Assembly: GCF_963678195.1 (NCBI RefSeq)
Contig: NZ_OY782759.1
Coordinates: forward strand, 310,001-374,000
Reading direction: 5' to 3'
Length of the DNA stretch: 64,000 nucleotides
From: an uncultured Hyphomonas sp.
GTDB taxonomy: Bacteria; Pseudomonadota; Alphaproteobacteria; Caulobacterales; Hyphomonadaceae
The notes under the pieces were generated by a model. The model did not search any database. It saw only the letters and a list, made by a program, of their open reading frames with translations, and was not told where the DNA came from. How positions within the stretch are numbered: the stretch's first letter is position 1; the number at the start of each line of letters is the position of its first letter. A program made the translations under genes and the position numbers. Of the stretch, positions 1 to 64,000 are shown in pieces.

Positions 1-1962
1 AAAGCCTGGGTCGCTCTCTTCCTGATCACGTTCAGCGCTGCGGCGCCCGGCGTCTTCATGCTGCCCGCACTGGACCGCGATGAAAGCCGGTTCGCGCAGG
101 CCTCCAAGCAGATGCTGGAGGATCATGACTATATCCGCATCCAGTATCAGGACGAGCTGCGCAACAAGAAGCCGGCCGGCATTCACTGGCTGCAGGCGGC
201 CTCGACGGCGGTTTTCACCGGGCCGGAAGCCAAGCAGATCTGGACCTATCGTTTCCCCAGCTGGATCGGGGCGAGCCTCGCAGCGGTGGCCTGTTTCTGG
301 TGCGGCATCCCGCTGGTCGGGCGGCGTGGGGCGTTTCTGGGCGCGGCGCTGTTCGGTTCGACCCTGCTGCTGACCTCCGAGGCGCATATTTCCAAGACCG
401 ATGCGGTACTGGTCTGCCTGACCACGTTTGGCATTGGCGCGCTGGGGCGGCTTTACCTGCGTGAAGGCTCGCCGAAACGGATGGCGCTCCTGTTCTGGCT
501 CGCCATGGGGCTGGGCTTCCTGATCAAGGGGCCGGTCACGCCGATGGTGGCGGCTTTTGCCGGGTTGGGGGCCTGGGTCTGGGGACGGGCGGAGAACGGG
601 AAGGGAGGCGATTGGTGGCGTCCGCTTGTCTGGTGGCCTGGCCCGCTCCTGTTCGTGGCGCTGGTCCTGCCCTGGTTTACGTGGGTCCAGATCGCGACCA
701 GCGGAGAATTCCTCGAAGGCGCCGTCGGCAAGGACCTGAAAGACAAATTCACCGGCGCCTCCGAAGGCCATGGCGGCTGGCCTCTCTATCACCTGACGCA
801 TCTGCCGATCTGGTTCTTCCCGGCGATCCTGCTGATCGTGCCAGGACTGGTCGCGGGGTGGAAGGATGTCCGGCAGGCCACGGCCGTGCGGACAGGCTGG
901 CCAGGCCTGATGATCGGGGCTGCGCTACTGGCGGCGAGCCTGTTGCTGGCGCTCGTCTTGCCGGCCACAGCGGCGAACGGGGTGAAGGTCGCCTATCCGG
1001 CCGTCCTGCTTCTGGTGTTCTGGTATCTGTCGACGCAGCAAGCGTGGCGCCGCCGTGCGCCGGTGTCACCCGATGCGCCGGACGAGGTGAAGGGCTTGCG
1101 GCTCCTTTTGTGCTGGACGCTGCTGACCTGGGCCTTTTTCGAACTGATGCCGACCCTGCTCAGCCATTACATCCTTCCGGCCTATCCGGGCATGGCGCTG
1201 CTTTGCGGCCATGCGGCCGTGCGGATGATGGAAGGGGAGAAAATGCCGGTTTCGCGCTGGTTGTCGCTCGCCCTGTTCGGCCTTGGTGCCGGGCTTCTGC
1301 TGGCGGTGTCCTATCCGGGGGTCACGCATTACTTCATGGCAGAGGCGGCCGGCGACTTTACCACGGCGACGAAATCCGAAGTGCTGGCCACCTGGCAGGC
1401 CTATCGCGTGTTCCCGACCTGGCTGTGGTGGGCCGCATTTGCGTTGTGTGGCGCGGCGGCCATCGAGTTCAGCCGTGCCCGGACAGGCATCGCCATCGCG
1501 GCTGGCATTGCTGCGGCTTTCGTCATCGGCTGGCATATCCGCATCTTCATGCTGCCCAGCCAGGTCTGGGTACAGCCGACAGAGACGGCGCGCCTGGCGC
1601 TGGAGGATGTGTGTGGCGTTCCGGGTGAGGCCTGCGCGATGACACCGCCGCAGCGGATCCTTTCGCTCGGTTATGCGGAGCCGTCCTACATTCTCACCAT
1701 GGGGACGCAGAACCTGCACCCGCCGGAGACCCCGCTGGACCTGCCCACCGACATGACGGCTTATCCCATCGTCTATCTCGTGAACTATGAAGACCGCAAA
1801 GCCGAGCCGCCGGTGGCCAAGGAAGTGGAACACCTGCGTGCGCAGGCAAATGGCATGGGCCTGTGCATTACGGAGTCCGAGCCTTACTATGCGCTCAATT
1901 ATTCAAATGGCGATCCGGTGAACTTTGTCGCCATGCGGTTCGACCGGGAAAGCTGCCACTAG
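1..1962 (+). CDS. ArnT/PMT-type glycosyltransferase family 39 membrane protein (5' truncated by window)
   Basis: Inner-membrane sugar transferase of the GT39/ArnT type, which moves a sugar from a polyprenyl-phosphate donor to a lipid or protein on the periplasmic side. The open frame runs in from base 1, upstream of the first ATG at 58. That upstream part encodes a hydrophobic helix ending just before the family motif LDRDESRFAQAS, so the true start lies outside the window. Typical features are the acidic DRDE motif in the first periplasmic loop, a following KKPAGIHWLQ motif and about ten further membrane helices. The C-terminal roughly 130 residues are soluble. The stop codon overlaps that of the convergent TonB receptor. 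The acceptor and sugar cannot be told from sequence; lipid A modification is one possibility. Confidence 0.85.
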   Translation, partial: KAWVALFLITFSAAAPGVFMLPALDRDESRFAQASKQMLEDHDYIRIQYQDELRNKKPAGIHWLQAASTAVFTGPEAKQIWTYRFPSWIGASLAAVACFWCGIPLVGRRGAFLGAALFGSTLLLTSEAHISKTDAVLVCLTTFGIGALGRLYLREGSPKRMALLFWLAMGLGFLIKGPVTPMVAAFAGLGAWVWGRAENGKGGDWWRPLVWWPGPLLFVALVLPWFTWVQIATSGEFLEGAVGKDLKDKFTGASEGHGGWPLYHLTHLPIWFFPAILLIVPGLVAGWKDVRQATAVRTGWPGLMIGAALLAASLLLALVLPATAANGVKVAYPAVLLLVFWYLSTQQAWRRRAPVSPDAPDEVKGLRLLLCWTLLTWAFFELMPTLLSHYILPAYPGMALLCGHAAVRMMEGEKMPVSRWLSLALFGLGAGLLLAVSYPGVTHYFMAEAAGDFTTATKSEVLATWQAYRVFPTWLWWAAFALCGAAAIEFSRARTGIAIAAGIAAAFVIGWHIRIFMLPSQVWVQPTETARLALEDVCGVPGEACAMTPPQRILSLGYAEPSYILTMGTQNLHPPETPLDLPTDMTAYPIVYLVNYEDRKAEPPVAKEVEHLRAQANGMGLCITESEPYYALNYSNGDPVNFVAMRFDRESCH

Positions 1963-4172
1963 AAACTGTAGCCGATGCGCAGGCCATAGGTCCGGGGATC
2001 GGACCGGAACGTATCGTAGCCGATGAAGCCATAGCCGGAGAGCGCATAGTCTTCATCAGTCAGATTCCGGGCCCACAGCGTGACGTCTATTCCGGGGTCC
2101 TCAAAACGAAGGCCCGCTTCGGCCTGGAGTGTCGTGAATCCTTTCTGCATGCGCGACGCCAGCCCTTCCGGGTCCAGATAATAGCGGCTGCGGTATTTTG
2201 CGTGCAGCGAGACATGGCCTCCCGCATTGGAGCTCACATCGAACGCATACCGCCCGCCCAGTGTGGCGGAGACATCCGGCGCGAAGGGCAGGGGATTGCC
2301 ATCGAACTTTCCGGCATTGCCGCCCGTATCGGTGGTCTGTTCGATTTGCGTATCGAGCAGGGTGAGCCCGCCTCGCAGGGACAGGGCATCGGTTACCTGC
2401 CAGCGCATATCAGCATCGAGACCGTAGACGGTGGCGGCGTCGAGGTTGGACAGGGAATTTGACGTGATGCTGGACCCGTCCGGCAGCGGAAAATTCACGA
2501 AGATGCGCGCCTGAGGGGCGTCATAGTCCTGATAGAACAGGGCGGCGTTCCACGTGAAGTGGGCCGACGGGTCTGATTTGAAGCCGGTTTCATAGGCGGT
2601 GACGGTCTCGGCGTCGAACAGGCCTTCATTCGCAAAGTGGGTGGCGTTGTTCTGGACTTCCCCATTGAACCCGCCGGACTTGTAGCTGTTTGCAATGGAA
2701 GCATACGCCGTGCCCGCACCCGCGTCATAGGCCAGCGCCATGTTGCCGGTGAGTTTTGTGTCTTCGATTTCGTTCGAGCCGGCGGCAAGGCCGAGACCGC
2801 CGACATTGTTGTAGCCGACCGTTCCGTCATCGAAGATGTGCCGTCCTGCACCTGCGCCTTCGATTGTCTCTTGCGTGATCCGTGCGCCGAGCGTGGCCGT
2901 AAGCCGGTCGTTCAACGCGAACTCATTGTAAGTGAAGGCCGCCAGGACAGAGCGCTCCTGCCGTATGTCCGTGATCAGCGTCATGGCCGTTCCGTCGGAA
3001 ACAGGGTCAGGACCTGCGCGGCTGGCGGCGCCAACATAGGGGCAGGTCCCGAGAAGCGTCTCCGGGTCCAGCTCTCCACACCAGATCGTGTAGGTCTGGC
3101 TGAAATCCTCCGCGGCGGCGTAGACGCCGAACAGGGTGGAGCCGCGGGCGCGCTCCGTCTTCAGGCGGACTTCCTGCGAATATTGCCTGAAATTGCGATC
3201 ATAGGAGAGGTTCGCATTGAAGAGCGGATTGCCGTAGAGTGCCACAGCCCCGTCAAAGTCGAAGCCGTAAGACTGGTTGAAGCCTTCAAACGCGGTGAGG
3301 GATGTCAGCGTCCAGTCGCCGAGACTGCGGACATATTCGGCGGACGTGCCATAGAACTCATTATCGGTGTCCTGAACACCGTCGCTTCCCACGGAAATGT
3401 CATGATCCGAGAGGCCCAGCGTGTCATTGCGCGGCGCCGCGTTGACGCCATTGTCTTCCTCGTAATGCGTGCGGATCAGGAGGGCGCCGCCGAGGGCCTC
3501 TTCCCAGTTGAGGCCAAGCCGAAGGCCGAACTCGTCCCGTATGCCGCCCGCGGCGTCTGGCCCGCCTCTGTTGTCGAGGGCGGCATCGCGGGAGAGATAG
3601 CGCCCGGCGAGGCGGTAGCTGAAGCCGCCGGATGTCTGTCCGAACGCGCCTTCCACATCGGTGCGCTCCAGATTGCCATATCCGGCCCGCAGATAGCGCG
3701 ACTGGCCAGCTTCCGGGCGGGCTGTCAGGAAGCTGATCGCGCCGGAGGAGGCATTGCGCCCGAACAAAGTGCCCTGCGGGCCTTTCAGCACCTCAATGCC
3801 AGACAGGTCGTACAGCATGAGACCGGTCTGCACATTTGTGGCTAGCAAGACGCCGTCGGAATAAACGGCCGCTGCACCGGGCGTCAGCGCCTGATGATCC
3901 ACTGCGCCGATCCCGCGGATCTGGAAGGCCACCTGGGTACCATTTGCAACGGCGGCCTCCACGCCCGTCAGCAGGTCCGTCACATCCTCTGCGCCGAGAT
4001 AGGGTGATGTCAGCCCGAGTTCATCTCCGCTGATCACGCTGACCGACATCGGGATGTCGCTGAGTGGTGTCTGGTTGGCCGTTGCCGTTGTGACGACAGG
4101 ATCGAGTCTTGCCGGGGCTTCTTCCGGTTCGGCAGTGAATGTTGATGCGGCGAGGATAAGCGCGAGAGACAT
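1959..4172 (-). CDS. TonB-dependent outer-membrane receptor
   Basis: Outer-membrane beta-barrel that imports a ligand using TonB energy. The 737-residue length fits the family. A TonB-box-like stretch (PVVTTATANQ) precedes a plug domain at about residues 25-140 with the usual QIRGIG, VYSDGV and VLKGPQGTLFGRNASSGAI motifs. The barrel follows, with repeated NYEEDN-like loops, and ends in an aromatic residue (GLRIGYSF), as outer-membrane proteins do. The annotated start gives a short hydrophobic leader (MSLALILAASTF) rather than a classical signal peptide, so the true start may be slightly different. It is divergent from the M20 amidohydrolase, with a palindromic operator candidate between them. 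The substrate is unknown; the barrel resembles the FecA/siderophore-like receptors that are abundant in Hyphomonadaceae. Confidence 0.92.
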   Translation of the reverse strand: MSLALILAASTFTAEPEEAPARLDPVVTTATANQTPLSDIPMSVSVISGDELGLTSPYLGAEDVTDLLTGVEAAVANGTQVAFQIRGIGAVDHQALTPGAAAVYSDGVLLATNVQTGLMLYDLSGIEVLKGPQGTLFGRNASSGAISFLTARPEAGQSRYLRAGYGNLERTDVEGAFGQTSGGFSYRLAGRYLSRDAALDNRGGPDAAGGIRDEFGLRLGLNWEEALGGALLIRTHYEEDNGVNAAPRNDTLGLSDHDISVGSDGVQDTDNEFYGTSAEYVRSLGDWTLTSLTAFEGFNQSYGFDFDGAVALYGNPLFNANLSYDRNFRQYSQEVRLKTERARGSTLFGVYAAAEDFSQTYTIWCGELDPETLLGTCPYVGAASRAGPDPVSDGTAMTLITDIRQERSVLAAFTYNEFALNDRLTATLGARITQETIEGAGAGRHIFDDGTVGYNNVGGLGLAAGSNEIEDTKLTGNMALAYDAGAGTAYASIANSYKSGGFNGEVQNNATHFANEGLFDAETVTAYETGFKSDPSAHFTWNAALFYQDYDAPQARIFVNFPLPDGSSITSNSLSNLDAATVYGLDADMRWQVTDALSLRGGLTLLDTQIEQTTDTGGNAGKFDGNPLPFAPDVSATLGGRYAFDVSSNAGGHVSLHAKYRSRYYLDPEGLASRMQKGFTTLQAEAGLRFEDPGIDVTLWARNLTDEDYALSGYGFIGYDTFRSDPRTYGLRIGYSF

Positions 4173-4252
4173 TTGAAGAGCCCTACTTTGGGAAGGGGGC
4201 GCTTATCAGGCTTCGTGAAACGGCATCAACGGGGTCGCTGCCGCATGCCTGC

Positions 4253-4272
4253 TAAAGTGACTTTGCACTTTA
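4253..4272. promoter_or_regulatory. Perfect 7-bp inverted repeat, candidate operator in divergent promoter region
   Basis: TAAAGTG and CACTTTA form perfect arms around a 6-nt spacer. The site is 80 bp upstream of the receptor start and 90 bp upstream of the amidohydrolase start. Its dyad symmetry and its place in a shared divergent promoter region suggest a repressor site controlling both genes. The regulator is unknown. Confidence 0.4.
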
Positions 4273-4362
4273 CTTCTTACAGGTTCGCCCGGGCCTGAAC
4301 GGTCGGTGATTTACACCGCCGGGTCTGGCGCATAGCCTGCGGTGAACAGCGGGAGATATCAC

Positions 4363-5679
4363 ATGAACTGGAAGCTTCGGGCGTGCGCCGCGTCACTGAT
4401 CGCACTTGGAACGGCAGGCATGGCCTCTGCTGAAAGCGACCTCAGGGCGGCGATCGACAAGGACTATCAGGAAAATCTGGGGCCATTGTTCCAGTATTTC
4501 CACCAGCACCCTGAGCTGTCTTTCCTGGAGACTGAAACGTCCAGGCGGCTTGCGTCTGAACTGCGCGCCCTTGGCTATGACGTGACCGAAGGCGTGGGCA
4601 GCACCGGCGTGGTGGCAGTCATGAAAAACGGCGATGGCCCGACGGTTCTGATACGCGCCGACATGGATGGCCTGCCGTTGAAAGAAGACAGCGGTGTGGC
4701 CAATCCTTCCACAGTTACCCAGGTCGACATCGACGGCATCGAGAAGCCGGTGATGCACGCGTGCGGGCACGATGTGCACATTACCTCTCTGGTTGGCGCC
4801 GCCCGCCAGATGGCCGCGCGCAAGGAAGACTGGTCCGGCACGCTCGTACTGGTCGGTCAGCCCGCAGAGGAGCGGATCGGCGGTGCGCGCGCGATGATCC
4901 AGGACGGCCTCTATGAGCGGTTCCCAAAGCCGGATTATGCGATTGCCTTCCATGTCGCGGCCGAACTCGAGACCGGAACAATCGAAGTGCCGCTGGAACA
5001 GGTGGCGTCGAGTTCCGACAGTGTCGACATCATTGTCCACGGCGTCGGCGCACACGGCGCCTATCCACATATGGGGATCGACCCGGTTCTGGTGGCATCG
5101 CAGATCGTGGTCTCACTCCAGTCGATCGTCTCGCGGTCGATTGCGCCGCTGGAGCCGGGCGTGATTACGGTGGGAGCCATTCACGGCGGCTTCAAGCACA
5201 ACATCATCGGCGACAAGGTCGAGATGCAGATCACCGTCCGCTCCGACGATCCGGACGTGCGTGAAGAATTGCTGGACGGCATCGACCGGGTGGCGCGCGG
5301 CGTCGCGATTTCGATGAATGTGCCCGAAGACCTGATGCCGGAGGTTATCCGGTCTGAAACGGAAACCACACCGCCCACGATCAATGATCCGGCGACTGCC
5401 CAGCGCCTGCGGGATGCGTTTACGGCGCGTATTTCAGACAATGTGCTGGTGGATCCGCCGCGCGGCGGCATGGGGGCCGAGGACTTTGCCTATTTCGTCA
5501 CGCCGGATACCGGGGTGAAGGGGGTCTATTTCAATGTTGGCGGCACGCCGGCCGATGAGCTGGAAAATGCGTCGTCCCACCATTCCCCATTCTTCAGGAT
5601 CTGGCCGGAGCCGTCAGTGGAACTGGGCACGGAAGCCATGGTCATCGGAGCGATGACCCTCATGCCGGCGAAGGACTGA
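4363..5679 (+). CDS. Secreted M20-family amidohydrolase / metallopeptidase
   Basis: Zinc-dependent hydrolase of the M20 amidohydrolase group (hippurate hydrolase, IAA-amino acid hydrolase type), cleaving N-acyl amino acids. I chose the ATG at 4363 because GGGAG lies 7 nt upstream and the product then begins with a clean signal peptide (MNWKLRACAASLIALGTAGM, cleavage after ASA near residue 23). The upstream in-frame start at 4342 would bury it. Metal and catalytic motifs are in the family order: RADMDGLPL, HACGHDVH, PAEERIGGA and a C-terminal HHSPFF. The dimerisation lid domain lies between them. The signal peptide predicts a periplasmic enzyme. Divergence from a TonB receptor suggests an uptake-and-hydrolysis partnership, which is an inference. 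Confidence 0.9.
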   Translation: MNWKLRACAASLIALGTAGMASAESDLRAAIDKDYQENLGPLFQYFHQHPELSFLETETSRRLASELRALGYDVTEGVGSTGVVAVMKNGDGPTVLIRADMDGLPLKEDSGVANPSTVTQVDIDGIEKPVMHACGHDVHITSLVGAARQMAARKEDWSGTLVLVGQPAEERIGGARAMIQDGLYERFPKPDYAIAFHVAAELETGTIEVPLEQVASSSDSVDIIVHGVGAHGAYPHMGIDPVLVASQIVVSLQSIVSRSIAPLEPGVITVGAIHGGFKHNIIGDKVEMQITVRSDDPDVREELLDGIDRVARGVAISMNVPEDLMPEVIRSETETTPPTINDPATAQRLRDAFTARISDNVLVDPPRGGMGAEDFAYFVTPDTGVKGVYFNVGGTPADELENASSHHSPFFRIWPEPSVELGTEAMVIGAMTLMPAKD

Positions 5680-5688
5680 CAGTAAGAA

Positions 5689-6261
5689 TCAGCGCGGCGC
5701 GCGCTTGGCGAGAATTCGCTGCAGCGTGCGCCGGTGCATGTTCAGGCGCCGGGCCGTTTCCGAAACATTGTGATTGCACAGCTCATAGACGCGCTGGATG
5801 TGTTCCCAGCGGACCCGGTCGGCGGACATCGGGTTTTCAGGCGGTGCAGGCTTCTCGTCGGTCGTGGCCGTGAGGGCGCGGATGATGTCTTCCACGTCTG
5901 CCGGTTTTGAAAGGTAGTCCACAGCGCCCGCTTTCACGGCAGCGACGGCCGTTGCGATGGCGCCATAGCCGGTCAGGATGACGGCGCGCGCTTCCGGGCG
6001 GCTTTTCTGCAGTACTTCCACCACATCAAGTCCGCTGCCGTCTTCCAGACGCAGATCCAGCACGGCGAAAGCCGGCGGGTTCAGCCGGGCAATATCCTTG
6101 CCTTCTGCAACATTGGTAACAGCAGAGACGATGAATCCGCGCTGAGCGAGGGCGCGGGCGAGCCGCTGCACGAACGGACCATCATCATCCATGACGAGGC
6201 AAGAGCGATCTTCAATGCCCTCCAGGCTGTCATGAAGATTGATATTTACCGGCCGTTCCAT
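5689..6261 (-). CDS. regA: Redox response regulator of the RegA/PrrA/ActR family
   Basis: DNA-binding response regulator of the alphaproteobacterial RegBA (PrrBA, ActSR) system, which controls respiratory, carbon and nitrogen genes according to redox state. The receiver domain spans residues 18-130, with the acidic pair in VMDDD, the phosphoacceptor Asp69 in VLDLRLEDGSG, the conserved Thr in ILTGYG and the Lys in YLSKPAD. A short proline-rich linker leads to a Fis-type helix-turn-helix (about residues 150-188; NVSETARRLNMHRRTLQRIL), which is the RegA signature. The gene lies 48 bp downstream of the cognate kinase on the same strand, so the two are probably cotranscribed. Confidence 0.95.
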   Translation of the reverse strand: MERPVNINLHDSLEGIEDRSCLVMDDDGPFVQRLARALAQRGFIVSAVTNVAEGKDIARLNPPAFAVLDLRLEDGSGLDVVEVLQKSRPEARAVILTGYGAIATAVAAVKAGAVDYLSKPADVEDIIRALTATTDEKPAPPENPMSADRVRWEHIQRVYELCNHNVSETARRLNMHRRTLQRILAKRAPR

Positions 6262-6309
6262 GCTCAGCTTCCCTAGCTACCTGATTCTTTTATAGGGCTT
6301 CCAATTAAA

Positions 6310-7695
6310 TTAATCCAACGCGGATGCTTCAAGAGCTGCACGTGGCCAGAGGGCCTGAACGATGGCGCCCGTCCGGGGGGGTGTACGGTTTCTTGTGGCG
6401 ATCCGGCCGCCGGTTCTTTCAATCAGGGTTTTTGCAATAAAGAAGCCAAGTCCCATGTCTCCGCCGCCGAGATGTGCTTCGCTTCGCTCCGAGACATAGG
6501 GTTCCCCCAGTTTCGGCAGGACTTCCTGTGCAAAGCCAGGCCCATCATCGCTGATCGAGATCATGATCTGGTCTGCCGTCCAGCTCGCCTGCGCAGTGAC
6601 CTGGGAATCGGCGAAACTGACGGCATTTTCGACGAAAGCGCTGATCGCGTGCAGGATTTCCGGGCTGCGATTCAGGATGGGCGGGCGGGTGTCACCCTCG
6701 TCGTCGCCCGGCCGGACGACGACTTCCACGGCAACGCCGAGCCCTTTGAAGGGGGCTGCCGCTTCGGCGACCAGGGCATCGAGGGTCACACGGGCGTGGA
6801 CGATATCTGTGGCCTCTCGGGCTTCCCGGATCGTTGCCAGAATGGTCCGGCAGCGATCGGCCTGTTCGGCCAGGAGGGTCAGATCTTCATATTTCGGGTC
6901 GTCCGGCGGGGTTTCCGCCATCAGTTCTTTGGCAACGAGGTGAATGGTTGCCAGCGGCGTGCCGAGTTCATGCGTCGTCATGGCGGACATCGCGCCAATG
7001 GCGGAGAGTTTCTGTTCGCGGGCCATGACGATGCTGGCCGCATCGAGCGCGCGGACCAGTTTCGCTTCATCCTGGCTGACGCGTCCGGCCGACACGGCGA
7101 AAAATACCACGCCAACGGCGAGGGCGGCGAACTGGCCGAGATGGAACAGTGGCGGCAATTCCACCAGGGCGCCGTTGATCCAGGGCAGGGGAAGGGAAAT
7201 CAGCGGCATGAAGGCGGCCAGCGTCAGGGCCAGCAGTGCGATCAGCACGGCCCGCATCGGCGACAGGCTGAGCGCCGCCACGGTCACGGGGGCGACCAGC
7301 AAAAGCAGGAAAGGGTTCGACAAACCGCCCGTCACGGCCACCAGCGCTGCCAGCTGGACCGTATCGAAAGCAAGCTGGAGGGAGGCCTCCCAGCCGCGCG
7401 TCAGGCGCTGGCTCTGAAAGGCAAATGACAGGAAGACGTTCAGCCACGCCGATGCCGCGATGATGGCAAGGCAGGCGGCAAGCGGTAGGTCGAAGCCCAG
7501 CACAAAGAACACAAACAGGACGGCCGCCGTCTGTCCGCCGACTGCCAGCCAGCGCAGGGCGATAAATGTGCGCAACCGCGTCCTGCCCAGGGCTGACTGG
7601 GCAGACCCCAGCCCTTCCGGGGCGAGGGTGAAGATGGCATCATCGAAGCCGAGCTTGTCGGCGCGGTTCATATCCTGGCGGGACGGATCACTCAT
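6310..7695 (-). CDS. regB: Redox-sensing histidine kinase of the RegB/PrrB/ActS family
   Basis: Membrane histidine kinase that phosphorylates the adjacent RegA. About six membrane helices occupy residues 42-205, including the quinone-site motif GGLSNPF at 123-129. The H-box is HELGTPLATI with His242. The redox-active cysteine known from RegB is present as Cys282 in QADRCRTIL. The C-terminal ATPase domain has N, G1 (DDGPGF) and GLGFFIAKTL boxes. All three signature elements (quinone motif, H-box, cysteine) are intact, so redox sensing is likely functional. The gene is divergent from senC, the classical arrangement. The ribosome-binding site upstream of the chosen ATG is weak. Confidence 0.95.
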   Translation of the reverse strand: MSDPSRQDMNRADKLGFDDAIFTLAPEGLGSAQSALGRTRLRTFIALRWLAVGGQTAAVLFVFFVLGFDLPLAACLAIIAASAWLNVFLSFAFQSQRLTRGWEASLQLAFDTVQLAALVAVTGGLSNPFLLLLVAPVTVAALSLSPMRAVLIALLALTLAAFMPLISLPLPWINGALVELPPLFHLGQFAALAVGVVFFAVSAGRVSQDEAKLVRALDAASIVMAREQKLSAIGAMSAMTTHELGTPLATIHLVAKELMAETPPDDPKYEDLTLLAEQADRCRTILATIREAREATDIVHARVTLDALVAEAAAPFKGLGVAVEVVVRPGDDEGDTRPPILNRSPEILHAISAFVENAVSFADSQVTAQASWTADQIMISISDDGPGFAQEVLPKLGEPYVSERSEAHLGGGDMGLGFFIAKTLIERTGGRIATRNRTPPRTGAIVQALWPRAALEASALD

Positions 7696-7706
7696 TTGTG
7701 TCTTAT

Positions 7707-7721
7707 GCGGCAGCGTGACGC
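7707..7721 (+). promoter_or_regulatory. Candidate RegA/PrrA box in the regB-senC intergenic region
   Basis: GCGGC, 5 nt, GACGC fits the GCGNC-N5-GNCGC form recalled for RegA/PrrA-type binding sites. It lies in the 64-bp gap between the divergent regB and senC genes, where autoregulation would be expected. This is a short motif in GC-rich DNA, so a chance match is possible. Confidence 0.4.
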
Positions 7722-7759
7722 CCTCGCCAAGCGGCAGTAGGCCGTCCTAGAGGATGATC

Positions 7760-8377
7760 ATGACCAGACTTCGTTTGACTTCCGCCATACTGGGTGTGCT
7801 GCTTGTGGCCGCCTGCGGCCCCGCAAAACCTGATGAAACCACTGCAGGCGGTTCTGCCGGGGGCTGCATGTCCCGGGCCTATCCGAATATCGGCGGGCCG
7901 ATTTCGCTGGTAAACCAGGCCGGGGAAGCGGTTACGGAAGAGACCTATAAGGGTCACCCGACGCTGGTCTATTTTGGCTTCACCTATTGTCCGGATGTCT
8001 GTCCGATGACGCTGGTGACCGTAAAGCGGGCTTATGATCGCCTTCCGGAAGATGTGACGCCGCCACAGACACTGCTCATTTCCATCGACCCGGAACGGGA
8101 TACGCCGGAACAGCTGGCGCAATATGTGTCCACCAAAGCGTTCCCGGCCAATCTGCAGGGCCTGACAGGGACGCCGGAAGAAGTCCGCTCGGCGGCCGAT
8201 GCCTTCCTGGCGGACTATTCACGGATCGAGCAGCCGGACAGCGCCAGTGAATATTCCATGGATCACACGTCGCTGCTCTACCTGATGGATGAAGACTGGA
8301 AACTGAAAACCTTCTTCACCCATGAGGATACGGACGAAACCATCGCCAACTGCCTCACGGAACTGCTGAAAGAATAG
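7760..8377 (+). CDS. senC: SCO1/SenC/PrrC family copper chaperone lipoprotein
   Basis: Thioredoxin-fold copper chaperone for assembly of the CuA centre of cytochrome c oxidase, also implicated in RegB signalling. I prefer the second ATG (7760) because AGAGG sits 6 nt before it, whereas it directly abuts the first ATG at 7754. The product starts with a lipoprotein signal, lipobox VAAC with Cys19. The copper site is complete: CPDVCP (Cys77 and Cys81) and the distal His169 in YSMDHTS. The acidic linker after Cys19 contains an extra cysteine (GGCMS). At 205 residues it has the usual length. It is divergent from regBA, matching RegBA loci in other alphaproteobacteria. Confidence 0.94.
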   Translation: MTRLRLTSAILGVLLVAACGPAKPDETTAGGSAGGCMSRAYPNIGGPISLVNQAGEAVTEETYKGHPTLVYFGFTYCPDVCPMTLVTVKRAYDRLPEDVTPPQTLLISIDPERDTPEQLAQYVSTKAFPANLQGLTGTPEEVRSAADAFLADYSRIEQPDSASEYSMDHTSLLYLMDEDWKLKTFFTHEDTDETIANCLTELLKE

Positions 8378-8396
8378 CCGTTTTTGGTTGCCGGGC

Positions 8397-9179
8397 TTAG
8401 TGAGCCGTCCAGCCGCCATCGATTGGCAGCAGGGCACCATTGATCTGGTCTGCCGCCGGAGAGCAGAGGAAGGCGGCCATTTCGCCGATCTGCTCAGCAG
8501 TCACGAATTCCTTGGTCGGCTGGGCTTCGAGCAAGACATCCTTGACCACTTCGTCTTCGGTGATCCCGCGGGCCTTGGCCGTGTCGGCGATCTGCGCATC
8601 GACCAGCGGCGTGTGGACATAGCCGGGGCAAATCGCGTTGCAGCGAACGCCATGGGTCGCCCCTTCGAGCGCCACAGTCTTGGTCAGGCCGGCTATGCCG
8701 TGCTTGGCGGCCACATAAGCGGCCTTGTAGGGCGATGCGACCAGTGCATGCGCCGAAGCCGTCTGGATAATCCTGCCCCAGCCTTTTTCCTTCATGCCCG
8801 GCATGGCAAGGCGGATCGTGTGGAAGGCGGCTGACAGATTCAGCGCGATGATCAGGTTCCACTTGTCGACCGGGAAATCCTCAATCGGGGAAACATGCTG
8901 TATGCCGGCATTGTTGACCAGGATGTCGGCACCGCCGAACTCGTCCTGAACATAGGTCATCATGTTTTCGATTGCCGGGATGCGCGTGAGATCTGCACTG
9001 GAATAGCCCACAATCACGGAGTGATCCGCAGCAATTTTGCGTTTCAGCGAGTCGATCTCACCGGCATCGCCAAATCCGTTGAGCACGATGTTGCACCCTT
9101 CCGACGCCAGCCGGACAGCGATGGCTTTGCCAATGCCGCTCGTGGAGCCGGTGATAAGGGCTGTTTTACCTTTCAGCAT
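8397..9179 (-). CDS. bdhA: 3-hydroxybutyrate dehydrogenase (short-chain dehydrogenase)
   Basis: NAD-dependent oxidation of 3-hydroxybutyrate to acetoacetate, used in polyhydroxybutyrate or ketone-body metabolism. The start at 9179 gives the family N-terminus MLKGKTALITGSTSGIGKAI, with GGAG about 6 nt upstream; the longer upstream frame has no such support. Motifs are the TGSTSGIG cofactor loop, NNAGIQHVSPIE, the catalytic Ser in ASAHALVASP and the YVAAKHG active site. The helical insert contains GYVHTPLV, and AQPTKEFV is close to bdhA proteins. The 260-residue length is as expected. It is convergent with senC, 19 bp apart. Confidence 0.93.
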   Translation of the reverse strand: MLKGKTALITGSTSGIGKAIAVRLASEGCNIVLNGFGDAGEIDSLKRKIAADHSVIVGYSSADLTRIPAIENMMTYVQDEFGGADILVNNAGIQHVSPIEDFPVDKWNLIIALNLSAAFHTIRLAMPGMKEKGWGRIIQTASAHALVASPYKAAYVAAKHGIAGLTKTVALEGATHGVRCNAICPGYVHTPLVDAQIADTAKARGITEDEVVKDVLLEAQPTKEFVTAEQIGEMAAFLCSPAADQINGALLPIDGGWTAH

Positions 9180-9272
9180 GATGGTCTCCTTGAGCGGCGG
9201 TTGCGCCATGCTAGGAATAGGGCCGGGTTCCCGCCGGGTCACCACTTTAATCACACAGGATTATCAGGAATC

Positions 9273-9704
9273 ATGGGCGGAGAAATCGGTGCTTTTGTCG
9301 AGGCGTTTCCTCGTTTCCTGATCTGGACGGCCAGTGCTGGTGTCATGCTGGTCATTGCGAGCACGATTTATGTCCTGCTGACGCCCTGGAAAGAATTTGC
9401 AGAGGTCAGGCGCGGGAACACCGCTGCAGGCCTGGCGCTGGGAGGCGCGATCACAGGTCTGGCCCTGCCGATGTCTTCGGCACTCGCCTCCAGTATCACC
9501 CTGATCGATTTTGCCATCTGGGGCGTGGTTGCGCTGTTGTTGCAGCTGATCGTCTACCGGCTGGTTGATCTTTTGCTGGGTGGTCTGCCAAGGCGGATCG
9601 AGCAGGATGAAATGGGCGCGGCGGCCGTTCTTGTTGCGGCAAAACTGGCATCGGCCCTCATTCTTGCCGCAGGTTTGTGGGACCCTGCGCTTCAACGGTT
9701 CTGA
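9273..9704 (+). CDS. DUF350 (UPF0719) inner-membrane protein
   Basis: Small membrane protein of the DUF350 family with two repeats of paired helices. About four hydrophobic segments are visible (residues 14-36, 47-68, 74-98 and 115-138), with the repeated ...AAGLALGGAITGLALPM... and ...AAVLVAAKLASALILAA... pattern typical of the family. I chose the internal ATG (MGGEIGAF) because the longer upstream frame is antisense to the bdhA start. It is preceded by CAGGAAT. It lies 20 bp upstream of the membrane-anchored protease and pyrF and is probably in the same operon. The molecular role is unknown. Confidence 0.8.
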   Translation: MGGEIGAFVEAFPRFLIWTASAGVMLVIASTIYVLLTPWKEFAEVRRGNTAAGLALGGAITGLALPMSSALASSITLIDFAIWGVVALLLQLIVYRLVDLLLGGLPRRIEQDEMGAAAVLVAAKLASALILAAGLWDPALQRF

Positions 9705-9724
9705 TTTAGGAGCGCGAAAGCCCC

Positions 9725-10546
9725 GTGCGGAAGTTCGACTGGCTGCTTTATGTCTCTGTGCTCGGGCTGATCGTCTTTGTCCTGTTTGCGCAGGGCGATC
9801 ATGCGGACGCGCCCGAAGCGCCGCCGACCGTGCTGGAAGCGGATGGGCCGACCTTGCCGCCGCCGTCACCGCTGGATGAACAAATCCTGATCCAGGTGGA
9901 TGCCCCCAAGGACGGCATCGGCACGGCCTTTGCCGTGAACCGCAAGGGGCAATGGATTACTGCCCGCCATGTGGTGGATGGGTGCGATTCCGTTGGCCTG
10001 CTCGTGGCGCCCGGTCAGTATGTGCCGGTGGAGTCCGTTACACTTGACCCGGATTTTGATCTTGCTCTGATTTCGACGGGCCGCAGCCCGAACCCGGTTC
10101 AACTGGACCTCGCCTCACCCCTCCGGATTGGCAGCGAAGGCTATCATGTCGGCTATCCGCAGGGCCGGCCCGGAGAAGTGGCGACCCGTCTCATGTCCCG
10201 GTCGAAGCTCATAACACGCGGGCGGCGCGAGAATTCCGAACCCATCCTCGCCTGGGCCGAATTCGGCCGGACGCGCGGTCTCGACGGCACGCTGGGCGGC
10301 ATTTCGGGCGGGCCGGTCTTCGATGCGGGCGGGCGCGTGCGCGGCGTGATCGTCGCCGAAAGCCCGCGGCGTGGACGAATCTACACGACCGCGCCTTCCT
10401 CGGTCGAAGCCTTCCTCACGCGCCTGAATGTCGACCCGGAAGATGGGCCTGCAGAGGCCTTCGACGAGGAGAGCTATGGGCCGCGTTCCGACAATGCCCG
10501 GCGTCTGTTGCAAGTGGTAAAGGTTGCCTGCAAGGTAACGCCATGA
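9725..10546 (+). CDS. Membrane-anchored trypsin-like serine protease
   Basis: S1-fold protease held in the inner membrane by one N-terminal helix (LLYVSVLGLIVFVLFAQG), followed by a proline-rich linker and a periplasmic catalytic domain. The triad can be read as His in TARHVVDGC, Asp in DPDFDLALI and Ser in GGISGGPVF, the order found in DegP/trypsin-like enzymes. No PDZ domain follows, unlike DegP or DegS. A lone GTG serves as start (product MRKFDWLL), preceded by GGAGCG 8-13 nt upstream. The last four bases overlap pyrF as ATGA, implying translational coupling. The substrate is unknown; a quality-control or activation role is possible. Confidence 0.85.
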   Translation: MRKFDWLLYVSVLGLIVFVLFAQGDHADAPEAPPTVLEADGPTLPPPSPLDEQILIQVDAPKDGIGTAFAVNRKGQWITARHVVDGCDSVGLLVAPGQYVPVESVTLDPDFDLALISTGRSPNPVQLDLASPLRIGSEGYHVGYPQGRPGEVATRLMSRSKLITRGRRENSEPILAWAEFGRTRGLDGTLGGISGGPVFDAGGRVRGVIVAESPRRGRIYTTAPSSVEAFLTRLNVDPEDGPAEAFDEESYGPRSDNARRLLQVVKVACKVTP

Positions 10547-11442
10547 GCGATTTTGCAACCCGTCTGATCGCCGGTGCCCGCCGGCTTGGCCCCTTGTGTG
10601 TCGGGATCGATCCGCATCCGGGCAAGATCCCTGACCTGTTCGGCGGCGACACACCGGATGGGCTGGCAGCCTGGGGTGAAGCTGTCGTTGCCGCGGCGGC
10701 GGGCCGCGTTGCTGTCGTGAAACCGCAGGTCGGACTGTTTGAGCGTCATGGGCCGGACGGCATGCGGGCGCTGCAGCGTGTCTGCCAGGCAGCGAAAGAG
10801 GCCGGACTTCTGGTCATCGCAGACGCGAAGCGTGGCGATATCGGTTCCACGGCCAAAGGATATGCACTCGCCTATCTTTCCCCGGCTGCGCCGTTCCCGT
10901 CAGATGCGGTGACCGTGAACCCCTATATGGGCCTCGATACGCTGGAACCGTTTCTTGAGCAGGCGGAGGCGCACGGGAAAGGCGTTGTCGTCCTGGCGCG
11001 CACGTCTAATCCCGGATCGTCAGATTTCCAGGCCCGCGACCTGGAAGGCGCCCCGCTTTATGCCCGTGTGGTCGAAGCGCTCGCGCCGGCAATCGAGCGG
11101 CTGAAGGGGGCAGATGGCTGGTCCAGTCTGATGCTTGTCGCAGGGGCGACGGGGCCGGATGAAGCGCGCCATTTGCGCCAGCTCGCGCCGGATGCGTTGT
11201 TCCTCGTGCCCGGTTATGGCGCGCAAGGCGGTGGGGCGGCAGACGCGCTGGCCGGTTTCAGGCGGGCGGGCAACCGGCTTGAAGGCGGCGTGGTGAATGC
11301 CTCGCGCTCGGTGACCTTCCCGGAGGGGGCCGATTCCGCGGCAAGCCGGACGGAATGGGCTGCAATTATTGAAGCAGCCATCGACGAAGCCCAGGCGGAC
11401 CTGTCGAAGCATGCTGGCAGGACTTCTGCGATTCCAGCCTGA
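10543..11442 (+). CDS. pyrF: Orotidine 5'-phosphate decarboxylase (type 2)
   Basis: Last step of UMP synthesis: decarboxylation of orotidine monophosphate. The 299-residue length and the motif DAKRGDIGSTAKGYA, carrying the catalytic Lys and Asp residues, mark the longer type 2 (Mycobacterium-like) OMP decarboxylase rather than the 230-residue type 1 enzyme. Phosphate-binding motifs near the C-terminus (VPGYGAQGG and VVNASRSV) are present. The start overlaps the preceding protease by ATGA. Being downstream of a membrane protease is an unusual setting for a pyrimidine gene. Confidence 0.95.
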   Translation: MSDFATRLIAGARRLGPLCVGIDPHPGKIPDLFGGDTPDGLAAWGEAVVAAAAGRVAVVKPQVGLFERHGPDGMRALQRVCQAAKEAGLLVIADAKRGDIGSTAKGYALAYLSPAAPFPSDAVTVNPYMGLDTLEPFLEQAEAHGKGVVVLARTSNPGSSDFQARDLEGAPLYARVVEALAPAIERLKGADGWSSLMLVAGATGPDEARHLRQLAPDALFLVPGYGAQGGGAADALAGFRRAGNRLEGGVVNASRSVTFPEGADSAASRTEWAAIIEAAIDEAQADLSKHAGRTSAIPA

Positions 11443-11563
11443 TACCCGGCGGGCCTCTATCCTTGGGTCACGCCTCGACAAACCCTCATGAAAGACTAGC
11501 ATTGCGCTCACGAAAGCGGCGCCAAGACCGCTTGTGAATAATGTCGACGGGAGGAACACCGAC

Positions 11564-13720
11564 ATGGCCGCTTTGAGCCGAATTTTTCTGGCAGGATCTG
11601 CGCTGGCATTGCTGGCTGCATGTGGTCCGAAGGAAACCGCATCTGCACCCGCACCGGAAGAAAAAGCCTTTGCTGCCGTCGACACCGCAAGGATCGAAAC
11701 GGCCTCGGCAGGCGCCGAATGGCTGACTTATGGCGGCACATATGACGAGCAGCGCCACTCGTCTCTGGATGCGGTGAACAAGGATAATGTCGATCAGTTG
11801 GGCGTTGCCTGGACGTTTGACCTTGCCACCAATCGCGGTGTTGAGGTCACGCCCATCGTCGTCGATGGCGTGATGTTCGTGACGTCCGCCTGGTCGGTCG
11901 TTTATGCGCTGGACGCCAAGACGGGCGAAATGCTCTGGGAGCACGATCCGGACGTTGATCGTGCCGTGGGGGTGAACGCCTGCTGCGATGTCGTGAACCG
12001 CGGTGTCGCCGTCTATGACGGCAAGGTCTATGTCGGCATCATTGATGGCCGCCTTCAGGCGCTGGACGCCAAGACCGGTGACCTCGTCTGGGAGACGGTG
12101 ACGGTCGACCAGTCCAAGCCCTACACGATTACCGGCGCGCCGCGCGTCGTGAACGGCAAGGTGCTGATCGGCAATGGCGGCGCCGAACTCGGTGTGCGCG
12201 GTTACCTCTCGGCCTATGACGCGGACACCGGGGACAAGATCTGGCGCTTCTACACGGTGCCAAACCCGCAGAAGCAGCCGGATGGCGAAGTCTCTGATGC
12301 GGCCTTCGAACAGATCGGCAATGCGACCTGGGGCGACGACGGCGCATGGGTTACCGATGGCGGTGGCGGCACGGTCTGGGATTCCATCGTTTATGACGAC
12401 GTGAACGACCAGATCATCTTCGGCGTCGGCAACGGGTCTCCCTGGAACCGGACGTTCCGCGACCCGTCGGGCGGGGACAATCTGTTCCTGTCATCCATTG
12501 TGGCCGTCGATGCAAATACCGGTGCGTACAAGTGGCACTTCCAGACGACGCCTGGCGATAACTGGGACTACACTGCCACGCAGACGATCATCCTCGCGGA
12601 CCTGCCGCTTGGAGAGGGCGGGGCCCCGCGGCGGGTGGCCATGCAGGCGCCTAAGAACGGCTTCTTCTATGTGATCGATGCGGCCACCGGCGAGTTCATC
12701 TCAGGCGATGCGTTCGTGCCCCTCAACTGGGCCACTGGTCTCGATGAAAACGGCCGGCCCATCGAAGTGCCCGAAGCCCGCTACGGCAAGGTGCCGTACA
12801 ATCAGCTTCCCGGCCCGCTCGGGGCGCACAACTGGCACCCGATGGCCTTCGATCCGGATCTGAACCTCGCCTATATCCCGGCGCAGGAAATTCCGCAGGC
12901 CTATGCTGAAGACCCGCTCTTTTTCACCAAGGAGACCAAGTGGAATACGGGCGCCGACTTTTCCGCCGGTGTGCCGGCAGTCGCGACGCCCGAGATAGCG
13001 AAGTTCCTGCGATCCACCCTCAAGGGGCGCCTGATTGCCTGGGACCCGGTGGCGCGTGAACCGCGCTGGACGGTGGAGCATGGCAACGCCTGGAATGGCG
13101 GCGTGCTGTCCACGGCCGGCGGGCTTGTCTTCCAGGGCAAGCTGAACGGCGATTTTGTTGCCTATGATGCGGCCACGGGTGACAAACTCTGGAGCCAGAA
13201 CGTCAAGTCAGGGGCCGGTGCAGGCCCCGGGACCTACATGATCGATGGCGAGCAGTATGTGACCATCGCGACCGGCTGGGGCAGTGCGTTCGCCCTGTCG
13301 GCAGGGTTTGCCTATGACGAAAAGGTGCCGTCCACAGTCGGCAAGATCGTGACGTTCAAACTGGGTGGCACTGGGGAAATTCCGGATGTGGAGCTGCAGC
13401 CCATCGACCGCACACCGAAGGCAGAACCGTTCGGCACCGAAGCGCAGCTTGCCGAAGGCGTCGTCGATTTTGCCCGCAACTGCGCTGTGTGCCACGGACC
13501 GCTCGCAGTCAGCTCGGGCGTGCTGCCAGACCTGCGCTGGTCTGCAATCTCGGCAGATCCGGAAGCCTGGAACGGCGTGGTTCTGCAAGGGCACCGTTCT
13601 GCCAATGGCATGGTGTCTTTCGCGGAATATCTGGACGAGGACGATGTCGAGGCGATCCGCGCCTACGTGCTGGCACAGGCTCATGCCGCTGTGGCAGCGG
13701 AAGAAGGTGGAACGGAATAA
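11564..13720 (+). CDS. PQQ-dependent quinohemoprotein alcohol dehydrogenase, lipoprotein
   Basis: Periplasmic oxidation of alcohols with pyrroloquinoline quinone, with electrons passed through an attached cytochrome c. I chose the ATG at 11564, which has GGGAGG 9 nt upstream; the upstream GTG at 11534 has no such site. The product has a lipoprotein signal ending LALLAAC (Cys20). An eight-bladed propeller follows with repeated W-motifs. The adjacent cysteine pair at 140-141 (VNACCDVVNRG) is the vicinal disulfide of this enzyme class. The active-site and metal motif GNGSPWNR is present. The C-terminal heme c motif CAVCH is at 640-644. Quinohemoproteins are usually soluble or membrane-complexed, so the lipid anchor is notable. 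No PQQ synthesis genes lie in this window. Confidence 0.93.
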   Translation: MAALSRIFLAGSALALLAACGPKETASAPAPEEKAFAAVDTARIETASAGAEWLTYGGTYDEQRHSSLDAVNKDNVDQLGVAWTFDLATNRGVEVTPIVVDGVMFVTSAWSVVYALDAKTGEMLWEHDPDVDRAVGVNACCDVVNRGVAVYDGKVYVGIIDGRLQALDAKTGDLVWETVTVDQSKPYTITGAPRVVNGKVLIGNGGAELGVRGYLSAYDADTGDKIWRFYTVPNPQKQPDGEVSDAAFEQIGNATWGDDGAWVTDGGGGTVWDSIVYDDVNDQIIFGVGNGSPWNRTFRDPSGGDNLFLSSIVAVDANTGAYKWHFQTTPGDNWDYTATQTIILADLPLGEGGAPRRVAMQAPKNGFFYVIDAATGEFISGDAFVPLNWATGLDENGRPIEVPEARYGKVPYNQLPGPLGAHNWHPMAFDPDLNLAYIPAQEIPQAYAEDPLFFTKETKWNTGADFSAGVPAVATPEIAKFLRSTLKGRLIAWDPVAREPRWTVEHGNAWNGGVLSTAGGLVFQGKLNGDFVAYDAATGDKLWSQNVKSGAGAGPGTYMIDGEQYVTIATGWGSAFALSAGFAYDEKVPSTVGKIVTFKLGGTGEIPDVELQPIDRTPKAEPFGTEAQLAEGVVDFARNCAVCHGPLAVSSGVLPDLRWSAISADPEAWNGVVLQGHRSANGMVSFAEYLDEDDVEAIRAYVLAQAHAAVAAEEGGTE

Positions 13721-13750
13721 TCCGTTTCCTTCTGCGAGCGAAACCTGTAG

Positions 13751-13780
13751 CGCGGCCCGCTGGGCCGCGTTACTGTTTTC
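13751..13780 (+). terminator. Candidate intrinsic terminator after the PQQ dehydrogenase
   Basis: CGCGGCCC and GGGCCGCG form a perfect 8-bp stem with a GCT loop, followed by a T-biased run (TTACTGTTTT). It sits between the dehydrogenase stop and the TerB-like gene, so it probably ends the dehydrogenase transcript. Confidence 0.55.
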
Positions 13781-13782
13781 AG

Positions 13783-14322
13783 ATGCACATTCTGCTGTTC
13801 ATCCTGAGCATCCTGGTCGCTATCGGCGTCTGGTCCTGGCGGATCCGGATGGCACGGGATGGCCTGCACGAAGCCGGGAAGGCGGCCGGGACAGCCATCA
13901 ACATGCCCCGCAAGCTGGCATTCCAATACAAGGTAGGAAAGGGTGGGCTCAGCCTGATCGAAGACCCGCGTGAAGCGGCTGCCATCATGATGATGGAAGT
14001 AGCGCGCGCCAGGGGCGGCCCGCTGACAGAGAACCAGACCTCTGTCATGGACCGTGAAATCATGCACCATTTCGAGTTCAGCCAGGAGGATGCCGACGCC
14101 CTGACGGCCCATGCGGCCTGGGTGACGAATTCGGCGCCGCCGCCTGCGGAAACCATGCGCAAGCTGAGCCGGCTGATCGTGACATCCTCCGTGCTCGGCC
14201 CAAAGGAAATTGTCGATCTGGATGCGATGCTGGTTGCCGTATCGGAAGCCGAAGGCCTGCCCACGCGCGACCAGCTGGCATTGCTACAGGTTTATCGTGA
14301 CAAGGCTGGCCTGAAGACCTGA
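13783..14322 (+). CDS. Membrane-anchored TerB-like domain protein
   Basis: The product starts with a membrane helix (MHILLFILSILVAIGVWSW) and continues as an all-helical cytoplasmic domain with metal-binding-like acidic patches (residues 60-175). This is the layout of TerB/TerD-associated TerB-like proteins: EDPREAAAIMMMEVARARG, then a second four-helix unit with LPTRDQLALLQVY. I chose the ATG at 13783; the longer frame upstream runs antisense-free through the dehydrogenase tail and is not credible. The function is unknown; TerB domains are linked to metal or membrane stress. The family assignment is by pattern only. Confidence 0.65.
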   Translation: MHILLFILSILVAIGVWSWRIRMARDGLHEAGKAAGTAINMPRKLAFQYKVGKGGLSLIEDPREAAAIMMMEVARARGGPLTENQTSVMDREIMHHFEFSQEDADALTAHAAWVTNSAPPPAETMRKLSRLIVTSSVLGPKEIVDLDAMLVAVSEAEGLPTRDQLALLQVYRDKAGLKT

Positions 14323-14358
14323 GTTGCGCTGCCTGTGTTCTGCGCCTAGGGCAGTTAC

Positions 14359-15186
14359 ATGACTGCGACATCCCTGCCTTCTGCATACCGGACCAAGGTG
14401 CTCAACGAGACCTGGACCAATTTCTCCGTCCTGCGCCATGGTGCCTTTGATGGTGTGCTGGTCACCTCAAAGAATTCCGGCACACACTGGCTGAAATACA
14501 TGCTGGCGGTCGCCCTGGCGGAAACCTACGGGATCGAGCCGCCGGAATATTTCTCGGAAAATGCGGTACGACCGTACATCGGCTGGCCGAAGGACGCGCC
14601 GGTCTTCCCGCAGCTGCCGCGTCTCGCTTTCAGCCATACGATTCCGCACCGGCTCGCCGACTGGGGATGGGCACGCGGCCTGGCAAAATTGCCGCCCTAT
14701 GTGCTGGCCGTTCGGCACCCGATGTCGATTCTCGCCAGCCATCACGCGAAATGGGAATATGATATCAAGGTCGACTGGCTCACCTATCTGGAAGGGGACC
14801 CTGCCGGATCGAAATACCGGTGCGACCTCTACTGGCTTGCCCGATTCTGGAATCGCTGGGGCGAGGTTCTTGCGCGTCACGGCGAGTCCATTCTCGTCGT
14901 TCATTATGAGGACACGCTGAGGGATCCGCGCAAAGTGCTGGAAGCGGTCGACCGGCATTGGGGGCTGAAGCTCAGCCCGGCGTCCATCGATGCGGCGCTG
15001 AAAGCGGGCACCAAGGAAGCCATGGCTGAAAAAGTCGATCCGGACGCAGAGCCGAACGTGCTGCAAAACCGGAAGACGAGCCTGTCTGATCTGTTCTCAG
15101 GCGAAGCGCTTGATATCTATCAGCGCAAGATCGGTGAATTGTTCCGGCACGATCTCGGCTACGACCTGCTCAGTCTTCCATCTTGA
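14359..15186 (+). CDS. Sulfotransferase-family protein
   Basis: PAPS-dependent sulfotransferase fold. The 5'-phosphosulfate loop is seen at LVTSKNSGTHWLKYML (about residues 33-48), with the Lys and the GTHW core. The 3'-phosphate motif is VLAVRHPMSILASHH (about residues 115-129), with Arg and the following Ser. A later VVHYEDTLRDPRKVLE matches the family's YEDL motif. The length (275 residues) is usual for small prokaryotic members. The acceptor is unknown; cell-surface glycans or lipids are typical. The 3' end overlaps the convergent GST gene by 17 bp. Confidence 0.85.
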   Translation: MTATSLPSAYRTKVLNETWTNFSVLRHGAFDGVLVTSKNSGTHWLKYMLAVALAETYGIEPPEYFSENAVRPYIGWPKDAPVFPQLPRLAFSHTIPHRLADWGWARGLAKLPPYVLAVRHPMSILASHHAKWEYDIKVDWLTYLEGDPAGSKYRCDLYWLARFWNRWGEVLARHGESILVVHYEDTLRDPRKVLEAVDRHWGLKLSPASIDAALKAGTKEAMAEKVDPDAEPNVLQNRKTSLSDLFSGEALDIYQRKIGELFRHDLGYDLLSLPS

Positions 15187-15850
15187 GATAACCGCTGGAG
15201 CGTCCGTCCGGCCCGTATCTGATCCACCATGGTTCTGCCTTGGCCTGTTCTTCAAGTTTCAGGAAGTCCGGGTCTGACAGGACGGCAGCGGCATAGTCCG
15301 CCGCTGCACCGCTAAGGGGCAGGCCATAGGTGCGGAAGCGGGTAACGACCGGAAGGTAAAAGGCGTCGGCCGCGCTCCACTTTCCGAACAGGAACGGGCC
15401 GTTCCGCCCAAACTCGGCCCGCAGGCCGCTCCACAATTCCTGGATACGGTCGATGTCTGCGGCCAGCTTTTCAGTCATTTCCGGCGGTAATGCCCGGCCC
15501 CGGATGTTCATGGGGCATTTGCCGCGCAGCTCCGGGAAACCGGCATGCATTTCGCTGGCGGCGGCGCGAGCCACGGACCGGGCGGCCTTATCTTCCGGCC
15601 AGACCTCTCCCGGCGGGGCCCATTCTGCAATCCACTCGGTAATGGCGAGACTTTCCCAGATGGTCAGGTCATCCCAGATCAGCAGCGGCACTTTCGCGGT
15701 CGGGCTGATTGCCTTCAGGCGGGCAGTGGTTTCCGGAAAATCCAGCGGAACGATCACTTCTTCCACCGGCAGGCCCGTCTTGCGGACCACCATGAGCGGG
15801 CGGATAGACCAGCTGGAATAGTTGAGGTTCCCAAGAACGAGACGCCTCAT
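15170..15850 (-). CDS. Glutathione S-transferase family protein
   Basis: Two-domain GST. The N-terminal thioredoxin-like domain (residues 1-77) has the NYSSWSIRP active-site region, a cis-Pro in AKVPLL and the glutathione-binding WESLAI motif. The alpha-helical domain follows to residue 215. The short LGNLNYSSWS start and the GRALPPEMTEKLAADIDRI section resemble bacterial GSTs of the YfcF or BphK-unlike subgroup. The start codon overlaps the stop of the upstream YciI-like gene (ATGA), so they form a two-gene operon. The substrate is unknown; detoxification is likely. Confidence 0.9.
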   Translation of the reverse strand: MRRLVLGNLNYSSWSIRPLMVVRKTGLPVEEVIVPLDFPETTARLKAISPTAKVPLLIWDDLTIWESLAITEWIAEWAPPGEVWPEDKAARSVARAAASEMHAGFPELRGKCPMNIRGRALPPEMTEKLAADIDRIQELWSGLRAEFGRNGPFLFGKWSAADAFYLPVVTRFRTYGLPLSGAAADYAAAVLSDPDFLKLEEQAKAEPWWIRYGPDGRSSGYLKMED

Positions 15851-16143
15851 TCGGGTTTGCCTTCGCCGATGGCCCAGCGGGTTTCATTGATGTGGACATG
15901 TCCGAAGACGCCTTCGGTCACATAAGGGTCCTGCGCGTGGATCGCCTTTGCGGCCGCAAGATTATCGGCTTCAATCAGGAAAACGGAGCCAACCATGTTC
16001 CCGTCCGCATCGAGAAGCGGGCCGGCCATGCGAACACAGGGACCAAGATTTGCCGCCCAGGCCAGATGAGCGGGCCGGGCCTTGGCGCGCGCTTCGGCGC
16101 CCCCATCGGTCTTGTCCAGGCAGTGCAGGCAGAAAAGGGGCAT
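15847..16143 (-). CDS. YciI-like protein
   Basis: A 98-residue ferredoxin-like alpha/beta protein of the YciI family. The start at 16143 has GGAG 8 nt upstream and gives the family N-terminus MPLFCLHCLDK; the longer upstream frame crosses the promoter region. Recognisable motifs are the HLAWAANLG helix, AGPLLDADGNMVGSVFLIEAD and the terminal VHINETRWAIGEG. YciI proteins have a conserved His-Asp pair and occur in metabolic and detoxification settings without one settled function. It is translationally coupled to the downstream GST and divergent from a TetR regulator, which may control the pair. Confidence 0.9.
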   Translation of the reverse strand: MPLFCLHCLDKTDGGAEARAKARPAHLAWAANLGPCVRMAGPLLDADGNMVGSVFLIEADNLAAAKAIHAQDPYVTEGVFGHVHINETRWAIGEGKPE

Positions 16144-16230
16144 TGGGGCGTCTCCATCCGGTTTGCCCGGCAGGCTATCGCACAGACCGCCGCACCTGCC
16201 TATGGGTCCCGCGACAGATTCCTTGCTGCC

Positions 16231-16252
16231 TGAATGAATCATTGATCCTTCA
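16231..16252. promoter_or_regulatory. Candidate TetR operator/promoter in yciI-tetR intergenic region
   Basis: TGAA, 14 nt, TTCA, enclosing the perfect palindrome AATGA-A-TCATT. It includes TCATTGATCCTT, whose TTGATC is a plausible -35 box 16 nt from TATGGT (16264-16269). The same TGAA-N14-TTCA spacing and a TCATTGAT-YY-TT box recur upstream of the microprotein gene beyond the tetR gene, as expected for an autoregulating TetR protein. Confidence 0.4.
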
Positions 16253-16277
16253 GTATTTCCCGGTATGGTCCGGCTCC

Positions 16278-16877
16278 ATGAACGACACCACAGATACCCG
16301 CCAGCAAATCCTGGATGCTGCCATGGAGCGCATCCTGCACTATGGTTACGCCAAGACGACGATGTCCGAGATTGCCAAGGACTGTGGCATGTCTGCGGGC
16401 AACATCTATCGCTTCTTCGCGTCCAAGCTGGATATCGCCGAAGCCATGGCCCGCAAATTCAGCGCGGAGATGTACCAGGCTTATGCCTCCATCGCACGTG
16501 AGAAGAGGCCTGCGCCGGAGCGGCTGCGTGAGTTCTTCGACTACGGTATGGTCAGCACCTATCAGGCCATCGAGGCCAAGGCCAAGATTCTTGAGGTGGC
16601 GGAAGTCCTGGGAGATGAGCGGCCGCTCTACATGAATGAGCAGATGGCGCAGGAACGCGTCTATCTGGTGCAGATCCTTGAAGATGGCATCCGCGATGGC
16701 GTGTTCCGCCCGTTGGAGCGCCTCGATGAAACGGCGGAGTTCATGCAGGCAGCACTGATGAAGTTCCGGTTTCCGCAGCTGTTTTCCCACCTCACCCTGC
16801 CAAAACTGAAGCGCGAGCTGACAGGGGTTATGGACCTGATCCTGGCTGGACTTTCGAAGGACGCGAAGGTTCCGTGA
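16278..16877 (+). CDS. TetR-family transcriptional regulator
   Basis: A 199-residue TetR repressor. The helix-turn-helix spans about residues 8-55 (RQQILDAAMERILHYGYAKT, then MSEIAKDCGMSAGNIYRFF), followed by the helical ligand and dimer domain. I chose the ATG directly after the intergenic promoter; the longer frame upstream runs antisense to yciI. The ligand is unknown. It is divergent from the yciI-GST operon and followed by a small membrane-protein gene. Both neighbouring promoters carry related boxes, so it probably regulates its flanks. Confidence 0.92.
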   Translation: MNDTTDTRQQILDAAMERILHYGYAKTTMSEIAKDCGMSAGNIYRFFASKLDIAEAMARKFSAEMYQAYASIAREKRPAPERLREFFDYGMVSTYQAIEAKAKILEVAEVLGDERPLYMNEQMAQERVYLVQILEDGIRDGVFRPLERLDETAEFMQAALMKFRFPQLFSHLTLPKLKRELTGVMDLILAGLSKDAKVP

Positions 16878-16897
16878 CGACAGCAAACATTGAATCC

Positions 16898-16919
16898 TGA
16901 ATAATTTTAAAATCGTTCA
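16898..16919. promoter_or_regulatory. Second candidate TetR site upstream of microprotein
   Basis: TGAATAATT and AATCGTTCA form a 7-of-9 imperfect inverted repeat around TTAA. The ends (TGAA-N14-TTCA) and overall 22-bp length match the site upstream of tetR, 14 of 22 positions being identical. It abuts the -35 box of the microprotein promoter. Confidence 0.4.
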
Positions 16920-16953
16920 TTGATTTTTGTTCACAGCTTGTCTATATCAAGCT
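16920..16953 (+). promoter_or_regulatory. Promoter of the 37-aa membrane microprotein
   Basis: TTGATT (16920-16925), a 17-nt spacer and TATATC (16943-16948) resemble a housekeeping promoter. A perfect inverted repeat, AGCTTG and CAAGCT around TCTATAT (16935-16953), covers the -10 box and could be a further operator. The -10 box is about 50 nt upstream of the ATG. Confidence 0.5.
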
Positions 16954-16997
16954 CGTGGACGGCACTGATGGCCGTTCCCGCATAAGGAACAGAGACA

Positions 16998-17111
16998 ATG
17001 ACCCTTTCAAAAACGGAATCCCGCCAGTCGTTTGTTGCCCTGATGGCGGCCCTGCCATTCACGATCGGCCTGCTCGCCACGATGGTGACATTCGCTGAAT
17101 TCGTGGTCTGA
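16998..17111 (+). CDS. 37-residue single-helix membrane microprotein
   Basis: This gene is too short for most ORF callers. ATG is preceded by AAGGA (9-13 nt upstream) and a good promoter. The product begins with a charged stretch (MTLSKTESRQSF) and then has one hydrophobic segment (residues 13-37; VALMAALPFTIGLLATMVTF) ending in AEFVV and a TGA stop. I do not recognise a named family. It lies downstream of tetR on the same strand, with its own promoter carrying a TetR-like site, and is convergent with tsaD. It may be a small inner-membrane stress peptide; no function can be assigned. Confidence 0.6.
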   Translation: MTLSKTESRQSFVALMAALPFTIGLLATMVTFAEFVV

Positions 17112-17138
17112 GGCCTTGCGTCCCGACAGACAGACCAA

Positions 17139-18239
17139 TCAGGCCTTGGCGCCCCGGCGGCCCGTCGTATAGGCCGGATCGGACTTCGCCGCCGCTTCAT
17201 CCAGCGGCCAGCGCGGTCTTGCCCCGGCGCCAAGGTCACCTTCCGGATGCTCAAGGCCGCCGGCCAGCCGCTCCGCCCCGGCCAGCGCAATCATCGCAGC
17301 ATTATCCGTACAGTGGCGCATCGGCGGTGCAATCAGGACGGCGCCGCTCTCTTTCGCGGCTTTCTCAAGGCCCGCCCGGATCGCCTGGTTTGAGGCAACG
17401 CCGCCGGCAACGACAAAGCGCTTTCCCGCGCCGTTTGCCGGATTGAACGCTTCCAGCGCCCGCCGCGCTTTTTCCGACAACACATCGACAATGGCCGCCT
17501 GGAAGCTGGCGCAGATGTCGGCGATGCGGGAATCGGTGAGGTCCTCAGCCTCCGCAGCGCGGGCGACAGCCGTTTTCAGTCCGGCAAAGCTCATGTCGAG
17601 GCCGGGCCGGTTCAGAAGCGGCCGGGGGAAATCGATTGCGGTCGGATCGCCATTGGCGCCGATGCGTTCCACGGCCGGGCCGCCCGGAAACCCCAGTCCC
17701 AGCAATTTGGCCGTCTTATCGAAGGCTTCGCCCGCGGCGTCATCAATGGTCGACCCGAGGCGGCGATAATCTCCCAGGCCCCGCACTTCCAGAAACTGAC
17801 AATGTCCGCCGGACACGAGCAGTAAAAGGTAGGGGAAGGGGCAATCATGGGTCAGTCTCGGGCTGAGCGCATGACCCTCAAGATGATTGATGGCCAGGAA
17901 TGGTTTGCCTGCTGCCTGTGCGATGGCCTTGCCCGACATCATGCCGACCAGGACGCCGCCAATAAGGCCCGGCCCGGACGTGGCGGCGATGGCATCAAGG
18001 TCCGCATAGGAAATACTGGCCTCATGAATCGCAGCGGCAATGGTCTGGTCGGCCAGTTCCGCGTGCGCGCGGGCAGCGATCTCCGGCACGACGCCCAGAT
18101 AGGGGGCGTGTTCTTCCAGCTGAGTATGGACCTTTTCCGACAGGATCTCGACCGTGCCTTCGGGCGCAAGGCGGATCACTGCGGCAGCGGTCTCGTCGCA
18201 GCTGGTTTCGATGCCGAGCAGGGTAAGGGGGCGTGTCAT
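17139..18239 (-). CDS. tsaD: tRNA N6-adenosine threonylcarbamoyltransferase
   Basis: Transfers the threonylcarbamoyl group to A37 of ANN-decoding tRNAs (t6A), together with TsaB, TsaE and TsaC. ASKHA-fold features are visible: N-terminal [15 protein letters not shown], the metal-binding [23 protein letters not shown], and a C-terminal [12 protein letters not shown] followed by [10 protein letters not shown] start at the second ATG ([13 protein letters not shown]), which fits homologues; the ATG three codons upstream is equally possible, and neither has a strong ribosome-binding site. About 366 residues, slightly longer than the E. coli protein owing to a basic C-terminal tail. Confidence 0.96.
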
Positions 18240-18351
18240 GCCGGGCATATAGCGCCGGAATCCGGACGGCCCAAGCTGCGATAGCGGAAGGGAAGGGCGC
18301 TTTTCTGTACAAGGTCTGTAAGAAACCGGCCCGGACTGGCACTAAACAAGT

Positions 18352-18873
18352 ATGACACAACACGCAGATCAGGATGCGCTCTACGAGCAGGCGGCCAGTC
18401 AATTCGGTCCGGCCCTGCAGCGTCTCGCCCGTGCCAGCGAGGCCAATCCGGAGCGGCGCCGCGACCTTCTGCAGGACATGCATGTCGCGCTTTGGAAAAG
18501 TTTCGGCCTGTTCGACGGGCGTTGCCAGATGAGCACCTGGGTTTACCGGGTGGCGCACAATACCGCCGCTCGCCATGTCGACCGTGAGCGCCGTCAAAAC
18601 ACCGGGCGGATCGCGCTCGACGAGATTTCCGACGTGCCGGACGGCCGGAATATCGCAGCGGCGTTTGAAAAGGGCGATGCGATGGAGCGGCTGAATGCCT
18701 GGATCCGCCGCCTGAAGATACCGGACCGCCAGATCCTGACGCTCTATCTGGAAGACCTGCCTGCCACCGAGATCGCCGAGATTAGCGGCCTGTCAGCCGG
18801 GGCCGTTGCGACACGTATTTCCCGCCTAAAGGCACAGCTCACCAAAGATTTCGAGGAGCCGAAACATGCCTGA
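18352..18873 (+). CDS. ECF-type RNA polymerase sigma factor
   Basis: Group 4 sigma factor. Region 2 is at residues 18-80 (DLLQDMHVALWKSFGLFDG, then STWVYRVAHNTAARHVDRE) and region 4 at about 112-165 (PDRQILTLYLEDLPATEIAE, then LSAGAVATRISRLK). The linker is short, with no extracytoplasmic extension. The last eight bases overlap the next gene, a membrane protein likely to act as its partner or anti-sigma factor. It is divergent from tsaD. The ECF subgroup and target promoters cannot be told from sequence. Confidence 0.93.
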   Translation: MTQHADQDALYEQAASQFGPALQRLARASEANPERRRDLLQDMHVALWKSFGLFDGRCQMSTWVYRVAHNTAARHVDRERRQNTGRIALDEISDVPDGRNIAAAFEKGDAMERLNAWIRRLKIPDRQILTLYLEDLPATEIAEISGLSAGAVATRISRLKAQLTKDFEEPKHA

Positions 18874-19453
18874 TCGTGATCCCCTCCAGACCCTATGGAC
18901 CCAACAGACACAGGAGACTTTTTCGATGTCACTCGCGGATATTCATGCCCATTCCCGCCGTTTCCAGTCACGTATCCGTGTGCGGAACCTGACAGAATAT
19001 GCCGCCGCGGCGCTGGTTATCGCAGTGTTTGGCTGGATGGCGTTTCTGATCCCTGGGCTTGTCGTGAAAGCCGGGTGCATCCTGACGGCCCTTGGTGCCG
19101 CCTATGTGGCCTATGCCCTTCATGCGAAGGCCGGTACGTCCGGCGGTCAGCCGGAGAGTGCTGAACCGCTCCTGGATTTTCACCGCGCTGAATTGCTGCG
19201 CCAGCGGCAGGCGCTGGCAACCGTGCCGCGTTGGTATCTTGCGCCGTTCGTGCCGGGGATGCTGCTCTTTGTCGGTGGCGTGTCCTTCGCCTCAGATAGC
19301 GGCTTGCCCCTGCTGGCGCGCTTCATTCAGTTCGGAACATCGCTCGCGATCATCGCCGCAGTGTTTGCCGGCGTTGCCTGGCTGAATGCGCGCGCCGTCA
19401 AACAGCTGGATGCCCGGATCGCAGCGCTGGATGAGGCCCGCGAACTCAACTGA
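18866..19453 (+). CDS. Four-helix membrane protein, probable partner of the ECF sigma factor
   Basis: A 195-residue protein with a polar N-terminal 40 residues (QTLWTQQTQETFSMSLADIHAHSRRFQSR) and four hydrophobic segments at about 44-62, 66-86, 124-142 and 155-174, ending in a charged helix. The sigma-membrane protein pair overlaps by 8 bp. That arrangement, and a short cytoplasmic N-terminus before the helices, suggest a sigma regulator, although no zinc-binding anti-sigma motif (HxxxCxxC) is present. I do not recognise a named family. It is followed by a large inverted repeat. Confidence 0.75.
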   Translation: MPDRDPLQTLWTQQTQETFSMSLADIHAHSRRFQSRIRVRNLTEYAAAALVIAVFGWMAFLIPGLVVKAGCILTALGAAYVAYALHAKAGTSGGQPESAEPLLDFHRAELLRQRQALATVPRWYLAPFVPGMLLFVGGVSFASDSGLPLLARFIQFGTSLAIIAAVFAGVAWLNARAVKQLDARIAALDEARELN

Positions 19454-19457
19454 CCGC

Positions 19458-19520
19458 TTATCGGGTATTTCCCCGGCCCGGTGCAGGCGCCCCCCTTTTA
19501 CCGGGCCGGGAACCCGATAA
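19458..19520. repeat. Large imperfect inverted repeat after the sigma operon
   Basis: A 24-nt left arm (beginning TTATCGGGT and ending CCCCGGCCCGG) pairs with a 20-nt right arm (CCGGGCCGGG, then AACCCGATAA). The left arm carries two small insertions, and a 19-nt loop contains a C-run then T-run. It lies between the sigma-partner operon and the serine hydrolase gene. It may act as a terminator or processed RNA end, although no T-tract follows it, or it may be a repeat-type element. Other copies in the window were not seen. Confidence 0.6.
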
Positions 19521-19569
19521 AACTGCCCAGCGGAATACCCGGTTGGCAGAGACTTGGAAGAGGGCGCAG

Positions 19570-21258
19570 ATGGACATTGATCGCAGAGCATTCCTGGGCA
19601 GTGCCGCGCTGGCGACCAGTTTCCTGGCGGCCTGCCAGAAGCAGACCGAGTCTGCGCCCCAGGATGCCAAAGGTGCCGCCGCAACGGTGTCCGACGATCA
19701 GGTCACCGGCCCGCTGCGCGACTATATCGAGCAGCACCGCGCAGCATGGGGCCTGCCAGGAATGACCGTCGCCCTCGTCACGCGCGACGGATATGAAGCG
19801 GTGGTGACGGCGGGGTTTGCGGATCTTGAACAGAAGGTTCCTGTCCGCCCCGATCATCTCTTCCAGATCGGGTCGATTTCCAAAATGTTCACGGCGCTCG
19901 CGGCCTGGTCGCTGATCGACGAAGGCCGTCTGTCTCCGGATGTGAAACTTCTGAACGCCCTGAAAGGGCTGAAGGTGAGGGGCGGGGAAGATATCCGTCT
20001 GCAGCACCTGCTGAATCATACATCCGGTCTGCCGGGCGACTCGGCGTTGTTTCCCGAAGGCGGCCTCTGGTGCGGCTTTGAGCCAGGGGCGGACTGGTCC
20101 TATTCGAATTGCGGTTACCAGCTTGCGGGGAATGTGATTGCGGCTGCCGATGGCCACCTGCTGCCTGAGGTCATTCGCGACCGCGTGCTTGGCCCGATCG
20201 GCATGGATGAGAGCGTGTCAGCCCTGCATGTGGCAGACCGGCCGCGCTACGCACAGGGCTATGAACCTGCGCTGACGGACCGGCTGAACCCGGTTCCTGC
20301 GGAGATGACGCCAACGTCGTGGGTCGACAGCGACAATGCAGCCGGCTGCATCGCGGCCACGCCCGGTGACATGATCAGGTTCCTCCGCTTCCTGATGAAT
20401 GTCGCCGATGGCAAGGGTGCGCCGGTATTCTCGAACGAGACAGCAAAGCGCTTCCTTGCCGACCCGGTCGATGGCTGGGGAGAGGGGGCAAAATACGGGA
20501 ACGGTGTTGCCCATGTCGAAATCGACGGGCGGCCTTACCTGCACCATACCGGCGGCATGGTCTCTTTCTGCTCGTCCCTTCATGTGGACGTGGAGGCGGG
20601 CGTGGCGGCGTTCGCGTCGTCCAATGTCCATTACGCGCTGAACTACCGCCCCAGCAAAATTACCATTCACGCCTGTGACCTGATGCGTGCCATGCAGGAA
20701 GGAACGCCCGCGCCAGACCCGGCCCCGCCTCATGAGCCGCTGGCGTCCCCGGAAATGTTCACCGGACAGTTCACCGCCGCGGAGGGTGACCGTTTTGAGG
20801 TGGCGGTGTCCGGCGGCAATCTGCGTCTTCGCAATAACGGCCGGGACAGCGCGCTTTATCCGGTCGCCAGTGGCTTGTTCGCCACGAACGACCCGGACCA
20901 TGCGCTCACCGGTGTGGTGATCGAAGCCGCGAAGGGTCAGGCGGTCAGGGCCTGGTGCGGGGACGTCGAATACCTGATCGATCCGTCTGCGGGATACAAG
21001 CCGCCGGCAGCAGACCCCCTGCGCGTCCTCGCCGGCCGCTATGACAATGACGACCGCTGGGCCGGGCCGCTCTATGTTTACGTCCGCGACGGTAGGGTGT
21101 TCCTCGGCAATATCGTGGAACTCGTCCCCGCAGACGGCGGCGGCTGGCGCACAACAGACGCTTCCTCACCGGAGCGCATTCATTTCGACGGCGTGATCAA
21201 TGGCGTGCCGCAGAGACTACTCTTCTCCGGTATCCCCTACATCCGGCGGTTCAGTTAA
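19570..21258 (+). CDS. Lipoprotein serine hydrolase (class C beta-lactamase / D-aminopeptidase-like)
   Basis: Serine hydrolase of the beta-lactamase/EstB family. The start ATG has GAGG 7 nt upstream and gives a twin-arginine-like leader DRRAFLG plus lipobox LAAC (Cys22), so it is an exported lipoprotein, possibly through Tat. The catalytic motifs are S102-I-S-K105, YSN at about 178-180 and HTGG further on. After the catalytic domain (to about residue 380) comes a C-terminal beta-rich region of about 180 residues. The substrate is unknown; peptidoglycan peptides or esters are more likely than clinical beta-lactams. It is convergent with lepA with a 4-bp gap. Confidence 0.88.
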   Translation: MDIDRRAFLGSAALATSFLAACQKQTESAPQDAKGAAATVSDDQVTGPLRDYIEQHRAAWGLPGMTVALVTRDGYEAVVTAGFADLEQKVPVRPDHLFQIGSISKMFTALAAWSLIDEGRLSPDVKLLNALKGLKVRGGEDIRLQHLLNHTSGLPGDSALFPEGGLWCGFEPGADWSYSNCGYQLAGNVIAAADGHLLPEVIRDRVLGPIGMDESVSALHVADRPRYAQGYEPALTDRLNPVPAEMTPTSWVDSDNAAGCIAATPGDMIRFLRFLMNVADGKGAPVFSNETAKRFLADPVDGWGEGAKYGNGVAHVEIDGRPYLHHTGGMVSFCSSLHVDVEAGVAAFASSNVHYALNYRPSKITIHACDLMRAMQEGTPAPDPAPPHEPLASPEMFTGQFTAAEGDRFEVAVSGGNLRLRNNGRDSALYPVASGLFATNDPDHALTGVVIEAAKGQAVRAWCGDVEYLIDPSAGYKPPAADPLRVLAGRYDNDDRWAGPLYVYVRDGRVFLGNIVELVPADGGGWRTTDASSPERIHFDGVINGVPQRLLFSGIPYIRRFS

Positions 21259-21262
21259 CGGA

Positions 21263-23068
21263 TCAGTCCCCATCCATTCGTAGGGCTGCGACAAAGGCTT
21301 CCTGCGGGATTTCGACTTTGCCGAACTGGCGCATGCGTTTCTTGCCAGCTGCCTGCTTGTCGAGCAGTTTGCGTTTCCGGCTGGCGTCGCCGCCATAGCA
21401 TTTCGCCGTCACGTCTTTTCTCAGGGCGCTGAGCGTTTCCCGCGCGATCACCTTGCCGCCGATGGCGGCCTGGATCGGGATCTTGAACATCTGGCGCGGG
21501 ATCAGGTCTTTCAACCGTTCGCACATCTGGCGGCCGCGGCTCTCGGCGCGGTCGCGGTGCACCAGCATGGCGAGGGCATCGACCGGCTCGTCATTGACGA
21601 GGATCTGCAGCTTCACAAGGTTCTCGGCCCGGTGGCCGACGATCTCGTAATCGAAGCTGGCATAGCCGCGGCTGATGGATTTCAGACGGTCGTAAAAGTC
21701 GAACACGACTTCGTTCAGCGGCAATTCGTATTTTACGAGGGCCCGCCCGCCGACATAGGACAGTTCAGTCTGGATGCCGCGCCGGTCCTGGCAGAGTTTC
21801 AGGATGGCGCCGAGATATTCATCCGGCGTGTAGATCGTTGCATTGATCCAGGGTTCGCGGATTTCCTTGATCTTGGTCACTTCCGGCATGTCTGCCGGAT
21901 TGTGCAGCTCAATCTCGGTGCCGTCTGTCATCGTCATCTCATAGACAACGGACGGGGCGGTCGCGATAAGGTCGAGATCGAATTCGCGGCTGAGACGTTC
22001 CTGAATGATTTCGAGGTGCAGGAGGCCGAGGAAGCCACAGCGGAAACCCATGCCGAGGGCGGCTGAGGTTTCCATCTCCCAGGTGAAGGAGGCATCGTTC
22101 AGGCGCAGCTTGCCCATCGCCGCACGCAGATCGTCGAAGTCGCCCGCGTCCATCGGGAACAGGCCGCAGAAGACGACCGGCTGGACGTCCTTATAGCCGG
22201 GCAGGGCCTTGTCGGCCGGGCGGCGTTCTTCGGTGATCGTGTCACCAACGGCGGTGTCGCCGACTTCCTTGATCGAGGCGACGAAGTAGCCAACCTCTCC
22301 GGGGCCGAGTGACTCGACCTCGGTGAGTTTCGGATTGAACGTGCCGACCTTGTCGATCTCATATGTGCCGCCGGTCCGCATCATGCGGATCCTCTGCTTG
22401 GCCTTCAGCACGCCGTCATGGATGCGCACGATAACGACCACGCCGAGATAGGGGTCGTAATAGGCATCGACCAGTGCAGCCTTGAGCGGGGCATCCGCAT
22501 CACCGGACTCCGGCGGGGGCAGGCGGGTGACGATGGCTTCCAGCACATCGCTGATGCCGAGGCCCGTTTTGGCGGACGTCTCGATCGCGTCGGAGGCATC
22601 GAGGCCGATAATGTCTTCGATCTGGTCCTTCACGCGCTGCACGTCGGCGGCTGGCAGGTCCACCTTGTTGAGAACAGGCACGATTTCGAGGTCCTGATCG
22701 ATGGCCTGGTAAACGTTCGCGAGCGTCTGCGCTTCCACGCCCTGTGAGGCATCGACCACGAGCAGCGCGCCCTCACAGGCCGCAAGGCAGCGGGAGACTT
22801 CATAAGAGAAGTCGACGTGTCCGGGCGTGTCCATGAGGTTCAGGACGTATTCTTCGCCGTCATTCGCCTTGTATTGCAGGCGGACTGTCTGGGCCTTGAT
22901 GGTGATGCCGCGCTCTTTCTCGATGTCCATCGAGTCGAGCACCTGTTCCTTCATCTCGCGGACGGTGAGGCCGCCGCAGGTCTGAATCAGGCGGTCCGCC
23001 AGCGTCGACTTGCCGTGGTCGATATGGGCGATGATGGAGAAATTCCGGATTTTGTCGCGAGGTGTCAT
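21263..23068 (-). CDS. lepA: Translation elongation factor 4 (LepA)
   Basis: Ribosome-bound GTPase that acts on translocation and affects initiation and ribosome assembly. The sequence begins with the G1 box [14 protein letters not shown] and has G3 DTPGHVDF, G4 NKVDLPAAD and G5 SAKTGLGI, followed by EF-G-like domains. The family-specific C-terminus is present ([18 protein letters not shown] then [14 protein letters not shown]). The 601-residue length is typical. Upstream, a GC-rich region precedes the divergent CarF-like gene. Confidence 0.97.
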
Positions 23069-23221
23069 TCGCGCGATATAGCCGGGCCTGTGCGGGGCGG
23101 AAAGAGGTCTTTGGCTGGACGCGGAAATGAACCCGGCCTCCGGGCCGCGCGGCCGCGGCCTGTACTCCGGGATTTCGGACGGGCGGTTTTTAGAATCCCT
23201 CTTCTATCCACCAATTTATTG

Positions 23222-23272
23222 AGTGAGCGTTTGCTTGCAAGTGCCGCCTAACTATGCAAATAAGCGCTCACT
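23222..23272. promoter_or_regulatory. Inverted repeat in lepA-desaturase intergenic region, candidate operator
   Basis: AGTGAGCG (23222-23229) and CGCTCACT (23265-23272) are perfect complements 35 nt apart, next to the 6-bp palindrome AGCGCT. The local DNA is AT-rich compared with its surroundings. Possible promoter boxes for the desaturase gene are TTGCTT and TATGCA. The repeat looks like paired half-sites for a TetR- or MarR-like repressor, but the regulator is unknown. Confidence 0.35.
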
Positions 23273-23311
23273 AACAATTCTGAAAGCCCGATAGCAAGTC
23301 AGGAGACAATC

Positions 23312-23902
23312 ATGGTGGGTTCGACGATTACGGCAGCAGGCGCTTTCCTGCTGAAAGTGCTGGGCGGGCTCTGGTTCGCGGACTTTGTGTCCGGTGTGAT
23401 TCACTGGCTGGAGGACCGGTATGGCAATCCGGAATGGCCCATCATCGGCCACACAATCCGGGAGAATCAGCAGCACCATTTCACCCCGCGCAGTTTTCTG
23501 AAGGGCAATTTGTGGACGCGGAACCGGGAAGTCCTGGCCATTGGCGCAGTCTTTCTGGCGGCATTCTGGGTCTTTGATGTGCTCAATGCCTTCACCGTAT
23601 CTGCGGTGATTTTCGGCGTCATGTCGAACGAGGTCCATGCCAGTGCCCACCGCAGTCCGCAGGAAAATGGCCGCATTATCACTGCGTTACAGAAAGCCGG
23701 CCTGCTGCAATCCCACCGCCATCACGCGGCGCATCACCGTAAGGGCAAGGACACACATTTCTGCGTGCTCACCAATCATGTGAATCCGGTTCTGGAGCGG
23801 ATCCGTTTGTTCCAGACGCTGGAGGCCATCGTGACGCGCCTCACCGGTGTGCGCCCGCGGCCGGATCTGTCGGTCAATCCGCGTTACCGTCCGGCGGCTT
23901 AA
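23312..23902 (+). CDS. Plasmanylethanolamine desaturase-like protein (CarF/TMEM189/Kua family)
   Basis: Membrane di-iron desaturase of the Kua/TMEM189 (PEDS1)/CarF family, which introduces the vinyl-ether bond of plasmalogens. The histidine pattern is complete: HW at residue 31, ENQQHHFTPR at 51-60, NEVHASAHR (His109 and His113), SHRHHAAHH at 134-142, and THFCVLTNHVNP after it. This is the layout of the eight conserved histidines. Two to three membrane segments are evident. AGGAG lies 6 nt before the ATG. At 196 residues it is a compact bacterial version. The function in this organism is inferred by family. No ether-lipid synthesis gene is visible nearby. Confidence 0.85.
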   Translation: MVGSTITAAGAFLLKVLGGLWFADFVSGVIHWLEDRYGNPEWPIIGHTIRENQQHHFTPRSFLKGNLWTRNREVLAIGAVFLAAFWVFDVLNAFTVSAVIFGVMSNEVHASAHRSPQENGRIITALQKAGLLQSHRHHAAHHRKGKDTHFCVLTNHVNPVLERIRLFQTLEAIVTRLTGVRPRPDLSVNPRYRPAA

Positions 23903-23984
23903 GCCGGACCACGCCATGACGATAGCGGACTATCTACGTGCCTCACCGGGTTTCCGGTGATCGTCTGCCGGTGTAAGGGGGACT

Positions 23985-25088
23985 ATGCCTGACACACAGC
24001 ACCCCGCACCGGCAAAGACCGGCATTACCGAGGAAGGCTATCTGACCGATAGCTGGTATCTCGCCGCGCCCTCGGCCGAGCTGAAGGCAGGCAAACAGCA
24101 CCGCATCATGGTTCTCGGTGAGCCGGTCGCCGTGGGCCGCACCCCGGCAGGTGAGCCGTTTGCCCTGCGGGACATCTGCCCGCACCGGCTTGTGCCGCTG
24201 TCAGCTGGCCAGCAGCTGGAGACCGATGGCGAATGGGCGCTGCAATGCCCCTATCATGGCTGGCGGTTCGGGGCAGGGGACGGCGTCTGCAAGATGATGC
24301 CGAGCCTGACCGATGACAGCCCGTACGACCCTTCCAAAGTGAAGGTGCGCCGCTATCCGGTGCATGAAGCGAACGGCGCGGTCTATCTCTACGTGTCCCA
24401 CAATCCGCGGTCCGAGGACGCGCCGGCTGTGCCGCCGCCGGATTTCGGGCCGCTGCCTGCGAAACCGAAATTCATCATCCATGACGTGTTCAATGCGCAT
24501 ATGGATGACGCCGTTGTCGGCCTGATGGATCCGGCCCATGTGCCCTTCGTGCACAATCAATGGTGGTGGCGCCCGCCGTCGGCGGGGCTGAAGCTGAAAG
24601 AGAAGCCCTTCGTGCCGACGGATCGCGGCTGGGCCATCGACCGGCATGCGCCGTCTTCCAATTCGAAACTCTATCGCTGGATCTTCGGCGGCGATGTGCA
24701 GACCGAGATCCGCTTCCAGCTGCCGGGCTATCGCTGGGAGATTGTTTCCAACGATACCGCGCGCCTGCTGACGCTGACCTGCCTGACGCCGGAAGCCCCG
24801 AAGAAGACACGCATCACCCAGTTCACCTGGTGGACGGGCGCGCCGCTGCTGAACCTCGCCATTCCGATTGCCAAACCCGCGGGCCGGATGTTCCTCGATC
24901 AGGACGGCACGATGGTGAACCTCCAGAACGAAGGTATGGCGCACCAGAAGGCGATGCTCTGGATCGACGACATCGACGTGCAGGCCAAATGGTACCAGCG
25001 CCTGAAGCGCGAATGGACCGAGGCGCGCACCGAAGAACGCGACTTCAAAAACCCGATCGAACCGCGCACACTCCGCTGGATGAGCTGA
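23985..25088 (+). CDS. Rieske non-heme iron oxygenase, large subunit
   Basis: Ring-hydroxylating or demethylating oxygenase. The Rieske 2Fe-2S centre is CPHR (Cys65, His67) and CPYHGW (Cys88, His91). The catalytic mononuclear iron site lies at about residues 172-190 in MDDAVVGLMDPAHVPFVH, with the bridging Asp and two His. At 367 residues it resembles vanillate or phenoxybenzoate demethylase-type oxygenases (one-component alpha subunits). The reductase partner is not in the window. It stands between the desaturase gene and an SDR-DoxX gene. The substrate is unknown. Confidence 0.9.
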   Translation: MPDTQHPAPAKTGITEEGYLTDSWYLAAPSAELKAGKQHRIMVLGEPVAVGRTPAGEPFALRDICPHRLVPLSAGQQLETDGEWALQCPYHGWRFGAGDGVCKMMPSLTDDSPYDPSKVKVRRYPVHEANGAVYLYVSHNPRSEDAPAVPPPDFGPLPAKPKFIIHDVFNAHMDDAVVGLMDPAHVPFVHNQWWWRPPSAGLKLKEKPFVPTDRGWAIDRHAPSSNSKLYRWIFGGDVQTEIRFQLPGYRWEIVSNDTARLLTLTCLTPEAPKKTRITQFTWWTGAPLLNLAIPIAKPAGRMFLDQDGTMVNLQNEGMAHQKAMLWIDDIDVQAKWYQRLKREWTEARTEERDFKNPIEPRTLRWMS

Positions 25089-25115
25089 GGCGCCTATCGG
25101 GGGCAGGGGGACAAA

Positions 25116-26390
25116 TTGAAAATCCTCGTCCTTGGCGGTTACGGCCTGATTGGCCTCTCGATTACCAAAGCGCTTGTCCATGCCGGGCATGACGTGACCG
25201 GGCTTGGCCGGTCGGTTCGCAAAGGCGAAGCCGTGGCGCCGGACGTGACCTGGATCGGGCGGGACCTGTCTCACATGACAGAGGCAGAAGACTGGGCCCA
25301 TGTCCTGACCGGCATCGACGTCGTCGTGAACGCGGCGGGCGTGTTGCAGGATGGGATGAACGACCGGGTCATGGCCGTACAGCGGGATGCCGTGCGGGCC
25401 CTGGCCGCCGCCTGCAAACCAGCCGGTGTCCGCCAGATCATCCAGATTTCCGCGCCGGGGGTTTCGGAAAGTTCGGATACGGTGTTTTACCGCTCCAAGG
25501 CCGAAGGCGATGCGGCGGTGAAGGCGAGCGGCGTGGACTGGGTCATATTCCGTCCCGGCCTCGTCCTGTCGCCTCAGGCCTATGGCGGCACCAGCCTGCT
25601 GCGCCAGCTGGCCGCCGTGCCGCTGGTCCAGCCGGTCATGCTGGCGGATGCCGATATTCGCACGGTCTATGTGGAGGATGTCGCCGCCGCGGTCGTCCGC
25701 GCGGTCGAGGAGGGGCTCACCGGAATCGATGCAGACCTCCTGTCATCGGAGCCGACCCGGCTGGAAGACCTGATCCTCGCCATCCGGGCCTGGCTCGGCT
25801 TTGCGCCGCCGAAAGCGGTGATCCGTGCGCCGTTGTTCTTCGGCGCGCTAACCGCACGTTTGGGGGATCTTGCCGGCTGGCTCGGCTGGCGCCCGGCTTT
25901 GCGGACAACGTCCCTGAAAGTGCTGGGGAAGGGGGTCACCGGACATACGCCGCAATGGCCGGTGCGCAGCCTCGCTGACACGCTGTCGGCCTTGCCCTCC
26001 ACTGTGCAGGAGCGGACCTATGCGCGCACGGCGCTGCTCTATCCCTTCTTGCTGATCATCCTGTCCGCCTTCTGGATCATCTCCGGCCTTGTTGGCTGGG
26101 TTCAGCAGGCGCCAGCCATGGCGGTTTTCGGGCCGGACTTTCCGGCGCCGCTGGCCAAAGGTTTTGTCCTCGGCGGTGCGGCGGCGGATATTGCCATCGG
26201 CGCGGCGCTTCTCATCCGCCCACTGACCCGCCTCGCGGCATTGGCAGCCGTGCTTGTCAGTCTTGCCTATCTTGCAGGCAGCGCCATTCTGGCGCCGCAT
26301 CTCTGGGCCGATCCACTCGGGCCTATGGTGAAAGTGTTTCCGGCCGTCGCCCTGTCGCTGACCGTCTGGACCCTGACGGAGGCGCGCTGA
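25116..26390 (+). CDS. SDR epimerase-like protein with C-terminal DoxX-like membrane domain
   Basis: Atypical short-chain dehydrogenase fused to membrane helices. The Rossmann core has KILVLGGYGLIGLSITKAL at the N-terminus and an NmrA/YbjT-like middle (SAPGVSES, then YRSKAEGDAAVKASGVDW). The DoxX-like C-terminus has four hydrophobic segments (about residues 308-424). The TTG start has GGGGG 5 nt upstream, and no better start exists. The stop overlaps the next gene by one base (TGATG). The pair SDR-DoxX plus DUF2269 recurs in proteobacteria. The catalytic substrate is unknown. Confidence 0.85.
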   Translation: MKILVLGGYGLIGLSITKALVHAGHDVTGLGRSVRKGEAVAPDVTWIGRDLSHMTEAEDWAHVLTGIDVVVNAAGVLQDGMNDRVMAVQRDAVRALAAACKPAGVRQIIQISAPGVSESSDTVFYRSKAEGDAAVKASGVDWVIFRPGLVLSPQAYGGTSLLRQLAAVPLVQPVMLADADIRTVYVEDVAAAVVRAVEEGLTGIDADLLSSEPTRLEDLILAIRAWLGFAPPKAVIRAPLFFGALTARLGDLAGWLGWRPALRTTSLKVLGKGVTGHTPQWPVRSLADTLSALPSTVQERTYARTALLYPFLLIILSAFWIISGLVGWVQQAPAMAVFGPDFPAPLAKGFVLGGAAADIAIGAALLIRPLTRLAALAAVLVSLAYLAGSAILAPHLWADPLGPMVKVFPAVALSLTVWTLTEAR

Positions 26391-26860
26391 TGGAGTGGAT
26401 GCATTTCCTGCGCTGGGCGCACATTATCGGAGCGGCCGTCCTGCTTGGCACCGGGGCGGGGATCGCCTTCTTCATGGTGATGGCGCACCGCACACGGGAT
26501 GCCCGGCTGATTGCGCACACAGCCTCCATCGTGGTGATTGCGGACTGGCTGTTTACGGCGACGGCCGTGGTGGCGCAGCCCATCACCGGCACGTTGCTCG
26601 CCATGGAAATGGGCTGGCCGCTGACGCAGGGCTGGATCGTCGCGGCGCTTGCGCTCTACGTCTTTACCGGCCTCTTCTGGCTGCCGGTCGTCTGGATACA
26701 GCACAAATTGCGCGATCTCGCCCGCGAAGCCGCAGAGGCGGGTGCGCCCCTGCCGGAGCGCTATTTCCGCCTCTATCGGATCTGGTTCGCTTGCGGGTTC
26801 CCGGCCTTCTTCGCCGTGCTGGCGATCCTCTGGCTGATGGTCTCCCGCCCGGTCTTCTAG
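26390..26860 (+). CDS. DUF2269 family inner-membrane protein
   Basis: A 156-residue protein with four membrane helices. The family pattern is MEWMHFLRWAHIIGAAVLLGTG at the N-terminus with a conserved His-rich first helix. Then come HTASIVVIADWLFTATAVVAQPITG, LTQGWIVAALALYVFTGLFWLPVVWIQ, and a last helix. Conserved His and Arg residues in helices 1 and 2 suggest a cofactor or metal role, but none is proven. It is directly coupled to the SDR-DoxX gene through a TGATG overlap. Confidence 0.85.
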   Translation: MEWMHFLRWAHIIGAAVLLGTGAGIAFFMVMAHRTRDARLIAHTASIVVIADWLFTATAVVAQPITGTLLAMEMGWPLTQGWIVAALALYVFTGLFWLPVVWIQHKLRDLAREAAEAGAPLPERYFRLYRIWFACGFPAFFAVLAILWLMVSRPVF

Positions 26861-26863
26861 CGC

Positions 26864-27739
26864 TTAGTCAGCGCCGACGGTCAGGAAGACTTCCGAGGCT
26901 GCCACGGTGAGGGCCGAAACGTCTGCATCCAGCGGATCCGGGCGTGCCGCCGTCGGATACGCTTCGCCGAGCAGGGTGAGCGCGCCGCGAATGGCCTCGG
27001 CCGCATCCGGGTTCTCAGCGGTGATCGCCTCTTCTTCTGAGTCGAACTGGTCCTTCGCGGCGGTGTAGAAACCGTAGCCGTCGAGGTAGGGCTCATAGAA
27101 TTCGGATTCGGTGGAAAGACGGTACATCTTGGTCGAGCGGTCGATCATGTCGGCCACCACGCCGGTGGTGATCGCCTCCGGGGTGGAGCCGTCGTCCGGC
27201 GCCTTTTTCGATGCCGCGCGCAGGGTCGCCACGATTTTCGCGGTGCGTGCATCGATCTCCTCGACACTCTCGCCGGCGAACACGGCGGCGGAGGCGTCCA
27301 GGAACTGGTCTGTGAAATCCGCCACGCCGCGCGCTTCGAACACGGGCTCCATATCGAACAGGACTTCGGACACCGGGTGCGCGAACATTTCGCCAGCGGC
27401 CTCGGTCTCACCGTCGCGATACGCATCGCGGGCGGCCAGAACATGGGCCTCCGCGACGGCGAGCGCGATATTGTAGACGACCGGATCGGTCAGGGCGGCT
27501 TCGATGGCGACACCGCCTTCGCCCTCACCGGAAGCCGCGGCCGGTGCGTTGACGGCTTCCAGCTTTGCTTCCACTTCGGCTTCTGTGGCGGTTGCGTCCG
27601 GCGCAGCGCTGTCGGCGGCTGGCTGTTCAGCGGGCGGGGCGTCCTTTGCGGCGGGCTCGCCACATCCGGCCAGTGCGGTCGTGGTCATGAGGGCGGCACC
27701 GAGGCCGAGATGTGTCCAGCGTTTCTTCTTGATATCCAT
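26864..27739 (-). CDS. Lipoprotein of unknown function
   Basis: A 291-residue exported protein. The start at 27739 gives MDIKKKRWTHLGLGAALMTT and lipobox ALAGC (Cys about 26). A longer upstream frame is antisense to ruvC and is rejected. After an Ala/Pro-rich linker (to about residue 72) there are six or more amphipathic helices, with VVYNIALAVAEAHVLAARDAYRDG near the beginning and a Tyr/Phe-rich segment (EFYEPYLDGYGFYTAAKDQF) in the second half. The pattern recalls imelysin-type helical lipoproteins, but the key motif cannot be seen, so I leave it unnamed. It is divergent from ruvC. Confidence 0.85.
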   Translation of the reverse strand: MDIKKKRWTHLGLGAALMTTTALAGCGEPAAKDAPPAEQPAADSAAPDATATEAEVEAKLEAVNAPAAASGEGEGGVAIEAALTDPVVYNIALAVAEAHVLAARDAYRDGETEAAGEMFAHPVSEVLFDMEPVFEARGVADFTDQFLDASAAVFAGESVEEIDARTAKIVATLRAASKKAPDDGSTPEAITTGVVADMIDRSTKMYRLSTESEFYEPYLDGYGFYTAAKDQFDSEEEAITAENPDAAEAIRGALTLLGEAYPTAARPDPLDADVSALTVAASEVFLTVGAD

Positions 27740-27856
27740 AGCCTTGCGGGGCTCCTTCCGGTCGGGGAAACAGGTCTGCGCTTGTCCTGCCCGAAATGAG
27801 AAGCATTCGCAACTGATATTCCGCCGCGTCTGCAGTCTTTCCGGGGGCAGGGATGT

Positions 27857-27871
27857 GAACAAATCGGGAAA
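27857..27871 (+). promoter_or_regulatory. Near-match to alphaproteobacterial LexA box upstream of ruvC
   Basis: GAAC, 7 nt, GAAA: one base short of GAAC-N7-GAAC, the direct-repeat LexA box of alphaproteobacteria (GTTC-N7-GTTC in the other orientation). It is 42 bp upstream of the ruvC start. RuvCAB is a usual LexA target in this class, so SOS control of the whole operon is plausible. Confidence 0.4.
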
Positions 27872-27913
27872 ATGCAAGGTGTCATTAACCGGCACGCCTG
27901 ATAGGTTGGCAGC

Positions 27914-28417
27914 ATGAGCACCACGATTCGAATCCTCGGTATCGACCCCGGCCTGCGCCATACCGGCTGGGGGGTTATTGAGCTGTCCGGCATGCGTCTG
28001 ACCCATATTGCGCATGGCGTGATCTCGGTCGACCCGAAACAAGAAATGGCCGAGCGCCTTGGCGGTATCTTCGAGGCTGTGGGCGAACTGGCCCGCTATC
28101 ACCAGCCGACTGCCGCCGGCGTGGAGGAGACGCTGGTGAACGCCAACCCGCGTTCGGCGCTGAAGCTCGGCCAGGCGCGCGGCGCAGCCATGGCAGCGCT
28201 GGCCATGGGCGGCATTCCGGTCGCCGAATTTGCGCCCCGCAAGATCAAGCTGGCCGTCGTCGGTACCGGCACGGCGGACAAGGACCAGGTCATGTTCATG
28301 GTGAAGCGCCTCCTGCCCAAGGCGGCGGACCTGAAATCGGACTCTTCCGATGCGCTGGCCTGCGCCATCTGTGCCGCGCACCATCTTCCGGCTGACATGA
28401 AGCGGGGGGCTGCATGA
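27914..28417 (+). CDS. ruvC: Holliday junction endonuclease RuvC
   Basis: Resolves Holliday junctions guided by RuvAB. The catalytic acidic residues can be read in ILGIDPGLRHTGWGV (first Asp), AGVEETLVNANPRSALKLGQ (Glu) and KSDSSDALACAICA (the C-terminal Asp pair). The 167-residue length is standard. A candidate LexA box lies upstream. The stop overlaps ruvA by ATGA, giving a tightly coupled ruvC-ruvA pair. Confidence 0.97.
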   Translation: MSTTIRILGIDPGLRHTGWGVIELSGMRLTHIAHGVISVDPKQEMAERLGGIFEAVGELARYHQPTAAGVEETLVNANPRSALKLGQARGAAMAALAMGGIPVAEFAPRKIKLAVVGTGTADKDQVMFMVKRLLPKAADLKSDSSDALACAICAAHHLPADMKRGAA

Positions 28418-29037
28418 TTATCGGACGCCTTGTCGGCGAGGTCGCAGGCCTCGGCACAGATCATCTGCTCGTGGACGTGAACGGCGTCGGCTATGTCTGC
28501 ATGGCGGGCACGCGGCTGCTCTCGCGCACGCATGCGGGGGAGAAGATTACCGTCCATGTCGAAACGCGGGTGACGGAGAATTCGATCACGCTGTTCGGCT
28601 TCGGCACGGATGAAGAGCGCGCCTGGTTTGTCCGTCTGCAGGATGTCCATGGCGTGGCTGGCAAGGCCGCAATGGCAATCCTCGATGCGATTACGCCAGC
28701 GGAACTGATGGACGCGATTGCGCTGGGCGATGCCAAAGTGCTGGAGCGGGCCAAAGGCGTCGGCAAGAAACTGGCCGAGCGGATTGTACACGATCTCTCC
28801 GGCAAGCCGCCGCCGATGGGACGGTTCGGCAAGTTCGAAGCCGCCAGCGCCGCTGGTATGGCGAGTGCGCCTGTGGCGGCTGCGACGGGCGCGCGGGGCG
28901 AGGCGATCTCCGCGCTGGTCAATCTGGGCTATACGCAAGGCGATGCGGCGCGTGCCGTGGCCAGCATTGCGAAAGATGCCGGTGACGGCGATGTCGGCGT
29001 GCTGGTCAAATCGGCGCTCAAGGAACTCGCGAAATGA
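28414..29037 (+). CDS. ruvA: Holliday junction DNA helicase subunit RuvA
   Basis: DNA-binding subunit that clamps the Holliday junction for RuvB. The N-terminal OB-fold (MIIGRLVGEVAGLGTDHLLVDVNGVGYVC) is followed by helix-hairpin-helix segments (VHGVAGKAAMAILDAI, then AKGVGKKLAERIVHDL). After a flexible linker comes the RuvB-interacting domain III (GEAISALVNLGYTQGDAARAV). The 207-residue length is normal. Its last bases contain AAGGA and the ATGA that starts the inserted DUF4393 gene, where ruvB would normally follow. Confidence 0.97.
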   Translation: MIIGRLVGEVAGLGTDHLLVDVNGVGYVCMAGTRLLSRTHAGEKITVHVETRVTENSITLFGFGTDEERAWFVRLQDVHGVAGKAAMAILDAITPAELMDAIALGDAKVLERAKGVGKKLAERIVHDLSGKPPPMGRFGKFEAASAAGMASAPVAAATGARGEAISALVNLGYTQGDAARAVASIAKDAGDGDVGVLVKSALKELAK

Positions 29038-29831
29038 GTTCAGCAGAACAGTTTGGTGTGCAGGTTGGTTCTGAAGTGGCCAAAGCAGTCGGTGAGGCTG
29101 CCAAGGAAGCCATCACAAATCTTATCGGCCCACCTACCAAAGAAGCGGGAATGCTGGCGGGAGATTTAATCGCTAATTGGAGGGCGGGAAACCTCGTTCG
29201 AATTTACAAGAAGTTTTTGCTGGAGACTGACGGGTTAGAATTGCCTGGAGAAGCGCTCAAGCGGTTGCCGTTTGGTTTCCGTGAATTGATACTGGAGCAA
29301 GGTTCCCGCGAAGATCAGCCTTGTCTTCAGGATGCTTGGGCACGCCTGTTAGCTACATCAGTCGAGCAAGGTTATCTTGAAGCGCACAAGTCCTATGCAA
29401 ATGATATCCAAAGCCTAACTCCGCTTGGAGCATTCATATTGGTTGCAATTAGCAAACAAGGAGGAGCTTCGAGTCCTGACAAGCTAGATACTGAAGTGTT
29501 GCTGACCTCAACTCGAGACTTGGTTGAACGATCTGCGACTGAAGTTGAGGCGGCATTGGCAATACTGCTGAAGTTGGGAATGTTGAACGTGTTTCCTGAC
29601 AAACTGGATAACTGGGATGTCGGCTCGTTAAATGAAAACTTCGGGAATGACGTTGGTGCATTAGCTAACGCAGTCAGACTGATTTTGCTCGATACTGTCG
29701 AGCGCTCCGCTTATGAGCCAACCAAGAAATATCGGACGATAGATTTGAGTGGTCATAAAGTGATGTGGTTTGAAATGTCGTTGTCGCCATATGGTGAAAA
29801 TTTCTATTCAGCATGCATCGAGGAATCATGA
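29034..29831 (+). CDS. DUF4393/Abi-alpha-like protein inserted between ruvA and ruvB
   Basis: A 265-residue soluble alpha/beta protein I place in the Abi-alpha (DUF4393, Pfam PF14337 as recalled) family, named for abortive infection. Visible features are the N-terminal [19 protein letters not shown] helix, [17 protein letters not shown] (about 78-95), [13 protein letters not shown] (about 98-110) and [20 protein letters not shown] (about 121-140). This is the pattern of alternating helices ending in a SPLxxxIL-like motif. Base composition is far from the neighbours: 24 of 60 bases are G or C in 29401-29460, against about two-thirds in ruvB. The start overlaps ruvA and the stop overlaps ruvB, each by ATGA. 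It is probably horizontally acquired; its role in defence is inferred by family and has not been shown for this family. Confidence 0.7.
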
Positions 29832-30856
29832 GCCGCGAGGGTGAACTCTCTGATCCGAACGCACAGGGCGGCGACGCGCTGGACCGGGCGCTCCGCCCTC
29901 AGACGTTTGAGGACTATATCGGCCAGCGCAAGGCGAAGGCGAACCTCAAGGTCTATGTCGATGCGGCCCGCGGGCGCTCCGAGGCGCTGGACCATGTTCT
30001 GCTGTTTGGCCCACCGGGGCTGGGCAAGACGACACTGGCGCAGATCCTGGCCCGGGAAATGGGCGTCGGCTTCCGCGCGACCTCCGGGCCTGTGATTGCC
30101 AAATCGGGGGATCTGGCTGCGATCCTCACGAATCTTGAGCCGAACGATGTTCTGTTCATCGACGAGATCCACCGCCTGCCGCCGGTCGTGGAGGAAATCC
30201 TATATCCTGCGATGGAGGATTATGCCCTCGACATCGTGATCGGGGAGGGGCCGTCGGCCCGCTCCGTACGGCTGGACCTCGCCCCGTTCACACTGGTCGG
30301 CGCCACGACGCGCGCGGGCCTTCTGGCAACGCCGCTGCGCGACCGGTTCGGTATTCCGGTGCGGCTGGAATTCTATGAGCCGGAAGAGCTGGGCCGCATC
30401 GTCATGGCTGCGGCACGCAAGCTAAATGCACAGATCACGGAGGAAGGCGCTGTCGAGATTGCCAGCCGCGCGCGGGGCACGCCGCGGATAGCGTTGCGCC
30501 TGCTGCGCCGGGTGCGCGACTTTGCCGAGGCCGCCGGTGATGCGATCAACCGGGAAAGCGCCGCCAGCGCGCTGAAGCGGCTGGAAATCGACAGCGACGG
30601 CCTCGACGCGCTGGATCGGCGTTACCTGCACGCACTGGTCAAGACCTATGCGGGCGGGCCGGTGGGCGTAGAGACGCTTGCGGCCGCCCTGTCTGAGGCA
30701 CGCGATGCAGTGGAAGACGTGATTGAGCCTTACCTGATGCAGCGCGGCTATGTCGCCCGCACGCCGCGCGGCCGCGTGGCGGCGCCGCTGGCCTATGAGC
30801 GTCTTGGCCTGCCGAATCCCGGTGGCCAGCAATCAGGATTGTTCGGGGAAAAATAA
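29828..30856 (+). CDS. ruvB: Holliday junction DNA helicase motor RuvB
   Basis: AAA+ branch-migration motor. It has Walker [14 protein letters not shown], Walker [13 protein letters not shown], sensor 1 [20 protein letters not shown] and the C-terminal winged helix ([25 protein letters not shown]). I chose the ATG at 29828, which overlaps the stop of the upstream Abi-alpha gene and has GAGGA 3-8 nt upstream (inside that gene). The alternative at 29813 is less likely. About 342 residues, the normal length, so the insertion has not damaged the gene. Confidence 0.97.
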
Positions 30857-30877
30857 GCCGTATAAGGAGAGACCCTG

Positions 30878-31321
30878 ATGATGCGTTCCGATGCCGACTT
30901 CATGAAAGAGGCCTATGCCGAGGCGCAGAAGGGGCTTGAGGAGGGCGGCCTGCCCATCGGCGCCGTCCTTGTGCGCGGCGGCGAGATTATCGGCCGCGGG
31001 CACAATCAACGCGTCCAGAAGGCAGACCCGATCCTGCATGGCGAGATGGCTTGTATGCAGAATGCCGGGCGGCAGGCGAGCTACAGGGACACGGTGATGT
31101 ACACCACCTTGTCGCCCTGCATGATGTGCACCGGCACGATCATCCAGTTCGGCGTGCCCCGCGTGGTCATCGGGGAAAGCGTCAATTTCAAGGGCTTCCA
31201 GGATGTGCTGGTGCTGGCGGGTGTGAAGGTGAAAGACCTGCACCATCCGGCCTGTATCGACATGATGGCAGACTTCATCCGGCAGCATCCGGGCCTGTGG
31301 AATGAAGACATCGGGCATTAG
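30878..31321 (+). CDS. Cytosine deaminase, Fcy1-like zinc enzyme
   Basis: Zinc-dependent hydrolytic deaminase of the cytidine deaminase superfamily. The zinc motif is HGEM (His54, catalytic Glu56) and SPCMMC (Cys81, Cys84). The sequence follows yeast Fcy1 closely by motif: GRGHNQRVQK, then LHGEMACMQNAGR, DTVMYTTLSPCMMCTGTII and a terminal LWNEDIGH. This suggests cytosine deamination to uracil (pyrimidine salvage) rather than guanine or tRNA adenosine deamination. AAGGAG lies 8 nt before the first ATG. It follows ruvB by 21 bp. Confidence 0.88.
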   Translation: MMRSDADFMKEAYAEAQKGLEEGGLPIGAVLVRGGEIIGRGHNQRVQKADPILHGEMACMQNAGRQASYRDTVMYTTLSPCMMCTGTIIQFGVPRVVIGESVNFKGFQDVLVLAGVKVKDLHHPACIDMMADFIRQHPGLWNEDIGH

Positions 31322-31415
31322 GCTGGCAGACCCACCCGACACAATTTGAACACTATTGACGCGCGATGGTGAGGATTGCGGCTTTTTTTGCTGCTTGATC
31401 CGAAAAGGACTCCCC

Positions 31416-32105
31416 ATGCTTCGCCAGACCTTCACCGCCCGGACGCCGCTCCGGACGGGCGCCTTTGCATTGCTGTGCGCAGTATTGGTGGCTTTCCTTC
31501 CTGCCGGTGCCGCGAGCGCGGAAAACACTGTGCCGGACAACGCAACCGCCAATTCCTACAACACTGGCTGGAAATGCGATGACGGCTTTCAGGAGCAGGA
31601 TGGCGCCTGCGCCGATATTCAGTTGCCGGACAATGCCTATCTGAACAACCGGTCTTTCGGCCGCGGCTGGGTCTGCATGTTCGGGTTCGAGCGTGTCGAG
31701 GAAGCCTGCGTGCCTGTGGACGTGCCCGATCATGCCTATCTTGAGCCGTCCGGCGTCCGGTGGAGCTGCGAACGCGGCTTTGAGGCGAAAGACGGCAAAT
31801 GCGTCGCGATCAATGTGCCGGAAAACGGCTATCTCAGCGGTCTCAGCTATAATGATGGCTGGGCATGCGAGCGGGGCTACAAAGCGGAACGTGATCGCTG
31901 TGTCGAAATTCTTGTGCCGGAACATGGCTATCTGAGTTCTGCGCGGTCCGGACCTGGCTGGAAATGCGAGCGCGGCTATATCGCGTCCGGCAATTCCTGC
32001 GTCTCGCTGAATGTGCCGGACAACGCACATATCAGCTACATGGAAGAGCGGTGGGAGTGCAACAAACCCTATATTCAGCGTGGGGACGTGTGCGTGCTGC
32101 CATGA
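31416..32105 (+). CDS. Secreted protein of six cysteine-pair repeats
   Basis: A 229-residue exported protein. The start at 31416 has AAAAGGAC before it and a signal peptide ending GAASA at residue 35. The rest is six tandem repeats of 31-33 residues (about 39-69, 70-102, 103-133, 134-166, 167-199 and 200-229). Each has the form V/L-P-D/E-N/H-x-Y-L, then G-W-x-C-x-x-G-Y/F, then a second Cys before V-x-x. Each repeat thus carries two cysteines, probably forming one disulfide per repeat in the periplasm or outside. I do not recognise a named family. It may bind a ligand or surface. A hairpin follows the stop. Confidence 0.85.
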   Translation: MLRQTFTARTPLRTGAFALLCAVLVAFLPAGAASAENTVPDNATANSYNTGWKCDDGFQEQDGACADIQLPDNAYLNNRSFGRGWVCMFGFERVEEACVPVDVPDHAYLEPSGVRWSCERGFEAKDGKCVAINVPENGYLSGLSYNDGWACERGYKAERDRCVEILVPEHGYLSSARSGPGWKCERGYIASGNSCVSLNVPDNAHISYMEERWECNKPYIQRGDVCVLP

Positions 32106-32163
32106 CGGCCGGCTAAAACCGGCATTCATGGCAGCTAGCAACACGAGCGCCCAGCACGTTCGG

Positions 32164-32188
32164 CCGGAGTGGCGCCTGCGCCATCCGG
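32164..32188. terminator. Strong hairpin between convergent genes
   Basis: Arms TGGCG and CGCCA around loop CCTG, extended to CCGGA and TCCGG across one bulged G. A second short hairpin (GCCGG and CCGGC) lies at 32108-32123. Neither has a clear T-tract; either could help end transcription from the two convergent genes. Confidence 0.35.
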
Positions 32189-32219
32189 TCAATCAGCTGA
32201 ATTCGGACGGGGTTACCGT

Positions 32220-32588
32220 CTAGGGCGGACCAGATACGTGCAACGCCGGATCAGGCCCGGCCATATCATGACCATGCGTGACTAAACCGGACTTATCCGG
32301 ACTATGGCGGACCTCTGCGGACTGCGCACGCAGGAAAGCCGGCACATCGCTGCAGCAGGCAGGATGCGCCCATGCCGCGATACGCGGCGCTTGATAAATA
32401 TAGAGATCGTCGGGCGGGGGCGGATCGGATAACCGGACGAACCGGATATTGCCGAAGCAATCGACCGCGCACAGGGCTTCGCGCCCGCTGCGCGCGTGCC
32501 AGGCGGCAACGCGCAGCAGGTTCCAGACCAGCCATGGCCAGAACAGCGGCACGACAAAGTCAAAATAGGTGCGAAGGCTCGGATGCAT
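32220..32588 (-). CDS. Small hypothetical protein
   Basis: A 122-residue product with an aromatic, hydrophobic N-terminal segment (YFDFVVPLFWPWLVWNLLRVAAW) that looks like one membrane-associated helix. A more polar, proline-containing part follows (DCFGNIRFVRLSDPPPPDDLYIYQAPRIAAW). The aromatic pattern is that of a true protein, but the ATG has no evident ribosome-binding site, and a competing frame on the same strand exists (to 32674). I do not recognise a family. It is the only plausible gene in this stretch. Confidence 0.4.
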   Translation of the reverse strand: MHPSLRTYFDFVVPLFWPWLVWNLLRVAAWHARSGREALCAVDCFGNIRFVRLSDPPPPDDLYIYQAPRIAAWAHPACCSDVPAFLRAQSAEVRHSPDKSGLVTHGHDMAGPDPALHVSGPP

Positions 32589-32807
32589 GCCGCAAGGATG
32601 AGGCCGGGGACAATCCGGGTGGATAGGCGCAGGCCTTTATCCGGAGTTCCCTGGATCATGGCATCTCCAACCACGGTGTTTCAGTGTAGCCAGCGCAGCA
32701 GAGCCGCGTTTCCGATCAGGCAGGCAGACCCCCTCAAGGTCACGAGTGCGGTAGGGGGACAGGCGTGGATTTCTCCTCATTTCAGGGGCTTGTCTGGTCA
32801 GTGGATA
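32589..32807. other. Intergenic stretch without a supported gene
   Basis: Together with the structured element that follows, this forms a 337-bp gap before the PAP2 gene. The only frames here are short or lack start signals. No tRNA-like cloverleaf, repeat or insertion-sequence end is seen. Confidence 0.6.
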
Positions 32808-32873
32808 AATAACCTCTGGATAGAAAAGGTATTCCCTTTTTGATTATGATTCTGGCAACCAGAGAGAGTTATT
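32808..32873 (+). ncRNA. Candidate structured 5' element upstream of PAP2 gene
   Basis: AATAAC-CTCTGG (32808-32819) pairs with CCAGAG-AGA-GTTATT (32859-32873) except for a 3-nt bulge. An inner hairpin lies at 32824-32840 (AAAAGG and CCTTTT). The result is a two-level hairpin about 52 nt before the PAP2 start, in locally AT-rich DNA. It could be a leader structure or transcript end. No known riboswitch class is recognised. Confidence 0.3.
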
Positions 32874-32925
32874 GCGTTAAACCGTTGGAGCGGGTGGCGG
32901 CAACGCCGCATAATGGGAGATGGCA

Positions 32926-33933
32926 ATGCCGAGGTGGCTGCTTGTCTTTATTGCGATCACGGTCGGGCCGACCGGCGCAGCCTTTGGCCTGGCAAGTCTG
33001 ACCCGGACGCCGCCGCCAAATCCACTGCACGGATCATTCATGGTGTCGTCGGCGCTGATGCTGAATGTCGGCATCTGGGCGGTGATCGGGCATGCCGCCT
33101 ATCTGCTGTTTATCGAGAAGGATCTTCGCCTGCATCGGCTCGCGGCGTTTTCAGCGAGCCTGCTCTCGCGTCACAACCTTTATCACCGCGTCCTTCCGGT
33201 CATGTTGACCAGCCTCTTTCTGGGCGCCTTCACCGCCTACAAGATCATGATTCCGGTGGTGAACCCGTTTTCCTATGATGCGCTGTTCAGCGATATGGAC
33301 CGGATGATTTTCGGCACAGACCCCTGGCGCCTGACGCATGCGCTGATGGGGCCGGAAGGCACGGCTTTCGTCGACTATGTCTACATGCTGTGGTTCCCGG
33401 CCTTCCTGATTGTGCCGATCCTTGTCAGCCTTTTCTGCAGTCTGGAGATCCGCAAACGGTACTTCTTCAGTTTCATCGGCGTCTGGGCCTTGCTGGGGCT
33501 GGTCCTGGCGACTCTCTGGTCATCGGCCGGCCCGTGTTTCCTGGAGCTGATCGGGCATCCTTATCAGGATCGGTATGCGGATCTGTTGCCGATTGAGGGT
33601 GCCGAATATGCCAATATGGGTCAGGCCTATCTGGCCTGGGGCTATCGTGAAGGCGGGATGGCCATCGGGAAGGGGATTTCCGCCATGCCGTCCATCCATG
33701 TGTCAGTGGCAACGCTTTACGTCTTGCTGGCCCGGCATTGCCACCGTGTCTTCCTGGGCCTCGCCGCTGTCTTTTATGCGTTGATCCTGTTCGGCTCAGT
33801 GCACCTTGGCTATCACTATTTCGTGGACGGCATTGTCGGTACATTGGGTACGATGGGCATCTGGTGGCTGTCCGGCAGGCTGGTGTCCAGAGAGATCCCG
33901 GCAGAGGATACCCAGCCCGCCCCGGCCGGTTAG
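32926..33933 (+). CDS. PAP2-superfamily membrane phosphatase/phosphotransferase
   Basis: A 335-residue inner-membrane protein with about six helices. The active-site motifs GKGISAMPSIHVSVATLY and GSVHLGYHYFVDGIVG give the catalytic Ser/His and His/Asp set of the PAP2_3 type, which includes inositolphosphotransferases (AUR1-like). I chose the ATG at 32926, with GGGAG 6 nt upstream. The substrate is unknown; a lipid phosphate is likely. It is convergent with the DUF-free gene that follows. Confidence 0.85.
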   Translation: MPRWLLVFIAITVGPTGAAFGLASLTRTPPPNPLHGSFMVSSALMLNVGIWAVIGHAAYLLFIEKDLRLHRLAAFSASLLSRHNLYHRVLPVMLTSLFLGAFTAYKIMIPVVNPFSYDALFSDMDRMIFGTDPWRLTHALMGPEGTAFVDYVYMLWFPAFLIVPILVSLFCSLEIRKRYFFSFIGVWALLGLVLATLWSSAGPCFLELIGHPYQDRYADLLPIEGAEYANMGQAYLAWGYREGGMAIGKGISAMPSIHVSVATLYVLLARHCHRVFLGLAAVFYALILFGSVHLGYHYFVDGIVGTLGTMGIWWLSGRLVSREIPAEDTQPAPAG

Positions 33934-33939
33934 GCCCGT

Positions 33940-34371
33940 TCAGGGCAGCATCACGGCGCCGCCTTTCCAGAAGATCGCGATCAGGATGGACGCCGCCGAC
34001 ACGATCAGCGACAGCGCCGCCATGCGGGTGGAGATGCGGAAGCGTTTTGTGTCTTCCTGCAGATCGGCCAGCACGCTGGCCAGCAGGGGGAAGTTCACGC
34101 AGTGGCGGTCGCCCCCGATGCGCAGGCTGAACACATTCACACTGTCGCCATCGCCGGTGTGCGAGCCGTATCTGGCATTCATGTGATAATAGAGCCGGCC
34201 GAAGATCAGGTCCGGGTCACAGCGGAAGCGTTTTGCCAGCATGTCGATATCAATCGGCACCCAGATCTTTGTGGAGCGGGTCTTGGTCTCGTCGGAGAAG
34301 TCAGAGAATTCGCGGTCATAGCGCCGGTAGATCTCCGTCAGCAGGCGCTCATCTGTCGGAATCTTCGCCAT
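33940..34371 (-). CDS. Hypothetical protein with C-terminal membrane helix
   Basis: A 143-residue protein. The start at 34371 has GGGAG 4-9 nt upstream. The soluble N-terminal part (KIPTDERLLTEIYRRYDREFSDFSDE, then IDIDMLAKRFRCDPDLIFGRLYYHMNARYG) resembles a helical domain with a short winged segment. Then come RIGGDRHCVNFPLLASVL and a C-terminal helix (AALSLIVSAASILIAIFW) that would place the N-terminus in the cytoplasm. I do not recognise a family. It is divergent from the PadR cassette. Confidence 0.7.
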   Translation of the reverse strand: MAKIPTDERLLTEIYRRYDREFSDFSDETKTRSTKIWVPIDIDMLAKRFRCDPDLIFGRLYYHMNARYGSHTGDGDSVNVFSLRIGGDRHCVNFPLLASVLADLQEDTKRFRISTRMAALSLIVSAASILIAIFWKGGAVMLP

Positions 34372-34449
34372 CGGTCTCCCCTCCGCTGGGCTGTACGCAG
34401 AGGATGGCAGGGGAGGGGAGAGGGCAAGGGAACCAATTTGTTGAATCGC

Positions 34450-34482
34450 TTGCGGTTGAGTCTTACTTGTTGTAAGATTCAA
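34450..34482 (+). promoter_or_regulatory. Promoter with overlapping inverted repeat for the PadR cassette
   Basis: TTGCGG (34450-34455), a 17-nt spacer and TAAGAT (34473-34478) form a good promoter. TTGAGTCTTAC (34456-34466) and GTAAGATTCAA (34472-34482) match as an inverted repeat at 10 of 11 positions with a 5-nt loop. They cover the spacer and -10 box, an ideal autorepressor site for the downstream PadR-like protein. Confidence 0.6.
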
Positions 34483-34501
34483 AAAATTGCTGGTGCAGTC
34501 T

Positions 34502-34813
34502 ATGAAAAACATCCCGAGAATATCCCCGAAAGAGCGCGTAGTTCTGGACTTGTTGATCACAAACGGCGAGCTTTACGGGTTAGAGATTGTTAAAAAATCT
34601 AGCGAGATAAAGCGGGGCGCTGTGTACGTTATGCTCTCAAGGATGGTTGAAAAGGGATTGGTCGCAGTTCGTGTACCGATGGACCAAAATTTACCCGGTA
34701 AACCTCGACCGAGATACAGCATAACGGGCTATGGTCAGCGCGTGTTAAGCGCACACGATAGCTTTGGATGCCAAGTCGCATTTAACACTCAAAATGTTGG
34801 GTGGAGCGCATGA
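34502..34813 (+). CDS. PadR-like winged-helix transcriptional regulator
   Basis: A 103-residue DNA-binding protein. The winged helix is at about residues 6-75: SPKERVVLDLLITNGELYGLEIV, then KRGAVYVMLSRMVEKGLVA and GKPRPRYSITGYGQRVL. This is the minimal PadR domain without a long C-terminal dimerisation arm. The promoter overlaps a strong inverted repeat, suggesting autorepression. The low GC content sets it apart from its flanks. The stop overlaps the next gene by ATGA. Confidence 0.82.
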   Translation: MKNIPRISPKERVVLDLLITNGELYGLEIVKKSSEIKRGAVYVMLSRMVEKGLVAVRVPMDQNLPGKPRPRYSITGYGQRVLSAHDSFGCQVAFNTQNVGWSA

Positions 34814-35349
34814 CCAATAAAGGGCCAACTAAAGAGCTACGCGAAATTCTGGAAGAGATGGGGACATCCTCAGCTTTTTCGAATAAAAAAAATCCTTTAT
34901 ATAAAGATTTTTTTGAATTGCTTTCGCTGATGGAAGCTAGACAAAAGGTTAAGCATGCTAAGGCGATCATCGCCGATGAAACTATAAAAATTGAAGCGCA
35001 AAACAAGACCGGTCAGGAACAAAAAGAGTACTTCCAGTGGCCATATCCCGCCGCGCCTGCGGTAGGGCGTGGGAATAAGCGGCGTCCACGGAGTAAAATA
35101 GTCCGTCCGCCGGGCTTTGGGCTTCTGCGGTTCTCAGAGATCATTTTTTCCAAGAAATTTCGAGAAGCAATTCTTGAGCCAACCATAACTGATATGCAAG
35201 TGGAACACCTCGAGGCCCTTTCTAACGGGAGGGTTTACTTCGCCCGCTGGGTCATGATTAGGGGTTACCTTTCCTACGGCAACGCTTTACTTGCGTCGGT
35301 GCCGGCTGCGATTGCTAAGCGCATATGGGAAGCTTGGCGAGCAAGTTGA
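34810..35349 (+). CDS. Unknown protein of the PadR cassette
   Basis: A 179-residue protein translated from an ATGA overlap with the regulator. Base composition is unusually AT-rich (16 of 60 bases are G or C in 34861-34920). The N-terminal half is charged and probably helical (TKELREILEEMG, then LSLMEARQKVKHAKAIIADE). A basic stretch follows (GRGNKRRPRSKIVRPPG). The C-terminal part (EPTITDMQVEHLEAL, then YFARWVMIRGYLSYGNALLASVPAAIAKRIWEAW) may be membrane-associated. I know of no characterised family. The compact regulator-partner unit looks like a small horizontally moved module. Confidence 0.75.
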   Translation: MTNKGPTKELREILEEMGTSSAFSNKKNPLYKDFFELLSLMEARQKVKHAKAIIADETIKIEAQNKTGQEQKEYFQWPYPAAPAVGRGNKRRPRSKIVRPPGFGLLRFSEIIFSKKFREAILEPTITDMQVEHLEALSNGRVYFARWVMIRGYLSYGNALLASVPAAIAKRIWEAWRAS

Positions 35350-35372
35350 ACTGAAAAGGTCCGCCCTTCTCT

Positions 35373-36614
<1,242 letters not shown>

Positions 36615-36789
36615 GGAGAATTTTCCCTGAGCGCTGCAGCTTAAGGCTGTTGCATTAAGGCGACGGCGGGGCGCTGACAAGCGGGGAGCCGCTATCGAGT
36701 TGCTTTCGATGCGCCATGGTTTTCGTTACATTAATCGTTTACCGTAACTAAGAGGGCAGGTTAATCGTCTGCAGCGTGGGGTTAAGGTC

Positions 36790-38838
36790 ATGATCGACAG
36801 CCAGAACGACAGCAGAAAGTCCAGCGGAAACGCTGCTGAGCCGGGGTCTTTCCGGGCCCGTCTGATGGCGCGCCAGGCCGCGCGGCCGCAGTCCACCCTC
36901 GCCATCGATTCCGGCATCTTCTACCGGCCGGGCGCCTCCAGCACGCCGGAGAGCCGCCGCGCCGCCGATGCCGTGCGCGACGAGGCCCGCCGCCGCCGCG
37001 CTGAAGCGGAAGCTGCCGCAAAGGCGGAAGCGGCTGCGCAGGCCGAGGCCGAGCGCATCCGTGCCGCATCCGCCGTCGAAGTGCCTGCACCGGAGGTTCA
37101 GACCCCGCCGAGCGATGAGGAACTCGTCTCGGTGATGGAAGACATCGCTGCCCGCAAGGAAGAAGAGCGCCGCGCGCCCGCGCCCGCGATCATCTCCTCC
37201 GCGGCGGTCGCCGAGGCCCGCCCGGAATTGCGCCCGCAGGTCGCCGAACGGGAAGATCATGAAGACATCTCGACCCGTATGGGCGATGTCTCGCAGCTCG
37301 CCTTTGCCGGGCTGGCCGTGCTGGGCCTTGCCGGGCTCTCGGTGCTGGCCGCGCAGAATGCCCTGAAGAACAAGGACAAGGCGGCTGAGCCTGTCACCGG
37401 CACGACGGAAACCGGATCGCTCGCGCCTGCGCTGAAGCCGGGCGGGGCCTCTGCCGTCGCGCTCGCCAGTGTCGCTGAACCGGAAGCGCCGAAAGCCTGG
37501 TTCAACTATCAGGGCGTGGCCGACATGCTGGCCGAACGCAAGGCCGAGATGGAGGCCGAAGCAAAGGTCGCCCAGGAAGCGGCCGAGCAGGAAGCCCGCC
37601 TGCGCGCCGCCAAAGCCATCGCCGATGCCGAAGCCGCCCGCGTGGCCGAGGAAGAGGCTGCCCTGGCAGCGGCTGCCGAACAGACCCGCCTCGCCGAGGA
37701 AGCCGAACGCCAGCGCCTGGCCGAGGCGGAAGCCTCCCGCGTGGCGCAGGTTGAAGCCGACCGGCTCGCCCGCCTCGAAGCGCAGCGACAGGCCGCCGCC
37801 GAGGCCGAAGCCCAGCGCGTGGCAGAGCTTGAAGCCAAACGCCTCGCCGAAGCCGAGGCGGAGACCCAGCGCCTTGCCGATCTCGACGCCCAGCGCCTCG
37901 CCAAACTGCGCGCCGATCGCGAAGCCGCTGAAGCCGCCGCGCGTCAGGAAGCCTTCGAACTGGCCAAGTCGCAGGAGGCCGAGCGCCTTCGCCTTGCGGC
38001 CCTCAAGGCGCAGGCAGAGGCCGATGCCGCCGAAGCGCGCCGCCTCGAACAGATCGCCGCGAAGGCTGCCGCAGACCGGCTGGCCGCCGAGAAACTTGTG
38101 GCCGAGCAACAAGCCCGGCAGGCGAACCTCCAGACGGTTTCTGCGCCTGCCATGGCACCGGTGCCAGCACCAGCCTCGCCGAAGCCGGCCATGGCCGAAG
38201 CTCCGGCGCCGCAGCCAATTGTGTTCACCGCCTATGAAGGCCCGGTGCCGGTTCCGGCCTCTCACAAGCCCGCCAAACCGGCTCAGCTGATCCGCGCCTC
38301 CTATACGCCGGATGAAGGCAAGACCGTCACCCGCAAGGCGCCGGCCGCGATGACCGCCAAAAAGGCCGACGTGCGTGACCTTGCCGGGACTTCCGGCCTG
38401 CAGACGCCGGAAGCCTTCCTCGCTGGCCGGATCGAGCGGACCTCGGCTGAGCCGCTTATGACTGAGGATATGGACCTGGTGCGCCAGGCCTTCCGCAGCA
38501 TTCTCGACAATGGGGCAGACGGTTCGAAACAGGCGATCATCACCCCGGATAATCGCACGCTGACCATCGTCCTTGAGCGGACAGTCTCTCGCGAGATGGG
38601 CCAGTCCACTGTGCGCACGGTCACCTTCACACCGGGCGTCAGCAAGGTCACCCGCGTGGTCACCGAACAGGCCCCCGTTACGGTCAGCGTGATGTGCCGC
38701 GATGTGGCCTATGCCTTTGCCGGGCAGGAACGCGGCCGGTTTGCCGCCTGTCAGGCACCGGAAGGGGGCTGGACACTGGCCCGCGCCACCGATGTGGTGA
38801 AAGTGACCACGGCCAGCCTGCCTAATTCTGCGTCCTGA
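36790..38838 (+). CDS. Large coiled-coil single-pass membrane protein
   Basis: A 682-residue protein with an Ala/Glu/Arg-rich N-terminal cytoplasmic part (coiled region about 54-97). One transmembrane segment lies near 168-191 (LAFAGLAVLGLAGLSVLAA), followed by a long Ala/Glu/Arg coiled coil (about 243-447) built of short EAERQRLAEAEA-type repeats. A proline-rich linker leads to a C-terminal globular region (about 511-682) with two conserved-looking cysteines (CRDVAYAFAG, then FAACQAPEGGW). The layout resembles TolA or a periplasm-spanning linker. No named family is recognised. Low-complexity composition makes homology hard to judge. It is divergent from argG. Confidence 0.85.
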   Translation: MIDSQNDSRKSSGNAAEPGSFRARLMARQAARPQSTLAIDSGIFYRPGASSTPESRRAADAVRDEARRRRAEAEAAAKAEAAAQAEAERIRAASAVEVPAPEVQTPPSDEELVSVMEDIAARKEEERRAPAPAIISSAAVAEARPELRPQVAEREDHEDISTRMGDVSQLAFAGLAVLGLAGLSVLAAQNALKNKDKAAEPVTGTTETGSLAPALKPGGASAVALASVAEPEAPKAWFNYQGVADMLAERKAEMEAEAKVAQEAAEQEARLRAAKAIADAEAARVAEEEAALAAAAEQTRLAEEAERQRLAEAEASRVAQVEADRLARLEAQRQAAAEAEAQRVAELEAKRLAEAEAETQRLADLDAQRLAKLRADREAAEAAARQEAFELAKSQEAERLRLAALKAQAEADAAEARRLEQIAAKAAADRLAAEKLVAEQQARQANLQTVSAPAMAPVPAPASPKPAMAEAPAPQPIVFTAYEGPVPVPASHKPAKPAQLIRASYTPDEGKTVTRKAPAAMTAKKADVRDLAGTSGLQTPEAFLAGRIERTSAEPLMTEDMDLVRQAFRSILDNGADGSKQAIITPDNRTLTIVLERTVSREMGQSTVRTVTFTPGVSKVTRVVTEQAPVTVSVMCRDVAYAFAGQERGRFAACQAPEGGWTLARATDVVKVTTASLPNSAS

Positions 38839-39259
38839 CCGGGCCAGTCCTGCCTGACGCCGCATGGGCCTCGGCCCTGCGGACGAGGTGTTTTTCCACG
38901 ATGCGGTAATTCTTCCGGTTCGACCGGTAGAAGATGTCGAATACATCTCCGGCGACTGGCAGCGACCCCAAGGCCGTGTCGACGACGAGGTTCCAGATAA
39001 TCCCGATGGTGGCCGAGGCGGGCAGCTTCAGCCGCCATGCTGTGGCGAGGGCGTGCAGGCCTACGGCACCGGTCGCAGCGTCCCCGACCACGGGGACCAG
39101 TCCCAGCACGGAATCGAGGCCGAATTTGATGCCGAACAGGCCGAACCGGGAATCGAGCAGGCGGGAGAAGGCGTCCAGCGCGGCCAGTTCCTCGCCGATG
39201 GTGCGCCCATGCGGCAGCATCATGGCGCGGATTTCCTCGTCTGTCCGTTTCCTGGCCAT
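38822..39259 (-). CDS. DUF4112 family membrane protein
   Basis: A 145-residue protein with two hydrophobic segments. The start at 39259 has GGGAG 6 nt upstream. Family motifs are LDAFSRLLDSRFGLFGIKFGLDSVLGLVPVVGDAA and SLPVAGDVFDIFYRSNRKN (about 97-117), with the paired G-P-V-V-G-D and P-V-A-G-D-V motifs typical of DUF4112. The function is unknown. The 3' end overlaps that of the convergent coiled-coil gene by 17 bp. Confidence 0.9.
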   Translation of the reverse strand: MARKRTDEEIRAMMLPHGRTIGEELAALDAFSRLLDSRFGLFGIKFGLDSVLGLVPVVGDAATGAVGLHALATAWRLKLPASATIGIIWNLVVDTALGSLPVAGDVFDIFYRSNRKNYRIVEKHLVRRAEAHAASGRTGPVRTQN

Positions 39260-39331
39260 TTGTTTCTCCCGCCAAAGCCTGACGAGCTTGCCGCAATTGC
39301 CAGCGCACGCAAAGCCTGCTGAATACCGGGC

Positions 39332-39682
39332 ATGACCGAGACCGGCGAAACCCATGTCTATAAATTGCTGACCGGTGACGACTGGCAGGCCGCGTCCGCC
39401 TCTGGCGTGACGAGCGCCGCTGTCGACCAGGCGGACGGCTATGTCCACCTCTCCACCCGGGCGCAGGTGGAAGAAACGGCGCGGCTCCACTTTGCCAGCG
39501 CCAAGGGTATACGCCTGCTGCGCTTTGCCGTGGCGGATCTGCCGCCGCTGACCTGGGAGCCGAGCCGGGGCGGGCAGATGTTTCCGCATCTCTATGCGCC
39601 GCTGGAAGTCTCCCGCGCCGATGCCGTCTGGAAATTGCTGCTCGGCGAAGACGGCGCCCTGCATTTCCCGGAGGACTATTGA
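39332..39682 (+). CDS. DUF952 family protein
   Basis: A 116-residue small protein of the DUF952 family. Motifs visible are YKLLTGDDWQAAS at the N-terminus, QADGYVHLSTRAQVEETARLHF and the terminal FPHLYAPLEVSRADAVWKLLL, with the conserved His and Tyr residues of the fold. It is translationally coupled to pyrD by TGATG. The biological role is unknown. Confidence 0.9.
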   Translation: MTETGETHVYKLLTGDDWQAASASGVTSAAVDQADGYVHLSTRAQVEETARLHFASAKGIRLLRFAVADLPPLTWEPSRGGQMFPHLYAPLEVSRADAVWKLLLGEDGALHFPEDY

Positions 39683-40734
39683 TGAGCCTGACCGATCTGG
39701 GCGCCGGCCTCGTAAAACTGCTGCCACCGGAAGCGGCGCATACGGCCACCATCAAGGCGCTGAAACTTCGCCTCGGCGTTCCCCTGAACCCGCCATTGGC
39801 GGACCCGATGCTGGAAGTCGTGCTTCCGAAGTCGGGTCTAAGACTGCCGTCGCCTGTGGGGCTGGCGGCCGGGTTCGACAAGAATTGCGATGTGCCGGAT
39901 GCGATGGCGAAATTCGGGTTTGGCTTTGTCGAATGCGGCACGGTCACGCCGCGTCCGCAGCCCGGCAATCCGAAACCGCGCCTGTTCCGCCTGACGGAAG
40001 ACCGGGCCGTTATCAACCGGATGGGCTTCAACAATGAAGGGCTCGACAATTTTGTCCGCAATCTGAAAACCTATCGCGGCGAAGTGCCGATTGGCGCGAA
40101 CGTCGGTGCCAACAAGGACAGTGAAGACCGGATTGCGGATTATGTGACCGGCATCCGGGCTGTCGCCCCGCATGCGGATTATGTGACGATCAATATTTCC
40201 TCGCCCAATACGCCGGGCCTTCGTGGCCTGCAGGACAGGGCCTCCCTTGAAGCCTTGCTGACGGCGTGCGGGGAAACGGACCGGTCGGGCAAGCCTGTCT
40301 TCCTGAAAGTCGCGCCGGATCTCGACGAGAAGGCCATTGCGGATATCGTCGAAGTTGTGCGCGGGCCGGGCGCGTGGCTGTCGGGGCTGATCGTGTCCAA
40401 TACAACGCTGGCCCGGCCGGAGGCGCTTCAAAGTCCGGACAAGGGTCAGACGGGCGGCCTGTCCGGCGCACCGCTGATGGCTCCGTCAACGGAAGTTCTG
40501 GTCGCGTTTGCGCGGGCACTGAAAGGCGAGTTCGACCTGATCGGGGCAGGGGGCATCACCAGTGCGGCAGATGCCTATGCCAAGATTCGCGCCGGGGCGA
40601 ATGCTGTGCAGCTTTATTCCGCCATGGTCTATGAAGGGCCGGGCCTCGCGCAGGATATCAACAAGGGTCTGCCGGCGCTGCTCAGGGCAGACGGATTTGC
40701 GACGCTGGCGGAAGCTGTGGGAACGGGGCTCTAG
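39682..40734 (+). CDS. pyrD: Quinone-dependent dihydroorotate dehydrogenase (class 2)
   Basis: Fourth step of pyrimidine synthesis: dihydroorotate to orotate, with electrons to the quinone pool. The membrane-associated N-terminal helix (SLTDLGAGLVKLLPPEAAH) is class 2 specific. FMN and substrate motifs are LAAGFDKNCDVPDAM, VNISSPNTPGL (catalytic Ser in this class), FLKVAPDLDEKAIADI and GAGGITSAADAYAKIRAGANAVQLYSAMVYEG. The start is preceded by GGAGGA and overlaps the DUF952 stop by one base. 350 residues. Confidence 0.97.
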   Translation: MSLTDLGAGLVKLLPPEAAHTATIKALKLRLGVPLNPPLADPMLEVVLPKSGLRLPSPVGLAAGFDKNCDVPDAMAKFGFGFVECGTVTPRPQPGNPKPRLFRLTEDRAVINRMGFNNEGLDNFVRNLKTYRGEVPIGANVGANKDSEDRIADYVTGIRAVAPHADYVTINISSPNTPGLRGLQDRASLEALLTACGETDRSGKPVFLKVAPDLDEKAIADIVEVVRGPGAWLSGLIVSNTTLARPEALQSPDKGQTGGLSGAPLMAPSTEVLVAFARALKGEFDLIGAGGITSAADAYAKIRAGANAVQLYSAMVYEGPGLAQDINKGLPALLRADGFATLAEAVGTGL

Positions 40735-42020
40735 GCCGTCTGAAGCCGCCGGAAAAGACCCGGCACATAGATGCCAAGCGCGGCGGCGCGATAGACATAC
40801 ATCAGCAGGAAAGCGATCCAGACGCCGGTATTGCCGTAGAACGGGCGCAGGATCATGTCCGTACTGATATAAAGCACGGCGACGGCGACACCGGCATTCC
40901 GCAAGGCCCGGCCCTGTGTGGTGCCGAGGAACAGCCCATCCAGTTGCCAGGGCGCAATGCCGATGAGTGGCACCAGTGCGCAATAGGGTAGGAAGGCGAG
41001 CGCGGCCTCGCGCGCTTCGACATCGCGCACAAATGTCGTGATCACCCAGCCGCCGCCCAGGAAGTAGAGCAAGGCAAAGCCGAGTCCTGCGATCAGGGCG
41101 AACTCGCTGGTCAGCCGCATGGCCCGGGCAAGGCGCGGCGCGCTATTTGCGCCATAGGCTTCGCCGGCTTCCTTCTCTGCAACAAAGGCAAAGCCATCCA
41201 GCACGAAGGCGGCCACCGTGATGAACTGTAGCAGGACTTCATTGCCTGCGGTTACGGCGGTCGAGATCATCGTGCCGGAGCGCACGAACCAGCCGAAGCA
41301 GAGCACCAGCGCCAGTGTACGGATCATGATGTCCCGGTTGGCGCCGAACAGGGCGGCAAGGCGCGGGCGGTCGAACAGCGGCGCGGCGCCCCGGAAGGCC
41401 GGGAAGACGAGCGCGAGGCCAAAGAGCAGCGCTGTCCACTCCGCGATGGCTGTGCCCGCGCCGATGCCCGCCGGGCCAAGGCCGATCCTTGCGACGAACC
41501 AGGTGTCCAGCCCGGCATTCACGGCGTTCATCACAATCTGGAAGGCGAGCATCTGGCCTGTCCGCCCGGTGCCCAGCATCCAGCCGGTCACGGCGAGCCC
41601 CATCAGATAGGCGGGTGCTCCCCAGATGCGTGCGTCGAAATAGGCGCCCGCCAGCGTCTCGACATGATCGGTGCTGGCGAAAGCGGCGAAGGCGAGGGGC
41701 TTCAGGATCGGCGAGAGGATCAGAAGGGTGAGGCCGATGGCACCGCCAAGCGACAGGGCGCGGAGCAGCACGGCGCGTTTCTCCGCCTCGTCTTCCCGCC
41801 CGGCCGCCTGCGCCGAGAGGCCCGTCGTCGCCATGCGCAGGAAGCCGAAGCCCCAATAGATGAAACTGTAGGCCACGGCAGAGATGGCGACCGCCGCGAG
41901 GTCTGCCTTGTCGCCGAACCGGCCCATGACGGCGGTATCGACAATGCCGGTCGTGGCTGTTGCCGCCTGTGCGGCAATGATCGGCAGGGCAAGCTGCAGG
42001 GTCTTCTGGCGGGTCAGCAT
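40731..42020 (-). CDS. MATE family efflux transporter (DinF-like)
   Basis: A 429-residue inner-membrane exporter with 12 predicted helices, using a Na+ or H+ gradient. The MATE pattern is visible: two homologous halves, the first with AAQAATATTGIVDTAVMGRFGDKADLAAVAI, and later GFLRMATTGLSAQAAGREDE and FVRSGTMISTAVTAGNEVLLQFITVAAFVLDGFAFVAE. The substrate is unknown; DinF-like members export toxic metabolites. The stop overlaps pyrD's. Confidence 0.9.
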   Translation of the reverse strand: MLTRQKTLQLALPIIAAQAATATTGIVDTAVMGRFGDKADLAAVAISAVAYSFIYWGFGFLRMATTGLSAQAAGREDEAEKRAVLLRALSLGGAIGLTLLILSPILKPLAFAAFASTDHVETLAGAYFDARIWGAPAYLMGLAVTGWMLGTGRTGQMLAFQIVMNAVNAGLDTWFVARIGLGPAGIGAGTAIAEWTALLFGLALVFPAFRGAAPLFDRPRLAALFGANRDIMIRTLALVLCFGWFVRSGTMISTAVTAGNEVLLQFITVAAFVLDGFAFVAEKEAGEAYGANSAPRLARAMRLTSEFALIAGLGFALLYFLGGGWVITTFVRDVEAREAALAFLPYCALVPLIGIAPWQLDGLFLGTTQGRALRNAGVAVAVLYISTDMILRPFYGNTGVWIAFLLMYVYRAAALGIYVPGLFRRLQTA

Positions 42021-42049
42021 GGGAGGCGGGGTTTAGACCGCTTTGCCCC

Positions 42050-42853
42050 TCAGGGCGAGGGCGGAGGCTCTGCGGGTGTGCCCGGGCGCTGGTGTAGTTC
42101 GATGGCACGGTAGAGCGCGTCGGAATCCGGCAGCGAGACCATCAGGTAGATCGGGAAAGCCGCAGCGATCACGAACAGGGCAATCGGAATGCCGCGCGAG
42201 AATTTCGGCGGCTCGGGATGCTTCGCCACGGCAATTGCCAGCATGACCAGGAACAGGAAGGCCAGCGCATAACCGGCCAGCACGTCGCTGAACCAGTGCG
42301 CGCCAAGATACATGCGCGAGGCCCCGATCATCACGATGAGGAGCAGGAAGGACCCGGTCAGCCCCCACCGCATCCAGCCGCGGAAGGTGACGAAGGTCAG
42401 CCCGGCAATTGCGCCATAGATCAGGGCTGAATGGGCAACATGGCTGGACGGAAAGCTGAACAGGTCGACGCCGGTATAGGGAATGTCTGTCGGGCGTGCC
42501 CGGGCGACCCAGAGCTTGATCGTGTGCACCACGACCGGCATCGAGCCGAAGCAGAGCGTGTAGCACATGGCCCGCCAGCGCGCACCGGTGAACAGGAAGG
42601 AGGCGACCGTCACCACAGCCGCCAGGGTCAGGAACAGTCCGTCGCCCAGTGCGGTGATGACCAGCATGAGGTCGTAGAGCGATCCGCCGCGGGCCCCGTC
42701 GACCAGGCTGTCGATGAAACGGTCTATCGGGGCGAGGGGCCAGAAACCGGCGGCACCTGCAGCCAGGATGGCGAACACGATAATGGCGACGCCCGCCGTC
42801 CAGCCGAGCTGGCGTCCGCCAAAGGTCGGAACGGTGCGCGGCCGCCGTCTCAC
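42050..42853 (-). CDS. PAP2 family phosphatase
   Basis: A 267-residue membrane phosphatase with six helices. The catalytic motifs are complete: KLWVARARP, FPSSHVAHSA and SRMYLGAHWFSDVLAG (motifs KxxxxxxRP, PSGH-like and SRxxxxxHxxxD). This resembles undecaprenyl- or phosphatidylglycerol-phosphate phosphatases. It lies 29 bp upstream of the MATE gene on the same strand, so they may be cotranscribed. A hairpin in the gap separates it from the dicarboxylate symporter. Confidence 0.9.
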   Translation of the reverse strand: MRRRPRTVPTFGGRQLGWTAGVAIIVFAILAAGAAGFWPLAPIDRFIDSLVDGARGGSLYDLMLVITALGDGLFLTLAAVVTVASFLFTGARWRAMCYTLCFGSMPVVVHTIKLWVARARPTDIPYTGVDLFSFPSSHVAHSALIYGAIAGLTFVTFRGWMRWGLTGSFLLLIVMIGASRMYLGAHWFSDVLAGYALAFLFLVMLAIAVAKHPEPPKFSRGIPIALFVIAAAFPIYLMVSLPDSDALYRAIELHQRPGTPAEPPPSP

Positions 42854-42919
42854 GCTGGCCGGCGCTTTCCAGTCAATGTGTTACGCAACACGGGTTACAC
42901 CTCATCGCCCGAATTCAAC

Positions 42920-42961
42920 CCCGATACAGGCCGTCAGCATAGGTCGAAGGCCTGTATCGGG
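42920..42961 (-). terminator. 13-bp perfect hairpin after the dicarboxylate symporter
   Basis: CCCGATACAGGCC and GGCCTGTATCGGG pair perfectly around a 16-nt loop. It lies just 3' of the symporter stop on the minus strand and before the PAP2 start. No U-tract follows in either direction, so it may be a factor-dependent or processing end rather than a classical intrinsic terminator. Confidence 0.5.
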
Positions 42962-42966
42962 AAAGA

Positions 42967-44268
42967 TCAAACAGGATCGCGGGCGATGTAGATGTCGTAG
43001 TCGAACTCGTTTTCCCATTTCGCAACGGCGGTCGCCACGGTCGCGTCGCCGGTCACATTGGTGAGGGTCCGCATCATGTCGAGCAGCCGGTCGAAGGGCA
43101 GGATGAAGCCGATCACGAGATAGGCAGTTTCCTCCGGGATGCCGACCTGTTGCAGGGCCATGCCAGAGAGGAGCAGGCCTGCGCTGGGGATACCTGCCGC
43201 ACCGATCGAGACCAGTGTGGCCATCAGGGCGACCAGCACATACTGGCCGAGCGAGACGTCGACGCCGAGCGCCTGCGCGCCGAACAGGGCGACCATGCCG
43301 ATATAGATGGCGGTGCCGTCCATATTGATCGTGGCGCCCAGCGGCAGGACGGAGCCGGCAATCGATTTGTCCACGCCGAGGTTTTCCTCGGCACAGGCGA
43401 TGGTGACCGGCAGGGTGGCGCTGGAAGAGGAGGTCGAATAGGCGACGGCCTGCGCATCGGTGACACCGCGGAAGAAGGGCATCAGCGGCAGGCGCAGCAC
43501 GAATTTGATGATCCCGCCATAGGTGATGATGATGTGCAGGAAACAGGCAAGGTAGAGCGCGATGGCGAGCACGCCGAGGCTCTGCAGGATGCCGAGCCCC
43601 TGCGTTGCCAGCACCCAGGTCATCAGGGCAAACACGCCGAACGGGGCGGTTTCCATGACGAATTCGGTGACTTTCATCATCACTTCGGCGGCGCCGTCGA
43701 AGAAGGCCGCGACCGGTTTGCCCATGTCCCCGGCCAGCATGATGCCGACCCCGAACAGGATGGCGAAGAAGATGACCTGCAGGATGTCGCCCTTGGCGAG
43801 GGCTTCAAACGGGTTGGTCGGCACAATGGCGAGGAAGCGTTCGACGAAACCGCCGGCTTCATCGGCTTTTGCGGCGACATTTGCCATTGCGCTGCCGTCG
43901 ACGCCTTCGAACATGTCCGGCGTCAGGCTGGCGCCCGGCTGGAAGAGGGTGGCCATGATCAGGCCCAGCGTGACCGCGAAGGCGGTGGTCCCGAAATAGA
44001 GCCCGATGGTGCGCAGCCCAAGACTGCCAAGGCGTTTCGGGTCTCCCATGGCGATCATGCCGGAGACGAGCGTGAAGAAGACGAGCGGAACGACCAGCAT
44101 CCGGATCAGGCGGAGGAACAGGTCTCCCAGCCATTTGACCCAATCTGTTGCGAAAGCAGCGGCCGCGTCCGCGCCCATGCCGGCGCGTAGGGCGATGCCT
44201 GCAAGTGTGCCCAGCACGAGCGCGGCGATCACGCGCTTCCACAGGTCGATTTCAAACCACCACTTCAT
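42967..44268 (-). CDS. Dicarboxylate/amino acid:cation symporter (DAACS family)
   Basis: Na+ or H+-coupled uptake of dicarboxylates or acidic amino acids. The 433-residue protein has eight helices and two re-entrant loops. The family motifs are the serine-rich VAYSTSSSSATLPV (HP1), LPLGATINMDGTAIY (TM7) and AAGIPSAGLLLSGMALQQVG (HP2), then FDRLLDMMRTLTNVTGD. I chose the start at 44268 (MKWWFEIDLWKR), with GGAG 7 nt upstream. Specificity between glutamate, aspartate and C4-acids cannot be set by sequence. Confidence 0.95.
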   Translation of the reverse strand: MKWWFEIDLWKRVIAALVLGTLAGIALRAGMGADAAAAFATDWVKWLGDLFLRLIRMLVVPLVFFTLVSGMIAMGDPKRLGSLGLRTIGLYFGTTAFAVTLGLIMATLFQPGASLTPDMFEGVDGSAMANVAAKADEAGGFVERFLAIVPTNPFEALAKGDILQVIFFAILFGVGIMLAGDMGKPVAAFFDGAAEVMMKVTEFVMETAPFGVFALMTWVLATQGLGILQSLGVLAIALYLACFLHIIITYGGIIKFVLRLPLMPFFRGVTDAQAVAYSTSSSSATLPVTIACAEENLGVDKSIAGSVLPLGATINMDGTAIYIGMVALFGAQALGVDVSLGQYVLVALMATLVSIGAAGIPSAGLLLSGMALQQVGIPEETAYLVIGFILPFDRLLDMMRTLTNVTGDATVATAVAKWENEFDYDIYIARDPV

Positions 44269-44400
44269 CCACAGCTCCCTCAGAATCTGGCCAGACCCTA
44301 GGGAGGAGATCATGCGAAGGCAATTGGGGCTTTGTCTGGCACTGTAATCGGACCGCCAGTGCTTGCCAGAGGGGCAGGGGCGGTCTTATTGCGGCAGACC

Positions 44401-46839
44401 ATGGCAAATTTTCGCACGTCCCTGCCGATTGACGAGGTGTTGGGAGAAATTTCTGCCCGCCTCGGTGCGGCGCCCCGGCTTGTGCTGGCTGCCCCGCCGG
44501 GGGCCGGCAAGACAACCCGCGTGCCGTTGTCTCTGGCCGGTTTCCTGGATCTGCCGGCTGTGGTGGAGGGGCGAATCCTGATGCTGGAGCCGCGCCGCAT
44601 CGCTGCGCGGATGGCAGCCCAGCAGATGGCGAAAAGCCTTGGCGAGCCGCTTGGCAAGCGTGTCGGCCTGACGACCCGGGTGGACCGCAAAGTCTCCGCC
44701 GACACTGTGGTCGAGGTGATCACCGACGGCCTGTTCACCCGGCGCATCCTGAATGACCCGGAACTGGCGGGCGTCGGCGCCATCCTGTTCGACGAATTCC
44801 ATGAGCGCAGGCTGAATTCGGATCTCGGACTTGCCCTGGCGCTGGAAAGCCAGGCGGCATTCCGGGAAGACCTGAAACTGCTGATCATGTCCGCAACGCT
44901 GGATACCGCCCGGGTCTCGGCCGTGTTCGATGCGCCTGTCGTGGAGAGCGAAGGCCGGATGTTCCCGGTGGAGACCCGTTATCTCGGCCGGTCGCAGGAC
45001 CGGATCGAAGATCGTATGGCAGCCGCCATCGGCCGGGCGCTGAGAGAAGAGATCGGTTCCATCCTCGCTTTCCTGCCGGGAGCGGGGGAAATCCAGCGCA
45101 CGGCCGAGCGGCTGGAAGGCCTCGGGCCGGACGTGCATGTCGCGCCGCTGTTCGGTGCCCTCAGCCCGGCAGAGCAGGATGCTGCGGTTCAGCCCGCGCC
45201 GGACGGCCAGCGCAAGATCGTTCTGGCGACCGACATTGCCGAAAGCGCGCTCACCATCGAAGGCGTCCGGATCGTGATCGATTCCGGCCTGTCGCGTGTG
45301 GCCGAAGACAATATTGGCGGGCTTGGGTCCCGGCTCAGCACGGTGCGGGCGTCCCGCGCGTCGGTCGACCAGCGGCGCGGCCGCGCCGGGCGTCTTGAGC
45401 CGGGCGTCTGTTACCGGCTGTGGGACGAGGAAGCCACGCGCGGCCTGATGCCCGCGCCCGTGCCGGAAATCCTGTCGAGCGATCTGTCCGGCCTTGTCCT
45501 GACGCTGGCCGAATGGGGCGAACGGGATGCATCGAATCTGACCTGGATGGACGCCCCGCCTATTGGACGCCTGAAAGCGGCTGGAGACCTGTTGCTCACC
45601 CTGCGCGCTGTCGATGAAGACGGAAGGCTTACGCCGCTCGGGTCCGAGATGTCGCGTCTGCCCTTGCCGCCGCGCCTTGCCGCGCTCGTTGCCGGGACAC
45701 ATGGCGGGGAACGCGCGCTTGCGGCGGAAGTGGCGGCGCTTGCAGGTGAACGCGGCGTGGGCGGAACATCCATCGATCTGCGCGAGCGGCTCGCCCGTTT
45801 CCGGCAGGAACGCTCGCCCCGCGCCCGGGTGCTGCAACAGCAGGCGAAGAACTGGGGCAAGGGCGCGTCGCCGTCGGGCGATCTTGCCAGACTGCTTGCC
45901 CGCGCCTGGCCGGATGAGGTGGCCCGCAAGCGGCCTGGCAGTACGGGGACTTTCCTGCTCGCCTCCGGCCGGGCTACGACCCTGCCGGAAGGTGACCCGC
46001 TGGCAAAGTCTGACTGGCTCGTTGTCGTCGATCTGGGCGGAGCCTCGAAAGAGGCGCGCATTTCGCTGGCAGTCCCGATCAGCGAGGCAGATGCGCTGGC
46101 AAGCGGGAAGACAATCACGGAGGACCGGGCGGAGTTCGATCCGAAAAGCGGGCGGTTTACCGCGCGGCGCGTGAAGGCGCTGGGCGCGATTGTGCTGTCT
46201 GAAGCGCCATTGCCGAAACCGTCTGCTGACGTTGCCGCGAAGGCGATGCTGGAAGCCGTCCGGGAACAGGGCTTTGGCGCGATTGGGGCAGCGGAGGTTG
46301 TGGAGGAAACGCTGTCGCGGATTGCGCTGTTGGAACAGGCCGGATTGATCGAGGCGCAGGAGTGGAACGCGGATAGCCTGCTGGCATCGGCAAAAAACTG
46401 GCTGCTGCCTTGCCTGAAGAAGGCCGGGGCACAGGTGCCGGCGGAGCACAAGGTGCGCGAGGCATTAATTGTTTCGTTCGACTGGCAGGTGCAGGAGGCG
46501 CTCCGCACGGCCGCACCGCTTTCGATGGAGCTGCCGTCTGGACAGACAGCGCGGGTCGACTATCTCGATCCGCGTGCACCGCTTGTTTCCGCGCGGGCAC
46601 AGGCCTTCTGGGGGTGTGCGGAACATTTGCGAATTGCCGGCGGACGCGTGCCTGTCACAGTGGAAATGCTGTCGCCCGGCATGAAGCCCGTTGCGACAAC
46701 GCAGGACCTGCCGGCTTTCTGGCAGGGTGGGTACAAGGACATGGCAAAGGACATGCGCGGGCGTTACCCCAAGCATGACTGGCCGGAAGACCCAGCCGCT
46801 GCCCGCGCGCATGAAGGACGAACAAAGAAGAGATTGTGA
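44401..46839 (+). CDS. hrpB: ATP-dependent RNA helicase HrpB
   Basis: DEAH-box helicase of unknown bacterial RNA target. The N-terminus (TSLPIDEVLGEI), Walker A APPGAGKTTRVPLSL, motif II DEFHERRLNSDLGLALAL, motif III MSATLDTARVS and motif VI QRRGRAGRLEPGVCYRLWDE fit the family. The C-terminal HrpB domain has DYLDPRAPLVSARAQAFWG-like features and ends WQGGYKDMAKDMRGRYPKHDWPEDP. I chose the ATG at 44401, matching homologues; the earlier in-frame TTG is not convincing. The stop overlaps the acetyltransferase start by TGATG. Confidence 0.96.
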   Translation: MANFRTSLPIDEVLGEISARLGAAPRLVLAAPPGAGKTTRVPLSLAGFLDLPAVVEGRILMLEPRRIAARMAAQQMAKSLGEPLGKRVGLTTRVDRKVSADTVVEVITDGLFTRRILNDPELAGVGAILFDEFHERRLNSDLGLALALESQAAFREDLKLLIMSATLDTARVSAVFDAPVVESEGRMFPVETRYLGRSQDRIEDRMAAAIGRALREEIGSILAFLPGAGEIQRTAERLEGLGPDVHVAPLFGALSPAEQDAAVQPAPDGQRKIVLATDIAESALTIEGVRIVIDSGLSRVAEDNIGGLGSRLSTVRASRASVDQRRGRAGRLEPGVCYRLWDEEATRGLMPAPVPEILSSDLSGLVLTLAEWGERDASNLTWMDAPPIGRLKAAGDLLLTLRAVDEDGRLTPLGSEMSRLPLPPRLAALVAGTHGGERALAAEVAALAGERGVGGTSIDLRERLARFRQERSPRARVLQQQAKNWGKGASPSGDLARLLARAWPDEVARKRPGSTGTFLLASGRATTLPEGDPLAKSDWLVVVDLGGASKEARISLAVPISEADALASGKTITEDRAEFDPKSGRFTARRVKALGAIVLSEAPLPKPSADVAAKAMLEAVREQGFGAIGAAEVVEETLSRIALLEQAGLIEAQEWNADSLLASAKNWLLPCLKKAGAQVPAEHKVREALIVSFDWQVQEALRTAAPLSMELPSGQTARVDYLDPRAPLVSARAQAFWGCAEHLRIAGGRVPVTVEMLSPGMKPVATTQDLPAFWQGGYKDMAKDMRGRYPKHDWPEDPAAARAHEGRTKKRL

Positions 46840-47324
46840 TGGCCCGTGAAATTCACGTCCGCAGCGACTGGCGCGAGGGTGACGTCGACCGCATCGTCGA
46901 TCTGCACCGGCGGGGCTATCAGCAGGAAGACGGGCATTACGGTGCCGACTTCCTGGACCATGTGCGGCACACGGTTGAAGAAGCCGATATTCCGTCCCGT
47001 CCGGGAAGCTGTGTCTGGTTTGTCGAAATGGACGGCGAAACAGTCGGCTGCGCGGCGGTGGTCGACCGGGGCAGCGAGGGTCAGCTCCGCTGGGTGGTGC
47101 TGACCCCGGAGACGCGTGGCCTGGGAATTGGCAGCCAGCTGCTGGACGCGGCCATGAAACATGCCGAAGCGCAGGACTGGCAATCCATCTATCTGGAAAC
47201 GACCGACGGGCTGGAAGCGTCCATGGCGCTCTACAAGCGGCTCGGTTTTGAAATCGAGATCGCGGAAGACCGCCCCCTCTGGCATGGCGGCGGCCGTTTC
47301 CTCCAGATGCGCCGCAAGCTCTGA
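46839..47324 (+). CDS. GNAT family N-acetyltransferase
   Basis: A 161-residue acetyltransferase of the GCN5 fold. The acetyl-CoA loop is VVLTPETRGLGIGSQLLDAAMKHAEAQ (residues about 87-113) with the R-G-x-G-I-G motif. YLETTDGLEASMALYKRLGFE is the C-terminal motif. The N-terminal part contains the DVDRIVDLHRRGYQQEDGHYG segment seen in the GNAT domain of MarR-GNAT proteins. It is coupled to hrpB. The substrate is unknown. Confidence 0.9.
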   Translation: MAREIHVRSDWREGDVDRIVDLHRRGYQQEDGHYGADFLDHVRHTVEEADIPSRPGSCVWFVEMDGETVGCAAVVDRGSEGQLRWVVLTPETRGLGIGSQLLDAAMKHAEAQDWQSIYLETTDGLEASMALYKRLGFEIEIAEDRPLWHGGGRFLQMRRKL

Positions 47325-47327
47325 CCC

Positions 47328-47975
47328 TCAGAACGGGCAGGGCAGGGAAAAACAGACGCGCTTCCCCGTGACAGGATGGTCGAAGGCGATGTTGCTTGCG
47401 TGCAGGCAGAGGCGCGGTGCGGCGGCGAGCGCAGCCTTATGCGCATAGAGTTCATCCCCGAGGATCGGGTGGCCGATTTCCGCGAGATGCACACGCAGCT
47501 GGTGCGACCGTCCCGTGAGCGGCGTCAGGCGCAGGCGGGTGTGGTCTGCGTGTGACTCTGCGGTCTCATACAAAGTCCGGCTCGGCTTTCCACTTTCATG
47601 GTCAACTTTCTGACGCGGCCGGTTCGGCCAGTCGGTGATCAGCGGCAGGTCGATCTCTCCTGCTGGCGGAGTGGGCGTGCCCCAGACATCGGCGAAGTAC
47701 GCCTTCTCCACCTCACCGCGTTCGAACAGGCGGGACATGGCCGCCTGCATGTCTTTTGACCGGGCGAGCACCAGCAGGCCGCTGGTCGCCATGTCCAGCC
47801 GGTGAACGGTCAGCGCTCCGGGATATTCGGCAGTGACGCGGGCGACAGCACAGTCAGCTTTCTCCGGTCCCCGTCCGGGTACGGAGAGCAGGCCGGGCGG
47901 CTTGTCGATCACGATCAGATGGTCGTCGACATGCACGTAGCGAACCGGTTCCTGCGGCGGCGTGTAGGCGGTCAC
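47328..47975 (-). CDS. rluA: RluA-family pseudouridine synthase
   Basis: Isomerises uridine to pseudouridine in 23S rRNA (position 746) and tRNA (position 32) in the E. coli enzyme. The catalytic motif is HRLDMATSGLLVLA with its Asp. The N-terminus (YVHVDDHLIVIDKPPGLLSVPG) and the C-terminal TGRSHQLRVHLAEIGHPILGD follow RluA very closely. The 215-residue length lacks an S4 domain, as in RluA. The start overlaps the upstream histidine kinase by 4 bp. Exact target positions are inferred. Confidence 0.92.
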   Translation of the reverse strand: MTAYTPPQEPVRYVHVDDHLIVIDKPPGLLSVPGRGPEKADCAVARVTAEYPGALTVHRLDMATSGLLVLARSKDMQAAMSRLFERGEVEKAYFADVWGTPTPPAGEIDLPLITDWPNRPRQKVDHESGKPSRTLYETAESHADHTRLRLTPLTGRSHQLRVHLAEIGHPILGDELYAHKAALAAAPRLCLHASNIAFDHPVTGKRVCFSLPCPF

Positions 47976-49402
47976 ACCACAAGGTCCGGCAGGATGAGGC
48001 GGAACGTCGTGCCGTCCGGCCCGGTGGAGGCGAGGACGAGGTCTCCCCCCATGCCGACGGCCAGTTCCCGTGCGATCACCAGGCCGAGGCCGGTGCCGGT
48101 TTTCCGGGACGAGGCGGCAAAGGGTTTGAACAGGTTCTCCTGCGTCTTCGGTGGCAGGCCGGGGCCGGTGTCGGCAAACTCCATGCCCTCAGTTGTAAGC
48201 GTCACGGTGATCCGTTTGGGCAGGGACGCGGCTGCGACCATGGCCTCGGCGGCATTGCGGATCAGATTGGTGGCCAGCCGGTGCAGGTGTTCCGGGTCGG
48301 CATGAATGATCCGGGCACTGGGCAAATCATCGACAAACTCGACTTCCGGCCAGGCAGCGAGCGCTTCGGCAGCCGCTTCCTCGATACAGCCGCGCAGGGA
48401 GACCGGCTGTATGTCGGCTGGCTGGGGCGCGGCCTTACCATAGTCCAGTGTTTCGGAGGCGAGGTTGATCGCACGGGTCAGCGCCCGTTCGAGGCGAGGG
48501 GCGGCTTTCTGAACGCGCGGATCTTCCGACCGGGCCAGCGTATCGGAGACGAGCTGCGCAGAGGCGAGCGAGTTGCGAAGATCGTGATTGATCTTGGCGA
48601 CGGCGGTGCCGAGTTCGGCCAGGTGGGCGCGTTGGCGGAAGGCATCGGCCACGGCTTCTTCCATGTCGGAGAGGGCATTCTGGGCACGGCCGATCTCGTC
48701 ACGCCTTGAGGTTGGCGGCAGGCGCCGGGTCCACCCGCCCGGGTCCATCCGGAACTGTTCGACACTGGCGGTGACGCGCACCATCGGCCGGACCACGACG
48801 AAATGGAGCAACACATAGATCACCGTCGCGGCGATCAGGGCGATCAGGAAGGACAGGGCAAGGATACGTTGGCCATAGGCATAGAGGTCCTTGCGTAGCG
48901 GCGCCTGGGGCACGACCACTTCGATAATGCGATCCGGCGTCGACCCGATGGCCGTGATCACGAGGATGCGGTCCTTCGGCGCGGCGAAGGCGCCCATCAC
49001 CTGCATCACCCGGCTGACCGGCGTCGTCTCGCGCAGGTCGAGCTGATAATAGCTGCCTTCAATGTCCATGTCGGAATCGAGCAGCTGGATGTGCATGTCG
49101 TCCTCTACCTCCGCCACGGATAGAACTTCGGCATTCTCCAGCAATTGCTGGGCAAGTTCCTCCGACACCATACGGGACGGAGAGGCATCGAGGGCAAGCG
49201 CGGCGATCCGTGCGGCTTGCAGACGTTCATTCAGCCAGGCTGTGCGGAACCCTGACGCGCTGGGGACGAAGATCAGGCCTTCGACAAAGAGAATGGCGGC
49301 GAGGGTGAAACCGAACAGGCGAAACGATAGCCCATGGTACCAGCGAGCGGACGCAGGCTGGCGGACAGGGGCCGGAAGGGGGGCGCTTGCGTTGCCGTTC
49401 AC
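47972..49402 (-). CDS. Orphan sensor histidine kinase
   Basis: Membrane histidine kinase with two helices (about residues 28-48 and 178-202) around a periplasmic sensor region. A HAMP domain (about 200-255) and H-box KINHDLRNSLAS with His273 follow. The ATPase domain has N box NLIRNAAEAM, G1 box DTGPGLPPKTQ and G2 box GTGLGLVIARELA. Length 476. No response regulator gene is adjacent; rluA overlaps its 3' end. The periplasmic domain (about residues 50-177) is not recognised. The signal is unknown. Confidence 0.9.
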   Translation of the reverse strand: MNGNASAPLPAPVRQPASARWYHGLSFRLFGFTLAAILFVEGLIFVPSASGFRTAWLNERLQAARIAALALDASPSRMVSEELAQQLLENAEVLSVAEVEDDMHIQLLDSDMDIEGSYYQLDLRETTPVSRVMQVMGAFAAPKDRILVITAIGSTPDRIIEVVVPQAPLRKDLYAYGQRILALSFLIALIAATVIYVLLHFVVVRPMVRVTASVEQFRMDPGGWTRRLPPTSRRDEIGRAQNALSDMEEAVADAFRQRAHLAELGTAVAKINHDLRNSLASAQLVSDTLARSEDPRVQKAAPRLERALTRAINLASETLDYGKAAPQPADIQPVSLRGCIEEAAAEALAAWPEVEFVDDLPSARIIHADPEHLHRLATNLIRNAAEAMVAAASLPKRITVTLTTEGMEFADTGPGLPPKTQENLFKPFAASSRKTGTGLGLVIARELAVGMGGDLVLASTGPDGTTFRLILPDLVV

Positions 49403-49417
49403 ATGGGCTGAACTAGC

Positions 49418-50854
49418 CTACGGGATGCGCTGGAGCAAGCCGACGAGACGCCGCGAATTGGTTCCGAACACGACCGGCGTGAAGTGGGCAGAGGCGGCCC
49501 GTTTCACGACTTCGGCGCGGGTCGGGTAAGGCGAGATGAAATTGGTCAGCGCGGTCAGTTTCAGCCCGTTCGACATGGCGACGGACACAAGCTGGAGAAT
49601 ATCACCCGCACCTTCGCCGACAATCGAAGCGCCGACGAGTTTGCCCTTGTGCAGCACCAGTTTGCATTCGCCCAGCGTCTTGCCCTCGGCAATGGCACGG
49701 TCGTTTTCGTGGAAGGGGAAGGCGGATGTGGTGACCTTGCTGCCATGTTTGGCAAACGCTTCGGCTTCGGTCAGGCCGAGCTGGGCGACTTCCGGGCTGG
49801 TATAGGTAACGGCCGGGACGGGCAGGCTGGAGGCCTTAGTGCCTTGTTTGAAGAAGGCCCGGCGGGTGAAGACCGAGGCGTGCCATCCGGCGATATGTGT
49901 GAATTGCTCCTTGCCGGCGGCATCGCCCAGCGCCCAGACGCGGGGGTTGGAGCGGGAGCGGAGCGTGTCGCCCACAACGATGCCCCTATGGTCAGCTTCG
50001 ACCCCGCCTTTTTCAAGGTCCAGTTCGTCCAGAACAGCGCGGCGGCCTGTGGCGACGAGGAGGTGGCTGCCTTCGATCACCGGCGTTCCTGCATCGTTTT
50101 CCGTGTATACGCGAATTTGCCCGTTTTCCTGGGTGACGCGTCCGGCCTTGTGCTGTTGGAGGATCGTCACGCCTTCGTCCCGCAAGGCCTTGATGGCGAT
50201 TGCGGCATGTTCGGCATCTGCGCGGGGCATGGCCCGGCCCATCTCGATCACGGTGACGTCTGACCCGAGACGCCGGAAGGCCTGCGCCATTTCGAGGCCG
50301 ATCGGGCCGCCGCCGAGGATGACAAGGTGGCGGGGCAGTTCGGGCAGCGTGAAGATGGTTTCATTGGTCAGGAAGGGTGTGTCCTTCAGCCCGTCTATGG
50401 GCGGAATGAAAGCCCGCGAGCCCGTGGCGATGATGATGCGGCGGGCGCGGGTCCGGGTCGTGTCGGAGACAATGGTTTTCTTGTCCGCAAAACGGGCTGC
50501 CTCGCGGACGACTGTGACGCCCAGGCCTTCGAACCGTTCCTGGCTGTCGACGGGGGCAATCGTTTCGATGGCGCCGGACACATGGGCCTTGACGGCATTC
50601 CAGTCCGTTTTTGGGTCCTGAGTCTGGATTCCGTACTTTTTTGCGTCGCGCACACCGGCCGCTGCCTTCGCGGCGCTGAGCAGCGCCTTGGAGGGGACGC
50701 AGCCATAATTCAGACAGTCCCCGCCCATTTCGTGCTTCTCGTAGAGAACCACTTTCAGTCCGAGCTGGGCGGCTCCGGCCGCCGCGGACAGGCCGCCGGA
50801 TCCGGCCCCGATCACGCAAAGGTCGGCTTTCAGGTCTGTTACAGGGTCGGTCAT
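49418..50854 (-). CDS. FAD-dependent pyridine nucleotide-disulfide oxidoreductase (mercuric reductase-like fold)
   Basis: Two-dinucleotide-domain flavoprotein. FAD site CVIGAGSGGLSAAAGAAQLG, redox-active disulfide GGDCLNYGCVPSKAL, NAD site VILGGGPIGLEMAQAF and the second FAD motif VWALGDAAG are all present. The C-terminus has FISPYPTRAEV instead of the His-Pro/Glu catalytic pair of lipoamide dehydrogenase, and there is no C-terminal Cys pair as in MerA, so it is neither. Length 478. The start overlaps the TVP38 gene by 4 bp. The electron partner is unknown. Confidence 0.9.
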   Translation of the reverse strand: MTDPVTDLKADLCVIGAGSGGLSAAAGAAQLGLKVVLYEKHEMGGDCLNYGCVPSKALLSAAKAAAGVRDAKKYGIQTQDPKTDWNAVKAHVSGAIETIAPVDSQERFEGLGVTVVREAARFADKKTIVSDTTRTRARRIIIATGSRAFIPPIDGLKDTPFLTNETIFTLPELPRHLVILGGGPIGLEMAQAFRRLGSDVTVIEMGRAMPRADAEHAAIAIKALRDEGVTILQQHKAGRVTQENGQIRVYTENDAGTPVIEGSHLLVATGRRAVLDELDLEKGGVEADHRGIVVGDTLRSRSNPRVWALGDAAGKEQFTHIAGWHASVFTRRAFFKQGTKASSLPVPAVTYTSPEVAQLGLTEAEAFAKHGSKVTTSAFPFHENDRAIAEGKTLGECKLVLHKGKLVGASIVGEGAGDILQLVSVAMSNGLKLTALTNFISPYPTRAEVVKRAASAHFTPVVFGTNSRRLVGLLQRIP

Positions 50855-51597
50855 GCGGGCGGGCTTTCGATTTTGGGGACCTTCCGGCCCATGATTTTCT
50901 TCCAGACCACCGGCATGAGGGAGACGACGGCAAGCGCCGCGAAGGCGGGCACCAGGTTTCCGGCGACGGCGGCAATGTCAGGGTTTTCACCCGCTTCGAA
51001 GGTCGCGCCGAGGCCGGCACCTATCCAGGTATAGGCAACGACACCCGGAATGATGCCGATGGCCGTGGTCAGGGCATAGTCCGGGTAGCGCGCCCCGAGC
51101 AGTGCCGGGGCGATATTGGCGACGGGGAAGGGGACGATCGGCAGGAAGCGGAGGGCGAACATGTAGGACCGCGGATTTTCGTGAAAGCCCGCCTCCATCC
51201 GGCGAAGAAAGGGGCCGGCCCGCTCGCGCAGCATGCCGCCGAAGGCGGTGCGGGCGGCCAGGAACAGGAGGCTCGCGCCCAGCGTGGCGCCGACGACGGT
51301 CGCGGCGGATCCGCCTGCGAGGCCGAAGAGGAATCCGCCTGCAATCGTGATCCAGAGGGCGCCCGGCACCATGAAAAGCGTGGAGAGCGCATAGATGATC
51401 ACATAGGCGGCGACGGCGACCAGCAGATTGCCTTCGACGAAGCTGCGCAGGGCTTCATGCTGTTCGCGCAGGGTCTGCAGCGACAGGTAATCGAACAGGC
51501 CGATGCGCCAGCCTGCCAGCAAGCCGGCGGCGATCAGATAGACCGGCCAGAGGCGCTGCCAGAGCGGCGCGTGGGATTTGGTACTGGTGTCGGTCAT
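50851..51597 (-). CDS. TVP38/TMEM64 (DedA-superfamily) membrane protein
   Basis: A 248-residue polytopic membrane protein. The SNARE-associated/VTT motif is at AYVIIYALSTLFMVPGALWITIAGGFLFG and GATLGASLLFLAARTAFGGMLRER (about residues 65-125). The second motif FLPIVPFPVANIAPALLGARYPDYALTTAIGIIPGVV follows. Related proteins act as lipid scramblases or transporters. It is in an operon with the flavoprotein (downstream) and DUF547 (upstream), all joined by 4-bp overlaps. The role is inferred only at family level. Confidence 0.92.
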   Translation of the reverse strand: MTDTSTKSHAPLWQRLWPVYLIAAGLLAGWRIGLFDYLSLQTLREQHEALRSFVEGNLLVAVAAYVIIYALSTLFMVPGALWITIAGGFLFGLAGGSAATVVGATLGASLLFLAARTAFGGMLRERAGPFLRRMEAGFHENPRSYMFALRFLPIVPFPVANIAPALLGARYPDYALTTAIGIIPGVVAYTWIGAGLGATFEAGENPDIAAVAGNLVPAFAALAVVSLMPVVWKKIMGRKVPKIESPPA

Positions 51598-52415
51598 TCG
51601 GTTTCGGCCTTCTTCGTGTCGTTGAGGGACCAGTCATAGTCATACGCGCGAATGCGTGGATTAGAGCGGATGTTTTCGGCGAGGTCCGGGTCTGCATAGG
51701 CCAGAAGGTGTTCGATAACAGCCTGTTTCGATCCGCCAAAGTCGGATTCGAACCAGTCATAGATCGAGGAGACGGTCAGGCCGCGGCTTTTGACGGTCAC
51801 GCCGCGCGGATCGTTGATATAGGCGTGCGCCGCTGCGGCGAGCTTGTCGTCCAGCGTGTCGCCCTGCCAGGCTTCCCGCTGCAGGTTGGGGCAGGAGTAG
51901 GCAGCGCAATTGATAGCATAATGTACGAGCGGGTTGCCGAAACGCGGACGCAGGATGCTGTGCTCGATCTCGTCGAGGGAGACGGTCTCGCCCCCGGCAT
52001 CTACTTTGATCTTTTTCCACGGTCCGCCGAACAGATAGCCGTCACGGATCGAGCCGGTGGGGTATTGTTCCAGGATGTAGCGGATGGTGACGGCATTATA
52101 GAGATTGGCCCAGGCAGCGAAGGTGGCCGCATCGGTTCCGGACAAATCCATGTCTGCAAAGCCCGCGATGTATGTGTCGAGCGTGGCCCGGTCCTCTGCA
52201 TTTGCCTTGAAGGCCGCATAGTCGACGCGGTCCACACCATCCGGGCCGGTCGCCACATATTTCTTCAGGAGGCAGGTCCAGGCGGCATGGGCCGGTTTCT
52301 CGGCTGGCAATTGCTGCAACATGCCGGAGACCGGAACGGCCGGTTGCGCCAGCGCGCTGAGCGGCGTCAGGGCGAGGGCGACGGGCAGGGCAAGGCGGCA
52401 GGCAGCGGCGGGCAT
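51594..52415 (-). CDS. Secreted DUF547 domain protein
   Basis: A 273-residue exported protein. The signal peptide ends ALAQ near residue 24. The DUF547 motif is present: FAAWANLYNAVTIRYILEQYP, then SLDEIEHSILRPRFGNPLVHYAINCAAYSCPNL. This is the His/Cys-containing putative active-site region (about residues 145-180). The fold is cysteine-protease or transglutaminase-like, but the activity is not known. It is the first gene of a three-gene operon with TVP38 and a flavoprotein. Confidence 0.92.
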   Translation of the reverse strand: MPAAACRLALPVALALTPLSALAQPAVPVSGMLQQLPAEKPAHAAWTCLLKKYVATGPDGVDRVDYAAFKANAEDRATLDTYIAGFADMDLSGTDAATFAAWANLYNAVTIRYILEQYPTGSIRDGYLFGGPWKKIKVDAGGETVSLDEIEHSILRPRFGNPLVHYAINCAAYSCPNLQREAWQGDTLDDKLAAAAHAYINDPRGVTVKSRGLTVSSIYDWFESDFGGSKQAVIEHLLAYADPDLAENIRSNPRIRAYDYDWSLNDTKKAETE

Positions 52416-52525
52416 GGGCGGATCGGCTCCGGATCGGGTAAATGGAAGCCATCACATAGCGCACTCGGGTGAACTGTGCCCGTCACGCCTTTTCAGTTAC
52501 TGATCAAAGGCCTGTGATCTGCGCC

Positions 52526-53704
52526 TCAGCCGCCAGTGGCCGGTGTATCGATTTCCATCCAGTCCTGCGGCGGAAGGCTGTAAAGCATATCCATGACCTC
52601 AAACCCGATACCGTTGGGGCGGCGGGAACTGGAGTTCCAGAGGATCACGACGCCGGTATCCTGTTCCGGATCGAACAGGATAAAGGACCTGTAGCCTTTG
52701 ACCGCGCCGCGATGGCCGACCACCCGGTCACCATTGACGCCATATTTGTAGATCCGCCAGCCAAGGCCGTAGCGGGCATCGCGCACCGTGCCCCGGTACC
52801 GGCTGGACATGCGTCTTTGCTCCCCGCTTGTGTAGACACGCGGGGTCTGGAGCATTTTCAGGGCGGCATCGCTGAGCACGTCGGGCATCAGTCCCATCTG
52901 GGCGCGGGCATAACGGGCAAGGTCGAGGATCGACCCGTTCACCCCGCCGGCGGCCGGAATCCGGTAATAGTCTTCATTGACCCGCCGTTTCAGCTGCGTG
53001 TCATCCGCTCTGGACCGCCTCGAATAGGGGCGTGCCCAGGAGGGGGCCGTCTGCAGGCCGTTCCGGCCGATACTCGCCGATACCATGCCCAGGGGCCTGA
53101 AGACCGATTTCTCCACCGCCTCGGCATAGGAAGACTGGGTAACGTCTTCCACGACTTCCGAAATCGTGTCGTAGGCGACGTTCTGATAGGTGTGGCAGTC
53201 GCCCACCGGGCAGAGCGGTTTGAGGGATCTCAGGCTGTGGCGTATGTCAGCGGCCTCCCAGCCGTCTTCCAGCCGCGTGTCATAGGCATTCGGGACAATA
53301 CCCAGCCGGTGGGAGAGGACATCTTCCAGCGTCGCACGACGTTCGCCGCCACCCGGCAGCCGGAGCGACGTCCGGAACTTTGAGACCGTATCTGTCAGAT
53401 TGAGTGCGTCCCGGTCGGCAAGGATCGCGACTTCGGTGGCCGCGACGCCCTTTGACAGCGAGGCCCAGCGGAAGACCGTCTCGTCCGTCACCGGCGTGCC
53501 GCCGCGTTCGGTGACGCCATAACCATTGGCGAAGGCAATGTCGCCATGGTCGATCACTGCGACCGCCAGGCCGACGATGTCTTCCCGCGCGGCCAGTCGG
53601 CTGATCCGGTCATCGAGACGCTTGTAATCTATGGTCTGGGCGAAGGCGGCGGGCAGGGGGAGTGTTGCGGCAAGACAAATGGCCAATGTGCGCAGGAAAC
53701 GCAT
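52526..53704 (-). CDS. Periplasmic serine hydrolase (beta-lactamase family)
   Basis: A 392-residue protein. The signal peptide ends AFAQ at residue 23. Motifs are S82-L-S-K85 in RWASLSKGVAA, YQN in CHTYQNVAYD and GHRGAVKGY for the third motif (H-R-G instead of K-T-G). This pattern places it among EstB/D-aminopeptidase-like class C enzymes. It is the second such enzyme in this window; the first is a lipoprotein. The substrate is unknown. It is divergent from rpmH. Confidence 0.9.
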   Translation of the reverse strand: MRFLRTLAICLAATLPLPAAFAQTIDYKRLDDRISRLAAREDIVGLAVAVIDHGDIAFANGYGVTERGGTPVTDETVFRWASLSKGVAATEVAILADRDALNLTDTVSKFRTSLRLPGGGERRATLEDVLSHRLGIVPNAYDTRLEDGWEAADIRHSLRSLKPLCPVGDCHTYQNVAYDTISEVVEDVTQSSYAEAVEKSVFRPLGMVSASIGRNGLQTAPSWARPYSRRSRADDTQLKRRVNEDYYRIPAAGGVNGSILDLARYARAQMGLMPDVLSDAALKMLQTPRVYTSGEQRRMSSRYRGTVRDARYGLGWRIYKYGVNGDRVVGHRGAVKGYRSFILFDPEQDTGVVILWNSSSRRPNGIGFEVMDMLYSLPPQDWMEIDTPATGG

Positions 53705-53855
53705 AATCTGATCCCGTGTTCATGGCCCGCCCGGTTCCAGTCACACCAAGACTCTGTGCGGATGTAAAGATCGCTGGATGCCGCCGGGCGCAATCTGTAA
53801 GCCGGTCTGGCAAACAACGGGCCCGGCTGACCGCTTTTCATGCTGATTGCATGAC

Positions 53856-53884
53856 TTGACCCGGCGCGCCCGGCCCTGTATTGG
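53856..53884 (+). promoter_or_regulatory. Promoter of rpmH
   Basis: CTTGACC gives -35 TTGACC at 53856-53861, then a 17-nt spacer and TATTGG at 53879-53884. The spacing is ideal and the CTTGAC form is common in alphaproteobacterial housekeeping promoters. It is 39 nt upstream of the rpmH ATG. Confidence 0.55.
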
Positions 53885-53922
53885 CCCCCTTTTCCGAGAC
53901 ACTTAGCTTCCAGAGCAGACTG

Positions 53923-54057
53923 ATGAAACGCACTTTCCAGCCGAGCAATCTCCGCCGCAAGCGCACGCACGGCTTCCGTGAGCGCATGTCCACCAAGAAC
54001 GGCCGCAAGGTCCTGGCTCGCCGCCGCGCGAAGGGCCGCAAGTCCCTGTCCGCCTAA
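53923..54057 (+). CDS. rpmH: 50S ribosomal protein L34
   Basis: A 44-residue basic protein, [18 protein letters not shown] at the N-terminus and [13 protein letters not shown] at the C-terminus, matching bacterial L34 throughout. This short gene begins the conserved rpmH-rnpA-yidC order. It has a strong promoter upstream; rnpA follows after 36 bp. No dnaA or origin sequence is seen next to it here, as is usual in alphaproteobacteria. Confidence 0.97.
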
Positions 54058-54093
54058 GACCGGCGCTAGTCCGCCTCTCCGAAGGGGACGGCC

Positions 54094-54462
54094 GTGACGG
54101 CAGATACCGACAAAGCTTTGATTGAGGTCGTACGCCTGCGCGTGCGGCCTCAATTCATTTTCGTGCGTGGTGGCCGCGCCGAGCGGCGGAAGTCCCTCGT
54201 TATCCAGGCCCGTAAGCGGGCAGGGGAGGCGCCGGGCGATCATGCCGGGGCCGGCTTTACCGCCACAAAAAAGATCGGCAATGCCGTCATCCGCAACCGG
54301 GCCAAACGGCGCCTTCGCGAGGCTGCGCGCCAGTTGCTGCCGCGCCATGGCCGCCCCGGTTGGGACTATGTGTTCATCGCGCGTCAGGATACCGCTGATA
54401 TTGGCTGGCCCCGTTTGCTTGACGATATGGAAAGCGCACTGATAAGCCTCGCCGCTGATTAA
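54094..54462 (+). CDS. rnpA: Ribonuclease P protein component
   Basis: Protein subunit of RNase P, which matures the 5' ends of tRNAs. The family motif GNAVIRNRAKRRLREAAR (about residues 64-81) is present, with the upstream FTATKKI. The GTG start is chosen because no ATG is suitable. At 122 residues it is normal for alphaproteobacteria. Between it and yidC there are 49 bp without yidD, which many bacteria have there. Confidence 0.94.
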   Translation: MTADTDKALIEVVRLRVRPQFIFVRGGRAERRKSLVIQARKRAGEAPGDHAGAGFTATKKIGNAVIRNRAKRRLREAARQLLPRHGRPGWDYVFIARQDTADIGWPRLLDDMESALISLAAD

Positions 54463-54511
54463 ACCCGCCGCCCGTCCGGGCGATCCTGCTCCAAGATTCC
54501 GGGACCCCGAG

Positions 54512-56332
54512 ATGGAAAAAGAAGACCAGCGCAATTTTCTGCTCGCAATGGTGCTTATGATCGCGCTCGTGCTGGGCTACCAGAAATTCTTCGTCGAGCC
54601 GGCACAGAAGAAATTTGATGCGCAGCAGGCAGCCATCGAAGCGGAAACCCAGAACAAGACCGCCGATACCGGCGTGCCCGCCATCGACCAGCTGAAGCCG
54701 GTCGAAGAGGCGCTGGCCGACAGCCCGCGGGTCGATCTGGAGAGCCAGGGGGTCGATGGATCGATCCGTCTTGCCGGTTCGCGTATCGATGATGTCAGCC
54801 TGCGCGATTATTATCTGACGGTGGAAAAGAAGCAGGAAGTGCTCCTGTTCCGGCCGGAAAACAGCGAGTACGGCTATTTCGCGACTTACTACTGGGCCTC
54901 CGGCGACACGCTGGTGGCCGGACGCAACTCTCCCTGGACCCTGGTCTCCGGTAAAAAGCTGACCCCGACCTCGCCAATTGTCCTGAAGCTGGAAGGCGAC
55001 GGCGTCACCATCGAGCGGACCATTTCGCTCGATGAGAATTACATGTTCACCTTCAACGACAAGGTGACCAACACATCGGACGTGCCGCGCACCTTCCGTG
55101 CGGTCGGCTCGCTGGAGCGCTTTGGTGACTATAAGGGCTTCCTGGAAGCGACCGACCCTGGTTCTTCCGTCTCGACGGCTGCGCATATGGGCCTGATGGG
55201 CCAGACCGACGGTTCGCTGCGCATGAAGAAGTTCAAAGGCCTTTATGCCATGAAGAGCATCAAGGGCGAATCGGCTGACGGGACATTCCCGGCGCCGAAT
55301 GGCGGCTGGTGGGGGCTGTCGGACAAATACTGGCTGGGTGCACTGATCCCGCAGCAGGACATGTTCTTCGCGGGCATGATCGACAAGCGCAAGCTCGCCA
55401 CAGGCAAGGATCTGGAGCTTCGCACCGAGTCCGCCACACTGGACCTCGCCCCGGGCGCCAGCGCGACGATGGAGAACCGTATCTTCGCCGGCGCCAAGCG
55501 CTACGAGGTGCTGAAGGATTACGAGAAAAATCTCGGCATTCCGAAATTCGAAGATGCCATCGACTGGGGCATGCTGTTCTTCCTGACCAAGCCGTTCTTC
55601 TATGCGCTTGAATGGCTGTCCGGCATTGTCGGCTCGTTCGGCTGGGCGATCCTGGCCTTCACGGTGCTGGTCAAGCTGCCGCTCGTCCCGCTCTACAATC
55701 AGAGCTACAAATCGATGGCGAAGATGAAGAAGCTGCAGGAGCCGACGCAGGAAATCCGCGAGCGCTTCAAGGCCGATCCGCAGCGCCAGCAGCAGGAAAT
55801 CATGAAGCTCTACAAGGAAGAGGGGGCGAACCCGCTGGGCGGCTGTCTGCCCATCCTTGTGACCATCCCGATCTTCTTTGCCCTGTTCAAGACGCTCTAC
55901 GCCACGATCGAGATGCGCCACGCCCCCTTCATGTTCCTGAAGGATCTGTCGGCGCCCGATCCGACGGCAATCGGTAACCTCTTTGGCCTGATCCCGTGGT
56001 GGTCTGCGGCGGACCTTAAGTCCATTCCGTTCATCGGCATGGTGATCGGCGTCGGTATCCTGCCGATCCTGTACGGTGCGACAATGGCCGCCCTGCAGAC
56101 CCTGTCGCCGCCACCGCCGGACCCGATGCAGCGCCGCATGATCCAGTTCATGCCCCTGATCTTCCTGTTCGTGTTCGGAGGATTTCCTGCCGGCCTGGTC
56201 ATGTATTATGTCTGGTCGAACACGCTGTCCTTCATTCAGCAGTACTTCATCATGCGCCGGAACGGTGTCGACACCGAGATTGGCAAATTCGTGAAGAAGC
56301 TGTTCTCGGGCGGCAAGGAACCTGCCAGCTGA
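54512..56332 (+). CDS. yidC: Membrane protein insertase YidC
   Basis: Inserts and folds inner-membrane proteins, alone or with Sec. A Gram-negative YidC: N-terminal helix (FLLAMVLMIALVLGYQKFF), a large periplasmic domain (about residues 40-340) and five C-terminal helices (residues about 355-595). The conserved hydrophilic-groove Arg motif FKADPQRQQQEIMKLYKEEGANPLGGCLPILVTIPIFFALF is present in full. 606 residues. The engB gene follows after 4 bp. Confidence 0.97.
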   Translation: MEKEDQRNFLLAMVLMIALVLGYQKFFVEPAQKKFDAQQAAIEAETQNKTADTGVPAIDQLKPVEEALADSPRVDLESQGVDGSIRLAGSRIDDVSLRDYYLTVEKKQEVLLFRPENSEYGYFATYYWASGDTLVAGRNSPWTLVSGKKLTPTSPIVLKLEGDGVTIERTISLDENYMFTFNDKVTNTSDVPRTFRAVGSLERFGDYKGFLEATDPGSSVSTAAHMGLMGQTDGSLRMKKFKGLYAMKSIKGESADGTFPAPNGGWWGLSDKYWLGALIPQQDMFFAGMIDKRKLATGKDLELRTESATLDLAPGASATMENRIFAGAKRYEVLKDYEKNLGIPKFEDAIDWGMLFFLTKPFFYALEWLSGIVGSFGWAILAFTVLVKLPLVPLYNQSYKSMAKMKKLQEPTQEIRERFKADPQRQQQEIMKLYKEEGANPLGGCLPILVTIPIFFALFKTLYATIEMRHAPFMFLKDLSAPDPTAIGNLFGLIPWWSAADLKSIPFIGMVIGVGILPILYGATMAALQTLSPPPPDPMQRRMIQFMPLIFLFVFGGFPAGLVMYYVWSNTLSFIQQYFIMRRNGVDTEIGKFVKKLFSGGKEPAS

Positions 56333-56336
56333 TCCG

Positions 56337-56993
56337 ATGACAGAAGAGGCATCCCCCACCGAGCCCGGCTTCAGTGAAGAAGCCCTGGAAGCGGGCCGTC
56401 TTCTGTTCGCAGGCGAGGCCACCTTCGTCATGGGTGTGGTGAACCTGAAACAGCTGCCGCCCGCCGACCGGACGGAGGTTTGCTTCGCCGGCCGGTCGAA
56501 TGTCGGCAAGTCCAGCCTGATCAATGCGCTGACCAATCGGGCAAAGCTGGCACGTTCCTCGGCCGAGCCGGGCCGGACGCGCGAGCTCAACTATTTCGAC
56601 ATTGGCGAAGGCCAGCTCTACCTCGTGGATCTGCCGGGCTTCGGCTATGCCAAAGTATCCCGGTCGCAAACCGAAGCGTGGACGCGCCTGACCAAGTCCT
56701 ATCTGCGCGGGCGCCCGTCGCTGCGCCGGGTGTTCCTTCTGGTCGATGCGCGCCGTGGTCTGATGGACACGGATGAAGAGGTGATGGACATGATGGACAA
56801 GTCCGCCGTGACCTACCAGATCGTCCTGACCAAGGTGGACAAGCTGGCGAAAGGCGAGGTCGACAAGCTGGCCTCCAGGATTGCCGAGAAGCTGAAGAAA
56901 CGCGGCGCAGCCCACCCCGTCGTGCGGATGACCTCGGCCGAAAAGGGCTGGGGCATGCCGGAGCTTCGGGCCGAGATCGCCGGACTGATCTAG
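56337..56993 (+). CDS. engB: Ribosome biogenesis GTP-binding protein EngB (YsxC)
   Basis: GTPase needed for assembly of the large ribosomal subunit. G1 FAGRSNVGKSSLINAL, G2 and G3 RTRELNYFDIG then LVDLPGFGYAKV, and G4 LTKVDKLAKGE are all readable. 218 residues. It lies 4 bp after yidC and convergent with the acylase gene, whose stop overlaps its own by 3 bp. In most alphaproteobacteria argB follows directly; here the acylase gene intervenes. Confidence 0.96.
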   Translation: MTEEASPTEPGFSEEALEAGRLLFAGEATFVMGVVNLKQLPPADRTEVCFAGRSNVGKSSLINALTNRAKLARSSAEPGRTRELNYFDIGEGQLYLVDLPGFGYAKVSRSQTEAWTRLTKSYLRGRPSLRRVFLLVDARRGLMDTDEEVMDMMDKSAVTYQIVLTKVDKLAKGEVDKLASRIAEKLKKRGAAHPVVRMTSAEKGWGMPELRAEIAGLI

Positions 56994-59152
56994 TCGGCGA
57001 TCTGGCCGGGATGATAGCGCCGGGTGGCGCTTTCCGCGATTTCCAGCCACTCCAGATGCGCGCGGCGCCATTTTTCCATCGCAAACAGCTCCGCCTGGTC
57101 TGCATAATGCGCTGAGTTTGCATCGAGCGTTGCAGACCCGAACGGATGAATGACGCGGGCCGTCTGATTGCCGTCAGCGTCCCATTCCACCAGCGCGATC
57201 CATGTGTCCCCGGCATTCATGTGAAGTGTGCCATCGTCGCGGATCTCCGCCGGATAGACTGCGCGCAGCGTGTCCGGCCCGCCGCTGATCGGCCAGGTCT
57301 GATCGCCGCGGGCCAGCTTGTTCACTTCGCTCCATTCCGGATCGATCCGGCCATGATGTTCCATCAGCCAGCTGACGGCCTCCCGGAAGGCTGTTTCCGG
57401 CTCAGGGGGCGCGACATGGGTATAGCGCGCGGTGATTTCCCGAAGCGTTGTCAGCCCGCCAAGCGCAGCATGACGGGACTGCATATCCATGTCGAAATCC
57501 CATTCGGCAAGAAAGGCGGCCGCCTCGGCCATGTCCGGCTCATTGCTCCAGTCATGTGCCAGCACCGCCTCGACGACCTGCTGTGCTTCGGACCCGTCGG
57601 CATAGGCTGTGTCAAACTTGATGGAGAGGAGACGCTCCCGGTCCATGGTGGCAGTGCCGTCCGTCAGTTCCATGATGCGCAGGGCGCGGTTTGTCTGGTT
57701 CGTCTGCAGGCCCATGCTTTGCGGGAAATCTTCCGGCGCCAGATTGTCCGGCCCGTCGGTTGCGCTGTAGGGCGTGTTATTGGCGTTGAAGACAAAGCCG
57801 GAGGCGGGATTGATCAGCATCGGCACCTCTGACCAATCGCGGTAGCCGTCCCAGATCAGATCTGACCTGTCGCCCGGCAGATCGCCGCTCCAGTCCCAGG
57901 CGTCGTCACGATCGGGATACTGGGCATTGTGGATGAAGCCGACATTGCCGTCCTTGTCCGCGAAGACATAATTGATCGAGGGCAGGGCATTCAGCGACAT
58001 GGCGTCGAGGAAACTGTCCAGGCCAGTGGATTTGTTGAGGCGGTAATACTGTTCCAGCTGCCGGATTTCGCCCATGCCGGTATAGCGGATGGCGTAGGTT
58101 CCGGTCGGGCCTTCAATGACCGGACCGTGGGCAGAGCGCAGGACAGGGCGTTTCACCTTCAGGGCAAAAGGCCCCCACAGTTTCACGTGTAGTATGGCGG
58201 TGGATTTCTCGAAATCCTGCCAGGTCCCGTCGAGCAGGTACTGGTTCTTGTTGTCCGGGTTTCTTGTCAGAACGTAGGTGTCCGACAGATCCTGCGCGCT
58301 GACGGTGTTGGCCCAGCCAATGTCACGGTTGAAGCCGTGCAGGATCACCGGTGTGCCCGGGAAGATGCCGCCAGTAATGTCGAGGCCTTCGCCGGACGCA
58401 ATATGAGCTTCGTACCAGGCGACCGGCCCGGTCAGCGGCTGGTGGGAATTGATGATCAGCCGGGTGACCCCGTCCCCGCTGCGGGCGGGGGAGACGGCGA
58501 ACGCATTCGATCCGCGCTCGGACAGCGCTTTCGGTGCCATCAGGAAGGCTTTCCGTTCGCCTTGTGGGTCCAGCGCGATGGACTGGGTATAGTCGTCCGA
58601 GAAGAGACCGGTCAGCGTCTCGTCGAGACCATAGAAGAAGGGTGTCTTGAACAGGAAGCCGGCGACGATGTCCTGAGGGGTGAAGGGGGCAAGCCCTGTC
58701 CAGGTTTCATCGGGATGTTCTGAGGCATAAAGGTTCAGCCCGGCGGCATAGGCTTCGGCGACCGCCTTCACGTCATCGGGAATATCGGTCTCGTAGCGCG
58801 CATCGATCGTGTCCCAGACGCCGAGAAGCGAGACGAGATAATCCGCCGGAGCCGCGTCTTTTCCCCGGTACCGGGCCAGCTTGCCGCGCGTGACGGCGAC
58901 GACTTCCTGGATCGTCTCGAAATCATCTTCGGCGTGGGCATAGGCGAGGCCGAAGGATGCGTCCCGGTCCCGCTTGCCGCGAATGTGGGGCACGCCATAT
59001 TCGTCGCGCAGGATTTCCGCATCATAGGCGTCCGCGGATGCGGCCAGCACGGCCGGGGACGGGTTGGCGGGCAGGGGGGCCCAAAGCACCACGCCAGCGC
59101 CTGCAAGGACAATCACGGCGAGCCCCGCCAGACCGGACAGAATTCGTATCAT
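56990..59152 (-). CDS. Penicillin acylase-family Ntn hydrolase (AHL acylase-like)
   Basis: Ntn-hydrolase precursor of 720 residues. The N-terminal hydrophobic segment (RILSGLAGLAVIVLAGAGVVLW) serves as signal or anchor. The alpha-chain motif DEYGVPHIRGKRDRDASFGLAYAHAEDDFETIQ is typical. The autocatalytic cleavage site is before Ser215 in ERGSNAFAVSP, making Ser215 the beta-chain nucleophile. Later NSHQPLTGPVAWYEAHIASGEGLDITGGIFPGTPVILHGFNRDIGWANT follows. Known relatives degrade acyl-homoserine lactones, cephalosporins or aculeacin; the substrate here is unknown. It lies on the minus strand between engB and argB, breaking a usually continuous gene order. Confidence 0.92.
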   Translation of the reverse strand: MIRILSGLAGLAVIVLAGAGVVLWAPLPANPSPAVLAASADAYDAEILRDEYGVPHIRGKRDRDASFGLAYAHAEDDFETIQEVVAVTRGKLARYRGKDAAPADYLVSLLGVWDTIDARYETDIPDDVKAVAEAYAAGLNLYASEHPDETWTGLAPFTPQDIVAGFLFKTPFFYGLDETLTGLFSDDYTQSIALDPQGERKAFLMAPKALSERGSNAFAVSPARSGDGVTRLIINSHQPLTGPVAWYEAHIASGEGLDITGGIFPGTPVILHGFNRDIGWANTVSAQDLSDTYVLTRNPDNKNQYLLDGTWQDFEKSTAILHVKLWGPFALKVKRPVLRSAHGPVIEGPTGTYAIRYTGMGEIRQLEQYYRLNKSTGLDSFLDAMSLNALPSINYVFADKDGNVGFIHNAQYPDRDDAWDWSGDLPGDRSDLIWDGYRDWSEVPMLINPASGFVFNANNTPYSATDGPDNLAPEDFPQSMGLQTNQTNRALRIMELTDGTATMDRERLLSIKFDTAYADGSEAQQVVEAVLAHDWSNEPDMAEAAAFLAEWDFDMDMQSRHAALGGLTTLREITARYTHVAPPEPETAFREAVSWLMEHHGRIDPEWSEVNKLARGDQTWPISGGPDTLRAVYPAEIRDDGTLHMNAGDTWIALVEWDADGNQTARVIHPFGSATLDANSAHYADQAELFAMEKWRRAHLEWLEIAESATRRYHPGQIAD

Positions 59153-59317
59153 TTGTCGTGCTTCCTGAACCCCATTCAGCCCCGGACCTTAAGAGGCTTT
59201 TCCCGCCGGGCAAGCGGCTTATCGGTGTTGGGGAATTTCCGGATGCGGGCCGCGCATTCCGGTTGCCGCGGCGAATAGGCGTTTTACCCGGCCGCAAAGC
59301 GCGTTAAAGGGGCGGCC

Positions 59318-60214
59318 ATGACTGACGAGTTCTCTGCCGCCCAATTCACCGCGAAGACCCTGTCCGAGGCGCTGCCCTATATCCAGCGCTATGCCGGGCA
59401 GATCATCGTCGTGAAGTATGGCGGCCATGCCATGGTGGACGAAACGCTTTCTGCCATGTTCGCCCGCGATGTGGTTCTGCTGAAGACGCTGGGCATTCAT
59501 CCGGTCATCGTGCATGGCGGCGGCCCGCAGATCGGCAAGCTGCTGGACCGGCTGGGCATTGTCTCCGAGTTCAAGGGCGGCCTGCGTGTTACCGATGAGG
59601 CGACCATGGAGGTCGTTGAAATGGTGCTGTCCGGCCCGATCAACAAATCCATCGTCCGGGCGATCAATCAGGCGGGCGGTCTGGCGGTCGGCCTCTCGGG
59701 ATCCGATGGCCAACTGCTGCAGGCGACCAAGGCCACCAAGACAGAGCGCGATCCGGACAGCCATATCGAACAGGTGCTGGACCTTGGCTTTGTCGGCGAG
59801 CCGACCGGCGTGGACACGAGCGTGATTGAGGCCCTTCTGAAGGCCGATTCGCAGTTGATCCCGGTCGTTGCCCCAGTGGCCATGGGGCCGGACGGACATC
59901 GCTTCAACGTCAATGCTGACACGGCGGCCGGCGCGCTTGCTGAGGCGCTGGGGGCCAGCCGCCTGATGCTGCTGACGGATGTCGCCGGCGTGCTGGACAA
60001 GGACAAGAAATTGATGCGCGACATCCCTGTGGCCGACATTCCGGGCCTGATCGAAGACGGCACAGCTGTTGGCGGCATGATACCGAAGCTTGAAACCGCG
60101 GCCCATTCCGTAAATCATGGTGTTGGGGCGGCGGTTATTCTGGATGGACGTGCGCCGCACGCCCTCCTCATGGAGCTGTTTACCGAACATGGCGCTGGAA
60201 CGCTCATTTCGTAA
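59318..60214 (+). CDS. argB: N-acetylglutamate kinase
   Basis: Second step of arginine synthesis, phosphorylating N-acetylglutamate. Motifs: [44 protein letters not shown] at the N-terminus, and later [29 protein letters not shown] and the terminal [27 protein letters not shown]. 298 residues. The last 26 bases overlap the start of the DUF1036 gene in another frame. The order engB-(acylase)-argB is the shared alphaproteobacterial neighbourhood with one insertion. Confidence 0.97.
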
Positions 60215-61235
60215 CGTCCTGGTGGCCCTTGCGGCTGCTGTCTGTTTCCCGGGCCTGACCGCGACCGCGCAAGCGTCCGGTGCGAAGGATGGCTGGAAGC
60301 TGTGCAACAAGACGTCCTACATCATCGATGCCGCCATCGGCGTGCCGGAAGAGAAAGACGTCACCGTCGAAGGCTGGCTGAAGCTGCGCCCCGGCGAGTG
60401 CAAGGTGGCGGTCGAGACGCCGCTGGAGCCGAAATATCATTTCCTCTATGCGCGCACCTCGTCAGCCCATCGCGGCGGACCGCGCGAATGGGGTGGGCGC
60501 ACGGAGCTATGTGTCGACCCGACTGGCAGTTTCACGCTGGAAAACCCGCCTGAATGCGCCCCGATGGGGCTGGAAGCGCGCGGTTTCCGGGCGGTGGAGA
60601 TTTCCAGCAAGGTCCGTTGGACGACAGACCTGACCGAGATCGAGAATTACAGCCTGGACAAGGCTCGCGCAGCGGGTCTGCAGCGCCTCCTTGAGGAAGC
60701 CGGGATCACCAGCGGCGCCATCGACGGTAATATCGGCCGGCGCACCCGGCTCGCCATCGGAGAGTTCCTGAAGCAGAACAATCTGCCTGCCACGACGTCA
60801 GACGATGACCTGATCGATTTCCTGGAACAGGTGGCCAAGGACCGGGGCCGGAATGTCGGCTTCAACCTCTGTAACCGCACCAAGAAGCGTATCTGGAGTG
60901 CCATCGCCCGGCGCGGGGCCGAAGGCTGGGAAAGCCGCGGCTGGTGGCTGCTGGAGGCAGGCGGCTGTGCCCGCGTGATCGACCGGCCGCTGCGCGGCAC
61001 CGAATATTACGTCTATGGCGAGATGGAGGACGGTTCCAAGATCCGCACCCTATCCAAGGCGTCGGACGCGTTCTGCGTGGGCCATGCGAAATTCGCCATT
61101 GCCGGGCGCGACCAGTGCGAAGCCTCGGCCTATCGCACCGCGCTGTTCGCCGCGACGCCCCCGCCGACCGAGCGCAAGCTGGTGTTCGAATTCTTCGAGC
61201 GGGACTTTGCCAAGGCTGGCAGCAATGACCGCTAA
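60189..61235 (+). CDS. Secreted tandem DUF1036 protein with peptidoglycan-binding-like insert
   Basis: A 348-residue exported protein. The signal peptide ends ATAQA at residue 29. Two DUF1036-type units are visible: the first begins [17 protein letters not shown] near residue 35 and the second [18 protein letters not shown] near 223. Each has the same C-N-x-T motif, W-x-L/x-P-G-C and YxY segments, with paired cysteines. Between them (about 157-205) is [41 protein letters not shown], a short peptidoglycan-binding-1-like motif. It starts inside the end of argB. The function is unknown; a wall-associated role is inferred. Confidence 0.85.
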
Positions 61236-61971
61236 GGCCGCCGGCGTCCACATCGCCCCGTTCGGGAAGTTCGACCACGTCACGGATTGGGTCTTCGATC
61301 TCGACAACACGCTGTATCCGGCCGAGTGCGACCTCTTCGCCGAGATCGATACACGGATGACGGCCTTCGTCTCGCGTGCGCTGGCCCTGCCACCGGCCGA
61401 AGCGCGGAAGGTCCAGAAGGATTATTACAAGACCTATGGCACCACCCTGTCGGGCCTGATGCACGTGAACCGGATCGAGCCGGCCGATTTCCTGCACTAT
61501 GTGCACGACATCGACCTGTCGCCTTTGCCGGACCTGCCGGACCTGCGCGGTGCGATCGAGGCGCTGCCGGGCCGGAAATTTGTCTATACCAATGGTTCCC
61601 GCCGCCATGCCGAACGCGTGACGGAGAAGATGGGCCTGTCCCACCTGTTCCATGACAGTTTCGGCATTGAGGATGCGGCCTACACGCCCAAGCCGAAACA
61701 GGATTCCTATGACCGTTTCTGCGGCCTGCACGGCGTCGACCCGAAACAGGCGATCTTTTTCGAGGACCTTGCCCGCAACCTGCTGCCGGCCAAGGATATG
61801 GGCTTCACCACGGTGCTGGTTCATTCCGAAAAGGACTGGAGCCATGAGCCTGTCGAGGCCCGCCCTGCGACGCTTGAGGACATTTTGAAGGATGACGGGC
61901 CCGACCACATCGACTATGTCACGGGCGACCTTGCGGCCTTCCTCGAAGCGGCGCGGGATACGCTGAAATAA
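61225..61971 (+). CDS. HAD-family pyrimidine 5'-nucleotidase (SDT1-like)
   Basis: HAD-superfamily hydrolase with FDLDNTLYPAECDLFAEID as motif I (two Asp), TNGSRRHAERVTEKMGL as motif II, KPKQDSY as motif III (Lys) and FFEDLARNLLPAKDMGFTTVLVH as motif IV (acidic pair). This pattern and the 248-residue length match pyrimidine 5'-nucleotidases of the SDT1/PHM8 type, which dephosphorylate pyrimidine nucleotides. I chose the ATG at 61225, overlapping the upstream gene by 11 bp; a longer frame would be antisense to nothing but is unsupported. dapD follows after 24 bp. Confidence 0.92.
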   Translation: MTAKAAGVHIAPFGKFDHVTDWVFDLDNTLYPAECDLFAEIDTRMTAFVSRALALPPAEARKVQKDYYKTYGTTLSGLMHVNRIEPADFLHYVHDIDLSPLPDLPDLRGAIEALPGRKFVYTNGSRRHAERVTEKMGLSHLFHDSFGIEDAAYTPKPKQDSYDRFCGLHGVDPKQAIFFEDLARNLLPAKDMGFTTVLVHSEKDWSHEPVEARPATLEDILKDDGPDHIDYVTGDLAAFLEAARDTLK

Positions 61972-61995
61972 AACCAGAGACCTGGGGGATAACCC

Positions 61996-62823
61996 ATGAC
62001 CGATGCCCTTGCCCGTGTGATCGATGCTGCCTGGGAGGCGCGCGACACGCTCTCGACCGATACGAAAGGCGAAGTGCGCGATGTCGTGGATGCCGCCATC
62101 GACCTGATCGACAAGGGCGAAGCGCGCGTCGCCGAGAAGGTCGCGGGCGGCGAATGGGTCGTGCACCAGTGGCTGAAGAAAGCCGTGCTGCTTTCTTTCC
62201 GCCTGAATGCCAATGGTATGATTGGCGGTGTGCCGGGCGGCGGCAATTGGTGGGACAAGGTGCCATCGAAGTTCGAAGGCTGGGGCGAGACCGAGTTCAG
62301 GGAAGCTGGCTTCCGCGCTGTGCCGCCGTGCGCCGTGCGCCGCGGGGCGTTTGTGGCGCCGAACGCGGTGCTGATGCCGTCTTATGTGAACATTGGCGCC
62401 TATGTCGGCGAAGGCACGATGATCGATACCTGGGCCTCTGTCGGCTCCTGTGCGCAGGTCGGCGCGAACTGTCACATCTCTGCCGGCACCGGCATTGGTG
62501 GCGTGCTGGAGCCGCTGCAGGCGAACCCTACCATCATTGAAGACAATTGCTTCATCGGCGCGCGCTCCGAAGTCGTCGAAGGTGTGATCGTGGGGGAGGG
62601 GTCTGTGATCGCCATGGGCGTGTTCATCACCCAGTCCACCAAGATCGTGAACCGCGCCACCGGTGAGATCAGCTATGGCAAAATCCCGCCTTACTCCGTC
62701 GTCGTGCCCGGCACACTGCCGGACAAGAATGGTGGCCCGTCGCTCGCCTGCGCCGTGATCGTGAAAACGGTCGACGCGCAGACGCGTTCGAAGACCGGCG
62801 TGAACGAGCTTCTGCGGGCCTAG
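61996..62823 (+). CDS. dapD: Tetrahydrodipicolinate N-succinyltransferase
   Basis: Third step of the succinylase branch of lysine and diaminopimelate synthesis: succinylates tetrahydrodipicolinate. Left-handed beta-helix hexapeptide repeats cover residues about 110-220, with the family motif [33 protein letters not shown] and later [43 protein letters not shown]. The N-terminal helical domain is of the expected size. 275 residues. It is cotranscribed with the nucleotidase, typical for alphaproteobacteria. Confidence 0.97.
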
Positions 62824-62884
62824 GATCCTCCTTTGGGTTGCTCTTTTGTGAGTTGATGGCTACCTTTGCGAGCAAGGGGGAGTC

Positions 62885-63589
62885 ATGCGAAAAACGTCAA
62901 TTATATCAGGGTTTGGCCTCATCCTCGCGGCATGCGCGACCACAGGTCCGGCGAACCTTCCGGTTCCGGAAGCGGCGTCCATAAAGCTGCCAGAGAACGC
63001 AGAAGCGGCGGCCATGACGGCCCGCTTTGCTGGCCTTATGGAGAAGAAGCTTCCCATGCTGGACCGACTCGCCGTCATCACAGCGCGGGACCAGTACGTG
63101 CGGAAAGTATTTGTCCCGATGTTTTCAGACGAAGCGCTGGATTCAGAAGTGCGGACTGCATTCCAGTCTGGCGCGGGTGCCTATCTTTATCAGGTTGATA
63201 CGCTCAACACAGCCGAGCTCAAGGTCATCCTTCAGGAATATTCCTGGGCCGATCTTATCGAAGGCGACCCGCAATTGTTCAAACAGATCTTCCATGTCGT
63301 GCAGCATTCGCCGGATGAAGCCTTCCGCGCAGAAGTGCTTGCGGAAATCAGTCCCTACGCTGAGCGCGGTGAGATAGACGGGCAGGCATATGCCCTGATG
63401 TACGACCGCGTCGAACTCGCCGCCGGGCGGCAGCAGCTCTACGGGTCGCAACTGGAATGCGTGGACGGGCAGTTTGATGTCCATGACCTGAAGGATCCGG
63501 AAGGCGTCGATGCCCGGCGTGCCAATATGGGCATGGAGCCCTTGCAGGAGTACCTGGAACAGGGGCGCGCCTTGTATGGCCCCTGTTGA
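62885..63589 (+). CDS. DUF6624 family lipoprotein
   Basis: A 234-residue exported lipoprotein, with lipobox ILAAC (Cys about 17). The DUF6624 pattern is visible in the central DRLAVITARDQYVRK and in WADLIEGDPQLFKQIFHVVQHSPDEAF, then GEIDGQAYALMYDRVELAAGRQQLYGSQ. GGGGGAGTC precedes the ATG. Members of this family are found widely without known activity. The C-terminal Cys (ends YGPC) is notable because it may pair with the Cys in LECVDG. Confidence 0.8.
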   Translation: MRKTSIISGFGLILAACATTGPANLPVPEAASIKLPENAEAAAMTARFAGLMEKKLPMLDRLAVITARDQYVRKVFVPMFSDEALDSEVRTAFQSGAGAYLYQVDTLNTAELKVILQEYSWADLIEGDPQLFKQIFHVVQHSPDEAFRAEVLAEISPYAERGEIDGQAYALMYDRVELAAGRQQLYGSQLECVDGQFDVHDLKDPEGVDARRANMGMEPLQEYLEQGRALYGPC

Positions 63590-63711
63590 ATGGGGCGCAG
63601 ACATTCAAAAAGCTGCTGCAGGATCGGGCAGCCTGCGGCTGTTCCGCGGCGTCACGGGTTCCCCTGTTCCGGGAAAGGCGCTCTGCTCTTCCGGTAGACG
63701 GAGGATCAGGC

Positions 63712-64000
63712 ATGGCGAAGAAGCTGAAACAGCATAAGCCGGTGGGTGAGGACTATCTCGCCACCGTGGGAGACAAGCTCAAGGTCAGCCACGCCTTTCC
63801 GTTTCCGGCGTCTGCCGTCTGGGCGGCGCTGCTGGACGCAAAGGCGTGGACGGAATGGCTCGCGATCACGAAGGTCACCTGGACCAGTCCGGAGCCTTTC
63901 GGCAAAGGTACGACCCGGACGGTCGAGATCGGTGACATGGTCATCGACGAGGTCTTCTTCGTCTGGGAAGAGGGCAAGCGGATGGCCTTCTATTTCGACA
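63712..64000 (+). CDS. SRPBCC-fold (START/polyketide cyclase-like) protein, 3' truncated by window
   Basis: The first 96 residues of a protein that continues past the window. After a basic N-terminal 20 residues (AKKLKQHKPVGEDYLATVGDK), the pattern KVSHAFPFPASAVWAALLDAKAWTEWL is a typical SRPBCC/polyketide cyclase start, followed by the beta strand segment GTTRTVEIGDMVIDEVFFVWEEGKRMAFYFD. GAGG lies 7-10 nt before the ATG. The ligand is unknown and the C-terminus is not visible. Confidence 0.8.
   Translation, partial: MAKKLKQHKPVGEDYLATVGDKLKVSHAFPFPASAVWAALLDAKAWTEWLAITKVTWTSPEPFGKGTTRTVEIGDMVIDEVFFVWEEGKRMAFYFD

Follow-up and report, generated by a model that had tools for sequence, protein, structure and literature searches.

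We propose that a horizontally acquired, mobile gene of the Abi_alpha (DUF4393) type has landed in the joint between ruvA and ruvB of an uncultured Hyphomonas sp., and that this joint, across the bacterial order to which the organism belongs, would accept foreign DNA if the reading frame is kept. The gene lies in the window, the whole 64,000-nucleotide stretch of DNA that was analysed. RuvA and RuvB work as one machine, and between their genes lies an ATGA overlap, a type of junction at which translation is coupled through termination and reinitiation; for this reason inserts would survive mainly as an open "relay" frame that runs from the ruvA stop to the ruvB start and hands the ribosomes on. 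Expression of the Abi_alpha protein would start at the ruvC promoter, probably with LexA in control, and its amount would follow that of RuvAB; the protein likely acts by Abi-alpha-type abortive infection, in which the infected cell dies or lyses early. Taken whole, we consider this model the best explanation of the observations and a probable one.

The ruvA and ruvB genes of the window are separated by a single plus-strand gene of 265 amino acids that begins with ATG and has a 4-nt ATGA in common with each neighbour (Table 1). It is the only thing that stands between the two genes, and its setting is a chromosomal ruvCAB operon rather than a prophage or mobile element. A preliminary description of this DNA had reported a low-GC gene of this length with ATGA overlaps at both edges, and renewed inspection confirms all of it, down to the exact count of 24 G or C among the 60 bases at 29401-29460. 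The GC content of the insert, 47.5% (GC3 0.455), compares with 0.625 for the window and with 64-66% for the neighbouring genes (GC/GC3 of 0.655/0.786 for ruvC, 0.641/0.736 for ruvA and 0.663/0.770 for ruvB). An open frame with both overlaps was recovered in none of 600 dinucleotide shuffles of the insert in random frame; the double-overlap open frame is not a product of chance. No Rfam match at the gathering score is present in 27700-31000. The list of open reading frames also offers an alternative in-frame ATG for ruvB further upstream, at 29813, within the insert. Elsewhere in the window the lowest GC, 0.46-0.48 in 798-bp steps and slightly below that of the inserted gene, is found at 34201-35349, around an ORF (34487-34813) that we take to resemble a PadR-type winged-helix protein.

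Table 1. Features of the interrupted ruvCAB operon, in window coordinates.
Feature	Coordinates	Strand	Description
LexA-box-like motif	27857..27871	-	GAAC-N7-GAAA on + strand; 43-57 bp upstream of ruvC start
ruvC	27914..28417	+	167 aa; ATGA overlap with ruvA at 28414-28417
ruvA	28414..29037	+	207 aa; Pfam RuvA_N, HHH_5, RuvA_C
left ATGA	29034..29037	+	ruvA stop / insert start
Abi_alpha (DUF4393) family insert	29034..29831	+	265 aa; Pfam PF14337; GC 0.475; in 1 of 42 genus genomes
right ATGA	29828..29831	+	insert TGA stop / ruvB start
ruvB	29828..30856	+	342 aa; Pfam RuvB_N, AAA_lid_4, RuvB_C

By profile the insert is a member of the Abi_alpha family, a resemblance that the preliminary description had proposed. 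Residues 66-261 match PF14337 (Abi_alpha/DUF4393) over profile positions 15-196 of 196, with E=1.2e-10 and 42.2 bits against a Pfam cut-off of 29. NCBIfam profiles gave no match to the insert, while PADLOC returned a weak match to PDC-S47 (E=0.0014, 16.4 bits, residues 96-143 only), another weak one to a second PDC-S47 model (E=0.016), and PHROGs a weak match (E=0.01) to a family of unknown function. Phage and plasmid collections searched with the window protein yielded no match at 1e-5, and the scans for related loci and DNA searches no relative of the insert. The AlphaFold model of the insert alone has a pLDDT of 37.7 and was set aside. A 12-sequence profile, built from the insert and 11 relatives, gave three matches among PDB sequences (E=0.4 to 1.5); one of these, 3h35 (E=0.76), is also named in the available text of the Abi-alpha paper (PMC6356687).

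The prototype of the family as presented in that text is EF2833 of Enterococcus faecalis V583 prophage 6, a protein of 272 aa in whose presence phage adsorbs, infective centres drop to about 10% and the cells die, with lysis about 10 min early during the abortive infection (PMC6356687). The window protein is close to it in length (265 against 272 aa) and falls in the same Pfam family above the cut-off, and the shared Pfam profile is the basis on which we liken the two; like the insert, EF2833 is a single gene, and it is enough for the phenotype. EF2833 differs in lying in a prophage with its own mapped promoter, whereas the window gene has its start within the stop of ruvA, in a housekeeping operon. 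Since the published survey, in the same available text, includes chromosomal Abi_alpha copies as well (PMC6356687), a prophage or mobile setting, though usual among relatives of the prototype, is not a strict criterion for the family. We judge the chances that the insert has its putative phage-defence activity to be about even.

PF14337 is sporadic across the order, with a match in 13 of 398 genomes, and five of the 398, the window genome included, are found when the window protein is the sole query. Besides the window there are 12 Abi_alpha loci in the order. Seven have a gene of lower GC than its surroundings (L077-L081, L083, L084), and five have a GC like that of their surroundings (L072-L076); the latter are from the window genome's taxonomic family, G012 and G027 also from its genus. 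The subfamily formed by L072-L076 (E of 1e-31 to 1e-38), some members of which share neighbour genes by eye, looks resident rather than mobile. Identity of the window protein to 11 aligned relatives, taken from the 12 other loci with L073 left out, is only 15-25%. Three Vibrio filamentous-phage records carry homologues of the L078 protein, with DUF4393 noted in the one inspected. A further homologue is found on a conjugative plasmid of Pseudomonas, where its neighbours are a methylase, a helicase and a GIY-YIG gene. The family thus has a setting that is partly mobile and defence-like.

Within the genus the protein is confined to one of 42 genomes, that of the window (G000). On a RuvA+RuvB tree this genome is one tip in a group of eight, all other members of which have an empty joint, and two close relatives, G020 and G041, show an uninterrupted ATGAGCC at this point. 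One recent gain is the simplest reading, the low GC remarked on in the preliminary description amounting to a foreign composition. That the genus operon instead had the gene from the start, and every other species lost it, is conceivable and has nothing beyond that in its favour; absence from 41 of the 42 genomes, the foreign composition and the finding that elsewhere the same point is empty or holds different inserts make it extremely improbable.

The ruvA-ruvB joint looks like a recurrent docking place that is filtered for unbroken translational coupling, and we hold with good confidence that the window gene was acquired into such a joint. Among the 39 genus joints with ruvA and ruvB on one contig, 31 are direct ATGA/GTGA overlaps and eight are filled, seven of these with both overlaps kept. 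A sample of 57 loci from the rest of the order comprises 31 direct overlaps, 12 inserts with both overlaps and 14 other arrangements, with an insert of at least 50 bp at 22 of the 57 ruvA-ruvB joints. The ruvC-ruvA joint of the same loci provides a matched control. For genus and order together, inserts of at least 50 bp are present at 30/96 ruvA-ruvB joints against 6/92 ruvC-ruvA joints (Fisher P=1.3e-5), and such census P values are optimistic, as the counts come from related genomes, are non-independent and are thereby inflated; in the genus alone the difference (8/39 against 3/39, P=0.19) is not significant. Adding G062, G087 and G089 changes the counts to 32/99 and 7/94. Genus and order together show what defines an insertion hotspot, namely one point that receives varied cargo in several lineages and does so above its matched point. 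To speak of inserts is to assume that the direct overlap came first, and some of the non-coupled inserts may be old spacers and not inserts.

The genus rows omit G016 (neither gene found), G021 (no ruvB) and G034 (genes on different contigs). A true lack of ruvB in G021 was considered and rejected, as the contig match ends inside ruvA near the end of the locus, which is likely a matter of assembly. In G013 (L013) the RuvA match comes in two overlapping pieces, seemingly in different frames, as if frameshifted or mis-sequenced. From the rest of the taxonomic family only G062, G087 and G089 enter the census; they were picked for their inserts or as an empty neighbour and are excluded from the genus and order rates quoted above. 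Among the 17 family stretches (L043-L059), coordinates put ruvA and ruvB about 1.8-5 kb apart in the 12 from g10, g5 and g8, which are unclassed; in those of the 12 viewed whole, opposite-strand ORFs take up much of the space. G092 and G104, with ruvA and ruvB on different contigs, are likewise unclassed, the joints of g3 and g7 were judged empty by coordinates alone, except that of G062, and in g4 the genes lie apart. The order sample was drawn from 127 searched order genomes outside the family as 60 stretches of other families, in handle order from G105 to G169, with five genomes skipped whose ruvB row was unlisted; three of the 60 had no ruvA within 2.5 kb, leaving the 57.

The cargo of these joints is diverse. 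Filled genus joints hold the Abi_alpha gene of the window, proteins of 158 aa (i158, G014) and 159 aa (i159, G022), a 110-aa protein in the three-genome clade of G004, G008 and G030, a repeat-like insert in G024 (about 190 bp) and a shorter insert in G023 (about 75 bp). The i158 and i159 proteins are 46% identical, their genes are low in GC, and their carriers stand far apart on the ruvA+ruvB tree; the family was found in two of 105 genomes of the taxonomic family, both times at the ruvA-ruvB joint. A survey of 385 genomes from the class gave distant relatives of i158 in two, and no ruvA, ruvB or ruvC lies within 1.5 kb of either. One distant relative (L115, G717) lies near an opposite-strand low-GC ORF, and another, on a conjugative plasmid of Burkholderia glumae (NZ_CP100184, L071), near a ChpB-type toxin-antitoxin pair and integrases. 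In G089, from another genus of the family, a low-GC insert of 0.9 kb lies between two copies of ATGAG, and the joint of its neighbour G087 is empty. The order sample adds metallo-beta-lactamase-fold proteins (L122, L167), FtsH-extracellular-like proteins above the Pfam cut-off in L171 and below it in L161, and, on the opposite strand, a YCII protein and an ACP synthase III at the joints of L157 and L166. The L161 and L171 proteins, of 191 and 163 residues, have a hydrophobic stretch and no ATPase match.

Recognised cargo is mostly not defence. A PADLOC search of 15 ORFs from the inserts of other genomes, at chosen loci, left 14 with no match at E limits of 1 (six ORFs) or 0.01 (nine ORFs), and an insert ORF of L010 gave a 37-residue match to Cas5b at E=0.012. 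A defence hotspot or island was also considered for the joint and rejected, the scanned cargo of the other inserts having hardly any defence match. The control joint has cargo of its own: a low-GC (0.46), 320-residue gene of the GDPD family lies with both overlaps between ruvC and ruvA of L149 (G138), and this other joint is therefore usable too. Counting the family row L044 there are seven ruvC-ruvA inserts, of which five have the double overlap, three of them being one 113-bp repeat in a single six-genome clade. This repeat is palindromic and supplies a 38-codon frame with both overlaps (L014, L016, L030); it is present in G006, G004 and G031 and absent from G008 and G030, the sisters of G004.

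Such recurrence at one point could also be the work of a site-specific element, a mobile gene with the ATGA joint as its target, of which it would duplicate 4-6 bp. The window insert is indeed flanked by direct repeats of ATGAG, as is L043, and the i158/i159 genes, of the same family, occupy one and the same joint in two species that are far apart; selection for both genes, however, also demands an ATGA at either edge, and the i158 homologues found outside the family are not at ruvAB. Few sequences are common to the inserts, no inverted repeat of at least 10 nt surrounds the window insert, and no convincing recombinase match appeared among the insert ORFs scanned, a 70-aa ORF of L043 reaching E=0.08 to an excisionase family and E=0.025 to HTH_17. 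We consider a site-specific element very improbable.

The filter for coupling is most apparent in short inserts, defined as those under 220 bp, which need not be coding. In genus and order together, 10 of 14 keep both overlaps and an uninterrupted frame all the way from ruvA stop to ruvB start, where random-frame shuffles give an expectation of 2.35 of 14 (tail 6.6e-6); with the family rows included the figures are 11 of 15 against 2.4. Inverted arms of 12-24 bp were seen in 10 of the 14, as a raw count, and these inserts look repeat-like. Most of the short inserts look to be separate events when their sequences are compared, nine of the 14 having nothing in common with another short insert and the other five sharing pieces in two groups (L028/L038 and L128/L146/L170). 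Gene-sized inserts on the same strand have the double overlap in seven of 11 hand-made groups, a weak excess (P=0.04 at 1/3). Coupling on both sides is absent from 11 of the 30 filled ruvA-ruvB joints of genus and order, which comprise short inserts (L038, L134, L146, L158), same-strand genes (L123, L151, L161, L171) and joints with opposite-strand ORFs (L145, L157, L166); L043, from the family, is not coupled either.

According to the available text of PMC10666635, reinitiation is almost lost when some 20 nt separate two genes, and heteromeric complexes are enriched in short gene overlaps, which would account for the excess of double-overlap relay frames. Strict coupling was found in 13 of 14 overlapping pairs tested, as reported in the available text of PMC6728339, and the ruvC-ruvA-ruvB joints are 4-nt overlaps like those treated in these two papers. 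The retention of inserts and repeats as relay frames between coupled genes comes from the present analysis and does not appear in the available text of either (PMC6728339, PMC10666635). We infer that ribosomes are relayed through the inserts, and we think it fairly likely that the window protein is, as predicted, made together with RuvAB.

The main rival to our model is a neutral passenger, that is, a foreign ORF that arrived by illegitimate recombination and persists only because it leaves ruvB expression unbroken, with no benefit to the cell. It is consistent with the position of the insert on a single tip of the genus tree and with the readiness of the joint to take short, often palindromic DNA and genes without defence matches. 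The 265-codon frame is nevertheless intact and Abi_alpha still recognisable in it, a point tempered by the foreign GC, as the gene may be too young to have decayed. On balance we think a neutral passenger unlikely, though it deserves to be weighed seriously, and we prefer the relayed, acquired Abi_alpha gene.

Expression of that gene would depend on the region upstream of ruvC, which reads GAACAAATCGGGAAA. The LexA-box-like motif there has one mismatch to GTTCN7GTTC. Matches of this quality are no commoner in the window than chance (30 found against 43 expected), so the LexA-like case rests on position and conservation. The pattern GAACN7GAA[AT] is present upstream of ruvC in all 36 genus genomes that have at least 80 bp of upstream DNA, G008 and G030 having too little to be counted, and GAACN7GAAC is found, in either orientation, at 30 of 30 genus lexA loci, a form from which the ruvC motif differs in its last base. 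In the wider family, a perfect GTTCN7GTTC lies upstream of ruvC in 11 of the 12 loci with ruvC in view (L045-L056), the exception being L056. This conserved motif makes it plausible that the operon, and the inserted gene with it, is SOS-controlled; it suggests SOS-linked expression of ruvCAB and insert via a candidate LexA box, and we lean slightly towards the predicted control by LexA. No sigma-70-like promoter site was detected in 28414-29900, where only 0.9 would be expected by chance, and this says little.

The preliminary description had tied expression of the gene to Holliday-junction processing and had seen in its place a special link between defence and repair. The first of these stands in part: the LexA-like site in 36 of 36 genus genomes speaks for expression under DNA-damage control, while a link to Holliday junctions finds no support beyond the predicted co-expression. 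The second fares worse, as the other inserts at the joint lack a convincing defence match among those scanned and none of the 12 other Abi_alpha loci of the order has ruvA, ruvB or ruvC within 1.5 kb; a permissive joint together with selection for translational coupling explains the place of the insert better. The same absence of ruv genes bears on the earlier proposal that the protein is a sentinel, watching RuvAB or recombination intermediates and triggering death upon phage interference. Some other defence systems do guard recombination enzymes, and the predicted co-translation with RuvAB and the LexA-like site would suit such a role; the joint takes other cargo, however, so that position alone is uninformative on function, and we regard a sentinel as very unlikely.

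Price, Arkin and Alm reportedly described in 2006 new genes inserted into existing operons, and a horizontally acquired gene inside a conserved operon is what the window has in common with that work; what the present case adds is a single joint used again and again, with double-overlap frames in excess. A second parallel is the rulAB UV-repair operon, a hotspot for integron-like elements in Pseudomonas according to the available text of PMC4542609, in that both repair operons repeatedly receive accessory genes. The rulAB elements bear a recombinase, measure 9-16 kb and interrupt rulB (PMC4542609), whereas the ruvA-ruvB inserts are mostly single frames with no convincing recombinase match and leave both genes whole. 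Among the matches listed in the open-access literature, at the level of titles and the beginnings of abstracts, there was no description of gene inserts at ruvA/ruvB or at coupled operon joints.

A bolder extension of the model, which we offer as doubtful, is that coupled joints such as ruvA-ruvB act as a trap that retains landed DNA mainly as relay frames. Palindromic repeats would there become translated bridge ORFs, and a trapped defence gene would be co-translated with a repair machine under a LexA switch; its loss would be difficult, since coupling comes back only with an exact deletion. Abi_alpha might in that case be a damage-licensed suicide gene with its dose fixed to RuvAB.

These findings carry a warning that functional linkage is not to be read from such positions. 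They also indicate that accessory genes, a likely phage-defence gene included, need not bring promoters with them: docking in a housekeeping joint could be enough for their expression. Finally, inserts that are apparently separate, of different origins and seemingly filtered for frame offer a natural experiment on the strength of the constraint that ATGA coupling places on operons.
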